This document shows, piece by piece, positions 1 through 64,000 of a stretch of 64,000 nt of DNA. Within the stretch, counting starts at the first letter, position 1. Each line of letters begins with the position of its first letter. The DNA is from Streptantibioticus cattleyicolor NRRL 8057 = DSM 46488. GTDB lineage: Bacteria; Actinomycetota; Actinomycetes; Streptomycetales; Streptomycetaceae. The notes below the pieces were generated by a model. The model ran no database searches. It had not been told where the DNA came from and saw only the letters and a program-made list of their open reading frames with translations. The DNA is taken from positions 2,232,001 through 2,296,000 of the forward strand of contig NC_017586.1 of the NCBI RefSeq assembly GCF_000240165.1, in the 5' to 3' direction. The position numbers and the translations under genes are program-made.

Positions 1-423
1 GTGATCCGCACCGTGGGCCTGTCCGGCCGCCTGTCCCACCGCCCCGCCCAGCTCTCCGGCGGCCAGCAGCAGCGCGTGGCGGTGGCCCGTGCCCTGGCCG
101 CCCGTCCGGAGATCATCTTCGCCGACGAACCGACGGGTAACCTCGATTCCCGCTCCGGCGCCGAGGTCCTCGGCTTCCTGCGCAACTCGGTGCGCGAACT
201 CGGCCAGACCGTCGTGATGGTCACCCACGACCCGGTGGCCGCCTCCTACGCGGACCGGGTGATCTTCCTCGCCGACGGCCGCATCGTGGACGAGATGCAC
301 GCGCCCACCGCCGAAGGCGTCCTGGAGCGGATGCGGCTCTTCCCGGCCGCCGGCCCGGCCGCCACCCCGGACCCCACGGGCGCCCCGGCCGCCCCGCGCG
401 GCGCCGGCGCCCACGCCCGCTGA
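1..423 (+). CDS. ABC transporter ATP-binding protein, 3' part only
   Basis: This is the C-terminal 140 residues of an ABC-type ATPase cut by the window edge; the GTG at base 1 is not the real start. The signature motif [15 protein letters not shown] (about residues 18-32) is followed by the Walker B segment [13 protein letters not shown] and the H-loop VMVTHD. The sequence GNLDS after Walker B is typical of the MacB/LolD class, which works with FtsX-type permeases. Walker A lies before the window. The tail after about residue 115 is Ala/Pro-rich and probably unstructured. The permease gene starts 53 bp downstream on the same strand, so the two are very likely one operon exporting or extracting a lipid, peptide or drug. 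The substrate cannot be told from sequence. Confidence 0.93.
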
Positions 424-476
424 CCGCGCCGCGCCCCCGGCCGTCCACCCGCTCCCGTACCCCCAGGACACCGACC

Positions 477-3026
477 ATGCTCCGCACCGCCGTGCGCAAC
501 GTCCTCGCGCACAAGGCCAGACTCCTGATGACCGTCCTCGCCGTGCTGCTCGGCGTCGCGTTCGTCTCCGGCACCCTCGTCTTCACCGACACCCTCGGCA
601 CCGCCTACAAGAAGCAGGCGTCCAAGAGCTACGACGACGTGGCCGTCGCCATCACCAGCCACGGCGCGGACGGCCCGCCCGGCAAGGACGGCAAGCCGTC
701 CGACCCCGGCCTGAGCGCCCGCACCCTGGACCGCATCGCCCACCTGCCCGGGGTGGCCTCCGCCACCGGCCGGGTCAACGGCTTCGCCGGGGTCGCCGAC
801 GCCAAGGGCAAGCTGATCGGCAACGGCTGGTCCAACACCGGCGCCAACTTCGCCCCCGGCAAGGACGGCAAGGACCCGCGCTACCACTTCACCACCGGCG
901 CTCCCCCGGCCCGCACCGGCGAGGTGGCGCTCGACTCGGCCACCGCCGCCAAGGGCGGCTACCACGTGGGCGACCCGGCCCGGGTGGCCACCAACGGCCC
1001 GGTGAAGACCTACACCGTCACCGGGATCTTCACCACCGACGACGGCGCGGTCAGCGCCGGCGGCTCGCTGGTCCTCTTCGACACCGCCAGCGCGCAGCGG
1101 CTCTACCTGTCCCCCGGCTACTTCCAGGACATCACCGTCACCGCCGCCCCCGGCACCTCCGAACAGCGCGTGCTCGCCGAGGTGACCCCGCTGCTGCCCA
1201 AGGACTCCGCCGAGGCGCACACCGGCAAGCAACTCGCCGACGACCAGGCCAAGTCGATCGAGCGGGAGTTCAGCTCGCTCAGCACGATGCTGCTGGCCTT
1301 CGCCGGCATCGCGCTCTTCGTCGGGATCTTCCTGATCGCCAACACCTTCAGCATGCTGGTGGCGCAGCGCACCAAGGAGCTGGCGCTGCTGCGGGCGCTG
1401 GGCGCCGGGCGCGGCCAGGTGGAGCGTTCGGTGCTCGCCGAGGCGCTGATCGTGGGCGTGGTCGCCTCGGCCGCCGGCTTCGCGGCCGGGGTCGGCATCG
1501 CGGTCGCGCTGCGCTCGGCGATGGGCTCCTTCGGGGCCAAGGTGCCGGCCGGCCCGCTGATGGTGGCGCCGTCCACGGTGCTGACCGCGTTCCTGGTGGG
1601 TGTGCTGGTCACCGTGGTGGCGGCGCTGATCCCCGCGGTACGCGCCTCCCGGGTGCCGCCGGTGGCCGCGATGAGCAACGCCGAACTGCCCGCCAAGCGC
1701 AAGTCGTTGGTGGTCCGCAACGTCATCGGGGCGCTGGTCGCCGCGATCGGCGTGGGCCTGATCGCGCTGGGCGCCGCCACCGGCGGCAGCAGCGGGCGCT
1801 GGTCGATCGCGGGCGGCGGGTTCTTCCTGCTGATCGGCGTGATCATGCTGACCCCGCTGCTCTCCCAGCCGGTGCTGAGCGCGGTACGGCCGCTGCTGGC
1901 CAAGGTGTTCGGGGTCTCCGGCAACCTGGCCGCCCGCAACGCCCGCCGCAACCCGCGCCGTACCGCCGCCACCGCCTCCGCGCTGGCCATCGGGCTCACC
2001 CTGATCACCGGCCTGTCGGTGCTGGGCGTCTCGCTGGGCCGCTCGATCGACAAGTCGACGGTGGACAGCCTCAGCGCCGACTACATGGTCAAGATGGCCA
2101 ACGGCATGCCGCTGGACGCCTCGGTGGCCGACGAGGTCGCCAAGGTGCCCGGGGTGACCGCCACCACCGCGCTGGAGGCCGCCTACTTCGACGTGGACGG
2201 CAAGTTCAGCGCGATCAGCGCCGCCGACCCCGGCACGCTGACCAAGACGGTGCGGATCGGCATGGTGACCGGCTCCGCCTCGGCGCTGGCCGACGGCAAG
2301 ATCCTGGTCGAGGAGCGGACCGCGCACAACCGCGGCTGGAAGGTGGGCGACGCGGTCCAGGCCCGCTTCCCGGACGGCCGCCACGGCGAACTCACCGTCG
2401 GCGGCACCTTCCACGACAACCTGGTGCTCTCCCCGATCGTGCTCCCCGCGGGCATGCTCGCCCCGCACGTCGACAAGGCGGAGATCCCGCAGGTGCTGGT
2501 GAGGACCGCGGGCGGCGCCAGCGACCGGACCGCCCAGGCCATCACCGACGGCCTCGGTGACAACCCGTCCATCACCGTGATCGACCGCCAGGGCATCCGC
2601 GACAGCTACGGCGGCATGATCAACTCCATGCTGGAGATCATGTACGGGCTGCTGGGCATGTCGCTGGTGATCGCGGTCCTCGGGGTGGTCAACACGCTGG
2701 CCATGTCGGTCTTCGAACGCCGCCGCGAGCTGGGCATGCTGCGCGCGATCGGCCTGGACCGGCGCCAGGTGAAGAGCATGATCCGCCAGGAGGCGGTGGT
2801 GATCTCGCTGTTCGGCGCGGTCACCGGGGTCGTCCTCGGCCTCTTCCTGGCCTGGGCGATCGGCAGCACCCTCGCCGGCGACGTGCCCGGGTACGTGATG
2901 GTGCTGCCGTGGACCCGGATGCTGGTCTTCCTGGCGCTGGCCGCGCTGGTCGGGGTGCTCGCCGCGGTCTGGCCGGCCCGGCGGGCGGCCCGGCTGGACA
3001 TCCTCCAGGCCATCAAGACCGAGTAG
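477..3026 (+). CDS. FtsX/MacB-type ABC transporter permease
   Basis: An 849-residue membrane protein. It has an N-terminal transmembrane helix (about residues 15-37), a large extracellular domain to about residue 255, a block of three helices, a second helix and extracellular domain, and a final three-helix FtsX block. The FtsX signatures are IALFVGIFLIANTFSML with RTKELALLRALGAGRGQV near the middle, and VLGVVNTLAMSVFERRRELG with MLRAIGLDRRQVKSM near the end. The double-FtsX architecture is usual for actinobacterial permeases of about 840-860 residues. ATG 477 follows an AGGAC ribosome binding site. It lies directly after the ATPase gene, so the two should form one transporter. The substrate is unknown. 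Confidence 0.93.
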   Translation: MLRTAVRNVLAHKARLLMTVLAVLLGVAFVSGTLVFTDTLGTAYKKQASKSYDDVAVAITSHGADGPPGKDGKPSDPGLSARTLDRIAHLPGVASATGRVNGFAGVADAKGKLIGNGWSNTGANFAPGKDGKDPRYHFTTGAPPARTGEVALDSATAAKGGYHVGDPARVATNGPVKTYTVTGIFTTDDGAVSAGGSLVLFDTASAQRLYLSPGYFQDITVTAAPGTSEQRVLAEVTPLLPKDSAEAHTGKQLADDQAKSIEREFSSLSTMLLAFAGIALFVGIFLIANTFSMLVAQRTKELALLRALGAGRGQVERSVLAEALIVGVVASAAGFAAGVGIAVALRSAMGSFGAKVPAGPLMVAPSTVLTAFLVGVLVTVVAALIPAVRASRVPPVAAMSNAELPAKRKSLVVRNVIGALVAAIGVGLIALGAATGGSSGRWSIAGGGFFLLIGVIMLTPLLSQPVLSAVRPLLAKVFGVSGNLAARNARRNPRRTAATASALAIGLTLITGLSVLGVSLGRSIDKSTVDSLSADYMVKMANGMPLDASVADEVAKVPGVTATTALEAAYFDVDGKFSAISAADPGTLTKTVRIGMVTGSASALADGKILVEERTAHNRGWKVGDAVQARFPDGRHGELTVGGTFHDNLVLSPIVLPAGMLAPHVDKAEIPQVLVRTAGGASDRTAQAITDGLGDNPSITVIDRQGIRDSYGGMINSMLEIMYGLLGMSLVIAVLGVVNTLAMSVFERRRELGMLRAIGLDRRQVKSMIRQEAVVISLFGAVTGVVLGLFLAWAIGSTLAGDVPGYVMVLPWTRMLVFLALAALVGVLAAVWPARRAARLDILQAIKTE

Positions 3027-3046
3027 CGCCCGGCCCGCGGAGCCCC

Positions 3047-3080
3047 AGGGGTGCCCGTTCCCGGTGGAACGGGCACCCCT
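3047..3080. terminator. Bidirectional terminator between convergent genes
   Basis: A perfect 14-bp stem (3047-3060 with 3067-3080) has a 6-nt loop CCGGTG. It sits between the stop of the permease and the stop of the convergent methyltransferase gene. There is no clear T-tract, as is usual for Streptomyces terminators. Confidence 0.8.
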
Positions 3081-3098
3081 GACGGTTTCCCGGGACGG

Positions 3099-4424
3099 TC
3101 AGGCGCCGCCGCCCAGCCACGCGGTACGGGTGCCGGGCATCCCCGAGGCGCCGCCGGCCTCGGTGCGTACCGCGAGCACCTGGTTGACGCCGATCCGGTT
3201 GTGCTCGAAGGCGAGCGCGGAGGCCGCCATGTACAGCCGCCACACCCGCGCCCGGCCCGGGCCGGCCAGCCGTACCGCCTCCGGCCAGTGGCGCTCCAGG
3301 TTGGCCACCCAGGCGCGCAGGGTCAGGGCGTAGTGCTCGCGCAGCGCCTCGACGTCACGCACCTCGAACCCGGCGTCCTCCAGCAGCCCCACGGTGGTGC
3401 CGATCGGCGCGAGTTCGCCGTCGGGGAAGACGTAGCGGTCGATGAACTCGTCCACCCGGTAGGCGTCCTCGTGGACCAGCGGTCGGCGGGCGATCTGGTG
3501 GTTGAGCAGCCGGCCGCCCGGCCGCAGCAGCCCGTACAGGGTGGCGGCGTACGCCTTGTACTGCGCCGAGCCGACGTGTTCGGCCATGCCGATGGAGGAG
3601 ATGGCGTCGAAGGGGCCGTCGTCGATCTCGCGGTAGTCCTGGACGCGGATCTCCACCCGGTCGGTGAGCCCGGCGTCGGCGACCCGCTTGCGGGCGTAGG
3701 CGGCCTGCTCGGTGGAGAGGGTGACCCCGACCGCCCGCACCCCGTACTCCTGGGCGGCGTGCAGCACCATCGAGCCCCAGCCGCAGCCCACGTCCAGCAG
3801 GCGCTGGTCGGCGGTGAGCGAGAGCTTGCGGCAGATCAGGTCGAGCTTGCCGCGCTGGGCGTCCTCCAGCGTGCCGTCCGGGTCGGCCCAGTAGGCGCAG
3901 GAGTAGACCATGGAGGGGCCGAGCACGCGCTCGTAGAAGTCGTTGCCCACGTCGTAGTGGTGGCTGATGGCCTGCCGGTCGCGGCGCAGGGTGTGGCGGG
4001 CGCCGCCGCGCCGCGGGGCCTCCTCGGCGGGGGGCGCCGGGGGCAGTCCGGGGCCGGCCAGGGCGATCGCCCGACGGGCCATCCGGCGCACCGAGGGGTC
4101 GGCCAGCGAGCGGACCGCGGACAGCTTGCCGAGGGTGCCGCGCGGGGCCTGTTCGCCGCGCTCCCAGATCATCCCGGAGAGCAGGTCCAGCGCCTGGTAG
4201 AGGTCGCCCTCGACCTCCAGGTCACCGGCCACCCAGGCGCGGGCCAGACCCAGCTCGCCCGGCTTCCACAGCAGCCGGCGCAGCGCGCGCCGGCTGCGGA
4301 TCACCAGTGCCGGCGCCTCCGGCGGACCCGCCTCGCTGCCGTCCCAGGCGCGGACACGTACCGGGAGCCGCGCCCCCAGGGCCTCCTCGGCCAGCGTGAC
4401 AAGCCGTCCGGCTGCGTCGGACAT
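3099..4424 (-). CDS. Cyclopropane-fatty-acid-phospholipid synthase family methyltransferase
   Basis: A 441-residue SAM-dependent methyltransferase of the CFA synthase/mycolic acid cyclopropanase family, which methylates double bonds of membrane phospholipid acyl chains. Seen in the sequence: an N-terminal region of about 130 residues typical of CFA synthases, then DRQAISHHYDVGNDFYERVLG, the SAM-binding glycine motif LLDVGCGWGS, and the family segment ISSIGMAEHVG. The ATG at 4424 is chosen because GGAGG precedes it; the open frame runs on upstream but overlaps the neighbouring region without support. The gene follows ndh on the same strand with a terminator-like hairpin between, so it probably has its own promoter at 4425-4545. 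The exact product (cyclopropane or methyl-branched fatty acid) is inferred only at family level. Confidence 0.9.
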   Translation of the reverse strand: MSDAAGRLVTLAEEALGARLPVRVRAWDGSEAGPPEAPALVIRSRRALRRLLWKPGELGLARAWVAGDLEVEGDLYQALDLLSGMIWERGEQAPRGTLGKLSAVRSLADPSVRRMARRAIALAGPGLPPAPPAEEAPRRGGARHTLRRDRQAISHHYDVGNDFYERVLGPSMVYSCAYWADPDGTLEDAQRGKLDLICRKLSLTADQRLLDVGCGWGSMVLHAAQEYGVRAVGVTLSTEQAAYARKRVADAGLTDRVEIRVQDYREIDDGPFDAISSIGMAEHVGSAQYKAYAATLYGLLRPGGRLLNHQIARRPLVHEDAYRVDEFIDRYVFPDGELAPIGTTVGLLEDAGFEVRDVEALREHYALTLRAWVANLERHWPEAVRLAGPGRARVWRLYMAASALAFEHNRIGVNQVLAVRTEAGGASGMPGTRTAWLGGGA

Positions 4425-4543
4425 GTGCAAACCTCCGTGCTGGTGCGTCACCCGACAGGGCCTTGCAGCAGGAAGAACAGCGGAGAGAGGGGTTCGTAGT
4501 CCCGAAACAGCTAGCCAATACCACGTTCGGGCGGCGCGCGAAC

Positions 4544-4587
4544 GCGCCGAGGGCGCCCGCCCCACGGATGGCGGACGCCCTCGGCGC
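4544..4587 (-). terminator. Hairpin terminator downstream of ndh
   Basis: An 18-bp stem with one mismatch (4544-4561 with 4570-4587) and an 8-nt loop lies 29 bp after the ndh stop. It separates ndh from the methyltransferase gene. Confidence 0.75.
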
Positions 4588-4615
4588 TTCGAGTCTCCTC
4601 GCTGCTGACGCAGCG

Positions 4616-5992
4616 TCAGGAAGCCTTGGCCTTCTCCCCTTCGGCCGGCGCGGCGGCCTTGGCGGCGGCAGCGGCCGTCACCGGCGCGGCGGCCTCGTAG
4701 AACTCGCCGCGCGGGTTCTCCAGCGCGCCGAGCGCCACGACGTCGCGCTTGAGGAAGACCGCCAGCGTCCAGTCGGCGAGCACCCGGAACTTGCGGTTGA
4801 AGGTCGGCACCGCCATGCCGTGGTAGCCACGGTGGCAGTACCAGGCCAGCCGGCCCTTGAGCTTGATCTTGCCGAAGAGCAGGGCGACGCCCTTGTGGAG
4901 GCCGAGGCCGGCCACCGCGCCCATGTTCTTGTGCTTGTACTCGTGCTGCGGGAAGCCGCGCATGCCCGAGACCACGTTGTCGCCGAGCACCTTGGCCTGG
5001 CGCAGCGCGTGCTGGGCGTTGGGCGGGCACCAGGCGCCCTCACCGGCCGCCAGGTCGGGCACCTGGGCGTTGTCGCCGGCCGCCCAGACGTAGTCCATGC
5101 CCTTGACCTGGAGGGTGGGCAGGGTGTCGACGTGGCCGCGCGGACCGAGCGGCAGGCCGAAGTCGGCCAGCGCCGGGTTGGGCTTGACGCCCGCGGTCCA
5201 CACGATGGTGGAGGCGTCGACCTCGAGCCCGTTGGCGAGCACCACGTGCTTGTCGACGCAGGACTTCATGGAGGTCTCGAGGTAGATCTCGATGCCCCGC
5301 TCACGCAGGTGCTCCAGGCCCCACTTGCCCAGCTCCGGACCGACCTCGGGCAGGATGCGGTTGGCCGCCTCGACGAGGATGAACCGCATGTCCTCGCGCT
5401 TGACGTTGGTGTAGTACTTGCACGCGTCGCGGGCCATGTCCTCGACCTCGCCGATGGTCTCCGCACCGGCGAAGCCGCCGCCCACGAAGACGAAGGTCAG
5501 CGCCTTGCGGCGGACCTCCTCATCGGTGGTGGAGTCGGCCAGGTCGAGCTGCTCCAGCACGTGGTTGCGCAGGTCCACGGCCTCTTCCACGCCCTTCATG
5601 CCGATGCCGTTCTCGGCCAGGCCGGGGATCGGGAAGGTACGGGAGACGGCGCCGAGCGCCACGACGAGGTAGTCGAAGGGCAGCTCGTAGGCCTCGCCGA
5701 CCGGCGGCTCGATGACGGCCACCTTGCGGTCCTGGTCGACCGAGGTGACGCGGCCGGTCAGCACCTCGGCCTTGGGCAGCACGCGTCGCAGCGGGACCAC
5801 GACGTGGCGCGGCGAGATGCTGCCGGCGGCAGTTTCGGGGAGGAAGGGCTGGTACGTCATGTATGAACGCGGGTCGACGACCGTGACGGTCGCCTCGGCG
5901 TACCGCATCTTCTTCAGAATGCGACGCGCCGCGTACAGGCCGACATATCCGCCGCCTACGACGAGGATCCGTGGACGCTCCGTGGTGCTCAT
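4616..5992 (-). CDS. ndh: Type II NADH dehydrogenase (NAD(P)/FAD-dependent oxidoreductase)
   Basis: A 458-residue flavoprotein that passes electrons from NADH to menaquinone without pumping protons, acting at the inner face of the membrane. The FAD-binding motif ILVVGGGYVGLYAARRIL is at residues 9-26 and a second Rossmann motif, FVFVGGGFAGAETIGE, is in the middle for NADH. The third FAD contact is VWAAGDNAQV. The C-terminal part contains an amphipathic segment expected for membrane attachment, and the last 20 residues are Ala/Lys-rich. Start ATG 5992 gives the usual MSTTERPRILVVGGG beginning; an upstream GTG or ATG at 6022 would add ten atypical residues. The gene is flanked upstream by a roughly 400-bp region without genes. 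Confidence 0.93.
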   Translation of the reverse strand: MSTTERPRILVVGGGYVGLYAARRILKKMRYAEATVTVVDPRSYMTYQPFLPETAAGSISPRHVVVPLRRVLPKAEVLTGRVTSVDQDRKVAVIEPPVGEAYELPFDYLVVALGAVSRTFPIPGLAENGIGMKGVEEAVDLRNHVLEQLDLADSTTDEEVRRKALTFVFVGGGFAGAETIGEVEDMARDACKYYTNVKREDMRFILVEAANRILPEVGPELGKWGLEHLRERGIEIYLETSMKSCVDKHVVLANGLEVDASTIVWTAGVKPNPALADFGLPLGPRGHVDTLPTLQVKGMDYVWAAGDNAQVPDLAAGEGAWCPPNAQHALRQAKVLGDNVVSGMRGFPQHEYKHKNMGAVAGLGLHKGVALLFGKIKLKGRLAWYCHRGYHGMAVPTFNRKFRVLADWTLAVFLKRDVVALGALENPRGEFYEAAAPVTAAAAAKAAAPAEGEKAKAS

Positions 5993-6398
5993 GCAACGAG
6001 TATCCAGCACGCCCCGGGGCACCCTTCGTGAGCCCCTTCACAAGGTTCACCGGCCCCTCTGCTACACTGCGCGATTTCGTGATCGACGCCACAGTTCGAT
6101 CAGGGAACCCATGATCCCCGCGAGGCGTTGAGCGCCCCCATGAGCAGCCACGATCCCCCGTCGGCGCCGACGCCCGCGATCCCCGCCCGCCGCGCCACGC
6201 GATCCCGCGCTCCGACCCACCCCCCGCCCGGACCCGGCAACCCCTAACCGGCAGCCCCGCAGGGCGACTTCTTCATGTGAAGAAATTCACGAAGTTTTCC
6301 CCGGGGAGGCCCGCCGAGGCGGCGTCGGAGGGCCCTGGAAGGTTGGATTCCGCCCGGTTCGGGGGGTGGGCCGGGGAGTCCACCGCGACACTGGCGTC
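5993..6398. other. Gene-free interval between ndh and the antitoxin gene
   Basis: About 406 bp with no convincing gene. It should hold the ndh promoter on the minus strand and the toxin-antitoxin promoter on the plus strand. A small perfect hairpin GTGAA-GAAA-TTCAC lies at 6277-6290 in a locally AT-richer patch. A 35-codon Pro-rich open frame at 6140-6247 lacks a ribosome binding site and is not called. Confidence 0.6.
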
Positions 6399-6671
6399 AT
6401 GTCCGAGAACACCGTGACGGTACGAGAAGCCCGCGCGCACCTCGCGGACCACGTCGACCGGGCCGAGGAAGGCACTCCGACGGTCATCACGCGCAACGGC
6501 GCTCCGGTGGCGGCGGTCGTTCCGATCGCGGACTTCGAAGCGCTGGAGGAAGCGGCCGACGTCCTGCTGGCACGCGAAGCGGAAGCGGTCCTGACCGAGG
6601 CGGGGCCGACCGTGACGATGACGGAGCTGCTGGCGGGCCTGTTCGCCGAGCGCGACGGTGACACCGCGTAA
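6399..6671 (+). CDS. Phd/YefM-family antitoxin
   Basis: A 90-residue protein with the Phd/YefM fold: TVTVREARAHLADHVDRAEEG followed by TPTVITRNGAPVAAVVPIADFEALEE. The N-terminal half forms the DNA-binding dimer and autorepresses the operon. The C-terminal half (about residues 55-90) would wrap the toxin. ATG 6399 gives the typical MSENTVTVREAR beginning. No strong ribosome binding site is visible upstream, so a leaderless or weakly initiated message is possible. The stop codon TAA (6669-6671) overlaps the position where the toxin start is expected. Normally this is a GTGA overlap, but here it reads GTAA, which removes the toxin start. Confidence 0.88.
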   Translation: MSENTVTVREARAHLADHVDRAEEGTPTVITRNGAPVAAVVPIADFEALEEAADVLLAREAEAVLTEAGPTVTMTELLAGLFAERDGDTA

Positions 6672-6937
6672 CGTACGCTTTCCGCTTCGCCGCGGCGGCA
6701 CGGCGGCAGCTCCGAGCCATCAGCCGGCCCGATGCCATGCGCATCCTGACCGCACTGACCGCGCTCGGCGACGATCCCTACCGCGAGGACGCCGACGTCA
6801 AGAAGCTCACCGGCCCGTCAGGGCTCTACCGGCTCCGAGTCGGCAACTACCGGGTCGCCTACCAGATCAACGACGGCGAACTCGTCATCCTCGTCGTCAA
6901 GTCGGGCGCCCGGCGGGACGTCCACCGCAACCTGTGA
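6668..6937 (+). pseudogene. RelE/ParE-type toxin, apparently missing its start codon
   Basis: The frame reads a RelE-type ribonuclease toxin: ...TYAFRFAAAARRQLRAISRP, MRILTALTALGDDPY, the core LTGPSGLYRLRVGNYRVAYQI, and the basic end RRDVHRNL. A full-length protein of about 89 residues would start at 6668, but the codon there is GTA. An in-frame TGA lies at 6659-6661, so no start is available further up. The first standard start downstream is ATG 6737. It would give a 66-residue protein lacking the first strand and helix. A single G-to-A change in the expected GTGA overlap explains this: it turns the antitoxin stop into TAA and the toxin GTG into GTA. The toxin is therefore either silent, truncated, or initiated at a rare codon. 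Confidence 0.7.
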
Positions 6938-6946
6938 CGTCCCGCC
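6912..6946 (+). terminator. Hairpin overlapping the toxin stop codon
   Basis: A perfect 11-bp stem GGCGGGACGTC/GACGTCCCGCC (6912-6922 with 6936-6946) has a 13-nt loop. It spans the toxin stop and lies between convergent transcription units (toxin and ppx). Confidence 0.65.
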
Positions 6947-6965
6947 CCGGCACCGGATCCGGTCC

Positions 6966-7919
6966 TCAGCGGGAGTCGGTCGCCGCGTACCAGGCGATCC
7001 CGTCCAGGATGTCGTGCTCGCTCACCATGACCTCCGTCGCCCCGAGGCGTTCCATGATGGTCAGCAGGACCAGGGCGCCGGCGCCGATGACGTCGGTGCG
7101 GCCGGGGTGGAGGACGGGGATGGCGGCGCGTTGGGCGTGGGTGGTGGTCAGGAGGTGGTGGGTGACGGAGCGGACCTGGTCGAGGGTGAGGCGGGAGTGA
7201 TGGATGGCGGTGGAGTCGTAGGCGGTCAGGCCGAGGGCGATGGCGGCGACGGTGGTGACCGAGCCGGCGAGGCCGACCAGGGTGCGGGCGCGCTCCAGGG
7301 GGACGGAGGCGGCCACCGTGTCGAGGGCGGACTCGACGTCGGCCCTTATCGCGGCGATCTGGGCGGGCGTGGGCGGATCGGTGACCCGGCCGTCGTGGAC
7401 CAGGTGGCGTTCGGTCATCCGCACGCAGCCGACGTCCACCGAGCGGGCCGCCTCCACGGCGTCGGTCCCCACCACGAACTCGGTGGAGCCGCCGCCGATA
7501 TCGACGACCAGGTAGGGCGGGGCCAGATCCTGACGACCCATCAGTTCCTTGGTGGCCCCGGTGAAGGAGAACGCGGCCTCCTGGTCGCCGGTGATCACCT
7601 CGGGTTCGACGCCCAGGATGCCGACCACGCCGCGGGTGAACTCCTCGCGGTTCTCGGCGTCCCGGGAGGCCGAGGTGGCCACGAAACGCACCCGTTCGGC
7701 GCCGAGGCCGGCGATGACGTCGGCGTAGCGGCGGCAGGCGGCGAAGGTGCGCTCCAGCGCCTCGGGGGCCAGCCGCCCGGTGCGGTCCACGTCCTGGCCG
7801 AGCCGGACGATCTCCATCCGGCGGTCGAGGTCGGTGATGGCCCCGGTGGCCAGGTCGGCGTCGGCGACCAGCAGCCGGATGGAGTTGGTGCCGCAGTCGA
7901 CCGCGGCGACCCTGGTCAC
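6966..7919 (-). CDS. ppx: Ppx/GppA family phosphatase (exopolyphosphatase)
   Basis: A 317-residue member of the ASKHA-fold Ppx/GppA family, which hydrolyses polyphosphate or pppGpp. The phosphate 1 motif is VAAVDCGTNSIRLLVAD at the N-terminus, and the phosphate 2 motif is PYLVVDIGGGSTEFVVG. At about 320 residues it is the short actinobacterial form, lacking the C-terminal HD-like domains of the E. coli enzyme. The start GTG 7919 overlaps the stop of the upstream DUF501 gene by 4 bp (GTGA), so translation is probably coupled. It is the last gene of the eno-divIC-DUF501-ppx cluster. Confidence 0.92.
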   Translation of the reverse strand: MTRVAAVDCGTNSIRLLVADADLATGAITDLDRRMEIVRLGQDVDRTGRLAPEALERTFAACRRYADVIAGLGAERVRFVATSASRDAENREEFTRGVVGILGVEPEVITGDQEAAFSFTGATKELMGRQDLAPPYLVVDIGGGSTEFVVGTDAVEAARSVDVGCVRMTERHLVHDGRVTDPPTPAQIAAIRADVESALDTVAASVPLERARTLVGLAGSVTTVAAIALGLTAYDSTAIHHSRLTLDQVRSVTHHLLTTTHAQRAAIPVLHPGRTDVIGAGALVLLTIMERLGATEVMVSEHDILDGIAWYAATDSR

Positions 7920-8455
7920 GCGTCCTCCCCGGCACCGTCGGACGGGCACCCCGCGCAGGGGCCCTTGCGCCACCATTCCGGCAGCATCGCGATCGCCTCG
8001 TCGCCCAGCGGGTTGACGCCGGGGCCGGCCGCCAGCGAGTGGGCGACCAGCACGTGCAGGCACTTGACCCGGTCGGGCATGCCGCCGGCGCTGGGGAAGC
8101 CGGCCAGCACCTCGACGGCGTCCCGGCGGGCGATGTAGTCCTCGTGGGCGGCGCGGTAGGCGGCGGCCAGCTCCGGGTCCTCGGCGAGCCGGGCCGTCAT
8201 CTCCTTCATCACGCCGTCGGCCTCCAGGGTGCCGATGGCGGAGGCGGCCCGCGGGCAGGTCAGGTAGTACAGCGTCGGGAACGGCGTGCCGTCCGGCAGC
8301 CGGGGCGCGGTCTCCACCACGTCCGGCAGCCCGCACGGACAGCGGTGCGCGACGCTTCGCAGACCGCGCGGCACACGGCCGAGCTGCTCGCCGATGGCGG
8401 CGACGTCGGCCTCGGTGGGCGGGGACGGTTCGGTGCGGGGCGGAGGGTTTTCCAT
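7916..8455 (-). CDS. DUF501 domain-containing protein
   Basis: A 179-residue soluble protein of the DUF501 family. The family pattern is visible: EQLGRVPRGLRSVAHRCPCG, then LPDGTPFPTLYYLTCPR, and GGMPDRVKCLHVLVAHSLA. Conserved Cys and His residues (CPCG, CP, KCLH) suggest metal binding or redox chemistry, but no function is established. It is nearly always found between divIC and ppx in actinobacteria, as here. It starts at ATG 8455 and its stop overlaps ppx. Confidence 0.9.
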   Translation of the reverse strand: MENPPPRTEPSPPTEADVAAIGEQLGRVPRGLRSVAHRCPCGLPDVVETAPRLPDGTPFPTLYYLTCPRAASAIGTLEADGVMKEMTARLAEDPELAAAYRAAHEDYIARRDAVEVLAGFPSAGGMPDRVKCLHVLVAHSLAAGPGVNPLGDEAIAMLPEWWRKGPCAGCPSDGAGEDA

Positions 8456-8506
8456 GGGGCTTTCTCGTCGGGGTGCGGGCGGGACGGGGGTGGGGCAACG
8501 CGCCGG

Positions 8507-8977
8507 TCAGCGGCGGGCGTCGGAGGAGTTCACCCCGTCCCACAGGTTGTCGTACCAGGGCCGGTCGGTCGCGCCGGACGGGTCCGAGCCGTGCCGGGCG
8601 GCGCCGTCCCCGGGCAGCCCGGGCAGCACGTAACCGGTCTCGCCGGGCATGACGTAGTGCAGGTGCTCACGCGCCTGGGACTTGACGAACTCCGGGTCCG
8701 ACCAACGGGCCTTGGCCTCCCGCAGCCGGTCCACCTCGCGGCGCTGTGCCTCGGCCTGCCGACGCTGGTCGGCGATTTGGGCGCGCTGGGCGACGTACTG
8801 ACGGGTCGGATAGGCGAGCGCCACCACCAGCGCGCACACGGTGAGCGCCAGCAGCGCGGCGCGGCCGGTGAGCTTGCCGCGCCTCGGCCGCCGGCCGGTG
8901 GCCCGGTAGACGCGGGCCTGTGCCTGCTGGCCCAGGGCCTTCAGCCTCGCCGCGGTGGAGAACCGATCCGCCGCCAC
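8507..8977 (-). CDS. divIC: Septum formation initiator, DivIC/FtsB family
   Basis: A 156-residue bitopic cell-division protein. A basic cytoplasmic N-terminus (to about residue 35) is followed by one transmembrane helix (LLALTVCALVVALAYP) and a coiled coil (about residues 62-95: QIADQRRQAEAQRREVDRLR). The family segment ARWSDPEFVKSQAREHLHYV follows, then PGETGYV. It should join FtsL/FtsQ-type proteins at the septum; in Streptomyces it is needed mainly for sporulation septa. The GTG at 8977 is chosen because GGGGAG precedes it by about 7 nt. It lies between eno and the DUF501 gene. Confidence 0.92.
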   Translation of the reverse strand: MAADRFSTAARLKALGQQAQARVYRATGRRPRRGKLTGRAALLALTVCALVVALAYPTRQYVAQRAQIADQRRQAEAQRREVDRLREAKARWSDPEFVKSQAREHLHYVMPGETGYVLPGLPGDGAARHGSDPSGATDRPWYDNLWDGVNSSDARR

Positions 8978-9095
8978 GCCGTCTCCCCTCGCCGTTGGCC
9001 CCGCCGGGCTCGCTGGTGTCCCCGCACACGGTACGGGACCGGGTGCGGGGACCTGTGCAGCGGGACGCGCCGGATGACCGGGGCGCGGACGCCGG

Positions 9096-11272
<2,177 letters not shown>

Positions 11273-11714
11273 GGGGAAGTGATCCTCACCGACGCCTACG
11301 AGGTGAGCTGTCGGGTGCGGGCCGAGTGAGTGCCCGGTCGGTGCCGTGGTGGCACGCGACTTAACCCCAAGCCGGGCCGTGCGGCGGGGCGTTGGGCCCG
11401 TACCGTCCGGTCCGGCGGAGAACCTGGGTCCCCCGCTCCTGCCTACGGCGCTCTCGCGTCGACTGTTCCCGTCGGTGGGCGGCAGGACTCGGCGTTCCCG
11501 ACCGACAGGGCTCGCGGTGGCGAGCGGTGAAGACCATAAGCACAGCCCCGCCGGGCCCGGCAACCACGGCCGGGTTCCCGGCCAGGGCCCCGGCTAGGAC
11601 CGCGACGGGGACGAAAACGCAGGTCGACGGCGGTGCGCTCAAGATCGGCAACGGTCGGACGGGGGCGCCGGCCGGGAGAGTTATGTCACAGCCGGACGCC
11701 CCCTTACCCGGGGT
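11273..11714 (-). other. Long leader region between the two rpf genes
   Basis: About 440 bp without a gene on either strand. The half nearer rpfA is the riboswitch. The rest (about 11500-11714) should contain the rpfA promoter and the end of the upstream rpf transcription unit. An open frame on the minus strand at 11361-11651 overlaps the riboswitch and is considered spurious. Confidence 0.6.
11290..11500 (-). promoter_or_regulatory. ydaO/yuaA-type c-di-AMP riboswitch upstream of rpfA
   Basis: On the minus strand the leader shows the conserved blocks of this class in order. First are GCAGGAGCGGGGGACCCAGG (about 11425-11444) and GGCTTGGGGTTAAG (about 11360-11373). Then comes the diagnostic 3' block CCCGACAGCTCACCTCGTAG (about 11296-11315), just before rpfA. 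In Streptomyces this riboswitch is known to attenuate rpfA when c-di-AMP is bound. Boundaries are approximate because the structure was judged by eye. Confidence 0.85.
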
Positions 11715-12722
11715 TCAGTGACCGAGGGTGAGGTGCTGTCCGGGCAGGATCAGGTCGGGGTCGGAGCCCACCACGGACTTGTTGGCGTCGTACAGCGCCG
11801 GCCAGCCGCCCGTCACGGAGTGGTCGGTGGCGATCTGGGAGAGGTTGTCCCCGGGCCGGACGGTGTAGGCGGCGGACGTGTCGCCCTGCCGCGGCACGGT
11901 GGGGCGGGCGTGGGAGCCGCCGCGGGAGGTCTCGTCGTCGCCGCCGCGGTCACCGGTGGCGGGGGCGGAGGGGGTCTCCTGCGGGGCCTGCGCGGTGGTG
12001 TCGGGGACCGGGGGCTTGGCGTGGCGGCCGGTGGGGGTGGGGCTGCCGGAGGGGGTGGTGGTGGGGCTGCCGGCCGACGGGGTCGGGGAGGCGGAGGACG
12101 AGGCGGTGCCCGACGGGGTCGGGGAGGCCGACGGGGTGCCGGAGGGCGCGGTGGAGGCCGAGGCCGACGGTGTCGGGGAGGAGGCCGAGGAAGAGGAGGA
12201 GGGGGCGGACGGGCCGGTGTCCGGGCCGGTGTCCTGCGGGCCGTCGGAGGGGCGGGCCGGCGGGTCGTCGTGGGTGCGGGTGGTGCCGGAGGCGGTGCCG
12301 TCCCCGGTCTGCGGGACGCCGGGGTCGACGGCGGCGGGGGCGCCGCCCTGGGTCAGCCCCGCGTCGGCGGCGCAGTCCTGCCAGGCGGAGACGCCGCGGG
12401 CGGCGAGGATCTTCTCGGCCACGGCTATCTGCTGCTGCCGGCTGGCCAGGTCGGGCTGGGGCGCGTACGACAGGCCGCCGTACTGCTCCCACTCGGACTG
12501 GGTCAGCAGCAGCCCGCCGTAGTAGCCGTTGCCGGTGTCGGCGCTCCACGCGCCGCCGCTCTCGCACTGGGCGACCCGGTCCCAGGTGCCGGTGGACGCG
12601 GCCTGGGCGCCACCGGAGGCCAGCAGCGGCAGTGTCATCCCGGCCCCTGCGACCCCGGCGGCCACGACGATTCTGGGCGCCTGCCGCGGCTTTCGGTGCT
12701 GGCCGTTACCGGACCTGAGCAT
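11715..12722 (-). CDS. Secreted Rpf-domain transglycosylase-like protein with LysM
   Basis: A 335-residue second Rpf family protein. A signal peptide (about 1-41, ending AQAAS) is followed by the Rpf domain TWDRVAQCESGGAW with E54 as catalytic Glu, then GYYGGLLLTQSEW. A very long low-complexity Ser/Thr/Pro linker (about 140-285) resembles a wall-spanning or glycosylated stalk. A C-terminal LysM domain (YTVRPGDNLSQIATDHSV to LILPGQHLTLGH) follows. ATG 12722 is preceded by GGAGAAAGG. The gene lies directly upstream of rpfA on the same strand, but the leader and riboswitch between them imply separate transcription. The linker could be a substrate for the Pmt mannosyltransferase encoded at 58565; this is inference. 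Confidence 0.9.
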   Translation of the reverse strand: MLRSGNGQHRKPRQAPRIVVAAGVAGAGMTLPLLASGGAQAASTGTWDRVAQCESGGAWSADTGNGYYGGLLLTQSEWEQYGGLSYAPQPDLASRQQQIAVAEKILAARGVSAWQDCAADAGLTQGGAPAAVDPGVPQTGDGTASGTTRTHDDPPARPSDGPQDTGPDTGPSAPSSSSSASSPTPSASASTAPSGTPSASPTPSGTASSSASPTPSAGSPTTTPSGSPTPTGRHAKPPVPDTTAQAPQETPSAPATGDRGGDDETSRGGSHARPTVPRQGDTSAAYTVRPGDNLSQIATDHSVTGGWPALYDANKSVVGSDPDLILPGQHLTLGH

Positions 12723-12832
12723 GGAGTGCCTTTCTCCGACGTCACGGACGACCGCAGAGCGTAGCGTCGTTCGGTGGCGGTTACGGGGGGATGTAGTGGA
12801 GATCACGCGACGGTCACGTTACTGACGAGTCG

Positions 12833-14119
12833 TCAGTTGACCTTGTTCGCACCGGTATCGGCCGAGCGGTCCGGCTCCGGGGTGAACGTCACCGGGAGTT
12901 CCCGCAGACCGCGCATGATCAGCCCGCCACGCCACCGCAACTCCCCTTCCGGCACCGCGAGTTGGAGGTCGGGCAGCCGGGTCAGCAGGGTGGCCAGCGC
13001 GGTCCTGCCCTCCAGCCGGGCCAGCGGGGCGCCCAGGCAGTAGTGGATGCCGTGGCCGAAGCCCAGGTGCGGGTTGTCCCGGCGGGCCAGGTCGAGGGTG
13101 TCGGGCCGGTCGAACCGCGCCGGGTCCCGGTCGGCGGCGGCCAGCACCACCAGCACCGGCTCCCCCGTGCCGATCCGCCGGCCGCCGATGGTCAGCGGCT
13201 CGGTGGCGAACCGCCAGGTCGCCAGCTCCACCGGCCCGTCGTACCGCAGCAGCTCCTCGACCCCGGTGTCCAGCACCGCCGTCTCCCCCGCCGCCAGCGC
13301 GTCGGTGAGCACCCGGCGCTGCCCCGGGTCGCGCAGCAGGGCGTAGGTGCCGTTGCCGATCAGGTTCACGGTGGTCTCGAAACCGGCGAACAGCAGGATG
13401 AACGCCATCGCGGCGGCCTCGTTCTCGGTCAGGTGCTCCCCGTGGTCACTGGCCCGGATCAGCCCCGAGATCAGGTCGTCGCCGAGCGCGGCCCGCTTGC
13501 GGTGGATGAGTTCCAGCAGGTAGGCGCGCATCCGTTTGACCGCCCGGGCGACCCCGCCGCGCGGCCCGCCGCCGTGCCGGATCATCGTCCCCGCCCAGTC
13601 CCGGAAATCGTCCTGGTCCTCGGCGGGCACCCCCAACAGGTCGCAGATGGCGTAGATCGGCAGCGGAAAGGCGAACTCGTGGATGAGGTCCGCCGACCCC
13701 CGCCCGGCGAAGCCGTCGATCAGCCGGTCGGTCAGCGCCTGCACCCGCGGCGCGAACTCCGCCACCCGCCGCGGCGTGAACGCCTTCGACACCAGCCGCC
13801 GCAACCGGGTGTGGTCGGGCGGATCGATGTTGAGCAGATGCGTCATGAGATCCGCGCTCCGCTCCCCCGGGATCCCAACCTTCCCCTTGGCGTGCGCCCG
13901 CTCGCTGTGGTGCACCGGGTTCTTCGACAGCCGGGCGTCCGCCAGCGCCTGCCGCGCGTCGGCGTACCGCGTCACCAGCCACGCGTTCACCCCACTGGGC
14001 AGCGTGGTCCGGTGCACCGGGGAGTTCTCCCGCAGCCACGCGTACGAGGGGTAGGGGTCGGCTGCGAACTCCCAGCTGAACAGGGACGGCGAAGGGGCGG
14101 CGGGCTCGTGGTCGTGCAC
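12833..14119 (-). CDS. Cytochrome P450
   Basis: A 428-residue soluble bacterial P450 monooxygenase. The heme loop FGHGIHYCLG has C361 as the axial thiolate ligand, the I-helix oxygen-activation motif is LFAGFETT, and the K-helix ExxR is EELLR. The sequence resembles the CYP107-like group common in Streptomyces, but the exact family needs identity values that cannot be computed here. No ferredoxin, reductase or biosynthetic genes lie next to it, so the substrate is unknown. The start ATG 14119 gives a normal length. Confidence 0.94.
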   Translation of the reverse strand: MHDHEPAAPSPSLFSWEFAADPYPSYAWLRENSPVHRTTLPSGVNAWLVTRYADARQALADARLSKNPVHHSERAHAKGKVGIPGERSADLMTHLLNIDPPDHTRLRRLVSKAFTPRRVAEFAPRVQALTDRLIDGFAGRGSADLIHEFAFPLPIYAICDLLGVPAEDQDDFRDWAGTMIRHGGGPRGGVARAVKRMRAYLLELIHRKRAALGDDLISGLIRASDHGEHLTENEAAAMAFILLFAGFETTVNLIGNGTYALLRDPGQRRVLTDALAAGETAVLDTGVEELLRYDGPVELATWRFATEPLTIGGRRIGTGEPVLVVLAAADRDPARFDRPDTLDLARRDNPHLGFGHGIHYCLGAPLARLEGRTALATLLTRLPDLQLAVPEGELRWRGGLIMRGLRELPVTFTPEPDRSADTGANKVN

Positions 14120-14161
14120 GCCTCGACGGTAGCCGGTGGCCCGGCGCGCCCGGCGCCCGCG

Positions 14162-14857
14162 TCAGCGCCGCGGGGACCGGCCCAGCAGGGTGTCGCGGCT
14201 GAGGCGGTCGGCGCGGCGGGTGGTCTCGGGGAGGCGGTAGGAGGGGGCGAGGGCCAGCACGTGACGGCAGGCGGTGTCGAGGTCGATGCCGTGGCCCACG
14301 GAGACGTAGACGGGCTTGACGCCGTCCTGGGTGCGCAGCGCGCGGCCGACGGTCTCGCCGTCGTCCACGAGGTCGGCCTGCGCGCCGCGCCCGGACCCGA
14401 GGGCGGCCGGGTCGTAGCGGCCGACGAACGGGGTCTTGGCGACGCCGGCCGACGGGATGCCGGTGAGCAGCCCGAGGTGGCAGGCGAGTCCGAAACGGCG
14501 CGGGTGCGCCAGCCCGTGCCCGTCGCACAGCAGCAGCTCCGGGACCGACTCCAGGCGGTTCAACGCCTCGACGAGAACGGGGATTTCGCGGAAGGCGAAC
14601 AGTCCCGGCACGTACGGGAAGGTGGCCACGCCCTGGGCCGTGGCCTGCTCGACGACGTCCAGCGTGGCGGTGTCCAGCACCACGACCCCGGCCGCGACGC
14701 GGTCCGACCCCTCGGCGTAGGCCACGTCCACCCCGGCGACCAGCCTCGGGCGGATCGGGCCCGGCCCGAGGCGGTCCACGTGGTCGCGGAGGCGTTCCTG
14801 GAGGCACAGGGCGTCGGCCTCGGTCCGAGGCCACGGCTCGTCAAGCGTGAAGCGCAC
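14162..14857 (-). CDS. nfi: Endonuclease V (deoxyinosine 3' endonuclease)
   Basis: A 231-residue DNA repair enzyme that nicks DNA at deaminated adenine. Motifs include VAGVDVAYAEG (catalytic Asp 44), AFREIPVLVEAL with the acidic Glu, and LLLCDGHGLAHPRRFGLACHLG. GVAKTPFVG and VYVSVGHGIDL follow. The start codon at 14857 lies only about 20 bp from the left end of a palindromic repeat element (from 14877). The gene's promoter must therefore lie inside that element or be shared with a gene across it. Confidence 0.93.
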   Translation of the reverse strand: MRFTLDEPWPRTEADALCLQERLRDHVDRLGPGPIRPRLVAGVDVAYAEGSDRVAAGVVVLDTATLDVVEQATAQGVATFPYVPGLFAFREIPVLVEALNRLESVPELLLCDGHGLAHPRRFGLACHLGLLTGIPSAGVAKTPFVGRYDPAALGSGRGAQADLVDDGETVGRALRTQDGVKPVYVSVGHGIDLDTACRHVLALAPSYRLPETTRRADRLSRDTLLGRSPRR

Positions 14858-14876
14858 ACCCCATTCTGTCGCCCCC

Positions 14877-15562
14877 GCGGGTTCGCTCGCGCTGGCGGTC
14901 AGCCATTACCTCCCCGGGTTCCCCCGATCCCCCGTCTCGTCGTGGCTGACGTCACAGCTGTTTCCCCCCGCCCACCCGTGGCTGTGTTCGTACAGTGCGG
15001 GATGCGCACTGTCTGCCTGGGTTCCCGGGGGCCCTCCGGGGTGACTCCTCGCTCCACGCATCGTCTTCGGCTCTCCGCCGGTCCGCTGGGTCGCTGCGGG
15101 GACACCCCTGCACGCCCCCGTTCCGCATCGTTCCGCGCTGCGGCACGGGGTGGGTAAGAAAGGAGATCGGGGTCACCCCAACCTCCTCACTCACCCCCAC
15201 CCGCGAAGAGAGGCACCCGCCAACGGACAGAAGGGGGTGTGCCGGGGGTGTCCCCGCAGCGACCCAGCGGGGCGGCCGAAAGCCGACAACGAAACCTGGA
15301 GCGAGGAGTCACCCCCGGCGCGCCCCCGACCCCGCACCGGCAATAGGCGAACCCACCCCGTGCCGAACCAAACCAAAAACCCACCCCCACCACCCACCAG
15401 ACAGGGGCGAACGGGGGCCACCCCGGCAACCCGAACCGGGCGAACCGGCCACCACTGCATGGCCGGCCCAGCCGTGAGGGGCGGGGATACGGGGCCACCC
15501 CGGAAACCTGGAGCGGGCGAACCGGCCACCGCGTGATGGCCGGCCAAGCCGTGGGGGGCGGG
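14877..15562. repeat. Palindromic composite repeat, copy 1
   Basis: A non-coding element of about 690 bp made of two related arms in opposite orientation. Its left end (from 14877) reads GCGGGTTCGCTCGCGCTGG followed by CGGTCAGCCATTAC. The same end occurs at both termini of copy 2 and, with three mismatches, of copy 3. The two arms share GGGGTGACTCCTCGCTCC and CTGGGTCGCTGCGGGGACAC in opposite orientation. The arms meet near 15165-15185. The right end is degenerate: a unit of about 72 bp is duplicated (15414-15485 and 15491-15562) and the terminal repeat is only partly recognisable. The arm order is the reverse of copies 2 and 3. Confidence 0.85.
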
Positions 15563-15565
15563 GGG

Positions 15566-15910
15566 TTAGGTGCGGGGGCCGGGGTAGTCGCGGAATTCTT
15601 GGGGGCGGCGGCGACGGCCGTCGCGGGGGACCTCTTCGGCGGGCCGGGAGACGTCCTCGTACCCGCTCTCCACCTCGGGCGAGCGCTGCTCGACCGAGGT
15701 GGGCTCCCCGTACTGCTCACGCGTCCGCCACGCCGCCCCCCTCGGCTGCGGCGTCTGCGGCGGCACCGGCTCCTTCTCCCGCCTGCGACGCCCGTAGTGG
15801 AGCGCCAGGAAGCCCAGCGCGATGACGATGACGACGCCCACCACGAAGGGTCCGACGCCGACCAGCAGATCCTTGGTGACGGCTAGGTCCGTGCTCGGTG
15901 ACCGCATCAT
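15566..15910 (-). CDS. Small membrane protein, DUF6479-like
   Basis: A 114-residue protein with one N-terminal transmembrane helix (about residues 18-42, VGPFVVGVVIVIALGFLAL). A basic stretch YGRRRREKEP follows, then a charged, Pro-rich cytoplasmic tail with EEVPRDGRRRRPQEF. This resembles the Streptomyces DUF6479 family, whose function is unknown. ATG 15910 or 15907 could be the start; neither has a strong ribosome binding site. The gene ends against the right edge of repeat copy 1. It may be cotranscribed with mazG, but mazG ends before it with only 54 bp between their frames on the same strand. Confidence 0.7.
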   Translation of the reverse strand: MMRSPSTDLAVTKDLLVGVGPFVVGVVIVIALGFLALHYGRRRREKEPVPPQTPQPRGAAWRTREQYGEPTSVEQRSPEVESGYEDVSRPAEEVPRDGRRRRPQEFRDYPGPRT

Positions 15911-15964
15911 GAGGCTCGGGTACCCGGCCGGCGGCGGATCACTCGGGCGGGGGCGGGCCCCCTG

Positions 15965-16957
15965 TCACTCGGGCCGGGCGGCGGCCTCCGCCGACCGGAC
16001 CGCCGCGCGGTAGCGGCGGGCGGCGGCCCGCAGCGCGGACTCCGGGTCCACGCCCTGCCGTTCGGCGAGCGCGGCCAGGGCGAGCAGCCGGTCGCCGAGG
16101 TCGGCGTCGTCGGCGGGGGGCGGGGGCACGTCGAGGCCGGCGGCGCGTACCCGGCCGGCCAGTTTGGCCGCGAGGGCGAGGGCGGGCTGGTCGAGCGGGA
16201 CGCCCTCGGTGACCGAGGAACGCCGTTTCTCGGCGGCCTTGGTGCGCAGCCAGTGCTCCTTGACCTCCTCCGGGGTGTGCGCGGTCTCGGTGCCGAAGAC
16301 GTGCGGATGGCGGCGGATCAACTTGTCGACCAGCGCCCCGGCCACGTCGTCGATGGAGAACGGCTCCTCGGGGTCGTCCTGCGCGATGCGGGCGTGGAAG
16401 ACCACCTGGAGCAGGACGTCGCCCAGTTCTTCCAGGTAGGCGGCGCGGTCGCCGTCCTCGATCGCCTCGACGAGTTCGTACGCCTCCTCGATGAGGTACT
16501 TCACCAGGCCCTCGCCGGTGCGGGTGCCGCTCCACGGGCATTCGGCGCGGATGCGGTCCATCACCTGGACGAGGTCGAGCAGCCGGGCCCCGGGCAGGTC
16601 GTAGGAGGCGGGGAGGAGTTCCAGGTCGGGCATGCGCAGCCGGCCGGAGCCGGCCAGCCGGGCCAGTTCGTCGGTGAGCGCGGGGTCGCCGTCGGCCGCC
16701 GGTATCACCAGCACCGTGCGGCCTCCGGCGGCGCGGTCCACCAGTTCGCGGCCGGAGGGCGCCGCGTGCTCCACGGTGATCCCGGCCTCCCGCAGATACG
16801 GCAGTTGCGGGTGGCCGGGGTCGGGGCACAGGACCTCGTCGGCCGAGCGCAGGGCCTGCCAGGCGGGCCAGGAGAGCAGTCCGGGGGCCACCCGGTGGCT
16901 GGTGGTGAGGAGCACCAGACGGCCGGGGCCGGCGGTGGGGGCAACGGTGTCGGTCAC
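15965..16957 (-). CDS. mazG: Nucleoside triphosphate pyrophosphohydrolase MazG
   Basis: A 330-residue all-alpha NTP pyrophosphatase that clears unwanted nucleotides. The N-terminal 110 residues form the actinobacterial tetrapyrrole-methylase-like extension (GRLVLLTTSHRVAPGLLS). The MazG domain follows, with LVQVMDRIRAECPW, the metal-binding EExxE in LIEEAYELVEAI, and LEELGDVLLQVVFHARIAQ. The C-terminal part repeats a weaker MazG-like half. GTG 16957 is used. It lies between the surA-like lipoprotein gene and repeat copy 1, in the usual actinobacterial mfd-surA-mazG order. Confidence 0.92.
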   Translation of the reverse strand: MTDTVAPTAGPGRLVLLTTSHRVAPGLLSWPAWQALRSADEVLCPDPGHPQLPYLREAGITVEHAAPSGRELVDRAAGGRTVLVIPAADGDPALTDELARLAGSGRLRMPDLELLPASYDLPGARLLDLVQVMDRIRAECPWSGTRTGEGLVKYLIEEAYELVEAIEDGDRAAYLEELGDVLLQVVFHARIAQDDPEEPFSIDDVAGALVDKLIRRHPHVFGTETAHTPEEVKEHWLRTKAAEKRRSSVTEGVPLDQPALALAAKLAGRVRAAGLDVPPPPADDADLGDRLLALAALAERQGVDPESALRAAARRYRAAVRSAEAAARPE

Positions 16958-17014
16958 CCCTCGAACGTACCCCGGACCTGTGACAACGCCACGCGGCCGG
17001 CCCCCGGACCGGCG

Positions 17015-17671
17015 TCAGCCCTGGAGGCTCACCGATCCCGGGGCGGGGGTCAGCGCCTTGCGCACCCACGGTTCGGTGGCGGTGCCCAGCGACAGGGTCT
17101 GGGCGTGCCACGTCCCGTAGCGCGGGTTGACGTCGATGCCGAGCCGCGCGGAGGTCTTGGCCAGCGACTTGGTGAGCGCGGCCTGGCCGTCCGGGGAGTT
17201 GAGGTCGACGCCCTGCCGGTGGGCGAGGGCCTGCGCCTCGGCCTGGACCCGGTAGAAGTCGTCGATCTGGCCGGGGGCGACGGCGTACTGCTGGAGGAGT
17301 TGTTCGCGCAGCGCGGTCGGGCCGCCCGCCTGCTGTTCCGCGGTGGCCCGCAGTTCCTGGACCTGGCGCCGGGTGACGGTGATCCCGGCGTCGCGGGCGG
17401 CCCGGTCGAGCACCCGGTCGAAGAGCATGGAGCCGAGGGTGGCCCGGCTCAGGTCACCGGTGGCCTGCCCGAGCTGGGCGGTCCGGCCGGCGCCGCCCTC
17501 GGCGTCGCGTACCGCCTCGACCCGGGCCTGGAGGGCGGAGACCGGGATCTTCTCGCCGCCGACCACCGCAGCCGCACCCGGGTGCGCGGTGCCGCAGGAG
17601 GTGAGCAGCGGTGTGGCGGCCAGCAGCGCTGCGGCGGTCACGGAGAGCGTGGCGGTACGGCGGCGGACCAT
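17015..17671 (-). CDS. SurA N-terminal domain lipoprotein
   Basis: A 218-residue secreted lipoprotein. The N-terminus MVRRRTATLSVTAAALLAAT leads to a lipobox LLTSC, so it should be lipidated at Cys 26. The body resembles the SurA/PpiC N-terminal chaperone region: EKIPVSALQARVEAV and GSMLFDRVLDRAARDAGI. No PPIase domain follows, so this is a chaperone-type domain alone. ATG 17671 has GGGAGG before it, whereas the open frame to 17755 does not. The gene follows mfd on the same strand, typical of actinobacteria. Its client proteins are unknown. Confidence 0.87.
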   Translation of the reverse strand: MVRRRTATLSVTAAALLAATPLLTSCGTAHPGAAAVVGGEKIPVSALQARVEAVRDAEGGAGRTAQLGQATGDLSRATLGSMLFDRVLDRAARDAGITVTRRQVQELRATAEQQAGGPTALREQLLQQYAVAPGQIDDFYRVQAEAQALAHRQGVDLNSPDGQAALTKSLAKTSARLGIDVNPRYGTWHAQTLSLGTATEPWVRKALTPAPGSVSLQG

Positions 17672-17836
17672 GGAGCCTCCCGGCGGTTGATCGAGCGGTA
17701 CGTGCATCGACCTGGCGCTGATCGAGAATAAGGACTCGCGGCCTGTGATATCCACAACTCCGCGACACTCCGCACAACGACGTCCCGCCCGCCCGGTGTC
17801 GCCCGGCTCCGTGGGCGTACCGGGCGGGCGGCCGCG

Positions 17837-21439
<3,603 letters not shown>

Positions 21440-21450
21440 GGATGCATTCC

Positions 21451-21479
21451 GTCCCGAAGATGTCCAAGGTGTCCCGAAG
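21451..21479. promoter_or_regulatory. Paired GTCCCGAAG repeats upstream of mfd
   Basis: Two identical 9-bp direct repeats at 21451-21459 and 21471-21479 are spaced 20 bp apart, about two helical turns. They lie 12-40 bp before the mfd start. They may be an operator, or chance in GC-rich DNA. Confidence 0.35.
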
Positions 21480-21709
21480 GCGGACAACGCGAATCGCCCG
21501 GCACGAACGCACGGGCCGGGTGTGGATTCCAGCCTACGGCCCCGTACCGACAACGGCCCCCGGGTCCGCCCCGCCCCCGCGGGTACCCGCCCACGGCTCG
21601 CGGATCACCCCCACCCGGCGGGGCGGACGGAAGCCGGCAACGGACACCCGCCGCGTCCTCGCTCCCCGCGCGGGGGCCGTGCGACGGGGGCCGGGGTGGG
21701 CGGCGGGGG

Positions 21710-22585
21710 CTACTCGTCGGGGTCGACGGTGCGGCCGGTGAGGGCGGCGAGGCTGGTGCGGACGTGGGCGAGGTGGGAGCGGATCTCGTCGCGCCGGGCC
21801 TCGTGCTCGCGGATCTCGCGTTCGCTCTCGCGGTTGACGCGTTCCTCCGCCGCCCGGGCGCGGGCGATCAGTTCGGCGGCGTGCGCGTCGGCCTCGGCCT
21901 GCCGCCGGTCGGCGGTGTCCTGGGCGTCGGTGAGGGCCTGCCGGGCCTCGGCGAGCACCTGGTCGGCGCGATCGGAGAGGTCGGCGACCCGGCGCTCGAC
22001 GGCGGCCTCGGCCTCGGCGCGTTCCCGGTCGAAGGCGGCGTCCCGCTCGCGGTGCGCCCGTTCCTGCTGGGATATGAGCGCGGCGGCCTCCTCGCGCACC
22101 GCGGCGAAGGCCCGGTCGGCCTCCTCGCGCACCGCGGTGGCCTCCGCCTCGGCCTCGTGGCGCAGCCCGTCCGCCGCCGCGCCCGCCTCGGCGACGATGC
22201 GGGCGGCCTCGTCGTCCGCCTCGGCGCGCCGCTCCGCCGCCGCGCGACGGGCCCGTTCCCGGGTCTCGTGGCCCTCGCGCTCGGCGGTCGCGTACCACTC
22301 CTGCGCCTCGCCGTCGGTCCGCTCCCGCAGCCCGGCGGCCTCCTCCTGGGCGAGCCGGAAGATCTGCGCGGCGCGCGCGCCGAGGGTTTCGTACGTGGGC
22401 GGGGCCAGCGTCTCGACGGCGGCGCGCAGGGCGGCGGCCTCGGTCTCCAGCTGGCCCGCGAGCTCGGTCAGCGCCGCGACCCGCCGGTGCGCCGCGTCGA
22501 TCTCCGCCCGCAACGCCGCCAGATAGGCGTCCACCTGCTCGGTACGGTAACCCCGGCCGCCCCGGGCGGTGTCGAAGCCGCTCAT
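21710..22585 (-). CDS. DivIVA/FilP-like coiled-coil protein
   Basis: A 291-residue, almost wholly alpha-helical coiled-coil protein rich in Ala, Glu and Arg. The N-terminus MSGFDTARGGRGYRTEQVDA resembles the DivIVA membrane-binding head (GYRTEQVDAYL), followed by heptad-type sequence from about residue 25 to the end. Such proteins in Streptomyces (annotated as cellulose-binding proteins) relate to DivIVA, Scy and FilP and organise polar growth or the cytoskeleton. The ATG at 22585 is chosen because GAGGGG lies about 6 nt upstream; an ATG at 22612 is also in frame. No partner is visible nearby. Confidence 0.75.
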   Translation of the reverse strand: MSGFDTARGGRGYRTEQVDAYLAALRAEIDAAHRRVAALTELAGQLETEAAALRAAVETLAPPTYETLGARAAQIFRLAQEEAAGLRERTDGEAQEWYATAEREGHETRERARRAAAERRAEADDEAARIVAEAGAAADGLRHEAEAEATAVREEADRAFAAVREEAAALISQQERAHRERDAAFDRERAEAEAAVERRVADLSDRADQVLAEARQALTDAQDTADRRQAEADAHAAELIARARAAEERVNRESEREIREHEARRDEIRSHLAHVRTSLAALTGRTVDPDE

Positions 22586-22697
22586 CCGCTGCCCCTCGTC
22601 TCGTTCGGTCAAACCCCCATCCGTCCTACCCAGGATCGGTCATGACCTGTCCGGACGCCGAGCGGGCCGCCCCGGGTGAGCGGGGCGGCCGGCCGGG

Positions 22698-24842
22698 TTA
22701 CAGCAGCCCGTCCCACATCTGCTCCAGCAGCACCGCCCACCAGTGCTCCGGGGAGGCGAGCGCGGCCGGGTCGAGGGCGGCGAGCTGGGCCTGGAAGTCC
22801 ACCGTCCACCGCCCCGCCTGCTCCGGGGTGAGCCCGACCCGCAGCCGCCACATCCGGCCCAGCAGCGCCAGGCACCGGGTGAAGTCCGGCAACGAGGAGT
22901 TGACGAACTGCGCCGGGGACGTCTGCGCCCCGGGGACGGCCTCCAGCGGCACCGCCATGATGTGCGCGGTGCCGTACTGCACGCACAGCTGGCGGCCGTA
23001 GTCGTTGCCGATCACCAGGTACGACGAGGCGTCCGGGGCGGACTGCGCCCCGCGCTCCGCCGCGACCTCGGCGAGCGTCGGCACCGGGCGGCCCGGCTGC
23101 GCCTGCGCCCAGAAGAACGGCCCGAAGTCCACCGGCAGCCCGGCCCACACCAACGTCTGGGCCACCACGTCCGGCACCCCGGCCCTGGCCACCGCGCGCT
23201 GGTCGAAGCGGAAGACGGCCTGCGGGCCGAACGCCTGCGCCAGCTCCTGCCCGATGGCGTCCAGCGGGATCGGCGGTACGCGCTGCACCTGGCCCGGCCC
23301 CGGCAGCGGTACGCGCTGCGGACGCGGACGCGCCGGGCCGTCGGCGACCTGCGCCAACTCGCCCTGGTGGGTGAGGAGATGGTGCACGCCCTGCTGGCGC
23401 GAGGCGTGGTCGCGGCCGTACGCGGCGGTGTGGCTCACCCGCACCTGCGGCCAGGTCTCCCGCACCATGCGGGCGCAGTAACCGCCCGGCAGGTCGCACG
23501 ACTCCAGCTCGGTGTGGAGCTCCAGCACCTGCTGCGGCGGCACGTTCAACGTCCGCAGCTCGTGCAGGATCTGCCACTCCGGGTGCGGGGCGCCGGGCGC
23601 CGAACGCCGGATGACCTGCTGCTCCGAGCCGTCCGCCGCGCGGTACCGCAGCACCGCCATGTACCCCGGTCCCACCGTCGGCACCTGCTGCGGCGGCTGC
23701 GGGAATCCGTACCCGCCGCCGGTCGCGCCGGGCCCGGCGAGCATCGTGGCCGCCGCGTGCGGGCCGCCTCCGGCGGTACCGGAGGCACCCGGCGGGGGCG
23801 GCGGCGGAGGCGGCACGCCCGGTCCCCCCGCGGGCGGCGGGGGCGGCACCACCGGACCCGCCAGCATCGTCGCCGCCGCGTGCGGGTCACCACCGGCCGT
23901 ACGCGACACACCCGCCGGAGGCTGCGGAGGCGCGGCGGGCGGACGCGGCGGCTGGACGGGCGCGTACCCGCCCTCCGGCAGCCGCAGCCAGCCGGGCGGC
24001 GGCGTGGCGTGCACGGACGGACCGCTGGGCGGCGGCAGATGGGCGGGCGGCCCGGCGGGGGACGGGGGCTGCGGGGCGGCGGGCGGCGGGCCGGCGACCG
24101 GGGACGACGGCGCGGCGGGCGGCGGGGAAGCGGGCGACGGCTCGGCGGACGGGAAGACGCGGTCGCGGCGCATCACCTCGGTCTCGGCCTCGGCCTCGGC
24201 GGCAGCCGATGAGGCGGCGGGCGAAGAGCCGGCAGGCGGCGAGGCGGCGACCGGCGGCGCGAGGACGGTGGCGGGGGGCGGGACCGAGGCGGCCTGACGG
24301 CCGTCCGTGGCGGCGGCCCCGGCCCAGCCGGGGTCGGCGGGTCCGGCGGGCCGCGACGAGGCGGCGGCGTCCTCGGCGGACTCCCCGCCCGAGGGCGCGT
24401 CCTCGGCGGCGGGCTCGGGGGAGGCGGCGGCCGGTTCCTCCTCGGGCTTGCGGCGGCCGTCGGGTATGCCCATCTTGTCCGCCGCGGCCTGGAGCCAGTC
24501 CGGCGGGGTGAGCAGGAAGGAGGTGACCTCCAGGTCGACGCGCTTGGGGGGCTCGGGGTCGGCCTCGGCCGGTACGGCACCGGCGGCGCCGTACGCCAGC
24601 GTGTACTCCTCGACGATCCGCTCCACCGGCAGCGCCGGCCACAGCGTCGTACCGCCGTCCTCGCGGGCGATGACCAGCCGCGAGCCGCCGCCGTCGGACG
24701 TCGGGCCGCCCTCGCGGTCCTCCGCCCACACCACGAAGCCCAGGTCGAACTCGTGCACGCGCACCTGACGCCGTTCGTAGCCGGGCACGTCGCCGTTGAC
24801 CCATGTCTCGGCGCGTTCCAGCGCCTGCGCCTGCGTGATCAC
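22698..24842 (-). CDS. SUKH-4 immunity-type protein with deaminase-like domain
   Basis: A 714-residue multi-domain protein. The N-terminal 90 residues (LERAETWVNGDVPGYERRQV) resemble the YrhB/Imm35-type domain. Residues about 115-390 are a Pro/Ala-rich low-complexity linker. At about 393-480 lies a deaminase-like domain with HTELESCDLPGGYC (443-456), which keeps the Glu and two Cys expected of the XOO_2897-type nucleic-acid deaminases. The C-terminal 190 residues match SUKH-4, with SSYLVIGNDYGRQLCV and FVNSSLPDFTRCLALLG. No secretion signal is seen. GTG 24842 is the start. The SMI1/WHH gene lies 7 bp upstream on the same strand, so they form an operon. Confidence 0.8.
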   Translation of the reverse strand: MITQAQALERAETWVNGDVPGYERRQVRVHEFDLGFVVWAEDREGGPTSDGGGSRLVIAREDGGTTLWPALPVERIVEEYTLAYGAAGAVPAEADPEPPKRVDLEVTSFLLTPPDWLQAAADKMGIPDGRRKPEEEPAAASPEPAAEDAPSGGESAEDAAASSRPAGPADPGWAGAAATDGRQAASVPPPATVLAPPVAASPPAGSSPAASSAAAEAEAETEVMRRDRVFPSAEPSPASPPPAAPSSPVAGPPPAAPQPPSPAGPPAHLPPPSGPSVHATPPPGWLRLPEGGYAPVQPPRPPAAPPQPPAGVSRTAGGDPHAAATMLAGPVVPPPPPAGGPGVPPPPPPPPGASGTAGGGPHAAATMLAGPGATGGGYGFPQPPQQVPTVGPGYMAVLRYRAADGSEQQVIRRSAPGAPHPEWQILHELRTLNVPPQQVLELHTELESCDLPGGYCARMVRETWPQVRVSHTAAYGRDHASRQQGVHHLLTHQGELAQVADGPARPRPQRVPLPGPGQVQRVPPIPLDAIGQELAQAFGPQAVFRFDQRAVARAGVPDVVAQTLVWAGLPVDFGPFFWAQAQPGRPVPTLAEVAAERGAQSAPDASSYLVIGNDYGRQLCVQYGTAHIMAVPLEAVPGAQTSPAQFVNSSLPDFTRCLALLGRMWRLRVGLTPEQAGRWTVDFQAQLAALDPAALASPEHWWAVLLEQMWDGLL

Positions 24843-24849
24843 GCGCGGC

Positions 24850-25842
24850 TCACCCCTCCACCGGGACGGCGTGCGCGAAGCCGCCGTCGACCATCAAGTT
24901 CGCCACCGTCTCCAACTCCGGCGGATTTCCCGCGAGTCGCAGCAGGAAGGCGTCGAAATCGGCACCGCACGGCAGCAGCAGGCAGCCGACCCGCTGCTGC
25001 GGCGAATCCCACGCGTCGTCGGTGTCCCGCGCGTCGTCGTACGCGCAGAACCACACCGTCCCCACGTCGTCGCCCTTCACCTTCAGCGCCAGCAGGCCGC
25101 CTTGGACATACCCGATGCCCAGGTAGTCCTTGGTGAGGTGGTCGCGCAGGCACTTGTTGACGTACCGCAGGTCGTCCACCGCGGCCTCGTCGCGCACGGC
25201 GAAGAACGGCTGGTCGATCAGGAGGCCCAGCTCCGGGTCGAGGGCGGCGCCGACCGGGGCGGCGCCCCCCGCGGCCTTGAGGAACGTACGGTAGGCGCCG
25301 GGCAGCCGGTAGCCGAGGTCCTCCTCGATCTCCCGGATCCGCCGCTCGTCGGTGCCCTGCGGCCCCCCGTCGGCGGGCACCGCGAAGTGCGCCGGGCGGG
25401 ACTCCTGCAACGGGCGGGTGCCGCGCTTGGCGTGGTCGGCGGCGGCCGTCGCCAGCCCCCCGTGGTGCCGCAGCAGCGCCTTCACCTCGGCCGGCACCAA
25501 CTCCAGCCGGCGGGTGCCCACCACGTGGTGCCAGCTCCAGCCGTGCGGGGTGGCCACCGGGGAGAGCAGCCCGGTGAAGAGTTCGTGACCGGCGTGGTGG
25601 AGCGCGGCGTTGGCGGACACGTAGTCCGTCAGCCGCAACTCGTCCACCCCGAAGCCCTCCGGCGGCTCGGCGATCTCCGCGGCGGCCCGGGCGTACGGGG
25701 AGAAGTCCGGATACCCGTGCTCGTCCACCCGCACGCCCTGCGGGTAACGGGCCGCCCGGACCGGGTCCGGGAAGTGCACGACCTGCCCGGCGTAGGCCGC
25801 GTTCGGCGGGGCGGCCGTTGCCCCGAGCCGACCTGTCGTCAT
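24850..25842 (-). CDS. WHH-type nuclease-like domain fused to SMI1/KNR4 (SUKH-1)
   Basis: A 330-residue protein in two parts. Residues about 40-130 resemble HNH/Endo VII nucleases of the WHH group: GYPDFSPYA, DYVSANAAL, GWSWHHVVGT (101-110), LELVP and RHHGG (125-129). Family members often carry a His where this protein has Lys 121, so activity is uncertain. Residues about 165-320 form a SUKH-1 domain (RIREIEEDLGYRLPGAYRTF, ... GIGYVQGGLLALKVKG). The family pairs polymorphic-toxin nucleases with SUKH immunity proteins; here toxin-like and immunity-like parts are in one chain. ATG 25842 has AGGGGG before it. It is the first gene of an operon with the SUKH-4 gene. Confidence 0.75.
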   Translation of the reverse strand: MTTGRLGATAAPPNAAYAGQVVHFPDPVRAARYPQGVRVDEHGYPDFSPYARAAAEIAEPPEGFGVDELRLTDYVSANAALHHAGHELFTGLLSPVATPHGWSWHHVVGTRRLELVPAEVKALLRHHGGLATAAADHAKRGTRPLQESRPAHFAVPADGGPQGTDERRIREIEEDLGYRLPGAYRTFLKAAGGAAPVGAALDPELGLLIDQPFFAVRDEAAVDDLRYVNKCLRDHLTKDYLGIGYVQGGLLALKVKGDDVGTVWFCAYDDARDTDDAWDSPQQRVGCLLLPCGADFDAFLLRLAGNPPELETVANLMVDGGFAHAVPVEG

Positions 25843-26268
25843 GGCGGATGCCCCCTGCTGGATCTGGCGGTAGCTGCGTTCGTCGGGGACATCGACGGCA
25901 CCGCCGTCGCCACGCCGCGGGCCCCGAACCGGCCACCAGCCTATGGGGTGCCGCAACAGGCCGGACGCGGCAGATCCGGTTGCCCGGTACACCACGGTGA
26001 TGCCGCTTCACGGTACGGCCGCCCACCCGGGCCGCGCCCGTCCCGACGCCCGTACGGTACCGGGCCCACGGGGCCGTCCGGCGCCCGTTCCACGGCCGTT
26101 GCGCAGGCGTTGCGAGGACGTCGCGGGGGCGGCCGGGGAGGCGACGGAATGCCCGGCAGATGGCGAAAAGCGCGTGCCGTACCCCCGCCCGCCTTCCGTA
26201 CCACGCGTCACATTTGGCAGTCTGGCACCCGCGACGGGGGATGCACGGAGGGAAGCACGGCCTTGCAC
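25843..26268. other. Divergent intergenic region between SUKH and deaminase genes
   Basis: About 425 bp with no gene. It should hold divergent promoters for the WHH-SUKH operon and the YwqJ deaminase gene. TGGCAGTCTGGCA at about 26215-26228 is a short direct repeat. No other structure is convincing. Confidence 0.5.
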
Positions 26269-26805
26269 ATGACACGAAAACCGCAGAACGGGCCCATATC
26301 CCGGCCACCGGCCGACGACCCGCGACTGCACTGGAGCAGCGGCGGCCAGACGGGCCGGCCGCTCGGCCCGGCGCCCCTGCTGCGCCACCGCCGCGACGGC
26401 ATACTCCCCGCCGTCGCCGCCGCCCTCTCCGTCCGCGGCGAAACCCTGACCTGCACCGGCAGCAAGGGCGAGACCCCGCCCCAACTCCACCCGCTGGTCG
26501 CCGAGTTCCTCGACGCGCTGCCCGTCGCACAACGCGAACGCACCACCGGACGCTGCCCCGAGACCATCCTGGTCTCCCGCTACCTCGCCGACGTCGACGG
26601 CCGCCGCAGCAACCGCGCCGCCCGCAAACCGCTCAGCCAGGGCGAGGCCCGCAAGGCCCTCAAGCACGCCAAGGTCACCGCCCGCCGGATCCGCGAGGAC
26701 GGCGACCCCGAACACGGCAGCTACGCGCCGCCGTGCCGGTCCTGCGCACCGCTGCTCGCGCACTTCGGCGTACGGGCCGTGGACCCGGCCGCGGAGAGGG
26801 TGTGA
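26269..26805 (+). CDS. YwqJ-related putative deaminase
   Basis: A 178-residue protein of the YwqJ-deaminase family, predicted zinc-dependent nucleic-acid or nucleotide deaminases found in polymorphic toxin systems. The family pattern is clear: CTGSKGETPPQLHPLVAEFL, GRCPET (CPE at 96-98, Zn/Glu site), GDPEHGSYAPPCRSC (zinc Cys 156 and 159), and a closing HFGV. ATG 26269 is given, but the ribosome binding site GGAGGGA is 9 nt before a TTG at 26263 and 15 nt before the ATG, so TTG may be the true start. No signal peptide is present. The SUKH-3 gene starts 7 bp downstream, as toxin and immunity genes do. Confidence 0.85.
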   Translation: MTRKPQNGPISRPPADDPRLHWSSGGQTGRPLGPAPLLRHRRDGILPAVAAALSVRGETLTCTGSKGETPPQLHPLVAEFLDALPVAQRERTTGRCPETILVSRYLADVDGRRSNRAARKPLSQGEARKALKHAKVTARRIREDGDPEHGSYAPPCRSCAPLLAHFGVRAVDPAAERV

Positions 26806-26812
26806 CGCCACC

Positions 26813-27307
26813 GTGCCCTCCGCGAGCAGAACCACCACCCGCTTCCCCGTCGCCGTCGACGCGGCGCTGACCGGCGCGGGATGGCACCCCGGCCGCTGGG
26901 ACATCAAGCGGGCCGAACAGTGGGCCGACGAACTGCGCGCCCACACCTCACCCGGCGGCCACCGGCACACCGTCTTCCCGGCGGCCGTCGAAGCCTGGGC
27001 CGAGTTCGGCGGGCTGACCGTCACCGCCGAGGACACCGAAGGCCAGGAGGTGGCCCCCAGCGGCCTCACCGTCGACCCGCTGCTCGGCCTCCACCTGGCC
27101 CGCACCCTCGCCGACCTCGGCCGCGCCCTCGACACCCAGGTCTGCCCGCTCGGCGCCCAGACCGACGGCCAGGCCCACCTCGCCATCGACGCCGAAGGAC
27201 GCGTCTACGCCATCGACCACACCGGCGACTGGTACCTGGGCGACACCATCGACCAGGCGCTGACCACCCTGGTCACCGGGGTCCGCCCGGTACGGCTGAC
27301 CCCCTGA
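26813..27307 (+). CDS. SUKH-3 domain immunity-type protein
   Basis: A 164-residue SUKH-3 protein. Family features are ALTGAGWHPGRWDIKRAEQW, AVEAWAEFGGLTV, PSGLTVDPLLGLHLA and LAIDAEGRVYAIDHTGDWYL. SUKH proteins are common immunity factors against toxic deaminases and nucleases. The gene begins with GTG only 7 bp after the deaminase stop, so it is cotranscribed and likely neutralises or regulates the deaminase. This role is inferred from family and context, not shown. Confidence 0.85.
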   Translation: MPSASRTTTRFPVAVDAALTGAGWHPGRWDIKRAEQWADELRAHTSPGGHRHTVFPAAVEAWAEFGGLTVTAEDTEGQEVAPSGLTVDPLLGLHLARTLADLGRALDTQVCPLGAQTDGQAHLAIDAEGRVYAIDHTGDWYLGDTIDQALTTLVTGVRPVRLTP

Positions 27308-27350
27308 ACCGGCCGCCCTCCGGCGGGCCGCACCGCCGCGAGGGCACCGT

Positions 27351-28661
27351 TCACTCCGCCCGCGCCGGGATCACCGCCGAGACCCGGAAGCCGCCGGAAC
27401 GGCTGGGACCCGCCACGAAACCACCGCCCAGCGCGGTGACCCGTTCCTTCATGCCGACCAGCCCGTTGCCGCCGCTGGGCAGCCCCGCCGAGGGCTCCCC
27501 GGCCGGCGGACCGTTCTCCACCAGCACCGCGATCTCCTCGGCACGGTAGGCCACCCGCACCAGCGTCTGCGCCCCGACGGCGTGCTTGTGGACGTTGGTC
27601 AGCGCCTCCTGGACGACCCGGTAGGCCGTCCGCTCCACCGGGGCCGCCAACGGCCTGCGATCCCCCTCCTCGGAGAGGCTCACCGCCATCCCCGCCGCCC
27701 GCGACTCCTCCACCAGCACACCGAGCTGCGCCAGCGACGGCTGCGGCCCGGACGGCTCCTGCCCCGCGCCGTCGTCCACGGTGCCGGGCCCGACCGGCGC
27801 CGCGGGCCCGGCCGGCTCCCCGGTCCGCAACACCCCCAGCATCTGCCGCAGCTCCCCCAACGCCTGCCGGCCCAGATCCCCCAGCAACTCGGCGCTCCTG
27901 ACCGCGCGCTCCGGGTCACGGACGGCCACGGAACGCAACGCCGCGGCGTGCACCACCATCAGGCTCACCCGGTGCGCCACCACGTCGTGCATCTCCCGGG
28001 CGATCCGGGTCCGCTCCTCGATCCTGGCCCGCTCGGCCCGCTCCCCCGCCTTCTCCGCCAGCAGCGCCAGCTCCCGCTCCAGGTCGTCCGCGCGCTCCCG
28101 CAACGTCTCCACCAACCGCCGCCGCGCCCCCACGTACAGCCCCAGCAGCACCGGCGGCACCGTCAGCCCGATCGCCACCAGCACCAGGAACGCCATCCCC
28201 ATCCAGGACGGCGTCGCGTACCCGCTGCGGCCCCCGTCGCGGTGCATCTCCACGAACGTGACCAGCAGCGTCCCCCCGATCGTCATCGACACCAGCGCGC
28301 CGACCACCCGCCGCGGCACGTCGGAGGCGGCCAGCGTGTACAACGACACCACCCCCAGCACCAGCCCCATCTGCGCCGGGGTCACCGCCAGCGAGATCAG
28401 CACCACCGCCACCGGCCAGCGCCGCCGCACCACCAGCGTCGCCCCCACCGCCAGCCCGAACACCACGCCCAGCACCGCCGGCAGCCCCCGGCCGGCCATG
28501 AAGAACGCGCCCTCGGCGGCGCACTCGGCGGCGGAGACCGCGGCGAGCGTCGCGTCCAACGCGAACGACCGCCGCCGGCCCCACCACCACGGCCCCGACC
28601 GCGCGGCCCCACCGCCGCCTCCGCCCGGCACCGCCACCCGCCTGCCCCCCGTCGTCGTCAT
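27351..28661 (-). CDS. Sensor histidine kinase, NarL/DesK (HisKA_3) type
   Basis: A 436-residue membrane kinase. About four to six transmembrane helices occupy residues 30-180. The dimerisation/phosphoacceptor box is RIEERTRIAREMHDVVAH with the phosphorylatable His, and the ATP-binding N-box is RVVQEALTNVHKHA. The G-box is GNGLVGMKERV. It belongs to the class that phosphorylates LuxR-type response regulators. None is adjacent; the nearest LuxR-type genes (40816 and 47740) are more than 12 kb away, so its partner is unknown. Its start lies 20 bp from the tandem repeat at the left edge of repeat copy 2. Confidence 0.9.
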   Translation of the reverse strand: MTTTGGRRVAVPGGGGGGAARSGPWWWGRRRSFALDATLAAVSAAECAAEGAFFMAGRGLPAVLGVVFGLAVGATLVVRRRWPVAVVLISLAVTPAQMGLVLGVVSLYTLAASDVPRRVVGALVSMTIGGTLLVTFVEMHRDGGRSGYATPSWMGMAFLVLVAIGLTVPPVLLGLYVGARRRLVETLRERADDLERELALLAEKAGERAERARIEERTRIAREMHDVVAHRVSLMVVHAAALRSVAVRDPERAVRSAELLGDLGRQALGELRQMLGVLRTGEPAGPAAPVGPGTVDDGAGQEPSGPQPSLAQLGVLVEESRAAGMAVSLSEEGDRRPLAAPVERTAYRVVQEALTNVHKHAVGAQTLVRVAYRAEEIAVLVENGPPAGEPSAGLPSGGNGLVGMKERVTALGGGFVAGPSRSGGFRVSAVIPARAE

Positions 28662-28680
28662 ACCGCCACCCTAAAACGCC

Positions 28681-28755
28681 GGTTCGCTCGCGCTGGCGGT
28701 CAGCGGGTTCGCTCGCGCTGGCGGTCAGCGGGTTCGCTCGCGCTGGCGGTCAGCC
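28681..28755. repeat. Three tandem copies of the element's terminal repeat
   Basis: The 25-bp unit GGTTCGCTCGCGCTGGCGGT plus CAGCG occurs three times in a row at 28681-28705, 28706-28730 and 28731-28755. The third copy runs into CATTAC and is the left terminus of repeat copy 2. This suggests local slippage or repeated insertion at one end. Confidence 0.9.
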
Positions 28756-29332
28756 ATTACGTGGTGGCCGGTTCGCCCGTTTCAGGGTGCCGGGTGGCCC
28801 CGTTCGCCCCTGTCCGGTGGGGGGTGGGGGTGGGTTTTGGTTTGGTTCGGCACCGGGGGCTTCGCCTACTGCCGGTACGGGGTCGGGGGCGCGCCGGGGG
28901 TGACTCCTCGCTCCAGGTTTCGTCGTCGGCTTTCCCCCGCCCCGCTGGGTCGCTGCGGGGACACCCCCGGCACACCCCCTTGTGCCGTCGTGCGGGTGCC
29001 TCTCTTCGCGGGTGGGGGTGAGTGAGGAGGTTGGGGTGACCCCGGTCTTTTTCTCACCCCCTCCGTGCCGCAGCGCGGAACGATGCGGAACGGGGGCGTG
29101 CAGGGGTGTCCCCGCAGCGACCCAGCAACCGGAGCCCAGCCTTGGCGGATACGGGGAGCGAGGAGTCACCCCGGAGGGCCCCCGGAAACCCAGGAAGACA
29201 GTGCACACCCCGCACTGTACGAACACAGCCACGGGTGGGCGGGGGGAAACATCCGTGACCTCAGCGACGACGAAAGGGAAACGGGCGAACCCCGAGGAGG
29301 TAATGGCTGACCGCCAGCGCGAGCGAACCCGC
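28728..29332. repeat. Palindromic composite repeat, copy 2
   Basis: About 605 bp, the cleanest copy. The left terminus (28728-28760) and right terminus (29300-29332) are perfect 33-bp inverted repeats. The left arm is the B type, with GGTGGGGGGTGGGGGTGGG and GGTTCGGCACCGG. The right arm is the A type, with TTTCCCCCCGCCCACCCGTG in inverse orientation and the hairpin ACAGTGC/GCACTGT. The interior is non-coding. It lies between divergent genes (histidine kinase and ppc), so both promoters must sit inside it or in the short flanks. Confidence 0.88.
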
Positions 29333-29425
29333 TGGGCGACGAGGCAGGCGGACGGACACATATCCTGGGGCCGTCGGACAGCGCGGTCCGCGTCATCAGC
29401 CGTTCCACCGCAAGGAGCCGCACCA

Positions 29426-32257
<2,832 letters not shown>

Positions 32258-32267
32258 CCACCCGCAC

Positions 32268-32308
32268 GACGGCGGCCGGGCGGTGGACCTCACCGCCCGG
32301 CCGCCGTC
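32268..32308. terminator. Strong bidirectional terminator between ppc and pth
   Basis: An 18-bp perfect stem (32268-32285 with 32291-32308) has a 5-nt loop GACCT. It lies between the convergent ppc and pth genes and should serve both. Confidence 0.88.
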
Positions 32309-32316
32309 CCGCGCGA

Positions 32317-32904
32317 TCAGCTGTTGTACGTGCTCTGCGCCCGCTCCAGGCCCTCCGCGATCAACGCCTCCACCGCGTCCGCCGCCCGGTCCACGAACCA
32401 GTCCAGCTCCTTGCGCTCGGCCGACGAGAAGTCCTTGAGCACGAAGGAGGCCACCTCCATCCGCCCCGGCGGCCGGCCGATACCGCACCGCACCCGCAGA
32501 TACTCCGGCCCCAGCGCCTTGGTGATCGACTTCAGCCCGTTGTGGCCGTTGTCGCCGCCACCCCTCTTCAACCGCAGCGTCGCATACCCGATGTCCAGCT
32601 CGTCATGGACCGCGACGAGGTTGGCCACCGGCACCTTGTAGAAGTCCCGCAGCGCCGTCACCGGCCCGCCCGAGGTGTTCATGTACGTCATCGGCTTGGC
32701 CAGCACCACCCGCTGCCCGGCGATCCGCCCCTCCACCACCTGCGCCCGGCTCCTGTGGGACTTGAACCGCCCGCCGATCCGCTCCGCCAGCAGGTCCACC
32801 ACCATGAACCCGATGTTGTGCCGGTTCCCGGCGTACTCCGGCCCGGGGTTGCCCAACCCCGCCACCAGCCACGGCCCCGCCGGGGCGCCTTCCGCTGCGC
32901 TCAT
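32317..32904 (-). CDS. pth: Peptidyl-tRNA hydrolase
   Basis: A 195-residue Pth that frees tRNA from stalled peptidyl-tRNA. Motifs are [21 protein letters not shown] with the catalytic His, [20 protein letters not shown] with the catalytic Asp, and [19 protein letters not shown] 32904 is used because GGACGG is about 7 nt before it; ATGs at 32910 and 32919 are also in frame. It follows rplY on the same strand, the usual rplY-pth order, with a 9-bp hairpin at 32930-32962 between them. Confidence 0.94.
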
Positions 32905-32929
32905 GCTCATGCCGTCCATTCAAACGAAC

Positions 32930-32962
32930 GCCGTCCCGCTCCGGAGCACGGAACGGGACGGC
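32930..32962 (-). terminator. Hairpin between rplY and pth
   Basis: A 9-bp perfect stem GCCGTCCCG/CGGGACGGC has a 15-nt loop, just after the rplY stop. It may reduce readthrough into pth. Confidence 0.5.
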
Positions 32963-32981
32963 GAACGGGGAAAACTTCTCG

Positions 32982-33569
32982 TCAGCCCTCAGCGCCCTCG
33001 GCGCCCTCGCCCTCGGCGGCCGGAGCCTCGGCCTGGGCGGCGACGATCTGGAGGACCACCGCGTCCTCCTCGACGGCCAGCGTGGAACCCTTCGGCAGCG
33101 CGATGTCCTTGGCGTGCACCGCGTCACCCGCGGACAGACCCTGCACCGAGACGGTCACCGACTCCGGCAGGTGGGTGGCCTCCGCCTCGATCGGCAGCGC
33201 GTTGAGAATGTGCTCGATCAGGTTGCCGCCCGGCGCCAGGTCACCCTCGACGTGCACCGGAACCTCGACCGTGACCTTCTCGCCACGCTTGACCTGAAGC
33301 AGGTCCACGTGCTCCAGGAAGCCCTTGATCGGGTCCTTCTGCACGGCCTTGGGGATGACCAGCTCGGTCTTGCCCGCGACGTCCAGGCTGATCAGCACGT
33401 TGGAGTTCTTCAGCGCCAGCATCAGCTCGTGACCCGGCAGCGACACGTGCACCGGCTCGGCACCGTGACCGTAGATGACACCGGGGACCTTGCCCTCGCG
33501 GCGGATGCGGCGCGCGGCGCCCTTACCGAAGTCCGCACGCGCTTCAGCGGCGATCTTGACCTCAGCCAT
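32982..33569 (-). CDS. rplY: 50S ribosomal protein L25/general stress protein Ctc
   Basis: A 195-residue 5S-rRNA-binding ribosomal protein of the long L25/Ctc type. It has the L25 N-terminal RNA-binding domain (RRIRREGKVPGVIYGHG, ... LELVIPKAVQKDP) and the TL5-type C-terminal beta domain (VPVHVEGDLAPGGNL to LPESVTVSVQGL). An acidic Ala/Glu tail ends the protein. ATG 33569 follows GAGGAGG. It is first in the rplY-pth unit. Confidence 0.95.
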   Translation of the reverse strand: MAEVKIAAEARADFGKGAARRIRREGKVPGVIYGHGAEPVHVSLPGHELMLALKNSNVLISLDVAGKTELVIPKAVQKDPIKGFLEHVDLLQVKRGEKVTVEVPVHVEGDLAPGGNLIEHILNALPIEAEATHLPESVTVSVQGLSAGDAVHAKDIALPKGSTLAVEEDAVVLQIVAAQAEAPAAEGEGAEGAEG

Positions 33570-33686
33570 GTCAAGCCTCCTCGTGGATGAGACGGATGGA
33601 AAAACTGCCGCTCGGTCCACGACGGACCTGCCTCGAAAGCCGAAAGCGCGTCGATAACGGAGCACCACCACCGCCGGAACGACAGC

Positions 33687-33733
33687 GGCCTCCCTCGCCG
33701 AGCAACTCAAGGAGTCTACCCGGCGGGGAGGCC
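33687..33733 (-). terminator. Terminator hairpin downstream of prs
   Basis: A stem of about 13 bp with one bulge (33687-33700 with 33721-33733) closes a 20-nt loop. It lies 30 bp after the prs stop and separates prs from rplY. Confidence 0.65.
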
Positions 33734-33762
33734 ACCGCAGAAATCGGCCCGAGGCCGCAGGC

Positions 33763-34743
33763 TCAGTGCGCCACGCCGTCGAACAGGCTGGTCACCGAAC
33801 CGTCCTCGAAGACCTCACGGATCGCGCTGGCGATCATCGGCGCCATCGACAGCACCGTGATCTTGTCCAGCTCCAGCTCACCCGGGGTCGGCAGGGTGTT
33901 GGTGAAGATGAACTCACTCACCTTCGAGTTCTTCAGCCGGTCCGCCGCCGGACCCGAGAGCACACCGTGCGTCGCCGCCACGATCACGTCCTCCGCACCG
34001 TTGGCGAAGAGCGCGTCGGCCGCCGCACAGATCGTGCCACCGGTGTCGATCATGTCGTCCACCAGCACACACACCCGGCCACGCACGTCACCCACGACCT
34101 CGTGCACCGTCACCTGGTTGGCCACGTCCGGGTCACGCCGCTTGTGCACGATCGCCAGCGGGGCACCGAGCCGGTCGCACCAGTTGTCGGCCACCCGCAC
34201 CCGGCCCGCGTCCGGCGAGACGATCGTCAGCTTGGTGCGGTCCACCTTGGTGCCCACGTAGTCCGCCAGCACCGGCAGCGCGATCAGATGGTCCACCGGA
34301 CCGTCGAAGAACCCCTGGATCTGCGAGGTGTGCAGATCCACCGCCAACAGCCGGTCGGCACCCGCCGTCTTGAACAGGTCCGCCATCAGCCGCGCCGAGA
34401 TCGGCTCCCGGCCACGGTGCTTCTTGTCCTGCCGCGCGTAACCGTAGAACGGCACGATCACGGTGATGCGCTTCGCGGAGGCCCGCTTCAGCGCATCGAT
34501 CATGATCAGCTGCTCCATGATCCACTTGTTGATCGGAGCGGTGTGGCTCTGGATGACGAAGGCGTCACAGCCCCGCGCCGACTCCTCGAACCGCACGTAG
34601 ATCTCGCCGTTCGCGAAGTCGAAGGCCTTGGTCGGCACCAGCTCGACACCGAGCTGGTGCGCCACCTCCTCCGCCAGCTCGGGGTGGGCGCGGCCGGAGA
34701 AGAGCATCAACTTCTTCTCACCGGTCGTCTTGATCCCGGTCAC
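33763..34743 (-). CDS. prs: Ribose-phosphate diphosphokinase (PRPP synthetase)
   Basis: A 326-residue class I PRPP synthetase making PRPP from ribose 5-phosphate and ATP for nucleotide, His and Trp synthesis. Motifs are PTKAFDFANGEIYVRFEESARG with the ATP loop, VPFYGYARQDKKHRGREPIS, LAVDLHTSQIQGFFDGPVDH, and the PRPP-binding CVLVDDMIDTGGTICAAADA. GTG 34743 follows AAGGAG by 8 nt. It lies downstream of glmU on the same strand with 143 bp between, the conserved glmU-prs order. Confidence 0.96.
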   Translation of the reverse strand: MTGIKTTGEKKLMLFSGRAHPELAEEVAHQLGVELVPTKAFDFANGEIYVRFEESARGCDAFVIQSHTAPINKWIMEQLIMIDALKRASAKRITVIVPFYGYARQDKKHRGREPISARLMADLFKTAGADRLLAVDLHTSQIQGFFDGPVDHLIALPVLADYVGTKVDRTKLTIVSPDAGRVRVADNWCDRLGAPLAIVHKRRDPDVANQVTVHEVVGDVRGRVCVLVDDMIDTGGTICAAADALFANGAEDVIVAATHGVLSGPAADRLKNSKVSEFIFTNTLPTPGELELDKITVLSMAPMIASAIREVFEDGSVTSLFDGVAH

Positions 34744-34886
34744 TGCACCGTCTCCTTGATGACTTTCGACTGGTGTTCGACACAGCTTCGCCCAGAGGTC
34801 GGCGAGCTGGCGGAATTGTGTGCACCTCACACGGTACGCCCCGTCCAGGCGCACGGGTACCCGCGGGACGCCCGCGAGCGGGCCCG

Positions 34887-36329
34887 CTACTCGCCCTGCT
34901 CGGCGCGTTCGGCGGCCTGCGCGGCGGCACTCCCGGGACGCTTGCGGACCACCCAGCCCTCGATATTCCGCTGCTGGCCACGGGCGACGGCCAGCGAACC
35001 GGCCGGCACGTCCTTGGTGATCACCGAACCGGCCGCGGTGTAGACGCCGTCCCCGACTGTGACAGGAGCCACGAACATGTTGTCGGCGCCGGTACGGCAG
35101 TAGCTACCCACCGTGCTGTGGTGCTTGCGCTCACCGTCGTAGTTCACGAAGACACTGGCCGCGCCGATGTTGGTGTGCTCACCGATGGTGGCATCGCCCA
35201 CGTAGCTCAGGTGCGGCACCTTGGAACCCTCGCCCACCTGCGCGTTCTTCATCTCCACATAGGTTCCCGCCTTGGCCTTGCGGCCCAGCCGCGTCCCCGG
35301 ACGCAGATACGCGTACGGACCCACGCTCGCCTCCGGGCCGATCTCGGCACCCTCGGCCACCGAGAACGTCACCCGGGCACCCGCGCCCACCAGGGTGTCG
35401 GTGAGCGTGGAGTTGGGGCCCACCTCGGCACCGGACTCCAGCCGCGTGGTGCCGTGCAGCTGGGTGCCGGGGTGCACCACGGTGTCCGGCGCGAACTCCA
35501 CGGTGGCGTCGACCCAGGTGGTCGCCGGGTCCACCACCGTGGTGCCGGCCAGCATCGCCGCGTGCAGCAGCCGCTCGTTGAGATCCCTGCGCGCCTGCGC
35601 CAGCTGCACCCGGTTGTTGATCCCGGCGATCTCCCGGTGGTCGGCGGCCATCGAGGCACCCACCCGGTGCCCGGCCAGCCGCAGGATCTCCAAGGTGTCG
35701 GTGAGGTACTCCTCACCCTGCGCGTTGTTGCGGGTGATCTTGCCCAGCGCCTCGGTGAGCAGCTTGGCGTCGTAGGCGAAGACACCGGAGTTGATCTCGG
35801 CGATGCGGCGCTGCTCGTCGGTGGCGTCCTTCTGCTCGACGATCGCGGAGACCGAGCCGTCGGCGGCGCGCACGATGCGGCCGTAACCGGTGGGGTCGGG
35901 CACCTCGGCGGTGAGCACGGTCACCGCGTTGCCGTCGCGTTCGTGGGCCGCGGCCAGCTCGCGCAGCGTCTCCGCGGTGAGCAGCGGGGTGTCGCCACAG
36001 GTGACCAGGACGGTGCCGGTGAGGTCGACGTCGTCGTCGGCGAGCGACTCCAGGGCGGTGCGCACGGCGTGCCCGGTGCCGGCCTGCTCCAGCTGTACGG
36101 CGGTACGCACCCGCGGGTCGAACGCGGCCAGGTGCGCGGTGACCTGGCCGCGGCCGTGGCCGACGACCACCACGAGGTGTTCCGGCTCCAGTTCGCGGGC
36201 GGCGGCGACGACGTGTCCGACGAGGGAACGACCGCAGATCTGGTGCAGGACCTTGGGGGTGGCCGACTTCATGCGGGTGCCCTCACCCGCGGCGAGGACG
36301 ACGACGGCAGCCGGACGAATGGGGCTCAC
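34887..36329 (-). CDS. glmU: Bifunctional N-acetylglucosamine-1-phosphate uridyltransferase/acetyltransferase
   Basis: A 480-residue enzyme making UDP-GlcNAc for peptidoglycan. The N-terminal pyrophosphorylase domain has VVVLAAGEGTRMKSATPKVLH (Rossmann-like UDP-sugar loop) and EQAGTGHAVRTALESL. The C-terminal left-handed beta-helix acetyltransferase has many hexapeptide turns, with AGTYVEMKNAQVG and TNIGAASVFVNYDG and the last turn VTVGDGVYTAAGSVITKDVP. GTG 36329 follows GAGGAG by 7 nt. The tRNA-Gln gene lies just upstream on the same strand, so the glmU promoter is in the 124 bp between them or shared. Confidence 0.96.
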   Translation of the reverse strand: MSPIRPAAVVVLAAGEGTRMKSATPKVLHQICGRSLVGHVVAAARELEPEHLVVVVGHGRGQVTAHLAAFDPRVRTAVQLEQAGTGHAVRTALESLADDDVDLTGTVLVTCGDTPLLTAETLRELAAAHERDGNAVTVLTAEVPDPTGYGRIVRAADGSVSAIVEQKDATDEQRRIAEINSGVFAYDAKLLTEALGKITRNNAQGEEYLTDTLEILRLAGHRVGASMAADHREIAGINNRVQLAQARRDLNERLLHAAMLAGTTVVDPATTWVDATVEFAPDTVVHPGTQLHGTTRLESGAEVGPNSTLTDTLVGAGARVTFSVAEGAEIGPEASVGPYAYLRPGTRLGRKAKAGTYVEMKNAQVGEGSKVPHLSYVGDATIGEHTNIGAASVFVNYDGERKHHSTVGSYCRTGADNMFVAPVTVGDGVYTAAGSVITKDVPAGSLAVARGQQRNIEGWVVRKRPGSAAAQAAERAEQGE

Positions 36330-36453
36330 GTGGAGGCTCCTCGGCGCGTTCGGGGGTTCGGGCGATGGACACCCGCAGGATACCGAGGGGTAGGGGAGGT
36401 GACATGCGGGGCGGCCCTGACCGGGTGGCCAGGGCCGCGATTCGAACTTCAAG

Positions 36454-36525
36454 CTCCCCCGCCAGGACTCGAACCTGGAATTACCGGACCAAAACCGGCA
36501 GTGTTGCCAATTACACCACAGGGGA
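36454..36525 (-). tRNA. tRNA-Gln (anticodon TTG)
   Basis: A complete 72-nt cloverleaf on the minus strand. The acceptor stem is TCCCCTG (from 36525) with CGGGGGA, D-stem GTGT/ACAC, and anticodon stem GCCGG/CCGGT around loop TTTTGGT, giving anticodon TTG. A 4-nt variable region and T-arm CCAGG-TTCGAGT-CCTGG follow. The discriminator is G; CCA is not encoded. The gene sits between the LAGLIDADG-like gene and glmU. Confidence 0.95.
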
Positions 36526-36554
36526 TAGCAAATGCCGCCAAAACGGACATCCGC

Positions 36555-37235
36555 TCAGGGTTGCGACCCGGCTGCCACCACTATGCCGTACCACCAGCCC
36601 TCAATGCGACGGTACAGGTCAGCACTTCGCAACACCTTGACCGCAAGGCACCCGTGATAGCCCTCCCCCACGTTCTTCCGGACGGTCTTGGGGTTGTGTC
36701 TCTTCAGCGTCGTCTTCCCGAAGGAGTCCGGACCGCAGTCCACGACTTCACGCCAGAACCGCTCGGCTGTCGTGACGTCGGCACGCTCATGGATCATGAG
36801 CGCGAAACGCCAGCGGTCCCGGCCGACCCCCAGCAGCTCCAGCCACGCGAGGAAGACCCGGATCATGTCGGGGTCACTGTTGACGAAGATCACCCGCTCA
36901 CTGGGGCGATGCGGTTTGCTCTTCGCACCTTCCGACCAGTACAGCCCCACCCCCACCAGGAACAGCTCACGGTCGGACATCCGGCCGATCTCCCCCGCCG
37001 CACGGAACTTCGCCCGCTGGCGCTCCAGCGCCCGTCGGCGGCGGACCGGCTCCCAGCGGGCCTCGGCCATGCGTCGGCAGTGCTCCCGCGACGCCGCCGG
37101 TCTCGGCAGGTCCCTCACCCACAGCGACACCGAACTCTTACTCACCCCCAGTTCGCTCACGATCTCGTCGTACGTCTTTCCCGCGGCGCGCAACTCGCGT
37201 GCTTTGCCTTGTAGTTCGCGTTTGGCCTGAACCAT
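36555..37235 (-). CDS. HTH plus LAGLIDADG-like protein of unknown role
   Basis: A 226-residue protein. A resolvase-type helix-turn-helix is at about 18-41 (KTYDEIVSELGVSKSSVSLW). A basic linker precedes a LAGLIDADG-like segment LFLVGVGLYWSEGAKSK (91-107). After it, RVIFVNSDPDMIRVFLAWLE and a C-terminal half with GKTTLKRHNPKTVRKN fit a homing-endonuclease-like fold. The ATG at 37235 is taken as the start. The gene ends 30 bp from tRNA-Gln. The local DNA looks less GC-rich than its neighbours, suggesting acquisition. Endonuclease activity is not shown; a domesticated regulator is equally possible. Confidence 0.65.
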   Translation of the reverse strand: MVQAKRELQGKARELRAAGKTYDEIVSELGVSKSSVSLWVRDLPRPAASREHCRRMAEARWEPVRRRRALERQRAKFRAAGEIGRMSDRELFLVGVGLYWSEGAKSKPHRPSERVIFVNSDPDMIRVFLAWLELLGVGRDRWRFALMIHERADVTTAERFWREVVDCGPDSFGKTTLKRHNPKTVRKNVGEGYHGCLAVKVLRSADLYRRIEGWWYGIVVAAGSQP

Positions 37236-37449
37236 GCTCCGAGGATGCGCTCGAACTGTTGCGTTACTCCAGAGGTACGAGCGTCGATCACCTGAACGAG
37301 TGCTTCTGGTCGGGAGGGCGTGACCTTTCACCTGGACGGCCCGGAGGAACTTTTCCGGTGACGCCCTTGAAGCGGGGCGCGGGCGGGCAGATACCCCTGC
37401 GGCAGTCCCGCGCGCGGCGCTGGGCCGGGCGGGGTAAGGGCTGCCATAC

Positions 37450-37480
37450 TTACGTTTCCGTAGGTTACGGTTCCGTAGCC
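37450..37480. promoter_or_regulatory. Probable TetR-type operator upstream of the desaturase
   Basis: Two near-identical 14-bp direct repeats, TTACGTTTCCGTAG (37450-37463) and TTACGGTTCCGTAG (37465-37478), overlap the palindrome GGTTACGG-TT-CCGTAGCC (37463-37480). They lie 30-60 bp before the desaturase start. The TetR regulator gene downstream in the same unit is the natural candidate to bind here. Confidence 0.6.
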
Positions 37481-37509
37481 GTAGCCGTTACGTACTCCGA
37501 GGGACGTCT

Positions 37510-38508
37510 ATGACCACACAGCCGGACGTGATCACCGAGTCCCGGGAGCCCGGGGCCCGTCCAGCGCGGGAGGGCTCCGAGCTGCCGCTCGCCACGCTGG
37601 GCGGGGACAACAAGCGCTCCATCGAGCAGATCACCTTGGCGCTGTTCATCGGGGTGCCGTTCGCGGCGCTGGTGGCGGCGATCCCGATCGCCTGGGGCTG
37701 GGGGATGTCCTGGCTGGACCTCGGGCTGATGGTGGGGATGTACTTCCTGGGCTGCCACGGGATCACGGTGGGCTTCCACCGGTACTTCACGCACGGCTCG
37801 TTCAAGGCCAAGCGGCCGTTGCGGATCGCGCTGGCGATCGCCGGTTCGCTGGCGGTGGAGGGGCCGGTCGTGCGGTGGGTGGCCGACCACCGCAAGCACC
37901 ACAAGTTCTCCGACGCCGAGGGCGACCCGCATTCGCCGTGGCGGTACGGCGAGACGGTCCCGGCGCTGCTGAAGGGGTTGTGGTGGGCCCACATGGGCTG
38001 GATGTTCGACGAGGAGCAGACGCCGCAGCACAAGTACGCGCCGGATCTGATCAAGGACCCGGCGATCCGCCGGATCTCGCGGCAGTTCGTGATGTGGACC
38101 GTCATCTCGCTGCTGTTCCCGGCGCTGGTCGGGGGGTTGGCGACGATGAGCTGGCAGGGCGCGTTGTCGGCGTTCTTCTGGGGCTCGCTGGTGCGGGTGG
38201 CGCTGCTGCACCACGTGACGTGGTCGATCAACTCGATCTGCCACGCGGTGGGCAAGCGTCCGTTCCGGTCGCGGGACCGGTCGGGGAACGTGTGGTGGCT
38301 GGCGGTGCTGTCGTGCGGTGAGTCCTGGCACAACCTGCATCACGCGGATCCGACGTCGGCGCGTCACGGGGTGCTGCGGGGTCAGGTGGATTCGAGTGCG
38401 CGGATCATCCGGTGGTTCGAGAAGCTGGGCTGGGCGAGCGATGTGCGCTGGCCGAGCCGGGAGCGGATCGCCGCCCGGCGTAAGGAAGATGTCGCCAAGG
38501 CGGCATGA
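37510..38508 (+). CDS. Membrane fatty acid (acyl-CoA) desaturase
   Basis: A 332-residue integral-membrane di-iron desaturase introducing double bonds, probably delta-9, into acyl chains. The three His boxes are HRYFTH, HRKHH and HNLHH. Four hydrophobic helices lie at about 40-65, 70-90, 190-210 and 215-235. ATG 37510 has GAGGGA before it. A tandem operator-like repeat precedes the gene and a TetR gene overlaps its stop by 4 bp, so the pair is an autoregulated membrane-fluidity operon. Confidence 0.94.
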   Translation: MTTQPDVITESREPGARPAREGSELPLATLGGDNKRSIEQITLALFIGVPFAALVAAIPIAWGWGMSWLDLGLMVGMYFLGCHGITVGFHRYFTHGSFKAKRPLRIALAIAGSLAVEGPVVRWVADHRKHHKFSDAEGDPHSPWRYGETVPALLKGLWWAHMGWMFDEEQTPQHKYAPDLIKDPAIRRISRQFVMWTVISLLFPALVGGLATMSWQGALSAFFWGSLVRVALLHHVTWSINSICHAVGKRPFRSRDRSGNVWWLAVLSCGESWHNLHHADPTSARHGVLRGQVDSSARIIRWFEKLGWASDVRWPSRERIAARRKEDVAKAA

Positions 38509-39236
38509 TGAGGGGCGTGGGGAACGACGGCAGTGCTGATGGCGCGGGTGCGACGAGGACCGTGGACGGGGGTTCCGGGCGCGGTTCGTCGTCGTCCGGC
38601 GCTGCGGCGGGCCGTCGTACCCGGCGCGTGCGGATGACGGGCAAGGAGCGGCGGGAGCAGCTGCTGGACGTGGGGCGGGCGCTCTTCGCCGAGCGGGGTT
38701 TCGAGGGCACGTCGGTGGAGGAGATCGCGCATCACGCGGGGGTTTCCAAGCCGGTGGTGTATGAGCACTTCGGTGGCAAGGAGGGGTTGTACGCGGTCGT
38801 GGTCGACCGGGAGATGCGGTCGTTGCTGGAGATGGTGACGAGTGCGTTGACCGGGGGTCATCCGCGGGAGCTGCTGGAGCAGGCGGCGTTCGCGTTGCTG
38901 GATTACATCGAGCAGTCGACGGACGGTTTCCGGATTCTGGTGCGTGATTCGCCGGTGGCGCAGTCGACGGGGACGTTCGCGTCGTTGATCAGTGATATCG
39001 CCACGCAGGTCGAGGACATTCTGGGGCTGGAGTTCAAGCAGCGGGGTTTCGATCCGAAGCTGGCGCCGATGTACGCGCAGGCGCTGGTGGGGATGGTGGC
39101 GTTGACGGGTCAGTGGTGGTTGGACGTGCGGTCGCCGCAGAAGGCGGATGTGGCGGCGCATCTGGTGAATCTGGCGTGGAACGGGTTGTCAGGGCTTGAG
39201 CCGAGGCCGCGGTTGATAGGGCATCGCAAGAGCTGA
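38505..39236 (+). CDS. TetR family transcriptional regulator
   Basis: A 243-residue regulator. An unstructured Gly/Ser-rich N-terminus (to about residue 38) precedes a TetR helix-turn-helix: RREQLLDVGRALFAERGFEG, TSVEEIAHHAGVSKPVVYEH and FGGKEGLYAVVVD. The C-terminal ligand domain includes FRILVRDSPVAQSTGTFA. It starts with ATGATG overlapping the desaturase stop by 4 bp. It likely represses the desaturase operon through the repeats at 37450-37480 in response to acyl-CoA; this is inference from context. Confidence 0.92.
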   Translation: MMRGVGNDGSADGAGATRTVDGGSGRGSSSSGAAAGRRTRRVRMTGKERREQLLDVGRALFAERGFEGTSVEEIAHHAGVSKPVVYEHFGGKEGLYAVVVDREMRSLLEMVTSALTGGHPRELLEQAAFALLDYIEQSTDGFRILVRDSPVAQSTGTFASLISDIATQVEDILGLEFKQRGFDPKLAPMYAQALVGMVALTGQWWLDVRSPQKADVAAHLVNLAWNGLSGLEPRPRLIGHRKS

Positions 39237-39251
39237 CCGGTGGTGTGGTGG

Positions 39252-39289
39252 CCCCGGGGCCGGGACGGTTCGCCGTCGCGGTCCCGGGG
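39252..39289. terminator. Terminator between TetR gene and tam-like gene
   Basis: An 11-bp stem with one G-U wobble (39252-39262 with 39279-39289) is followed by TTTT on the plus strand. It lies between convergent genes. Confidence 0.65.
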
Positions 39290-39306
39290 TTTTGGTGTGG
39301 GTGGGG

Positions 39307-40116
39307 TCAGTGGCGTTTGGTGGCGACGGCGAAGACGCGGCGGAAGGGGAATACGGTGCCGCGGGGGCCGCCGGGGTATGCCTTGCGGAGGAGGTCGCGG
39401 TATTGGGCGAGGAATTCCTCGCGGGCGTCGGGGTCGTCGGCGAGTGCGGTGAGGATGGGGCGTAGCGCGGTGCCCTTGGTCCAGTCGAGCACCGGGTCGT
39501 CGCCGGGCAGGAGTTGGACGTAGGTGGTTTCCCAGGTGTCGACGGCGCAGTCGAGTCCGTCGAGGAGTTCGAGGTAGCCGGCGGGGTCGAGGATGTGGAC
39601 GTAGTCGCGGCCGTGGCCGGTGAGGCGGTGGCGCCATTCGGGGCTTTCGCACAGTTCGGCGAGGAGGCCGTGGCTGGGGGCGGTGAAGTTGCCGGGGACC
39701 TGGAGGGCGAAGGTGCCGCCGGGGGCGAGGTGGTCGATCCAGCCGGGGATGAGGTCGGGGTGGTTGGGGACCCATTGGAGGGCGGCGTTGGAGACGATGA
39801 GGTGGTGGGTGGTGGTGGGGGTCCAGGTGGCGGCGTCGGCGTGGTGGAAGGTGAGGGTGCCGCCGCCGGGGGTGGGTCCGGCGTGGCGGGCGGCGGTGGC
39901 GAGCATGTCGGGGGAGTTGTCGTAGCCGGTGATGTCGGCGGTGGGCCAGCGGTCGGCGAGCAGGGCGGTGACGTTGCCGGGGCCGCAGCCGAGGTCGGCT
40001 ATGCGGGGGCGGTCGGCGGGTAGGGCGGGGACGCGGGCGAGGAGGTCGTGGAAGGGGCGGGTGCGGGGGGTGGCGTGGCGGAGGTATTGCTGTGGATCCC
40101 AGGTCGGCTGTTGCAT
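39307..40116 (-). CDS. tam: Trans-aconitate 2-methyltransferase-like protein
   Basis: A 269-residue class I SAM-dependent methyltransferase. The SAM-binding motif is RIADLGCGPGNVTALLADRW; the Tam-type features are MQQPTWDPQQYLRHA at the start, VSNAALQWVPNHPDLI and GTFALQVPGNF. Tam methylates trans-aconitate, a by-product of aconitase. ATG 40116 has AAGGGGAT before it. A MarR gene is divergently oriented 180 bp away and may regulate it. Confidence 0.88.
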   Translation of the reverse strand: MQQPTWDPQQYLRHATPRTRPFHDLLARVPALPADRPRIADLGCGPGNVTALLADRWPTADITGYDNSPDMLATAARHAGPTPGGGTLTFHHADAATWTPTTTHHLIVSNAALQWVPNHPDLIPGWIDHLAPGGTFALQVPGNFTAPSHGLLAELCESPEWRHRLTGHGRDYVHILDPAGYLELLDGLDCAVDTWETTYVQLLPGDDPVLDWTKGTALRPILTALADDPDAREEFLAQYRDLLRKAYPGGPRGTVFPFRRVFAVATKRH

Positions 40117-40245
40117 GCGGATCCCCTTTGCTGAGGTGCGTGCGCTTGTCCTGCGGGGTGTTGGGGTGGTGCGGGGGTGGGGCGTCGGGTGGTTGGGGCG
40201 TCCGGGGCCTCGTGGCCGAGATTGCCCATGCGTCCCGCCCTCCAA

Positions 40246-40263
40246 TCTCTTGACATGAAGAGA
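40246..40263. promoter_or_regulatory. Palindrome TCTCTT-N6-AAGAGA in the tam/MarR intergenic region
   Basis: A perfect 6-bp inverted repeat with a GACATG centre overlaps a TTGACA-like -35 hexamer (40250-40255) upstream of the MarR gene. It is a good candidate operator for MarR autoregulation and control of the divergent methyltransferase. Confidence 0.55.
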
Positions 40264-40296
40264 CTTCACGTCGACACAACCACTACACTGATCGGT

Positions 40297-40794
40297 ATGG
40301 AGGACGAGGTCGACCGGTTGGTGGCTGCGTGGCGTCGCGAGCGCCCTGACCTCGACGTGGAGCCGCTGGAGGTGCTGAGCCGGGTGAGCCGGCTCGCCCG
40401 TCATCTGGACCGGGCGCGGCGGCTGGCCTTCTCCGAGCACGCGCTGGAGCCGTGGGAGTTCGACGTGCTGACCTCGTTGCGCCGGGCGGGGCTGCCGTAT
40501 CAGCTGTCGCCGGGGCAGTTGCTGACCCAGACGTTGGTGACCTCCGGGACGATGACCAACCGTATCGACCGGTTGGCGAAGAAGGGGCTGGTGGAGCGGT
40601 TGCCGGACCCCAGTGACCGGCGTGGGGTGCTGGTGCGGCTGACGGACGAGGGGCGGGACCGGGCGGATCAGGCGCTGGCGGGGCTGCTGGCGCAGGAGCG
40701 GGCGATCCTGGCGGGGCTGTCGGCGCAGGAGCGGGCGGCGCTGGCGGCGTTGCTGCGGCGGTTGACGGCGCCGTTCGACAACGTTCCGGGCTGA
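40297..40794 (+). CDS. MarR family transcriptional regulator
   Basis: A 165-residue winged-helix repressor. The core is WEFDVLTSLRRAGLPYQLSP, QLLTQTLVTSGTMTNRIDRL, KKGLVERLPDPSDRRGVLVR and LTDEGRDRAD. ATG 40297 lies 7 nt after TACACT, a good -10 element, and has no ribosome binding site, so the message may be leaderless. A palindromic operator candidate is upstream at 40246-40263. It is convergent with the LuxR-type gene at 40816. Confidence 0.92.
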   Translation: MEDEVDRLVAAWRRERPDLDVEPLEVLSRVSRLARHLDRARRLAFSEHALEPWEFDVLTSLRRAGLPYQLSPGQLLTQTLVTSGTMTNRIDRLAKKGLVERLPDPSDRRGVLVRLTDEGRDRADQALAGLLAQERAILAGLSAQERAALAALLRRLTAPFDNVPG

Positions 40795-40811
40795 CCGGGT
40801 GCGCCGGTCGG
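40791..40811. terminator. Short hairpin between convergent regulator genes
   Basis: A GACCGG/CCGGTC stem (6-8 bp) with a 5-nt loop overlaps the MarR stop. It is weak but sits exactly between convergent genes. Confidence 0.4.
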
Positions 40812-40815
40812 CGGG

Positions 40816-41622
40816 TCAGGCGGGGGTGCCGGTGCGGGCGGGGGTGGGCGGGTCGGCGGGGCCGACGCCGGCCCGGCGGGCGAGGGCGACGGCGGCGAGG
40901 GTGGAGTGGACGCCGAGTTTGCCCAGGACGTTCTGCATGTGGGTGCGGACGGTGTGCGGGGAGAGGTAGAGGCGTTCGGCGACGGCTTTGCGGCCGAGGC
41001 CGGCGACCATGCAGCGCAGGACCTCGCGTTCGCGGGGGGTGAGCGATTCCACCAGGCGTTCGCTTTCGGTGCGGTGTCTGCGGGCGGCGGTGAGTTCCCG
41101 TAGGACGCCGGTGAGCAGGGCGGGGGGTACGTGGGTCTCGTCGCGCAGGACGCCGCGGATGACGGTGAGCAGGCGGGCGAGGGAGCTGTCCTTGGCGACC
41201 CAGCCGCCGGCGCCGGCCTGGAGGGCGCGGGCGGCGCGGTGGGCGTCGTCGCGGCCGGCGAGGACGATGCTGCGGGTGCCGGGGTGTTCGCTGCGGACCC
41301 GTTCGACCAGGGCTATGCCGTCGTCGGTGGTGCCGGGGGGTGCGGGGACGGGGTCGGGGCGGCGGGGGATGGCGTCGGGGGTGCGGGCGGTGGGGAGTTG
41401 GACGGGGGGCCGGGGTGCGGTGGGGCCGGTGCCGAGGTCGGCGTCGACGAGGAGGACGTCGTAGCGGCGGCCGTCGGCGGTGGCGCGTTCCAGGCAGCGG
41501 GTGGCGGCGGTGGCGCTGACGGCGGCGCAGACGTCGACGTCGGGTTCGGCGGCGAGGGCGGCGGCGAGTGATTCGGCGAAGATGCGGTGGTCGTCGACCA
41601 CGAGTACGCGGATCCGGGCCAC
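40816..41622 (-). CDS. LuxR-type response regulator with Pro-rich receiver insertion
   Basis: A 268-residue regulator. The receiver domain starts RIRVLVVDDHRIFAESLAAA, with the likely phosphoacceptor D60 in VLLVDADLG and a conserved Lys 144 in WVAKDSS. Between D60 and helix alpha-3 lies an unusual insertion of about 37 residues, rich in Pro and Arg (63-99). The C-terminal NarL/LuxR HTH is ESLTPREREVLRCMVAGLG to LYLSPHTVRTHMQNVLGKLG. GTG 41622 follows GGGGGAG. No kinase is adjacent; it is an orphan regulator. Confidence 0.88.
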   Translation of the reverse strand: MARIRVLVVDDHRIFAESLAAALAAEPDVDVCAAVSATAATRCLERATADGRRYDVLLVDADLGTGPTAPRPPVQLPTARTPDAIPRRPDPVPAPPGTTDDGIALVERVRSEHPGTRSIVLAGRDDAHRAARALQAGAGGWVAKDSSLARLLTVIRGVLRDETHVPPALLTGVLRELTAARRHRTESERLVESLTPREREVLRCMVAGLGRKAVAERLYLSPHTVRTHMQNVLGKLGVHSTLAAVALARRAGVGPADPPTPARTGTPA

Positions 41623-42070
41623 GTGATCACGCTCCCCCACTGGACGGATGACGGGTGGTGGCGGGCGTTTCCGCCCGGCAGCCGTGCGACCCGTGTCGCG
41701 CGGTGCGGGTACCCCTTCGTGCGTGCGGTACGCGCGGGGCGCCCCCTGGGCCGGTGCCGGCCTCCCCCGCCGGCGCCTTGGGAACGAGAGTAGGGGCAGG
41801 CGCTGACAGGGGGGACCGGATTGGCCAACTCGTGGCCGTGGGTGGGGTGTTGCGGCGGGGCTGGGTGGTGGTGGGCGCGGTGGCGGGGGTGGTGCGGGCG
41901 TCGGGTCCGGGGGCGGGGTGCGCCGGTGGGCGGCCCCCGCTCCCGGCGCGCGTGGTGCGCGCGCGCCGGGTGCCCACCACCGCACGCCGCGTGTGGTCAC
42001 GTCCGCGCGCCCACAGTGGTGTGGGTACGCCGCAGTGGTGCGCAGGCGTCCCGGTGGTGGTGCGCGGTCG
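41623..42070. other. Gene-free interval upstream of galK
   Basis: About 450 bp between galK and the LuxR-type gene, both on the minus strand. It holds a perfect 11-bp terminator stem at 41942-41970 and GC-rich DNA with scattered ACCACC/GTGGTG runs. No gene is convincing. The half near 41623 should be the regulator's promoter. Confidence 0.6.
41942..41970 (-). terminator. Terminator of the gal operon
   Basis: An 11-bp perfect stem CCCGGCGCGCG/CGCGCGCCGGG has a 7-nt loop, about 100 bp downstream of the galK stop. Confidence 0.7.
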
Positions 42071-43213
42071 TCAGGAGATCCGGTGCGCGCCGGGGCCGGG
42101 GGTGGCGGTGAAGATCCGCGGGGGGCGGTGGCCGGCGGCGCGGAAGGCGGCGGTGAGCGCGTCGGAGACCTTCTGGGCCGCTTCCTCCTCGACCAGGGCG
42201 ATGGCCGAGCCGCCGAATCCGCCGCCGGTCATCCGGGCGCCGAGGGCTCCGGTGTCGAGCGCGGTGGCGACGGCCAGGTCGAGTTCGGGGCAGGAGACGC
42301 GGAAGTCGTCGCGGAGCGAGGCGTGGCCGGCGGTGAGCAGGGGTCCGACGGAGCGCGGGTCGCCGGCTTCGAGGCGGGCGACGACCTGTTCGACGCGGTG
42401 GTTCTCGGTGACGACGTGGCGGACGAGGCGGCGGCTGTTCTCGTCGTCGAGCCGGGCCAGGGCCTCGTCGAGCCGGTCGTGGGCGATGTCGCGCAGGGCT
42501 TCGACGCCGAGGGCGGCGGCGGCCTCCTCGCAGCCGCGGCGGCGGTCGCCGTAGCCGCCTTCGCTGTGGTCGTGCTTGACCTGGGTGTCGATCACCAGCA
42601 GGCGCAGTCCGTGGGCGGCGAGGTCGAGCGGGATGTGCCGCTGGGACAGGTCGCGGGTGTCGAGGAAGAGGGCGTGGCCCTCGGTGCAGCAGGCGGAGGC
42701 GGTCTGGTCCATGATGCCGGTGGGGGCGCCGACGAAGACGTTCTCGGCGCGCTGGCACAGCCGGGCCAGGCGCCAGCGTTCCAGCCCGAGCCCGAACAGG
42801 TCGGACAGGGCGAGGGCGGTGACCACCTCCAGGGCGTGCGAGGAGGACAGGCCGGCGCCGATCGGGACGGTGCTGTCGTAGTGCAGGTCGGCGCCGGTGA
42901 TCCGGTGGCCGGCGTCGCGCAGCGCCCAGGCGATGCCGGCCGGGTAGGCGGTCCAGCCGTGGGTGCCGCCGGGGCGCAGGTCGTCCAGGCGCAGTTCGAC
43001 GGGGGCGCCGGACGCCTCGGCGGAGGAGTGGAGCCGCAGGACGCCGTCGTCGCGGCGGGACGCGGCGGCCACGGTGGTGCGGGTGAGGGCGAAGGGGAGG
43101 ACGAACCCGTCGTTGTAGTCCGTGTGTTCGCCGATGAGGTTCACCCGTCCCGGGGCGGCCCATACACCCTCAGGGGTGAATCCGTAGAGCTGCTGGAACA
43201 CGTCCGCTGTCAC
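42071..43213 (-). CDS. galK: Galactokinase
   Basis: A 380-residue GHMP kinase phosphorylating galactose at C1 in the Leloir pathway. The galactose-binding signature is [21 protein letters not shown], the ATP-binding GHMP motif is [14 protein letters not shown], and the C-terminal motif is [19 protein letters not shown] 43213 overlaps the galE stop by 4 bp (GTGA). It is the last gene of the galT-galE-galK operon. Confidence 0.95.
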
Positions 43214-44241
43214 TGTGCGTTCTCCTGACACTTGCGCTGCTCGAACTCCCAGGCGTCGCGCACGATCGAGGCGAGATCGGTGCGTGACGGCTGCCAGCCG
43301 AGGAGCGTACGGGCGCGTTCCGCGGAGGCGACGAGCACGGCCGGGTCGCCGTCGCGTCGCGGGGCGGTGGTCTCGGGCACCGGGTGGCCGGTGACCTCGC
43401 GCACGGTCTCGACGACCTGGCGGACGGTGAAGCCGTTGCCGTTGCCGAGGTTGCACACCAGGTGGCGGCCGGGGCGGGCGGCGGTCAGCGCGAGGAGGTG
43501 GGCTTCGGCGAGGTCGGCGACGTGGATGTAGTCGCGTACGCAGGTGCCGTCGGGGGTGGGGTAGTCGTCGCCGAAGACGGCGATGGACTCGCGCCGTCCG
43601 GCGGCGACTTGGAGCACGAGGGGGATCAGATGGGTTTCGGGGTCGTGGCGTTCGCCGTGGACGGTGCCGTCCTGGGCGGTGTAGGCGCCTGCCACGTTGA
43701 AATAGCGCAGTGAGACCGCGGCCAGCCCGTGGGCGGCGCATTCGGCGGCGATCATGTGGTCGACGGCGAGTTTGGTGGCGCCGTAGGGGTTGGTGGGGGC
43801 GGTGGGGGTGTCCTCGGTGATGGGGACGGTGGCCGGTTCGCCGTAGGTGGCGGCGGTGGAGGAGAAGACCAGGGTGCGCACGCCGGTGCGGCGCATGGCG
43901 GCGAGGAGTTCGAGGGTGCCGCCGACGTTGTTGCGCCAGTACTTGTCGGGGTCGGTGACGGATTCGCCGACCTGGGAGGAGGCGGCGAAGTGGAGCACGG
44001 CGTCGTAGCCGCGCTCCAGCACCTCGGCGGCGTCCTGGATCCGCCCTTCGACGAAGTCGGCGCCGGCCGGCACGCCGGAGCGGTGGCCGGTGGACAGGTC
44101 GTCGAGGACGGTGACCCGGTGGCCGGCTTCCAGCAGGTGGGCGGCGACCACGCCGCCGACGTAGCCGGCGCCCCCGGTGACCAGGTAGGTGCCGGGCGGC
44201 TGGGCGGGTCCCGGGACGGTGGCGGGGCCGGGGATGCTCAC
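43210..44241 (-). CDS. galE: UDP-glucose 4-epimerase
   Basis: A 343-residue short-chain dehydrogenase-type epimerase interconverting UDP-galactose and UDP-glucose. The NAD-binding motif is [20 protein letters not shown]. The catalytic YxxxK is in [13 protein letters not shown], with [10 protein letters not shown] supplying the Ser/Thr. The start is GTG 44241, and its 3' end overlaps galK by 4 bp. It has a 55-bp gap to galT upstream. Confidence 0.95.
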
Positions 44242-44296
44242 TTCGGGTGCTGCCTTTCGGTCGCGGGCGGGGCGCCCCGCGCGGGGGCCGGGGTGG

Positions 44297-45436
44297 TCAC
44301 GGCCGGGCCAGCGCGGTGCCGGGGTGGCCGGTGGTGGCGACCTGGCGCAGCCGCGCGGCGGCGGTCTCGGGCGGGACGTCGTTGATGAACACGCTCATGC
44401 CGGATTCCGAACCGGCGAGGAACTTCAGCTTTCCCTCGGTACGGCGGATGGTGAAGAGCTCCAGGTGGAGGGCGAAGTCGCGGCGCCGCGGGTGGTCGAC
44501 GGGGGCCTGGTGCCAGGCGGCGATGTAGGGGGTGGGGGCCGGCCGGGGGGTGTCGGGGGTGGTGAAGAGGCGGTCGAAGCGGCGCAGGAGTTCGAGGTAC
44601 ACGTGGGGGAACTCGGCGCGGGCGGCGTCGTCGAGGGCGAGGAGGTCGGGCACCCGGCGGTTGGGGTAGAGGTGGACCTCGTAGGGCCAGTGGGCGGCGT
44701 GCGGGACGAAGGCGGTCCAGTGGTCGCCTTCGACGACCACGCGCTCGGCGGCGGCGCGTTCGGCGTCGAGGACGTCGTCGAAGAGGTTGCGGCCGGTGCG
44801 CCGGTGGTGGTCGGCGAGGCGGGCCAGCATGCGTTCGGTGCGGGGGGTGATGAAGGGGTAGGCGTAGATCTGGCCGTGGGAGTGGCTGAGGGTGACGCCG
44901 ATCTCGGCGCCGCGGTTCTCGAAGCAGAAGACCTGGGCGACGCCGGGGAGTTGGGCGAGTTCGGCGGTGCGGTCGGTCCAGGCGTCGAGGACGAGGGCGG
45001 CCTGGCCGGGGGTGAGGTCGGCGAAGGAGGCGTGGTGGTCGGGGGTGAAGCAGACGACCTCGCAGCGTCCGGCGCCGGGGCGGCTGGTGAAGATCCCGTC
45101 GGGTCCGGTGGCGGCCTGGGGGCCGGGTCCGCCGGTGAGTGAGGGGAAGCGGTTCTCGAAGACGACGACGTCGTAGTCGGCGGCCGGGATCTCGGAGTGG
45201 CGGCCGGGTCCGGAGGGGCACAGCGGGCACTGGTCGGCGGGTGGGTGGTAGGTGCGGCCCTGCCGGTGGGAGGCGATGGCGACCCATTCGCCGAGCAGCG
45301 GGTCGTGGCGGATCTCGGAGGCGGTGGTGGTGGCGTCCAGTGGCCGCTGGTCCACCGCGTCCCGGACGCTGTCGTCGCGGGCGTCGTAGTAGATCAGTTC
45401 GCGACCGTCGGCGAGCCGGGTCGTCGTCTTCTTCAC
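44297..45436 (-). CDS. galT: Galactose-1-phosphate uridylyltransferase
   Basis: A 379-residue HIT-fold transferase exchanging galactose 1-phosphate with UDP-glucose. The zinc ligands are CPLCPSG near residue 70, the catalytic HxHxQ is [14 protein letters not shown], and the C-terminal part has [18 protein letters not shown] 45436 is used, with GAGGAG before it. It is the first gene of the operon, divergent from the symporter gene, with 243 bp between. Confidence 0.95.
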
Positions 45437-45679
45437 CCCGGAGGCTCCTCACGTACGTATGTCGTTCCACGCCATCCTAAACAGAAGCCAACACAAGACA
45501 CCAGAAGCAAACAGACTCTCGCCGCGGCGCCGCCGGGAACATAAGGGGCGAACCACTCGGTTCGATCACGATCCAACAAAGAACTCCACCACCAGTGTTC
45601 ATTTTCCAAACACAGAGGGTTACCTTCACCCCGTCCCGTCCGCGATATGTGCAATGACGCCCACTGAAGCGAGATCCCC
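45437..45679. promoter_or_regulatory. Divergent gal/symporter control region
   Basis: A distinctly AT-richer 243-bp region between divergent transcription units. It contains several AACA/ACAAAGA-type motifs and an inverted repeat GTGTT-N9-AACAC at 45595-45613, fitting a carbohydrate-type repressor operator. The regulator is not encoded nearby. Confidence 0.5.
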
Positions 45680-47371
45680 ATGTCCTACCTGGCCGCAGGG
45701 CTTCGGCTGCCCACCAACGGTCTCGACTACGCGATCCTGGTCATCTACTTCGTCGTGGTCCTCGGCATCGGATTCGCCGCGAAACGCAGCGTGCGGACCA
45801 GCCTGGACTTCTTCCTCTCCGGCAGATCGCTGCCGGCCTGGGTCACCGGGCTGGCGTTCGTGGCCGCCAACCTCGGTGCCACCGAGATCCTGGGCATGGC
45901 CGCCAACGGCGCGCAGTACGGCGCCTACACCGTGCACTGGTACTGGATCGGCGCCATCCCGGCCATGGTCTTCCTGGGCCTGGTGATGATGCCGTTCTAC
46001 TACGGCTCCAAGGTCCGCTCGGTGCCGGAGTTCCTGCTGCACCGCTTCGGCCCCTCCTCGCACCTGCTCAGCTCGGTGATCTTCGCGGTCTCCTCGGTGC
46101 TGATCGCCGGGGTCAACCTGTACGCGATGGCGATCGTGCTCCAGGCGCTGCTGGGTTGGCCGCAGTGGGTGGCCATCGTGGTGGCCGGCGCGTTCGTGCT
46201 GGTCTACATCACCATCGGCGGGCTCTCCTCGGCGATCTACAACGAGGTGCTCCAGTTCTTCGTCATCCTCGCCGCGCTGATCCCGCTGACCATCGTCGGC
46301 CTCAAGCGGGTCGGCGGCTGGCACGGGCTGAGCCACTCGCTGACCGCCAGCCACGGCCAAGCCTTCCTGACCGCCTGGAAGGGCACCGGGATCGGCACCG
46401 CCAACCCGCTGGGCGCCAACTGGCTGACCATCGTGCTCGGTCTGGGCTTCGTGATGAGCTTCGGCTACTGGACGACCAACTTCGCCGAGGTGCAGCGCGC
46501 ACTGTCGGCCAAGAACCTCTCGGCCGCCAAGCGCACCCCGCTGATCGCCGCCTTCCCCAAGCTGGCCATCCCCATGGTGGTCGTCCTGCCCGGGCTGATC
46601 GCCCTGGTCATGGAGCCGACGCTGGGCAAGTCCGCGAGCGGGCTGCAGTACAACGACGCGATCCCGGTGCTCATGCGCGACCTGCTGCCCAACGGCGTGC
46701 TGGGGATCGCGGTCACCGGTCTGCTGGCCGCGTTCATGGCGGGCATGGCGGCCAACGTCTCCTCGTTCAACACGGTGTTCACCAACGACATCTGGGCCGC
46801 CTACGTCAAGAAGGGCCGCCCGGACGCCTACTACCTCAGGACCGGCCGCGTCGTCACCGCGGTCGGGGTGCTGATCGGCATGGGGACCGCCTTCGTGGCC
46901 TCGTCGTTCAGCAACATCATGAACTACCTGCAGACCCTGTTCTCCTTCTTCAACGTGCCGCTGTTCTGCGTGTTCATCCTCGGCATGTTCTGGAAGCGGG
47001 CCACCGGGGCGGCCGGGTTCTGGGGGCTGCTGGCCGGCACCGTGGCGGCGATGGTCAACTACTTCTGGATCTACAAGCAGCACATCATCGCCATCCCCAG
47101 CGACCAGGGCGCCAACTTCGTCTCCTCGATGGTCGCCTTCGGGGCGGGCGCGGTGGTGATGGTGGTCGTCTCGCTGTTCACCAAGGCCAAGCCGGCGGTC
47201 GAGCTGGCCGGACTGGTCTACGGCACCCGGCCGGTGGACCGGGCCACCGGCGGCGAACTCGCCGAGGAACCGCTCGCCGCGGGCGACGACGCCTGGTACC
47301 GCAAGCCCGCGCTGCTCGGCTGGGGCGCCATCGTCCTCGCCGTCGTCTGCTACGTGCCCTTCTCCCTCTGA
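45680..47371 (+). CDS. Sodium:solute symporter (SSS family), probably for galactose
   Basis: A 563-residue integral-membrane protein with about 14 hydrophobic helices, the LeuT-fold SSS type. Family segments include SLDFFLSGRSLPAWVTGLAF, SVPEFLLHRFG, and AGVNLYAMAIVLQALLG and IGGLSSAIYNEVLQFF. ATG 45680 has GAG about 9 nt upstream. Its divergent position opposite galTEK suggests that it imports galactose with sodium. The sugar is inferred from context only. The next gene is 26 bp downstream. Confidence 0.92.
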   Translation: MSYLAAGLRLPTNGLDYAILVIYFVVVLGIGFAAKRSVRTSLDFFLSGRSLPAWVTGLAFVAANLGATEILGMAANGAQYGAYTVHWYWIGAIPAMVFLGLVMMPFYYGSKVRSVPEFLLHRFGPSSHLLSSVIFAVSSVLIAGVNLYAMAIVLQALLGWPQWVAIVVAGAFVLVYITIGGLSSAIYNEVLQFFVILAALIPLTIVGLKRVGGWHGLSHSLTASHGQAFLTAWKGTGIGTANPLGANWLTIVLGLGFVMSFGYWTTNFAEVQRALSAKNLSAAKRTPLIAAFPKLAIPMVVVLPGLIALVMEPTLGKSASGLQYNDAIPVLMRDLLPNGVLGIAVTGLLAAFMAGMAANVSSFNTVFTNDIWAAYVKKGRPDAYYLRTGRVVTAVGVLIGMGTAFVASSFSNIMNYLQTLFSFFNVPLFCVFILGMFWKRATGAAGFWGLLAGTVAAMVNYFWIYKQHIIAIPSDQGANFVSSMVAFGAGAVVMVVVSLFTKAKPAVELAGLVYGTRPVDRATGGELAEEPLAAGDDAWYRKPALLGWGAIVLAVVCYVPFSL

Positions 47372-47396
47372 CCACGCCGATCCGGAAAGCAGCACC

Positions 47397-47702
47397 ATGA
47401 GCGACTACCAGCAGCAAGTCGAGGAACTGGAACGCAAGTCCGCCACCGCCGCCCGGCTGTTCGACGTACGCCGGATCATCGGCGGGCTCTTCGTGGTCTA
47501 CGGGGTGATCGTCACCATCGCCGGCTTCACCGCCTCCGACGCCGACATCCACAAGGCCCAGGGCATCAACATCAACCTGTGGACGGGGGTGGGGATGCTC
47601 GTGCTGGGGCTGGCGTTCCTGCTGTGGCTGCGGCTGAGCCCGACCCCGCCGCCGCCCGCCGCCGAGGAGGCCGCCGCCGAGGACACCGACCCGCGCCCCT
47701 GA
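47397..47702 (+). CDS. Small two-helix membrane protein
   Basis: A 101-residue protein. A short charged N-terminus with RKSATAARLFDVRRIIG leads to two transmembrane helices (IGGLFVVYGVIVTIAGF and LWTGVGMLVLGLAFLLW). A Pro/Ala/Glu-rich tail ends it. It is cotranscribed with the symporter and is probably a companion subunit or stabiliser, as small partners often are in SSS operons. There is no direct evidence of function. Confidence 0.85.
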   Translation: MSDYQQQVEELERKSATAARLFDVRRIIGGLFVVYGVIVTIAGFTASDADIHKAQGININLWTGVGMLVLGLAFLLWLRLSPTPPPPAAEEAAAEDTDPRP

Positions 47703-47709
47703 CCCGTGG

Positions 47710-47740
47710 GCCGTGCCGTGGGCCCCGGCCCCGGCACGGC
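47710..47740. terminator. Hairpin between convergent genes
   Basis: A 9-bp stem GCCGTGCCG/CGGCACGGC has a 13-nt loop. It touches the stop codon of the response-regulator gene. Confidence 0.55.
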
Positions 47741-48429
47741 TACGGGGCCACCTCGCGGTGGCAGGCCGCCGACGCCCGGTCCAGCAGGCCGGTGCGGGCC
47801 GCCAGCGCCGCCGCCTCCAGGCGGGAGCCCACGCCGAGCTTCATCAGGACGCGCTGGACGTGGGTGCGGGCGGTGCTGGGGGCGATGGACATCCCGGCCG
47901 CGATCAGCCGGGTGTCCTCGCCCTCGGCGACCCGCACCAGGACCTCGACCTCGCGCGGGGTGAGCAGCCGCAGCAGCCGGCTGCCCTCGTCGTCCGGTTC
48001 GGCGACCGGGTGCAGCAGCTCGGCGAAGGCCAGCTGGAGCAGTTGCGGGGCGACCGCGGACTCCCCCGCCCGGGCCTTGGCCATCGCCCGCTCGACGCCC
48101 TCGATCCGTTCGTCGTGGCGTACGTACCCGGCGGCGCCGGCGGCGAAGGCGGCGGCGATGCCGCGCGGGCTCGGCACCGGCCCGAGGACGAGAACGGCGA
48201 CGGCGGGCCGTTCCCGTCTGATGCGCAGCACCGGGTCGAAGGCGCCGGCCGCGGCGGGGGCGGCGGTGCCCAGCAGGCACACCTCCGGGGTGCGGGCCGC
48301 GACCAGGTCGGCCGCGGCGGCGGTGGGGGCACCCGCGGCGAGCACCCGGTGGCCGCGCAGCCGTAACGCGGAGGCGAGCGCCTCGGCGAGCAGCCGGTGG
48401 TCGTCGACCACCACGAGCCGTATGCCCAT
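47740..48429 (-). CDS. Atypical LuxR-type response regulator
   Basis: A 229-residue regulator. The receiver begins IRLVVVDDHRLLAEALASAL but the phosphoacceptor Asp is replaced: the strand reads PEVCLLGTAAPA with Gly 54 at that position. The usual Lys (GYVLKD) is replaced by His in GYVRHDERI. The C-terminal HTH is LLTPREVEVLVRVAEGE and MSIAPSTARTHVQRVL. ATG 48429 follows GAGGGGGAGGG. It probably works without phosphorylation, like other atypical regulators, or is controlled by a ligand. No kinase lies nearby. Confidence 0.85.
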   Translation of the reverse strand: MGIRLVVVDDHRLLAEALASALRLRGHRVLAAGAPTAAAADLVAARTPEVCLLGTAAPAAAGAFDPVLRIRRERPAVAVLVLGPVPSPRGIAAAFAAGAAGYVRHDERIEGVERAMAKARAGESAVAPQLLQLAFAELLHPVAEPDDEGSRLLRLLTPREVEVLVRVAEGEDTRLIAAGMSIAPSTARTHVQRVLMKLGVGSRLEAAALAARTGLLDRASAACHREVAP

Positions 48430-48667
48430 CGACCCTCCCCCTCGTCCCCCGGCGGCGCGGCCCGTGCCGTGCGCCCCGCCCCGCCCGCGACCGTGGCCGG
48501 CCGGCGACCGGCCCGGCCGGTGCCGCGTCGGTCGGTCCCCGGAAGCTACACGTTCGCCGTGCTCCGCGCGCCGGTATCCGGGGCGAAACCGCCCCGGGGG
48601 AACCGAAAACCCCACCCTCACTGGCCAATTCGCGTGGCCAAAGGCGACGCGGCGGGCTGACGGGCGG

Positions 48668-50218
48668 TCAGCGCAGCGTGGCCATCAGGTAGGGCAGGCG
48701 GGCGCCGGCGGCGATGCCCGCCAGCGCCAGCACCAGGGTGTCGTCGTGCCATCCCTCGGCCAGGTCCCAGGAGCCCTGGAACGGCTGCTCGCGCGAGGCG
48801 GTGGCGGCGGCGAAGGTGGTGTACGGGGTGGCCTTGCCGGTGCCGGTGTCGATCTTGAGGACGGTGCCGCCGCGGTCGGCCGGAGGGGTTTCGTAGGCGA
48901 TGACCGAGGACCCCTCGACGGTGACCAGGTCCATCGGGCGCTCCTGCGACGAGGAGAGCCAGCGGCCGTCGCCGGTGGCCAGGTCGAAGGCGGCGATCTC
49001 GTTGGTGCGGGTGCCCTTGGCGTGGCCGGGGTGGTCCACGGTGGCCAGGTACAGGGTGCCGCCGTCGACGGCCACGTTGCGGCACGGGGTCATCCGGCCG
49101 CCGGCCGGGCAGCTGATGGCGTACCTGCCCAGGTCGCCGCTGCCGCGGCCGAGGGAGATCCGGCCGCCGAGCCGGCCGCCGTCGATGTCCCACAGGTCGG
49201 TCAGGCCGGTGTTGGCACTGAGGCCGATGACGACGGGCTTGGTGGAGACGACGTTGCGCACGTCGGTGCCGGCCGGGGCGTCCCAGGTCCAGACGGGCTT
49301 GCCGGAGGCCGGGTCGACCAGGGAGACGTGGTTGGGGTTGCCGCTGCCGGAGCACTGGTAGACCTCGATGAGCTGGGCGCCGCCGCCGAAGCCCTTGTCG
49401 TGGCAGGGGGAGCCCTCGCTGGAGTGCCACAGCTCGCGGCCGGTGCTCGCCTGGTAGGCCATGGTGGCCACGCTCGGGCCCCAGGTCACCGCGACGGTGT
49501 CGCCGCTGAGCGCCATGTCGGTGCTCTGGAAGGCATCGGTCGCCGGGAGGAGGGAGTCCGTCGGGGCGGGCAGCGGCTTGTGCCACAGCATCCGGCCGGC
49601 CCGGACGTCGACGACCATCACGTTCTCGCAGTGGGCGCCGTACTGCACGGCGACCCGGCCGGCCACCAGGTCGGTGGCGGAGACGCAGGTGGCGCCCTGC
49701 GGCGCGGCCACCGTCCAGCGCTGGGCGCCGGAGGCGAGGTCGTAGCCGGTGACCGCGTCGGGCGACTGCTTGACCACCTCGTCGCCGTCGAACCACAGCC
49801 CCGGCACCGGGGCGACGAGCCTGCCCTTGGGTATCGCCGGCGCCGGAACCGTCCAGCGCACCCGGCCGTCCGCCTGGTGCCCGGCGACCGGGGCGGGCAG
49901 CGGCCGGTCGTGGTGGCCGTGGTCGCCCGCGGCCCAGAACCACACCCCGCCGGCCACCACGAGCACGGCCGCCACGACCCCGGCGACCACCCCCGCGAGC
50001 CTCCCCCGCCGCCCGCCCCCGCCCGGCCCCGGCGGAACCGGCGGCACCGGCGGGACGGGGTACGGCTGCTGCGCCGGGTACGGCTGGCCGTACGGGGCCG
50101 CGCCGTACGGGCCGGGGGGCGGAACGGGGACCGAGGCGCCCGGCGGGACCGGCGGCGGGGGCCCGCCGTACGGGCCGGGGCGGACGGGGCCGCCGGGCGG
50201 CGGTGGCGGCTGCGACAT
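48668..50218 (-). CDS. Membrane-anchored PQQ-repeat beta-propeller protein
   Basis: A 516-residue protein. A Pro/Gly-rich cytoplasmic N-terminus (1-67) leads to one transmembrane helix (about 74-92, VVAGVVAAVLVVAGGVWFWA). An extracellular beta-propeller of PQQ/BamB-type repeats follows: YDLASGAQRWTV, VDVRAGRMLWHK, QASTGRELWHS, VDPASGKPVWTW and FDLATGDGRW. ATG 50218 follows GAGGAA. The fold suggests a scaffold or sensor rather than an enzyme; there is no PQQ-dependent dehydrogenase active site. The function is unknown. Confidence 0.82.
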   Translation of the reverse strand: MSQPPPPPGGPVRPGPYGGPPPPVPPGASVPVPPPGPYGAAPYGQPYPAQQPYPVPPVPPVPPGPGGGGRRGRLAGVVAGVVAAVLVVAGGVWFWAAGDHGHHDRPLPAPVAGHQADGRVRWTVPAPAIPKGRLVAPVPGLWFDGDEVVKQSPDAVTGYDLASGAQRWTVAAPQGATCVSATDLVAGRVAVQYGAHCENVMVVDVRAGRMLWHKPLPAPTDSLLPATDAFQSTDMALSGDTVAVTWGPSVATMAYQASTGRELWHSSEGSPCHDKGFGGGAQLIEVYQCSGSGNPNHVSLVDPASGKPVWTWDAPAGTDVRNVVSTKPVVIGLSANTGLTDLWDIDGGRLGGRISLGRGSGDLGRYAISCPAGGRMTPCRNVAVDGGTLYLATVDHPGHAKGTRTNEIAAFDLATGDGRWLSSSQERPMDLVTVEGSSVIAYETPPADRGGTVLKIDTGTGKATPYTTFAAATASREQPFQGSWDLAEGWHDDTLVLALAGIAAGARLPYLMATLR

Positions 50219-50360
50219 GGCGGTTCCTCGGTCGAGATCGTGATCGGCGGCATTCTTTGTACCACCGGCCACCGGTCCCGCTCCGGCCACCGCCGTTCCA
50301 CCCGCCAGGTCGCAATCCGACCGCGACGTCCCCGTGACGACGGCGGGGCGGTCCGCCGCC

Positions 50361-52196
50361 TCAGACCTCTTCGGCCAGCTCCAGCCAGCGCAGCTCCAAC
50401 TCCTCGCGTTCGGCGGCGAGTTCACGCAGGCGGGCGTCGAGGCCGGCGATGCGCTCGAAGTCGGTGGCGTTCTCGGCCATTTCGGCGTGGAGCGCGGTCT
50501 CCTTCTCGGCGACGCGGTCGAGTTGGCGTTCGATCTTCTGGAGTTCCTTCTTGGCGGCGCGCTGGTCGGCCGCCGAGGACCTGGGCTTGTCCTTGGCGGT
50601 CCTGGCGGCGGCAGCGGCGGGGGTGGCCGCGGCGGCGAGGACGGCCTGGCGGCGTTCGAGGTACTCGTCCACCCCGCGCGGGAGCATCCGCAGCGTGCCG
50701 TCGCCGAGGAGGGCGAGGACCCGGTCGGTGGTGCGCTCGATGAAGTACCGGTCGTGGCTGATGACGATCATCGAGCCGGGCCAGCCGTCGAGGAGGTCCT
50801 CGAGCTGGGTGAGGGTCTCGATGTCGAGGTCGTTGGTGGGCTCGTCGAGGAAGAGGACGTTGGGCTCGTCCATCAGCAGCCGCAGGATCTGGAGCCGGCG
50901 GCGCTCACCGCCGGAGAGGTCGCCGACCGGGGTCCACTGCTTCTCCTTGCCGAAGCCGAACCGTTCGCACAGCTGGGAGGCGGTCATCTCGCGTCCCTTG
51001 CCGAGGTCGACGCGCTGCCGGATCGCCTCGACGGACTCCAGCACCCGCCAGTTCGGGTCGAGTTCGGCGACCTCCTGGGAGAGGTGGGCGAGGCGGACGG
51101 TCTTGCCGACGACGATCCGGCCGTGGCCGAGGCCGGCCGGGGCGGCGGCGGTGGCGTCGTCGGCGTCACGGGCGGCGGCGGCCTGGGCGAGGGTCCGCAG
51201 CAAGGTGGTCTTGCCCGCTCCGTTGACGCCGACCAGGCCGATCCGGTCGCCGGGGCCGAGCTGCCAGGTCAGATGGGTGAGCAGGGTGCGGTCGCCGGCC
51301 TTGACGGTGACGTCTTCCAGGTCGAAGACGGTCTTGCCGAGGCGGGAGCCGGCGAACCGCATCAGTTCGGCGGTGTCGCGCGGCGGCGGGACGTCGGCGA
51401 TGAGTTCGTTGGCCGCCTCGATGCGGAACCGGGGCTTGCTGGTGCGGGCCGGGGCGCCGCGGCGCAGCCAGGCGAGTTCCTTGCGGGCCAGGTTCTGCCG
51501 CTTGGCCTCCTCGGTGGCGGCGCGGCGTTCGCGTTCGGCGCGGGCGAAGACGTAGTCGGAGTAGCCGCCCTCGTACTCGTGGACCGCGGCGCGCTGCACG
51601 TCCCACATGCGGGTGCAGACCTGGTCGAGGAACCAGCGGTCGTGGGTGACGCAGACCAGGGCGCAGCGGCGGGCCTGGAGGTGGGCGGCGAGCCAGGCGA
51701 TGCCTTCGACGTCGAGGTGGTTGGTGGGCTCGTCCAGGACGATGAGGTCCGGTTCGGCGATGAGCAGTTTGGCCAGCGCGATGCGGCGGCGTTCACCGCC
51801 GGAGAGCGGGCCGATGACGGTGTCCAGGCCCTGCGCGAAGCCGGGCAGGTCCAGGCCGCCGAAGAGGCCGGTGAGCACGTCGCGGATCTTGGCGTTGCCG
51901 GCCCATTCGTGGTCGGCGAGGTCGCCGATGACCTCGTGCCGGACGGTGGCCCGCGGGTCGAGGGTGTCGGACTGGGTGAGGATGCCCAGGCGCAGGTCAC
52001 CGGCGTGGGTGACGCGCCCGCTGTCGGGTTCCTCCAGTTTGGCGAGGATCCGGATGAGGGTGGTCTTGCCGTCGCCGTTGCGGCCGACGACGCCGATGCG
52101 GTCGCCTTCCGAGACGCCGAGGGACGTGCCGTCGAGAAGCGTCCGGGTGCCGTACACCTTGCTGACGGACTCGACGTTGACCAGGTTGACCGCCAT
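50361..52196 (-). CDS. ABC-F type ATP-binding protein
   Basis: A 611-residue soluble protein with two ABC domains and no membrane part. Walker A motifs are GRNGDGKTT and GVNGAGKTT; the signatures are LSGGERRRIALAKLL and LSGGERRRLQILRLL with DEPTNHLD and DEPTNDLD. A C-terminal coiled coil (AKKELQKIERQLDRVAEKET) is of the Uup type. ABC-F proteins act on the ribosome or DNA replication intermediates rather than in transport. ATG 52196 follows GGAGAAA. The gene lies across the small mobile element from ispE. Confidence 0.9.
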   Translation of the reverse strand: MAVNLVNVESVSKVYGTRTLLDGTSLGVSEGDRIGVVGRNGDGKTTLIRILAKLEEPDSGRVTHAGDLRLGILTQSDTLDPRATVRHEVIGDLADHEWAGNAKIRDVLTGLFGGLDLPGFAQGLDTVIGPLSGGERRRIALAKLLIAEPDLIVLDEPTNHLDVEGIAWLAAHLQARRCALVCVTHDRWFLDQVCTRMWDVQRAAVHEYEGGYSDYVFARAERERRAATEEAKRQNLARKELAWLRRGAPARTSKPRFRIEAANELIADVPPPRDTAELMRFAGSRLGKTVFDLEDVTVKAGDRTLLTHLTWQLGPGDRIGLVGVNGAGKTTLLRTLAQAAAARDADDATAAAPAGLGHGRIVVGKTVRLAHLSQEVAELDPNWRVLESVEAIRQRVDLGKGREMTASQLCERFGFGKEKQWTPVGDLSGGERRRLQILRLLMDEPNVLFLDEPTNDLDIETLTQLEDLLDGWPGSMIVISHDRYFIERTTDRVLALLGDGTLRMLPRGVDEYLERRQAVLAAAATPAAAAARTAKDKPRSSAADQRAAKKELQKIERQLDRVAEKETALHAEMAENATDFERIAGLDARLRELAAEREELELRWLELAEEV

Positions 52197-52234
52197 TTTT
52201 CTCCATGCTCGCCGGATGGTCCGGTCCTACAGCC

Positions 52235-52400
52235 TAGTGCCGCATCAGCCAAGGTTCGTCCCGTCGCGACGCCCGGCACGGCACCTCGCGGCGTTGCCGG
52301 ACCGACCGAGTAGGCCCACTACGAGGCCGATCCGGCGCCTTGCGATGCACCGCACCGGACGCCGCTCCTTACCGGACGAACCCTGGCTGACGCGGCACTA
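52235..52400. mobile_element. Miniature inverted-repeat element (MITE-like) at the ispE stop
   Basis: A 166-bp stretch bounded by 27-bp terminal inverted repeats: TAGTGCCGCATCAGCCAAGG plus TTCGTCC (52235-52261) and its complement (52374-52400), matching at 25 of 27 positions. CTAG occurs at both outer junctions, suggesting a target duplication of a few bases. It has no open reading frame and resembles the ends of an IS5-type element after internal deletion. Its right-hand terminal TAG is the stop codon of ispE on the minus strand. Confidence 0.72.
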
Positions 52401-53327
52401 GTGCCGCCGGGTGGGCGGGGCGACGACGGTGGCTCCGGGGGCGGGGGCGGTGGTGGCCCGGGCGGTGCGGCAGGTGCCGGAGGCGGTGAGCGCCTTGCCG
52501 ATCCGGGCCGCGGCGTCGGCGTCCTCGGCCAGGAAGGCGCAGGTGGGGCCGGAGCCGGAGACGAGGGCGGCGAGGGCGCCGGCCTCGGTGCCGGTGCGCA
52601 GGGTGTCGGCGAGGCAGGGGCGCAGCGACAGCGCGGCGGCCTGGAGGTCGTTGCCGACGGCGGCGGCGAGGGCGGCGGCGTCGCCGGTGCGCAACGCCGC
52701 CAGCAGGGCGGGGGACGCCTCGGGGGCGGGGACGGTGACGGCGGCGGCCTGGCGCAGCCGGTCGCATTCGCGGTAGACGGCCGGGGTGGACAGGCCGCCG
52801 TCGGCGACCGCGAAGACCCAGTGGAAGGTGCCGCCGACGGTGAGGGGTTCGAGGAGTTCGCCGCGTCCGCGGCCCAGGGCGGCGCCGCCGACCAGGCTGA
52901 AGGGGACGTCGCTGCCCAACTCGGCGCAGATGTCGAGGAGTTCGTCGCGGGTGGCGCCGGTGCCCCACAGCGTGTCGCAGGCCAGCAGGGCGCCGGCGGC
53001 GTCGGCGCTGCCGCCGGCCATGCCGCCGGCCACCGGGATGTCCTTGGCGATGTGCAGATGGACGTCGGCCCGGCGGCCGTGGCGGGCGGCGAGGGCCTCG
53101 GCGGCGCGGGCGGCGAGGTTGCCGGAGTCCAGCGGCACCTGGTCGGCGTCGGGGCCGGAGACGGTGATCCGCAGGGCGTCGGCCGGGGTGGCGGTGACCT
53201 CGTCGTACAGGCCGACCGCGAGGAAGACGTTGGCCAGGTCGTGGAAGCCGTCGGCGCGCAGCGGTCCCACGGCGAGCTGCGCGTTGACCTTGGCGGGAAC
53301 GCGGACGGTGACGGGGGCGGTGGTCAC
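52398..53327 (-). CDS. ispE: 4-(cytidine 5'-diphospho)-2-C-methyl-D-erythritol kinase
   Basis: A 309-residue GHMP kinase of the MEP isoprenoid pathway. Motifs are VRVPAKVNAQLAVGPLRADGFHDL, the ATP loop PVAGGMAGGSADAAG with DVPFSLVGG, and the C-terminal ALVSGSGPTCAFLAED. Common IspE enzymes read KINLxL where this reads KVNAQL. The start is GTG 53327 after AAGGAG. Its stop codon TAG lies in the terminal repeat of the MITE-like element at 52235-52400, so the last residues (PPTRRH) abut the insertion. It belongs to the rpfB-rsmA-ispE cluster. Confidence 0.92.
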   Translation of the reverse strand: MTTAPVTVRVPAKVNAQLAVGPLRADGFHDLANVFLAVGLYDEVTATPADALRITVSGPDADQVPLDSGNLAARAAEALAARHGRRADVHLHIAKDIPVAGGMAGGSADAAGALLACDTLWGTGATRDELLDICAELGSDVPFSLVGGAALGRGRGELLEPLTVGGTFHWVFAVADGGLSTPAVYRECDRLRQAAAVTVPAPEASPALLAALRTGDAAALAAAVGNDLQAAALSLRPCLADTLRTGTEAGALAALVSGSGPTCAFLAEDADAAARIGKALTASGTCRTARATTAPAPGATVVAPPTRRH

Positions 53328-53380
53328 GTCTCTCCTTGGACGGTCGGCGGGGTCGGTCGGCGGAACGGTCGCGGGGGCGG

Positions 53381-54262
53381 TCAGGAGGCGGCCGGCGGGC
53401 GGTGTTCGGCGACGGCGGCGAACTGCTCGACGGTGAGCGACTCGCCGCGGGCCTGCGGGGAGACGCCCGCCGCGGTGAGGGCGGCCTCGGCGGCGGCGGG
53501 CGATCCGGCCCAGCCGGCCAGGGCGGCCCGCAGGGTCTTGCGGCGTTGCGCGAAGGCGGCGTCGACCACGGCGAAGACCTGCGCGCGGGTGGCGGTGGTG
53601 ACCACCGGTTCGGTGCGGCGGACCAGGGAGACCAGGCCGGAGTCGACGTTGGGGGCGGGCCAGAAGACGTTGCGGCCGATGGCGCCGGCCCGTTTGACGT
53701 GGGCGTACCAGGCGGCCTTGACCGAGGGGACGCCGTAGACCTTGGAGCCGGGGGCGGCGGCGAGGCGGTCGGCGACCTCGGACTGCACCATCACCAGGGT
53801 GCGTTCGATGCTGGGGAAGGTGGCGAGCATGTGGAGCAGCACGGGGACGGCGACGTTGTAGGGGAGGTTGGCCACCAGCGCGGTCGGCGGCGGGCCGGGG
53901 ACCTCGCTGACCTGGAGGGCGTCGCGGTGGACGAGGTCGAAGCGGTCGGCGCGGCCGGGCAGGCGGGCGTGGACGGTGGCCGGCAGGGCGGCGGCGAGCA
54001 CCGGGTCGATCTCGACCGCGACCAGCCGGTCGGCCGCCTCCAGCAGGGCCAGGGTGAGCGAGCCGAGGCCCGGCCCGACCTCGACCACCACGTCGTCCGG
54101 GCGCACCCCGGCGGTGCGCACGATGCGGCGTACGGTGTTGGCGTCGATGACGAAGTTCTGGCCGAGCTGCTTGGTGGGGCGTACGCCCAGGGCGGCGGCC
54201 AGTTCGCGGATGTCGGCGGGGCCCAGTAGCGGGCCGTGCTCGGTGGAGGGGGTGCTGCTCAC
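53381..54262 (-). CDS. rsmA: 16S rRNA dimethyladenosine transferase RsmA (KsgA)
   Basis: A 293-residue enzyme dimethylating two adenines at the 3' end of 16S rRNA. Motifs are [52 protein letters not shown], the catalytic [19 protein letters not shown] and [16 protein letters not shown] 54262 is used, and it lies 48 bp after rpfB. The order rpfB-rsmA-ispE is conserved in actinobacteria. Confidence 0.95.
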
Positions 54263-54310
54263 CCCGTAAGCCTACGTAAGCGGCGGTGCGGTGGGCGCAC
54301 CCGGCGCCGG

Positions 54311-55681
54311 TCAGTGGTGGAGCCTGCCGCCGCAGACCGGCCAGGCGGCGGCGCCGCGCTGGACGTAGAGCTTCTTGGCCCGGTAGGTCTGCTCGGTGGC
54401 GGGGGCGTCCTGGGGGCGGCCGGTGCCGCCGAGGGCGTGCCAGGTGCGGGAGTCGAACTGGTAGAGGCCGCCGTAGGTGCCGGAGGGGTCCACGGCGTCG
54501 GGGTGCCCGCCGGCCTCGCAGCGGGCCAGGCCCGACCAGTTGAGGTGGTCGGCGCCGGCCACCGAGGTGGGCAGCGGGCGGGTGCCGGCCCGTACGACAC
54601 GGTCGACCGGGGGGCGCAGCAGCCGGAAGCCGACCAGCCGGGGGCGTTCGGCCACGCCGTTGACGGTGCGCTGGGTGTAGACGACCTCGCGCACCCCGGG
54701 GCGGCCGGGGGTGACCACGACGCGGGTGCCGGTGAACTCGTCGGGGTCGGGGTGGACGACGGTGCGGAAGGGGACCGGTTCCTCGCGGATGTGGGTGGTG
54801 CCGGTGATGCGCAGGACGGAGACGGTCTGGCCGTCGCGCGGGAAGCTGTCGGGGTCGACGGAGGTGGTGTCGTGCGGGCCGAAGGAGATGCCGGCCTGCC
54901 GGGCGGCCTCGCGGACGGTGCCGGCGTTGGTGCGGACGGTGTGCTCGCGGCCGTCGGCGAGGAAGGTCACGGTGCGTTCGGTGCGGACCTCCAGGCGCAG
55001 TCCGTGGCGGGCGATGGTGGCGGAGCGGGAGGCGGACAGGTGGGCGCCGTCGGCCCGCACGCCGAGCTGGCGCAGGGCTTCCTCGACGGTGCGGGCGGTG
55101 GTCCACAGGCGTTGCGGGGTGCCGTCGAGGGTGACGTCGAGCGGTCGGCCGTAGCGGACGGCGACGGTGTCCCCGTCGTGCAGGGCGGCGTGCCGGCCGG
55201 GGGCGACGAGGTCGTGGTCGCCGACGGGTACGTGTTCCTCGTCCAGCAGTTCGGGGACGTCGTCGGCGAAGGTGTGCAGGGTGCGGGGGACGCCGTCGAC
55301 GGTGAGTTCGACGGTCTTGTCGGCGGCCAGGTAGGTGTAGCTGCCGCCGGCCAGGAAGGCGACGACGAGGGCGCGGGGCAGCAGTTGGCGCAGCGCGTCG
55401 GGGCGGTCGGCGGCGCGGGCGTGGCGGGCGGCGGCGCGGGAGCCGGGCGGCTGGGCGGGGACGCGGGGGCCGGGCGCGGGCGGGACGGGAGGCGGGGGCG
55501 CGGCGCGGCGGGGGCCGGCCCGTCGAGTGCCGGTGCCGGCGCCGCTCCAGGTGCCGGTGGCCCAGAACGGCACCGGCCAGGCGCTGGTGCCGCGGTGCGC
55601 GCCGGTCCGGCCGCCGGGCACGGGACCGGGCCGGGTCACGGGGCCGCCGCGGGCGCGATGGCTGCCCTGGGTAACGCTCAC
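54311..55681 (-). CDS. rpfB: Resuscitation-promoting factor, RpfB type
   Basis: A 456-residue membrane-anchored cell-wall enzyme. A long Pro/Arg-rich cytoplasmic N-terminus (1-105) leads to one helix (LPRALVVAFLAGGSYTYLA). Three DUF348 repeats follow: KTVELTVDGVPRTLHTFADD, PLDVTLDGTPQRLWT and RTVTFLADGREHTV. A G5 domain includes REVVYTQRTVNGV. The C-terminal transglycosylase-like Rpf domain is HLNWSGLARCEAGGHPDAVD with the catalytic Glu and TYGGLYQFDSRTWHALGG. The cytoplasmic part is long for RpfB. GTG 55681 is the start. Confidence 0.93.
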   Translation of the reverse strand: MSVTQGSHRARGGPVTRPGPVPGGRTGAHRGTSAWPVPFWATGTWSGAGTGTRRAGPRRAAPPPPVPPAPGPRVPAQPPGSRAAARHARAADRPDALRQLLPRALVVAFLAGGSYTYLAADKTVELTVDGVPRTLHTFADDVPELLDEEHVPVGDHDLVAPGRHAALHDGDTVAVRYGRPLDVTLDGTPQRLWTTARTVEEALRQLGVRADGAHLSASRSATIARHGLRLEVRTERTVTFLADGREHTVRTNAGTVREAARQAGISFGPHDTTSVDPDSFPRDGQTVSVLRITGTTHIREEPVPFRTVVHPDPDEFTGTRVVVTPGRPGVREVVYTQRTVNGVAERPRLVGFRLLRPPVDRVVRAGTRPLPTSVAGADHLNWSGLARCEAGGHPDAVDPSGTYGGLYQFDSRTWHALGGTGRPQDAPATEQTYRAKKLYVQRGAAAWPVCGGRLHH

Positions 55682-55778
55682 GACGCCTCCACGGGTCCGG
55701 CACGAGCGGTGCTCGGTGGGGGACCCTAGCGCGCGCGGTGGTCACTCTCCAAAGCGGTACGGTTACCCCGTGTCGTGA

Positions 55779-56642
55779 TCAACGTGGTGGCGGGCAGCCG
55801 AAGGCCCGGGCGGTGTTGGCGGCGACGGCGGTGGCCAGTTCGTCCTCGTCCACGCCCTTGACAGCGGCCATCGCGCGCAGGGTGACGGGGATCAGGTAGG
55901 GGGCGTTGGGCCGGCCGCGGTAGGGGGCCGGGGTGAGGAAGGGGGCGTCGGTCTCGACCAGCAGCAGGTCGAGCGGGGCGACGGCGAGCGCGTCGCGCAG
56001 CGGCTGGGCCGACTTGAAGGTGACGTTCCCGGCGAAGGACATGTAGTACCCGGCCGCGGCGCACTCCTCGGCCATCGCGGCGTCGCCGGAGAAGCAGTGG
56101 AAGACCACGGTGCCGGGGGCGCCCTCCTCGCGCAGCACGCGCAGGACGTCCTGGTGGGCGTCGCGGTCGTGGATGACGAGCGCCTTGCCGACTTCCTTGG
56201 CGATGCGCAGGTGGCGGCGGAAGGAGTAGGTCTGGGCCTCGATGCCGTCGGCCCCGGTGCGGAAGTAGTCCAGGCCGGTCTCGCCGACCCCGCGTACCTG
56301 CGGCAGCGCGGCCAGCGCCGCGATCTCGTCCAGGGCCGCGTCGAGGGCGCCCGGCCCCTCCTCCCGGCGGATCCGGGGCGCCTCGTTGGGGTGGAGCGCG
56401 ACGGTGGCGTGGACGTTCTCGTGGCGCCCGGCGACCTCCGCGGCCCAACGGGACCGCTCCAGGTCGCACCCGACCTGGACCACCGCGGTCACCCCCACCG
56501 CCGCCGCCTTGTCCAACGCCTCCTCGACCGTGCCGGACTGCATGTCCAAGTGCGTATGCGAATCCGCCACCGCGACCCTCAACCGCTCCGGAAGCGGTGG
56601 CGCCGCGGTCTTGTCGGTGGTCGAAGTCCCAGTTCCCGCCAT
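55779..56642 (-). CDS. tatD: TatD family DNase
   Basis: A 287-residue metal-dependent deoxyribonuclease of the amidohydrolase fold. Metal ligands are visible in VADSHTHLDM, GVGETGLDYFRTGADG, KALVIHDRDAH, VVFHCFSGDA, and LLVETDAPFLTPAPYRG. It repairs oxidative damage or degrades DNA. ATG 56642 is used. It lies upstream of rpfB on the same strand, the usual tatD-rpfB-rsmA order. Confidence 0.93.
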   Translation of the reverse strand: MAGTGTSTTDKTAAPPLPERLRVAVADSHTHLDMQSGTVEEALDKAAAVGVTAVVQVGCDLERSRWAAEVAGRHENVHATVALHPNEAPRIRREEGPGALDAALDEIAALAALPQVRGVGETGLDYFRTGADGIEAQTYSFRRHLRIAKEVGKALVIHDRDAHQDVLRVLREEGAPGTVVFHCFSGDAAMAEECAAAGYYMSFAGNVTFKSAQPLRDALAVAPLDLLLVETDAPFLTPAPYRGRPNAPYLIPVTLRAMAAVKGVDEDELATAVAANTARAFGCPPPR

Positions 56643-56785
56643 GCGGCGAGTCTACGGGCGCCCCCAGGCACCGGGGCGGCCGGGGAGCGCGCCACCGGGC
56701 GCGGGGCCGCCCGGGCGCGGCAGCCCTCCGCAGGCGCGGGGAGGCCGCCGCGGGCACGGACCCCGCGACGGGGAGGGAAGGAGGG

Positions 56786-56862
56786 GCGACCGGGAAAGCG
56801 CACCTGAAGGCGCGACCGGAGAGGCAACCGGGAAAGCGCACCCGGAGGCGCGACCGGGAGAG
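56786..56862. repeat. Two tandem 38-39 bp GC-rich repeats
   Basis: A unit of 38-39 bp containing ACCGGGAAAGCGCACC and GGCGCGACCGG occurs at 56786-56823 and 56824-56862 with a few changes. More degenerate versions extend to about 56920. It lies in the gap before tatD. Confidence 0.6.
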
Positions 56863-56923
56863 GGCGCCGGGAGGGGCACCCGCAGGGGCGATCAGGAGGG
56901 GGCGCCGGGAGGGGGGCCGGGGG

Positions 56924-57400
56924 TCAGGCGGCGCGTTGGCTGGTGGGGTCGTCGTCGTCGCGGTGCTTGCGGTGGAAGACCGCGAGCAGGTCGGCGAACC
57001 AGTGGTGACGCCGCTTCTCCTCACGGAGCCGTTCCGCGCGGGCCTCGCGCGGGGCGCCGGGGAGGACGAGGGGGCCGGCGATGGGCACCGCCTCGCCGGG
57101 GTCGGGGCTGGGCACGTGGCCCCAGTGGGCGGAGGAGACGCGGCCGGAACGCATGATGCGCACCAGGTGGCCGCCGCAGTTCTTGCAGGTGGGACGGGTC
57201 AGCGGGGACGGAACCCGCTGGCGGCCGGCGTAGTAGACGACGTTGGTGTGACCGTGGTCGTCGACGTGGTGGGCTATCTCGTACGCCTGCTCCCAGCCGT
57301 ACCCGCAGGTGAGGCAGGCGAAGGAATACGCCTCGTGCACCACTTCACCCGACGCGTGGCCGGCCGGGGGTGCGCCGGGGGTGCCTAGGGTCTCGCTCAT
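56924..57400 (-). CDS. Zinc-ribbon-like conserved protein
   Basis: A 158-residue soluble protein. Two Cys pairs, ACLTCGYGWEQAYEI and PTCKNCGGHLV, are about 45 residues apart and probably bind zinc; several His lie between (HHVDDHGHTN). The C-terminus is Lys/Arg/Asp-rich (EEKRRHHW). It is a conserved actinobacterial protein of unknown function. ATG 57400 is used. No partner is clear. Confidence 0.82.
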   Translation of the reverse strand: MSETLGTPGAPPAGHASGEVVHEAYSFACLTCGYGWEQAYEIAHHVDDHGHTNVVYYAGRQRVPSPLTRPTCKNCGGHLVRIMRSGRVSSAHWGHVPSPDPGEAVPIAGPLVLPGAPREARAERLREEKRRHHWFADLLAVFHRKHRDDDDPTSQRAA

Positions 57401-57598
57401 GGCAGCTCCTGTTGCCCTCCGGACCGCATGTCCGGAGCGGGACTTCCCACTACCAGCGAACGCCTTCCCGGGCGGGGACGCAGTAGGGGTTCCCGTCTCT
57501 TGAGCCAGATTTGGAACGTTTGTGGTCCATCGCCGCGGTGCGGCCTACGGCCCTTTACCTGTCCACCGTAGACCTTTACCCGCGCTTGTGCCGACCAT

Positions 57599-57627
57599 GG
57601 AAACCCGCCGGTCAACAGCGGGTTTCC
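57599..57627 (-). terminator. Terminator hairpin downstream of rsmI
   Basis: A 10-bp perfect stem GGAAACCCGC/GCGGGTTTCC (57599-57608 with 57618-57627) has a 9-nt loop, 8 bp after the rsmI stop. Confidence 0.75.
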
Positions 57628-57635
57628 GACCCCGT

Positions 57636-58475
57636 TCAGGCGCCGCGCTTGGCGGCCACCACCGCGTCGAAGACGTCCCGCTTGGGGACGTTGGCCTCCT
57701 CGGCCACCGCGGCGATGGCGGCCTTGCGGGCCTGGCCCGCCGACTCGCGCAGCGCCACCCGCCGGGCCAGTTCCTCCGGGCCGACGTCCTGCGGTCCCGG
57801 TTCCGGGGCGCCCTCGACGACCACCGTGATCTCGCCGCGGACCCCGCCCTCGGCCCACTCGGCCAGCTCCGCCAGCGGGCCGCGCCGGACCTCCTCGTAG
57901 GTCTTGGTCAGCTCGCGGCAGACCGCGGCCCGCCGGTCGGCGCCGAAGACCTCGGCCATCGCGGCGAGGGCGTCGGCGAGCCGGTGCGGCGCCTCGAAGT
58001 AGACCAGGGTGCGCCGCTCCCCCGCGACCTCCCGCAGCCGGGCCAGCCGCTCCCCCGCCTTGCGCGGCAGGAACCCCTCGAAGCAGAACCGGTCCACCGG
58101 CAGCCCGCTGACCGCCAGCGCGGTGAGCACCGCCGACGGGCCGGGGACCGCGGTCACCTCGATGCCCTGGGCCACGCAGGCGGCCACCAGCCGGTAACCG
58201 GGGTCGGAGACCGACGGCATGCCGGCGTCGGTGACCAGCACCACCCGTTCCCCACCGGCCAGCGCCGCCACCAGCTCCGGGGTGCGGGCGCTCTCGTTGC
58301 CCTCGAAGTACGACACGATCCGCCCGGCCGGGGCCACCCCCAGCGCGGCGGTGAGCCGGCGCAGCCGGCGGGTGTCCTCGGCGGCGATCACGTCGGCGGC
58401 GGCGAGTTCCGCGGCGAGCCGCGGCGGGGCGTCGGCGGGGTCGCCGATGGGGGTTCCTGCGAGTACGAGCGTCAC
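57636..58475 (-). CDS. rsmI: 16S rRNA 2'-O-ribose methyltransferase RsmI
   Basis: A 279-residue tetrapyrrole-methylase-fold enzyme methylating C1402 of 16S rRNA. Motifs are LVLAGTPIGDPADAPPRLAA, VIAAEDTRRLRRL, VTDAGMPSVSDPGYRLVAAC, and PGPSAVLTALAVSGLP and RELTKTYEEVRRGPL. GTG 58475 directly follows GGAG, an unusually short spacing, so the real start may lie slightly elsewhere. It is divergent from pmt. Confidence 0.92.
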   Translation of the reverse strand: MTLVLAGTPIGDPADAPPRLAAELAAADVIAAEDTRRLRRLTAALGVAPAGRIVSYFEGNESARTPELVAALAGGERVVLVTDAGMPSVSDPGYRLVAACVAQGIEVTAVPGPSAVLTALAVSGLPVDRFCFEGFLPRKAGERLARLREVAGERRTLVYFEAPHRLADALAAMAEVFGADRRAAVCRELTKTYEEVRRGPLAELAEWAEGGVRGEITVVVEGAPEPGPQDVGPEELARRVALRESAGQARKAAIAAVAEEANVPKRDVFDAVVAAKRGA

Positions 58476-58564
58476 CCTCCGATTGTCCCCCGCCCATCCG
58501 CCGGGGCTCCCCCCGCATGGTCCGGTGGGGCCTGATTCCCCAGGGGAATCCTTACGATGTCCCG

Positions 58565-60304
58565 GTGACCAGTGAGACCGCGACCGCGTCCGCCGCCGTG
58601 CCGCCGGGGGCGGCGAGCCGTCAGGGGCCGCCCGGCCGGGCGTCGGCGGACCGGCCGCCCACGCCCTGGCAGCAGCGGCTGCGCCGCTTCGGGTACGTCG
58701 AACCGCCGCGTGGCGACGCGCGGGAGCGGCTGGTCGTCCCGTTGCCCGAGCCGGGTGGCTGGTGGCGGCGGGTGCCGTGGCTGTCCGGCCGCTGCGCCGA
58801 CCTGCTCGCCCGCTGGTCGGGCTGGGGCGGCCCGCTGCTGGTCGCACTCCTCGCCGGGGTGCTGCGCTTCTGGCACCTGGGCAGCCCGCGCGCGGTGATA
58901 TTCGACGAGACGTACTACGCCAAGGACGCCTGGGCACTGCTGCGACACGGCTACGAGTCGAGCTGGCCGGACAACGCCAACCAGCTGATCCTGGCCCATC
59001 CGCAGAAGATCCCGCTGGGCCTCGACCCGTCGTACGTGGTCCATCCGCCGGTCGGCAAGTGGATCATCGCACTGGGCGAATGGGCCTTCGGGCTCAACCC
59101 GTTCGGCTGGCGTTTCATGGTGGCGCTGCTCGGGTCGCTGGCGGTGCTGATGGTCTGCCGGATCGGGCGGCGGCTGTTGCGTTCGACGGCGCTGGGGTGC
59201 CTGGCCGGGCTGCTGATGGCGGTGGACGGCCTGGAGTTCGTGATGAGCCGCGCCTCGCTGCTCGACCTCATCGTGATGTTCTTCGTGGTGGCCGCGTTCG
59301 GGGCGCTGCTGGTGGACCGGGACGCGGCCCGGGCCCGGCTGGCCGCCGCGCTGCCCGCCGACGGCCAGCCCGACGCGCGGGCCGGTGCGGCCACCCGGCT
59401 GGGGGCGCGGCCGTGGCGGATCGCGGCCGGGGTGCTGCTGGGGCTCGCCGGGGCGAGCAAGTGGAACGGCCTGGTGTACGTGGCCGCGTTCGGGGTGCTG
59501 ACGCTGCTGTGGGACGCCGGGGCACGGCGCACCGCCGGTGCGTGGCGCCCGTACCGGGCGGTGGCGCGCCGCGACCTCGGCCCGGCCTTCCTGTCCCTGG
59601 TGCCGGTGGCGCTGCTGACCTATCTGGCGTCCTGGACCGGGTGGTTCGTCACCGACCGCGGCTACTTCCGGCACTGGGCCGACGGCCGGGGCGGTACGTG
59701 GTCGTGGATCCCGGCACCGCTGCGCAGCCTGTGGCACTACCAGTACCAGGTGTACGAGTTCAACGTGCACCTGACGCAGCCGCACACCTACCAGTCCAAC
59801 CCGTGGAGCTGGCTGGTGCTGGGCCGGCCGGTCTCCTACTTCTACGAGTCGCCCAAGCCGGGCCAGGACGGCTGCCACGCGGCGGGCGGCTGCGCCCGCG
59901 AGGTCCTGGCGATCGGCACGCCACTGCTGTGGTGGACGGCGTGTTTCGCCCTGGCATACCTGCTGTACCGGTGGGCGTTGCGGCGGGACTGGCGGGCCGG
60001 CGCGGTCCTTTGCGGCGTCGCCGCGGGATATCTGCCCTGGTTCCTGTACCAGGAACGCACCATCTTCCTCTTCTACGCCGTCGTCTTCGTGCCCTTCCTC
60101 TGCCTCGCCGTGGCCATGATGCTCGGCGCCCTCCTCGGCCCCCGCGGCGCCCCCGAACGCCGCCGCATGTGGGGCGCCGTCGGCGCCGGCACCCTCGTCC
60201 TGCTCATCATCTGGAACTTCATCTACTTCTTCCCCCTCTACACCGGCATGACGATCCCCCTCGACGCCTGGCGCCACCGGATGTGGCTGGACACGTGGAT
60301 CTAA
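58565..60304 (+). CDS. pmt: Dolichyl-phosphate-mannose-protein mannosyltransferase
   Basis: A 579-residue GT39-type membrane glycosyltransferase that O-mannosylates secreted proteins. The N-terminal catalytic loop has VIFDETYYAKDAWALL, with the acidic pair DE. Ten or so helices follow, with HPPVGKWIIALGEWAFG, MSRASLLDLIVMFF and GASKWNGLVYVAAFG. The C-terminal block is YLPWFLYQERTIFLFYAV and MWLDTWI. GTG 58565 begins MTSETA, but no good ribosome binding site is visible. Its substrates may include the Ser/Thr-rich Rpf-type linker proteins here. Its stop lies 7 bp before repeat copy 3. Confidence 0.93.
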   Translation: MTSETATASAAVPPGAASRQGPPGRASADRPPTPWQQRLRRFGYVEPPRGDARERLVVPLPEPGGWWRRVPWLSGRCADLLARWSGWGGPLLVALLAGVLRFWHLGSPRAVIFDETYYAKDAWALLRHGYESSWPDNANQLILAHPQKIPLGLDPSYVVHPPVGKWIIALGEWAFGLNPFGWRFMVALLGSLAVLMVCRIGRRLLRSTALGCLAGLLMAVDGLEFVMSRASLLDLIVMFFVVAAFGALLVDRDAARARLAAALPADGQPDARAGAATRLGARPWRIAAGVLLGLAGASKWNGLVYVAAFGVLTLLWDAGARRTAGAWRPYRAVARRDLGPAFLSLVPVALLTYLASWTGWFVTDRGYFRHWADGRGGTWSWIPAPLRSLWHYQYQVYEFNVHLTQPHTYQSNPWSWLVLGRPVSYFYESPKPGQDGCHAAGGCAREVLAIGTPLLWWTACFALAYLLYRWALRRDWRAGAVLCGVAAGYLPWFLYQERTIFLFYAVVFVPFLCLAVAMMLGALLGPRGAPERRRMWGAVGAGTLVLLIIWNFIYFFPLYTGMTIPLDAWRHRMWLDTWI

Positions 60305-60310
60305 CGGTCC

Positions 60311-60917
60311 GCGGGTTCGCTCGCGCTGGCGGTCAGCCATTACTCCGTGGCCGGTTCGCCCGTTCCAGGTTTCCGGGGTGGCCCCCGTTCGCCCCTGCCC
60401 GGTGGGGGGTGGGGGTGGGTTTTGGTTTGGTTCGGCACCGGGGGCTTCGCCTATTGCCGGTACGGGGTCGGGGGCGCGCCGGGGGTGACTCCTCGCTCCC
60501 CGTATCCGCCACAGCTTGGCTCCGGCTACTGGGTCGCTGCGGGGACACCCCCGGCACACCCCCTTCTGTCCGGTTGGCGGGTGCCTCTCTTCGCGGAGGG
60601 AGGGTGAGATAGGAGGTTGGGGTCACCCCGATCTCCTTCTCACCCACCCCGTGCCGCAGCGCGGAACGCAACAGAACGGGGGCGTGCAGGGGTGTCCCCG
60701 CAGCGACCCAGCGGACCGGCCGAGAGCCGAAGACGATGCGTGGAGCGAGGAGTCACCCCGGAGGGCCCCCGGGAACCCAGGCAGACAGTGCGCACCCCGC
60801 ACTATGCGATGACAGCCACGGGTGGGCGGGGGGAAACAATCCGTGACGCCAGCCACGACGAAACGGAAACGGGCGCACCCCGAGGAGGTAATGGCTGACG
60901 GCCGGCGCCAGCGAACC
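60311..60917. repeat. Palindromic composite repeat, copy 3
   Basis: About 607 bp. The left terminus (60311-60343) matches copy 2 exactly; the right terminus (60888-60917) matches at 27 of 30 positions. The B-type arm is left and the A-type arm right, as in copy 2. The A-arm hairpin reads ATAGTGC...GCACTGT. It fills the gap between the pmt stop and the stop of the convergent serine hydrolase gene, ending 2 bp before the latter. Confidence 0.88.
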
Positions 60918-60918
60918 G

Positions 60919-62097
60919 TCAGGGCGTCGGGAGGGCGCGGCGGAGGGCTTGGAGGAGGGCGGCGGCGCGGGGGTCGGCGGTGACGGAGGGCTGCATCCCG
61001 TTGGTGACGTAGCCGAACCCCACCCCGTGGTCGGGGTCGGCGAAGCCGAGGGACCCACCCCGGCCGGGATGGCCGAACGAGGCCGGGCCGAGGAGCGGGC
61101 TGGCCGGGCCGTGGAGCATGAAGCCGTGGCCGAAACGGGTGTTGACCACGAGAACCCGGTCCGGCCCCTCGGATTCCGCACTGCGGGCGGCCGTCAGCGT
61201 GGCCGGGGCGAACAGCGGGCGGTGGCCGTCGACGGCGCCGATGAGCGCGGCGTAGAAGCGGGAGAGGGAGCGGGCGGTGCCGACCGTGTTGGAGGCGGGC
61301 AGTTCGGCGGCGAGGTAGTCGGGGGCGTTCTCGTCCAGCGGTGGGCGTATGGCGCCGAAGGCGCGGCGGGTGAGCGAGCCGGGGTCGGCGTAGGCGTCGG
61401 CGACCGCGCGCTTGGGGCGGGCGCGCAGACCCGCCCCGGCGGGCCGCGGCGGAGCCGGGATCTCGGCGATGCGGCCGACCCGGTGCGCCTGGTCGGCCGG
61501 CAGACCGCACCACAGGTCGAGCCCGAGCGGCCCGGCCACCTCCTGGGCGAACCAGCGGCCCAGGGTGCGTCCGGTGGCCCGGCGGACCAGTTCGCCCAGC
61601 AGCCAGCTGAAGGTCTGGGCGTGGTAGCCGTGGTCGGTGCCGGGTTCCCACTGCGGGCGCTGCGCGGCGATCGCGCGGGGCCCGGAGCCGCCGTCCAGGG
61701 CCTCCTCGACGGTGAGCGGGGTGTCCAGCGCGGGCAGGCCGGCCCGGTGGGTGAGCAGGTGGCGGACGAGGACGCGTTCCTTGCCGGCCGCCTTGAACTC
61801 GGGCCAGTAGGCGCCGACCGGCGCGTCGAGGTCGAGCTGGCCGCGCTGGTGGAGCAGGAGCAGGCAGGCGGCGGCCGGGCCCTTGCCGGCGGAGCGGACG
61901 ACCTGGGCGGTGTCGGCCGTCCACGGCGGCCCGTCCGGGGCGGCGGCGTCGGCGGCTCCGGCCCACAGGTCGACCACGAGGCGTCCTTCGTGGTGCACCG
62001 CCACCGCCGCGCCGCGCTCACCTCGTTCGGTGAAGCCGCGCGCGAACGCCTCGCGGACCGGCTCGAAGCCGTCCGCCACCGTCCCGTGGACGTCCAC
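60919..62097 (-). CDS. Serine hydrolase, class C beta-lactamase fold
   Basis: A 392-residue penicillin-binding-protein-like esterase. The nucleophile motif SxxK is VRSAGKGPAAACLL, the Tyr motif is HGYHAQTFSWLLGELVRRAT, and the C-terminal motif is FGHPGRGGSLGFADP. It resembles EstB-type beta-lactamase-family esterases. No signal peptide is visible. GTG 62097 or 62100 could be the start; GGGAGCGGG is nearby. The upstream open frame to 62250 is not needed. The substrate is unknown. Confidence 0.9.
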   Translation of the reverse strand: MDVHGTVADGFEPVREAFARGFTERGERGAAVAVHHEGRLVVDLWAGAADAAAPDGPPWTADTAQVVRSAGKGPAAACLLLLHQRGQLDLDAPVGAYWPEFKAAGKERVLVRHLLTHRAGLPALDTPLTVEEALDGGSGPRAIAAQRPQWEPGTDHGYHAQTFSWLLGELVRRATGRTLGRWFAQEVAGPLGLDLWCGLPADQAHRVGRIAEIPAPPRPAGAGLRARPKRAVADAYADPGSLTRRAFGAIRPPLDENAPDYLAAELPASNTVGTARSLSRFYAALIGAVDGHRPLFAPATLTAARSAESEGPDRVLVVNTRFGHGFMLHGPASPLLGPASFGHPGRGGSLGFADPDHGVGFGYVTNGMQPSVTADPRAAALLQALRRALPTP

Positions 62098-62225
62098 CAC
62101 TGCTGCCCGCTCCCGATCCGGCCGTGTACAGGTCTCCTCAATGGTGCACGCCCGCCGGAGCGGCCCCGACCCGGGGTACGGGCGGCGGCCCGCACGAGTT
62201 GCCCTCGGCAAATCTGGCCAGAAGC

Positions 62226-64000
62226 ATGGATTCCGTGACCGAAGGCGCATATCTCCGCTTCCCCCATCTCCACGGCGGCCTGCTCTGCTTCGTCACCGAG
62301 GACGACCTGTGGCTGGCGCCGCTGGCCGGGCCCGGTGAGGAGCCGGGGCGGGCCTGGCGGGTCACCGCCGACCGGATCCGGCTGGGGCCGCCGCGCATCT
62401 CGCCGGACGGGTCGGCGATCGCGTACACCAGCTGGCGCAGCCTCGATCCGGAGGTGCACCTGGTGCCGGTGGCGGGCGGTCCGGCGCGGCGGCTGACGTA
62501 CTGGGGCAGCCCGGACGCCCGGGTGTGTTCGTGGACGCCGGACGGCAGGGTGCTGGCGGTCTCCTCGCACGGGCAGCCGTTCTCGCACTACTCGTGGGCG
62601 TACGCGGTCACCCCGGACGGCTCCCCGGGCAAGCGGCTGCCGTGGGGGCGGGTCTCCGACATCGCGGTGGCCGACGTGGCGGGCGAGCACCGTACGTTGA
62701 TCCTCAACGGCACGCCGCCGCACGAGCCGGCCGCGTGGAAGCGTTACCGGGGCGGGGCGACGGGCCGGCTGTGGCTGCACGGCGAGCGGTTGCTGCCGGG
62801 GCTCCGCGGCCACCTGGACTGCCCGATGTTCGTCGGTGAGCGGATCGCGTTCCTCTCCGACCACGAGGGCGTGGGCAACCTGTACTCGTGCCGGATGGAC
62901 GGCTCGGATCTGCGCCGGCACACCGACCACGCGGAGTTCTACGCCCGCAACGCGGCCACCGACGGGCGGCGGGTGGTCTACCAGTGCGCGGGCGAGTTGT
63001 GGCTGGCGGAGGACCTGGCGGATCCGGCGGGGGTGCCGCGGCGGCTGGCGGTGCGGCTGGGCGGGCCGCGCAACGGCCGCCGCCCGTACCAGGTGCCGGC
63101 GGCGGCCAACCTGACCGGGCTGGCGTGCGACGCCACCGGCCGGGCCAGCGCGGTGTGCGTGCGCGGCAGCCTGTACTGGCTCACCCACCGCGACGGCCCG
63201 GCGCGGACCATCGCCGACCAGCCGGGGGCGCGGGTGCGGCTGCCGGTGATGCTGGGCGACACCGGCCGGGTGGCGTTCGTCACCGACGCCGGCGGGGAGG
63301 ACGCGATCGAGATCGCCGAGCTGCCGGGGCGGGCGGCGCTGCGACTGGCGGCCGGGGCCGCCTCCCCGGGCGGCACCACCGAGGCGTCCGAGGAGGCGCC
63401 CCCCACGGGCGCCCCGGACCCCGGCCATCCGGTGCCCGAACCGGTCCGGGGGCGGCCCGGCGGGGAACCGGACAAAGGCGGCGGGGCGGCCGGCGGCGGT
63501 TTCGCCGAGGCGTTCCGGCCGCCGGTGGCCTCCGGCGGCACCCGGCTGGCCCAGGGTGAGCTGGGGCGGGTGCACGAGCTGGTCTCCTCGCCGGACGGCA
63601 CCACGCTGGCGGTGGCGGCGCACGACGGCCGGCTGCTGCTGGTGGCCACCGGCGAGGAGACGACGGTGGCCGGTCCGGGCGAGGACACCGTGGAGATCGC
63701 CGGGGCGCCCGCGGGGACGGTGATCGAGCTGGTGCGGTCGGAGAACGGCCCGGTGCGGGACCTGGCGTTCTCGCCGGATTCGGGGTGGCTGGCCTGGTCC
63801 CATCCCGGGGTGGGGCGTTCGCTGCGGATGATCCGCATCGCGCGGATCAAGAATCCGTCCGATCCGCTGGTCGTCGAGGTGACCAACGGCCGGTTCGAGG
63901 ACGAGCAGCCGGTGTTCACCCGGGACGGGCGGTATCTGGCGTTCCTGTCGTGGCGCGGTTTCGACCCGGTGTACGACGTGCACACCGGTGACCTGTCGTT
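62226..64000 (+). CDS. Tricorn-type protease (S41 peptidase), 5' part only
   Basis: The first 591 residues of a large protein cut by the window end. The N-terminal beta-propeller is clear: YLRFPHLHGGLLCFVTEDDL, LGPPRISPDGSAIAYTS, VCSWTPDGRVLAVSSHG and LAFSPDSGWLAWSHPG. Tricorn proteases degrade peptides released by the proteasome; the PDZ and S41 catalytic domains lie beyond the window. An insertion rich in Pro/Gly/Ala at about 385-440 interrupts the propeller. ATG 62226 or GTG 62235 is the start; neither has a strong ribosome binding site. Confidence 0.88.
   Translation, partial: MDSVTEGAYLRFPHLHGGLLCFVTEDDLWLAPLAGPGEEPGRAWRVTADRIRLGPPRISPDGSAIAYTSWRSLDPEVHLVPVAGGPARRLTYWGSPDARVCSWTPDGRVLAVSSHGQPFSHYSWAYAVTPDGSPGKRLPWGRVSDIAVADVAGEHRTLILNGTPPHEPAAWKRYRGGATGRLWLHGERLLPGLRGHLDCPMFVGERIAFLSDHEGVGNLYSCRMDGSDLRRHTDHAEFYARNAATDGRRVVYQCAGELWLAEDLADPAGVPRRLAVRLGGPRNGRRPYQVPAAANLTGLACDATGRASAVCVRGSLYWLTHRDGPARTIADQPGARVRLPVMLGDTGRVAFVTDAGGEDAIEIAELPGRAALRLAAGAASPGGTTEASEEAPPTGAPDPGHPVPEPVRGRPGGEPDKGGGAAGGGFAEAFRPPVASGGTRLAQGELGRVHELVSSPDGTTLAVAAHDGRLLLVATGEETTVAGPGEDTVEIAGAPAGTVIELVRSENGPVRDLAFSPDSGWLAWSHPGVGRSLRMIRIARIKNPSDPLVVEVTNGRFEDEQPVFTRDGRYLAFLSWRGFDPVYDVHTGDLS

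Follow-up and report, generated by a model that had tools for sequence, protein, structure and literature searches.

The 162-bp element that abuts ispE in Streptantibioticus cattleyicolor NRRL 8057 is, to judge from its sequence and that of its relatives, probably a non-autonomous passenger of the MITE kind, combining a conserved hairpin core with exchangeable ends. It lies in a window of 64,000 nucleotides from contig NC_017586.1 (the window being the whole stretch of DNA that was analysed), within a host genome of 8.1 Mb on two contigs. The features at this locus are:

50361..52196, minus strand: ABC-F-type ATPase gene, downstream of the element and on the same strand as ispE
52235..52236, no strand: left copy of the TA target duplication, from the reading of the junction
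52237..52398, minus strand (that of the better-pairing G-U fold): element proper, from the inverted repeat, TA and RNA fold
52237..52264, plus strand: left terminal inverted repeat, resembling the ends of IS630-type elements
52265..52365, minus strand: conserved 101-nt hairpin core, from covariance model R1
52371..52398, minus strand: right terminal inverted repeat, from the inverted-repeat match
52399..52400, no strand: right copy of the TA target duplication, which supplies T and A to the ispE stop codon
52398..52400, minus strand: ispE stop codon TAG (read from 52400 to 52398), with TA from the target and G from the element
52398..53327, minus strand: ispE (4-diphosphocytidyl-2-C-methyl-D-erythritol kinase), matching NF002870 and TIGR00154 above their cut-offs

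NCBIfam ABC-F models match the gene at 50361..52196, below their cut-offs in the rows checked.

Boundaries and hairpin of the element

An earlier, sequence-only reading had reported a MITE-like element at 52235-52400, and the observation is confirmed. The segment is exactly 166 bp including both TA copies, and the inverted repeat together with TA sets the boundaries of the element proper. The description as MITE-like holds, given terminal inverted repeats, TA at the junctions, a length too short for a transposase and many dispersed copies. CTAG stands at both outer junctions as reported (52234-52237 and 52398-52401). The terminal repeats themselves are present, but the proposed length of 27 bp is not what is measured: the arms (52234-52264 and 52371-52401) are 31 nt long and complementary at 28/31 positions. 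No tandem repeats were found at the element.

Folded as RNA, the minus strand of the element reaches -135.7 kcal/mol (z -14.4, with 0/200 shuffles equally stable) versus -100.6 kcal/mol for the plus strand; as DNA, the plus strand gives a z of -6.3, again with 0/200 shuffles equally stable. Model R1 likewise scores 52265..52365 at 107.4 bits on the minus strand and 39.4 on the plus strand. Among ungapped inverted repeats of 31 nt with a span of 70-399 nt, a scan of the window found a single other place that outscores the arms of the element (29/31), and this belongs to a different dispersed palindrome near 15077. That palindrome, of ~279 bp, lies at 15037-15315 (plus strand), 28897-29173 (minus) and 60482-60760 (minus) of the window and occurs in at least 40 places at 82-100% identity; among the matches listed, every one lies on contig C2, and C1 has none.

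Copies and distribution

The genome of S. cattleyicolor holds 14 near-full-length copies (77-100%) on both contigs, together with fragments, which excludes the absence of any second copy that had been named as grounds against the original reading. DNA matches were obtained in 34 of 61 genomes (its own and 60 relatives). In one relative (G005) the end of the element occurs 84 and 86 times on the two strands, versus once on each for the reversed control, and each of the 14 single perfect ends looked up is matched by a partner, at a span of ~179 bp in 13 cases and of 62 bp in one. The presence of near-identical copies at separate sites, in this genome as in G026, suggests mobility. Matches on plasmids come from 46 records (43 Streptomyces, two Embleya and one Streptantibioticus), and a phage search gave no match at the sensitivity used.

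The centre of the matches elsewhere is the inner 101 nt, while the outer arms vary by lineage. A covariance model of this core, built from 28 cores, matches 157 of 200 Streptomycetaceae genomes, leaving 43 without a match. In the class it matches 61 of 296 genomes, of which 37 belong to other families, 20 of the 37 matching at E 1e-5 or better; in a sample of the phylum, 7/296 genomes match at E 1e-5, six of the seven being Streptomycetaceae. Such a model for this repeat now exists, and the Rfam version searched had no family for it: positions 51900-52700 gave none at gathering score, and the two matches at E up to 1 fell far below gathering (23.4 of 70 and 12.3 of 196).

Several copies depart from the usual arrangement. 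L141 and L144 (~62 bp) and L158 (57 bp) are coreless derivatives made of two ends alone, and the partial second copies L020 and L026 directly adjoin the full copies L008 and L014. In genome G189, unlike others, the 10 listed cores (L162, L185-L193) share one orientation with respect to the chromosome centre (10 to 0).

Insertion sites

Boundaries could be assigned to 123 copies (L178 has none), and 71 of these have TA on both sides. When the flanks of the 71 are joined into an empty site, 59 read CTAG, four TTAG and eight something else. At the TTAG targets L172, L185 and L241 the left junction reads TTA-G and the right one C-TAG, from which it follows that TA alone is duplicated.

In 41 of the 71 copies, accounting for 44 gene ends, a stop codon at the terminus ends a called neighbouring gene; the simple gene caller used agreed with the genes expected around the element and may miss others. 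The empty site already reads TAG at 42 of the 44 gene ends. It reads TAT at the other two (L064 and L133), where the element or a later mutation thus made the stop. Ends that start with A yield TAA instead (L206-L209). In 80 ispE loci, CTAG was found three times inside genes, 15 times at stops and 11 times in intergenic DNA, and since CTAG is rare inside genes, much of the stop-codon effect follows from the choice of target. The 41/71 copies at called stops exceed the 25/80 background CTAG sites (Fisher p 0.0017), against a background that is heterogeneous: 0/5 in the window, 10/46 in the flanks of copies and 15/29 in ispE loci. Given this unevenness and selection against insertion in genes, a preference for stops beyond the rarity of CTAG is not pressed.

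Orientation and a possible host role

Could these elements serve the host at the 3' ends of its genes, in the manner of ERIC, REP or terminator-like sequences whose hairpin protects, cuts or ends the mRNA? Their frequent start at a stop codon (the 41 of 71 copies above), their very stable hairpin and the excess of convergent over divergent neighbours (30 versus 11, p 0.004) all speak for such a role, which we nevertheless consider unlikely. Across 124 copies the strand of the G-U fold agrees with the direction of the flanking genes in 35 and opposes it in 36, arguing against any preference for the sense strand; the remaining copies have convergent (30) or divergent (11) neighbours, are incomplete (10) or lie inside a called gene (two). 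Insertions avoid promoters. Neither a T-run terminator nor a promoter match was found at the element, the position of the copies follows from CTAG targeting and the avoidance of genes, and many genomes do without the element, as the unmatched 43/200 Streptomycetaceae illustrate. A 3'-UTR function is not claimed, because the core has no sense preference. At ispE itself, the predicted hairpin directly at the stop, between this gene and the ABC-F gene, makes an effect on the transcript plausible, through RNase III cleavage or 3'-end protection.

Ends, transposases and a probable exchange of ends

The ends provide a link to two types of transposase. Ends like those of the element lie on either side of an IS630-type transposase (DDE_3) at L150 and on one side of such a gene at L147; the latter, on a Streptomyces flavofungini plasmid, adjoins TnsA-like and TniQ genes in a Tn7-like block. 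In two genomes, G087 (L328) and G130 (L325), an IS630-type gene lies between ends with two and three mismatches of 18 to MITE ends of the same genome. Ends of the kind found in G005 flank IS5-type transposases on both sides at L153, L154 and L155. A search for partners within the same genome, over 27 loci of 15 genomes, gave a clear partner only in G087 and G130, and none of its IS5-type loci has ends with three or fewer mismatches to the MITE of its own genome on both sides. No autonomous partner of either type was recognised in the S. cattleyicolor genome, where the best IS630-type gene, L327 at 41% identity, is bounded by different ends.

Might each of these elements simply be an ordinary MITE, derived from its own transposon by internal deletion, with the core an old and unselected remnant? 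The existence of coreless or shortened forms (L141, L144, L158) fits this explanation; the comparison of cores with ends makes it a rather improbable one. In a set of 28 elements picked by hand from 27 genomes, identity averages 0.73 in the core and 0.49 in the ends (0.33 when shuffled), a few boundaries being off by some bases, which lowers the end identity. The two ends of any one element agree at 0.91, and core and end identity are uncorrelated (r 0.07), so that the core varies less between elements than the ends do and does not follow their changes. It sits in the ends of two transposase types, the genome of S. cattleyicolor itself carries it between ends of two kinds (L001, L024), and its pairing is kept with compensatory changes. 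Nor was a larger shared unit outside the ends, or an autonomous form carrying the core, seen among the 124 loci, with 12 matched flank pairs over 60 bp.

Pairing and strand lean of the core

Once 57 rows are fitted to the model, pairing holds in 95.7% of cells, and both partners vary in 28 of 38 pairs; 0/500 shuffles reach any of five covariation measures, and slid controls pair at 29-54%. The unfitted alignment A1, whose structure was predicted from A1 itself, gives 94.8% pairing and 23 of 38 such pairs. For non-redundant counts, cores at least 95% identical were dropped (63 of 123 kept). From the 63, 55 were carried forward; the eight left out (L006, L007, L009, L010, L012, L013, L014 and L183) are long-centre or degraded copies.

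Wobbles lean to one strand. G-U exceeds A-C by 376 to 23 cells in alignment A2, which retains two opposite-strand rows (L004, L198), and by 157 to 18 at its mostly Watson-Crick pairs; the corresponding counts in A1 are 214 to 22 and 93 to 21. When the arms of the 63 non-redundant copies are aligned to each other, with both strands treated alike, the core has 421 G-U and 68 A-C, versus 40 and 22 in the outer 20 nt of the same copies. Individually, 61 copies lean to G-U, one is even and one (L014, among the eight cores left out) leans to A-C, the strand of the core having been assigned by the model, which favours a G-U lean.

A mutational origin of the G-U excess, with strand-biased C-to-T change in exposed DNA and common descent in place of selection on a fold, would account for the many wobbles that are shared by descent. 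It would also suit the orientation of cores by chromosome half, 43 versus 27 (p 0.07; listed rows on seven large contigs), with G189 at 10 to 0. We regard this origin as improbable, since the compensatory double changes exceed all shuffles and within the very same copies the core leans strongly and the ends weakly.

A proposed mode of propagation

How, then, would a passenger with a conserved core and changing ends spread? IS630-type transposases would act on ends like those at ispE and IS5-type transposases on the ends found in other species. Insertion would occur into the TA of CTAG, a tetranucleotide rare in genes here and often at stops; where the end starts with G, TA plus G would restore TAG and leave the host protein unharmed. 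Selection would maintain the 101-nt core through the single-stranded fold of one of its strands, whether as RNA or ssDNA, and on many occasions the core would have become attached to different transposon ends, perhaps because a hairpin allows an end acquired on one arm to be copied onto the other.

A bolder proposal, which we advance tentatively as a possibility and not as our expectation, sees in the core a structured nucleic-acid module of Actinomycetes in its own right, one that acts through the fold of one strand and persists by repeated capture of unrelated IS630-type and IS5-type ends. The core would then live as a hyperparasite on transposons, a bacterial counterpart of a SINE that relies on DNA transposons. 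If so, a single small RNA-like module would have outlasted many families of transposon by exchanging its ends, and the capture of ends would become testable. The high copy number of CTAG-targeting elements in gene-dense, GC-rich genomes would also be explained, through landing in stops and respelling them.

Relation to known elements

The IS630 (Tc1/mariner-like) family shares the type of ends and the TA-in-CTAG target, this preference of IS630 being known from the title of a reference in PMC2170065. Unlike its members, the element has no transposase, nor room for one of the DDE type in 162 bp, and its core occurs between IS5-type ends as well. RUP of Streptococcus pneumoniae is similar by description: a short non-coding repeat with IS630-like ends (IS630-Spn1), TA insertion and many copies (PMC3049150, PMC2229807). 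RUP is 107 bp, AT-rich and confined to one species, whereas the present element is 162 bp and GC-rich with a core found across families, has ends of two transposase types and lies in stop codons in many of its copies. In Pseudomonas syringae, MITEPsy1 is likewise a short MITE at CTAG (or YTAA) and has been seen to move; it is 100 nt long with a 4-nt duplication and ISPsy2-like ends, and the portion of the report consulted describes no class-wide core (PMC3189936). ERIC and Correia/NEMIS, again compared by description only, are palindromic mobile repeats beside genes and can act on mRNA via RNase E or RNase III; the effects reported for ERIC depend on orientation, whereas no orientation preference was seen for the element. 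The open-access literature searched, as far as its text was available, yielded no description of this element in Streptomyces and none of a conserved core with changing ends.

The ispE stop codon

Does the element provide the stop codon of ispE, as had been proposed from its sequence? Literally it does, one base of the TAG being the first base (G) of the element. The further claim that insertion replaced the original stop is not supported. The joined flanks give an in-frame TAG at the same codon, and as TA plus the G of the element spells TAG, the ispE stop was most likely rebuilt by the insertion. Replacement is very unlikely, its support being the one element base in the TAG and the few residues by which ispE exceeds its element-free relatives L248 and L273, both of which also end in C-TAG. 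Inspection of 11 ispE ends found TAG in relatives without the repeat arms. Stops could be read in 78 of 80 ispE relatives (TGA 59, TAG 16, TAA 3), and ispE of Streptantibioticus ferralitis (L318) ends in TGA. The longer C-terminus in S. cattleyicolor reads ..VVAPPTRRH (window 52398-52430), and the final codons of the gene, CGG CGG CAC TAG, resemble the terminal repeat once more, perhaps as the trace of an earlier event.
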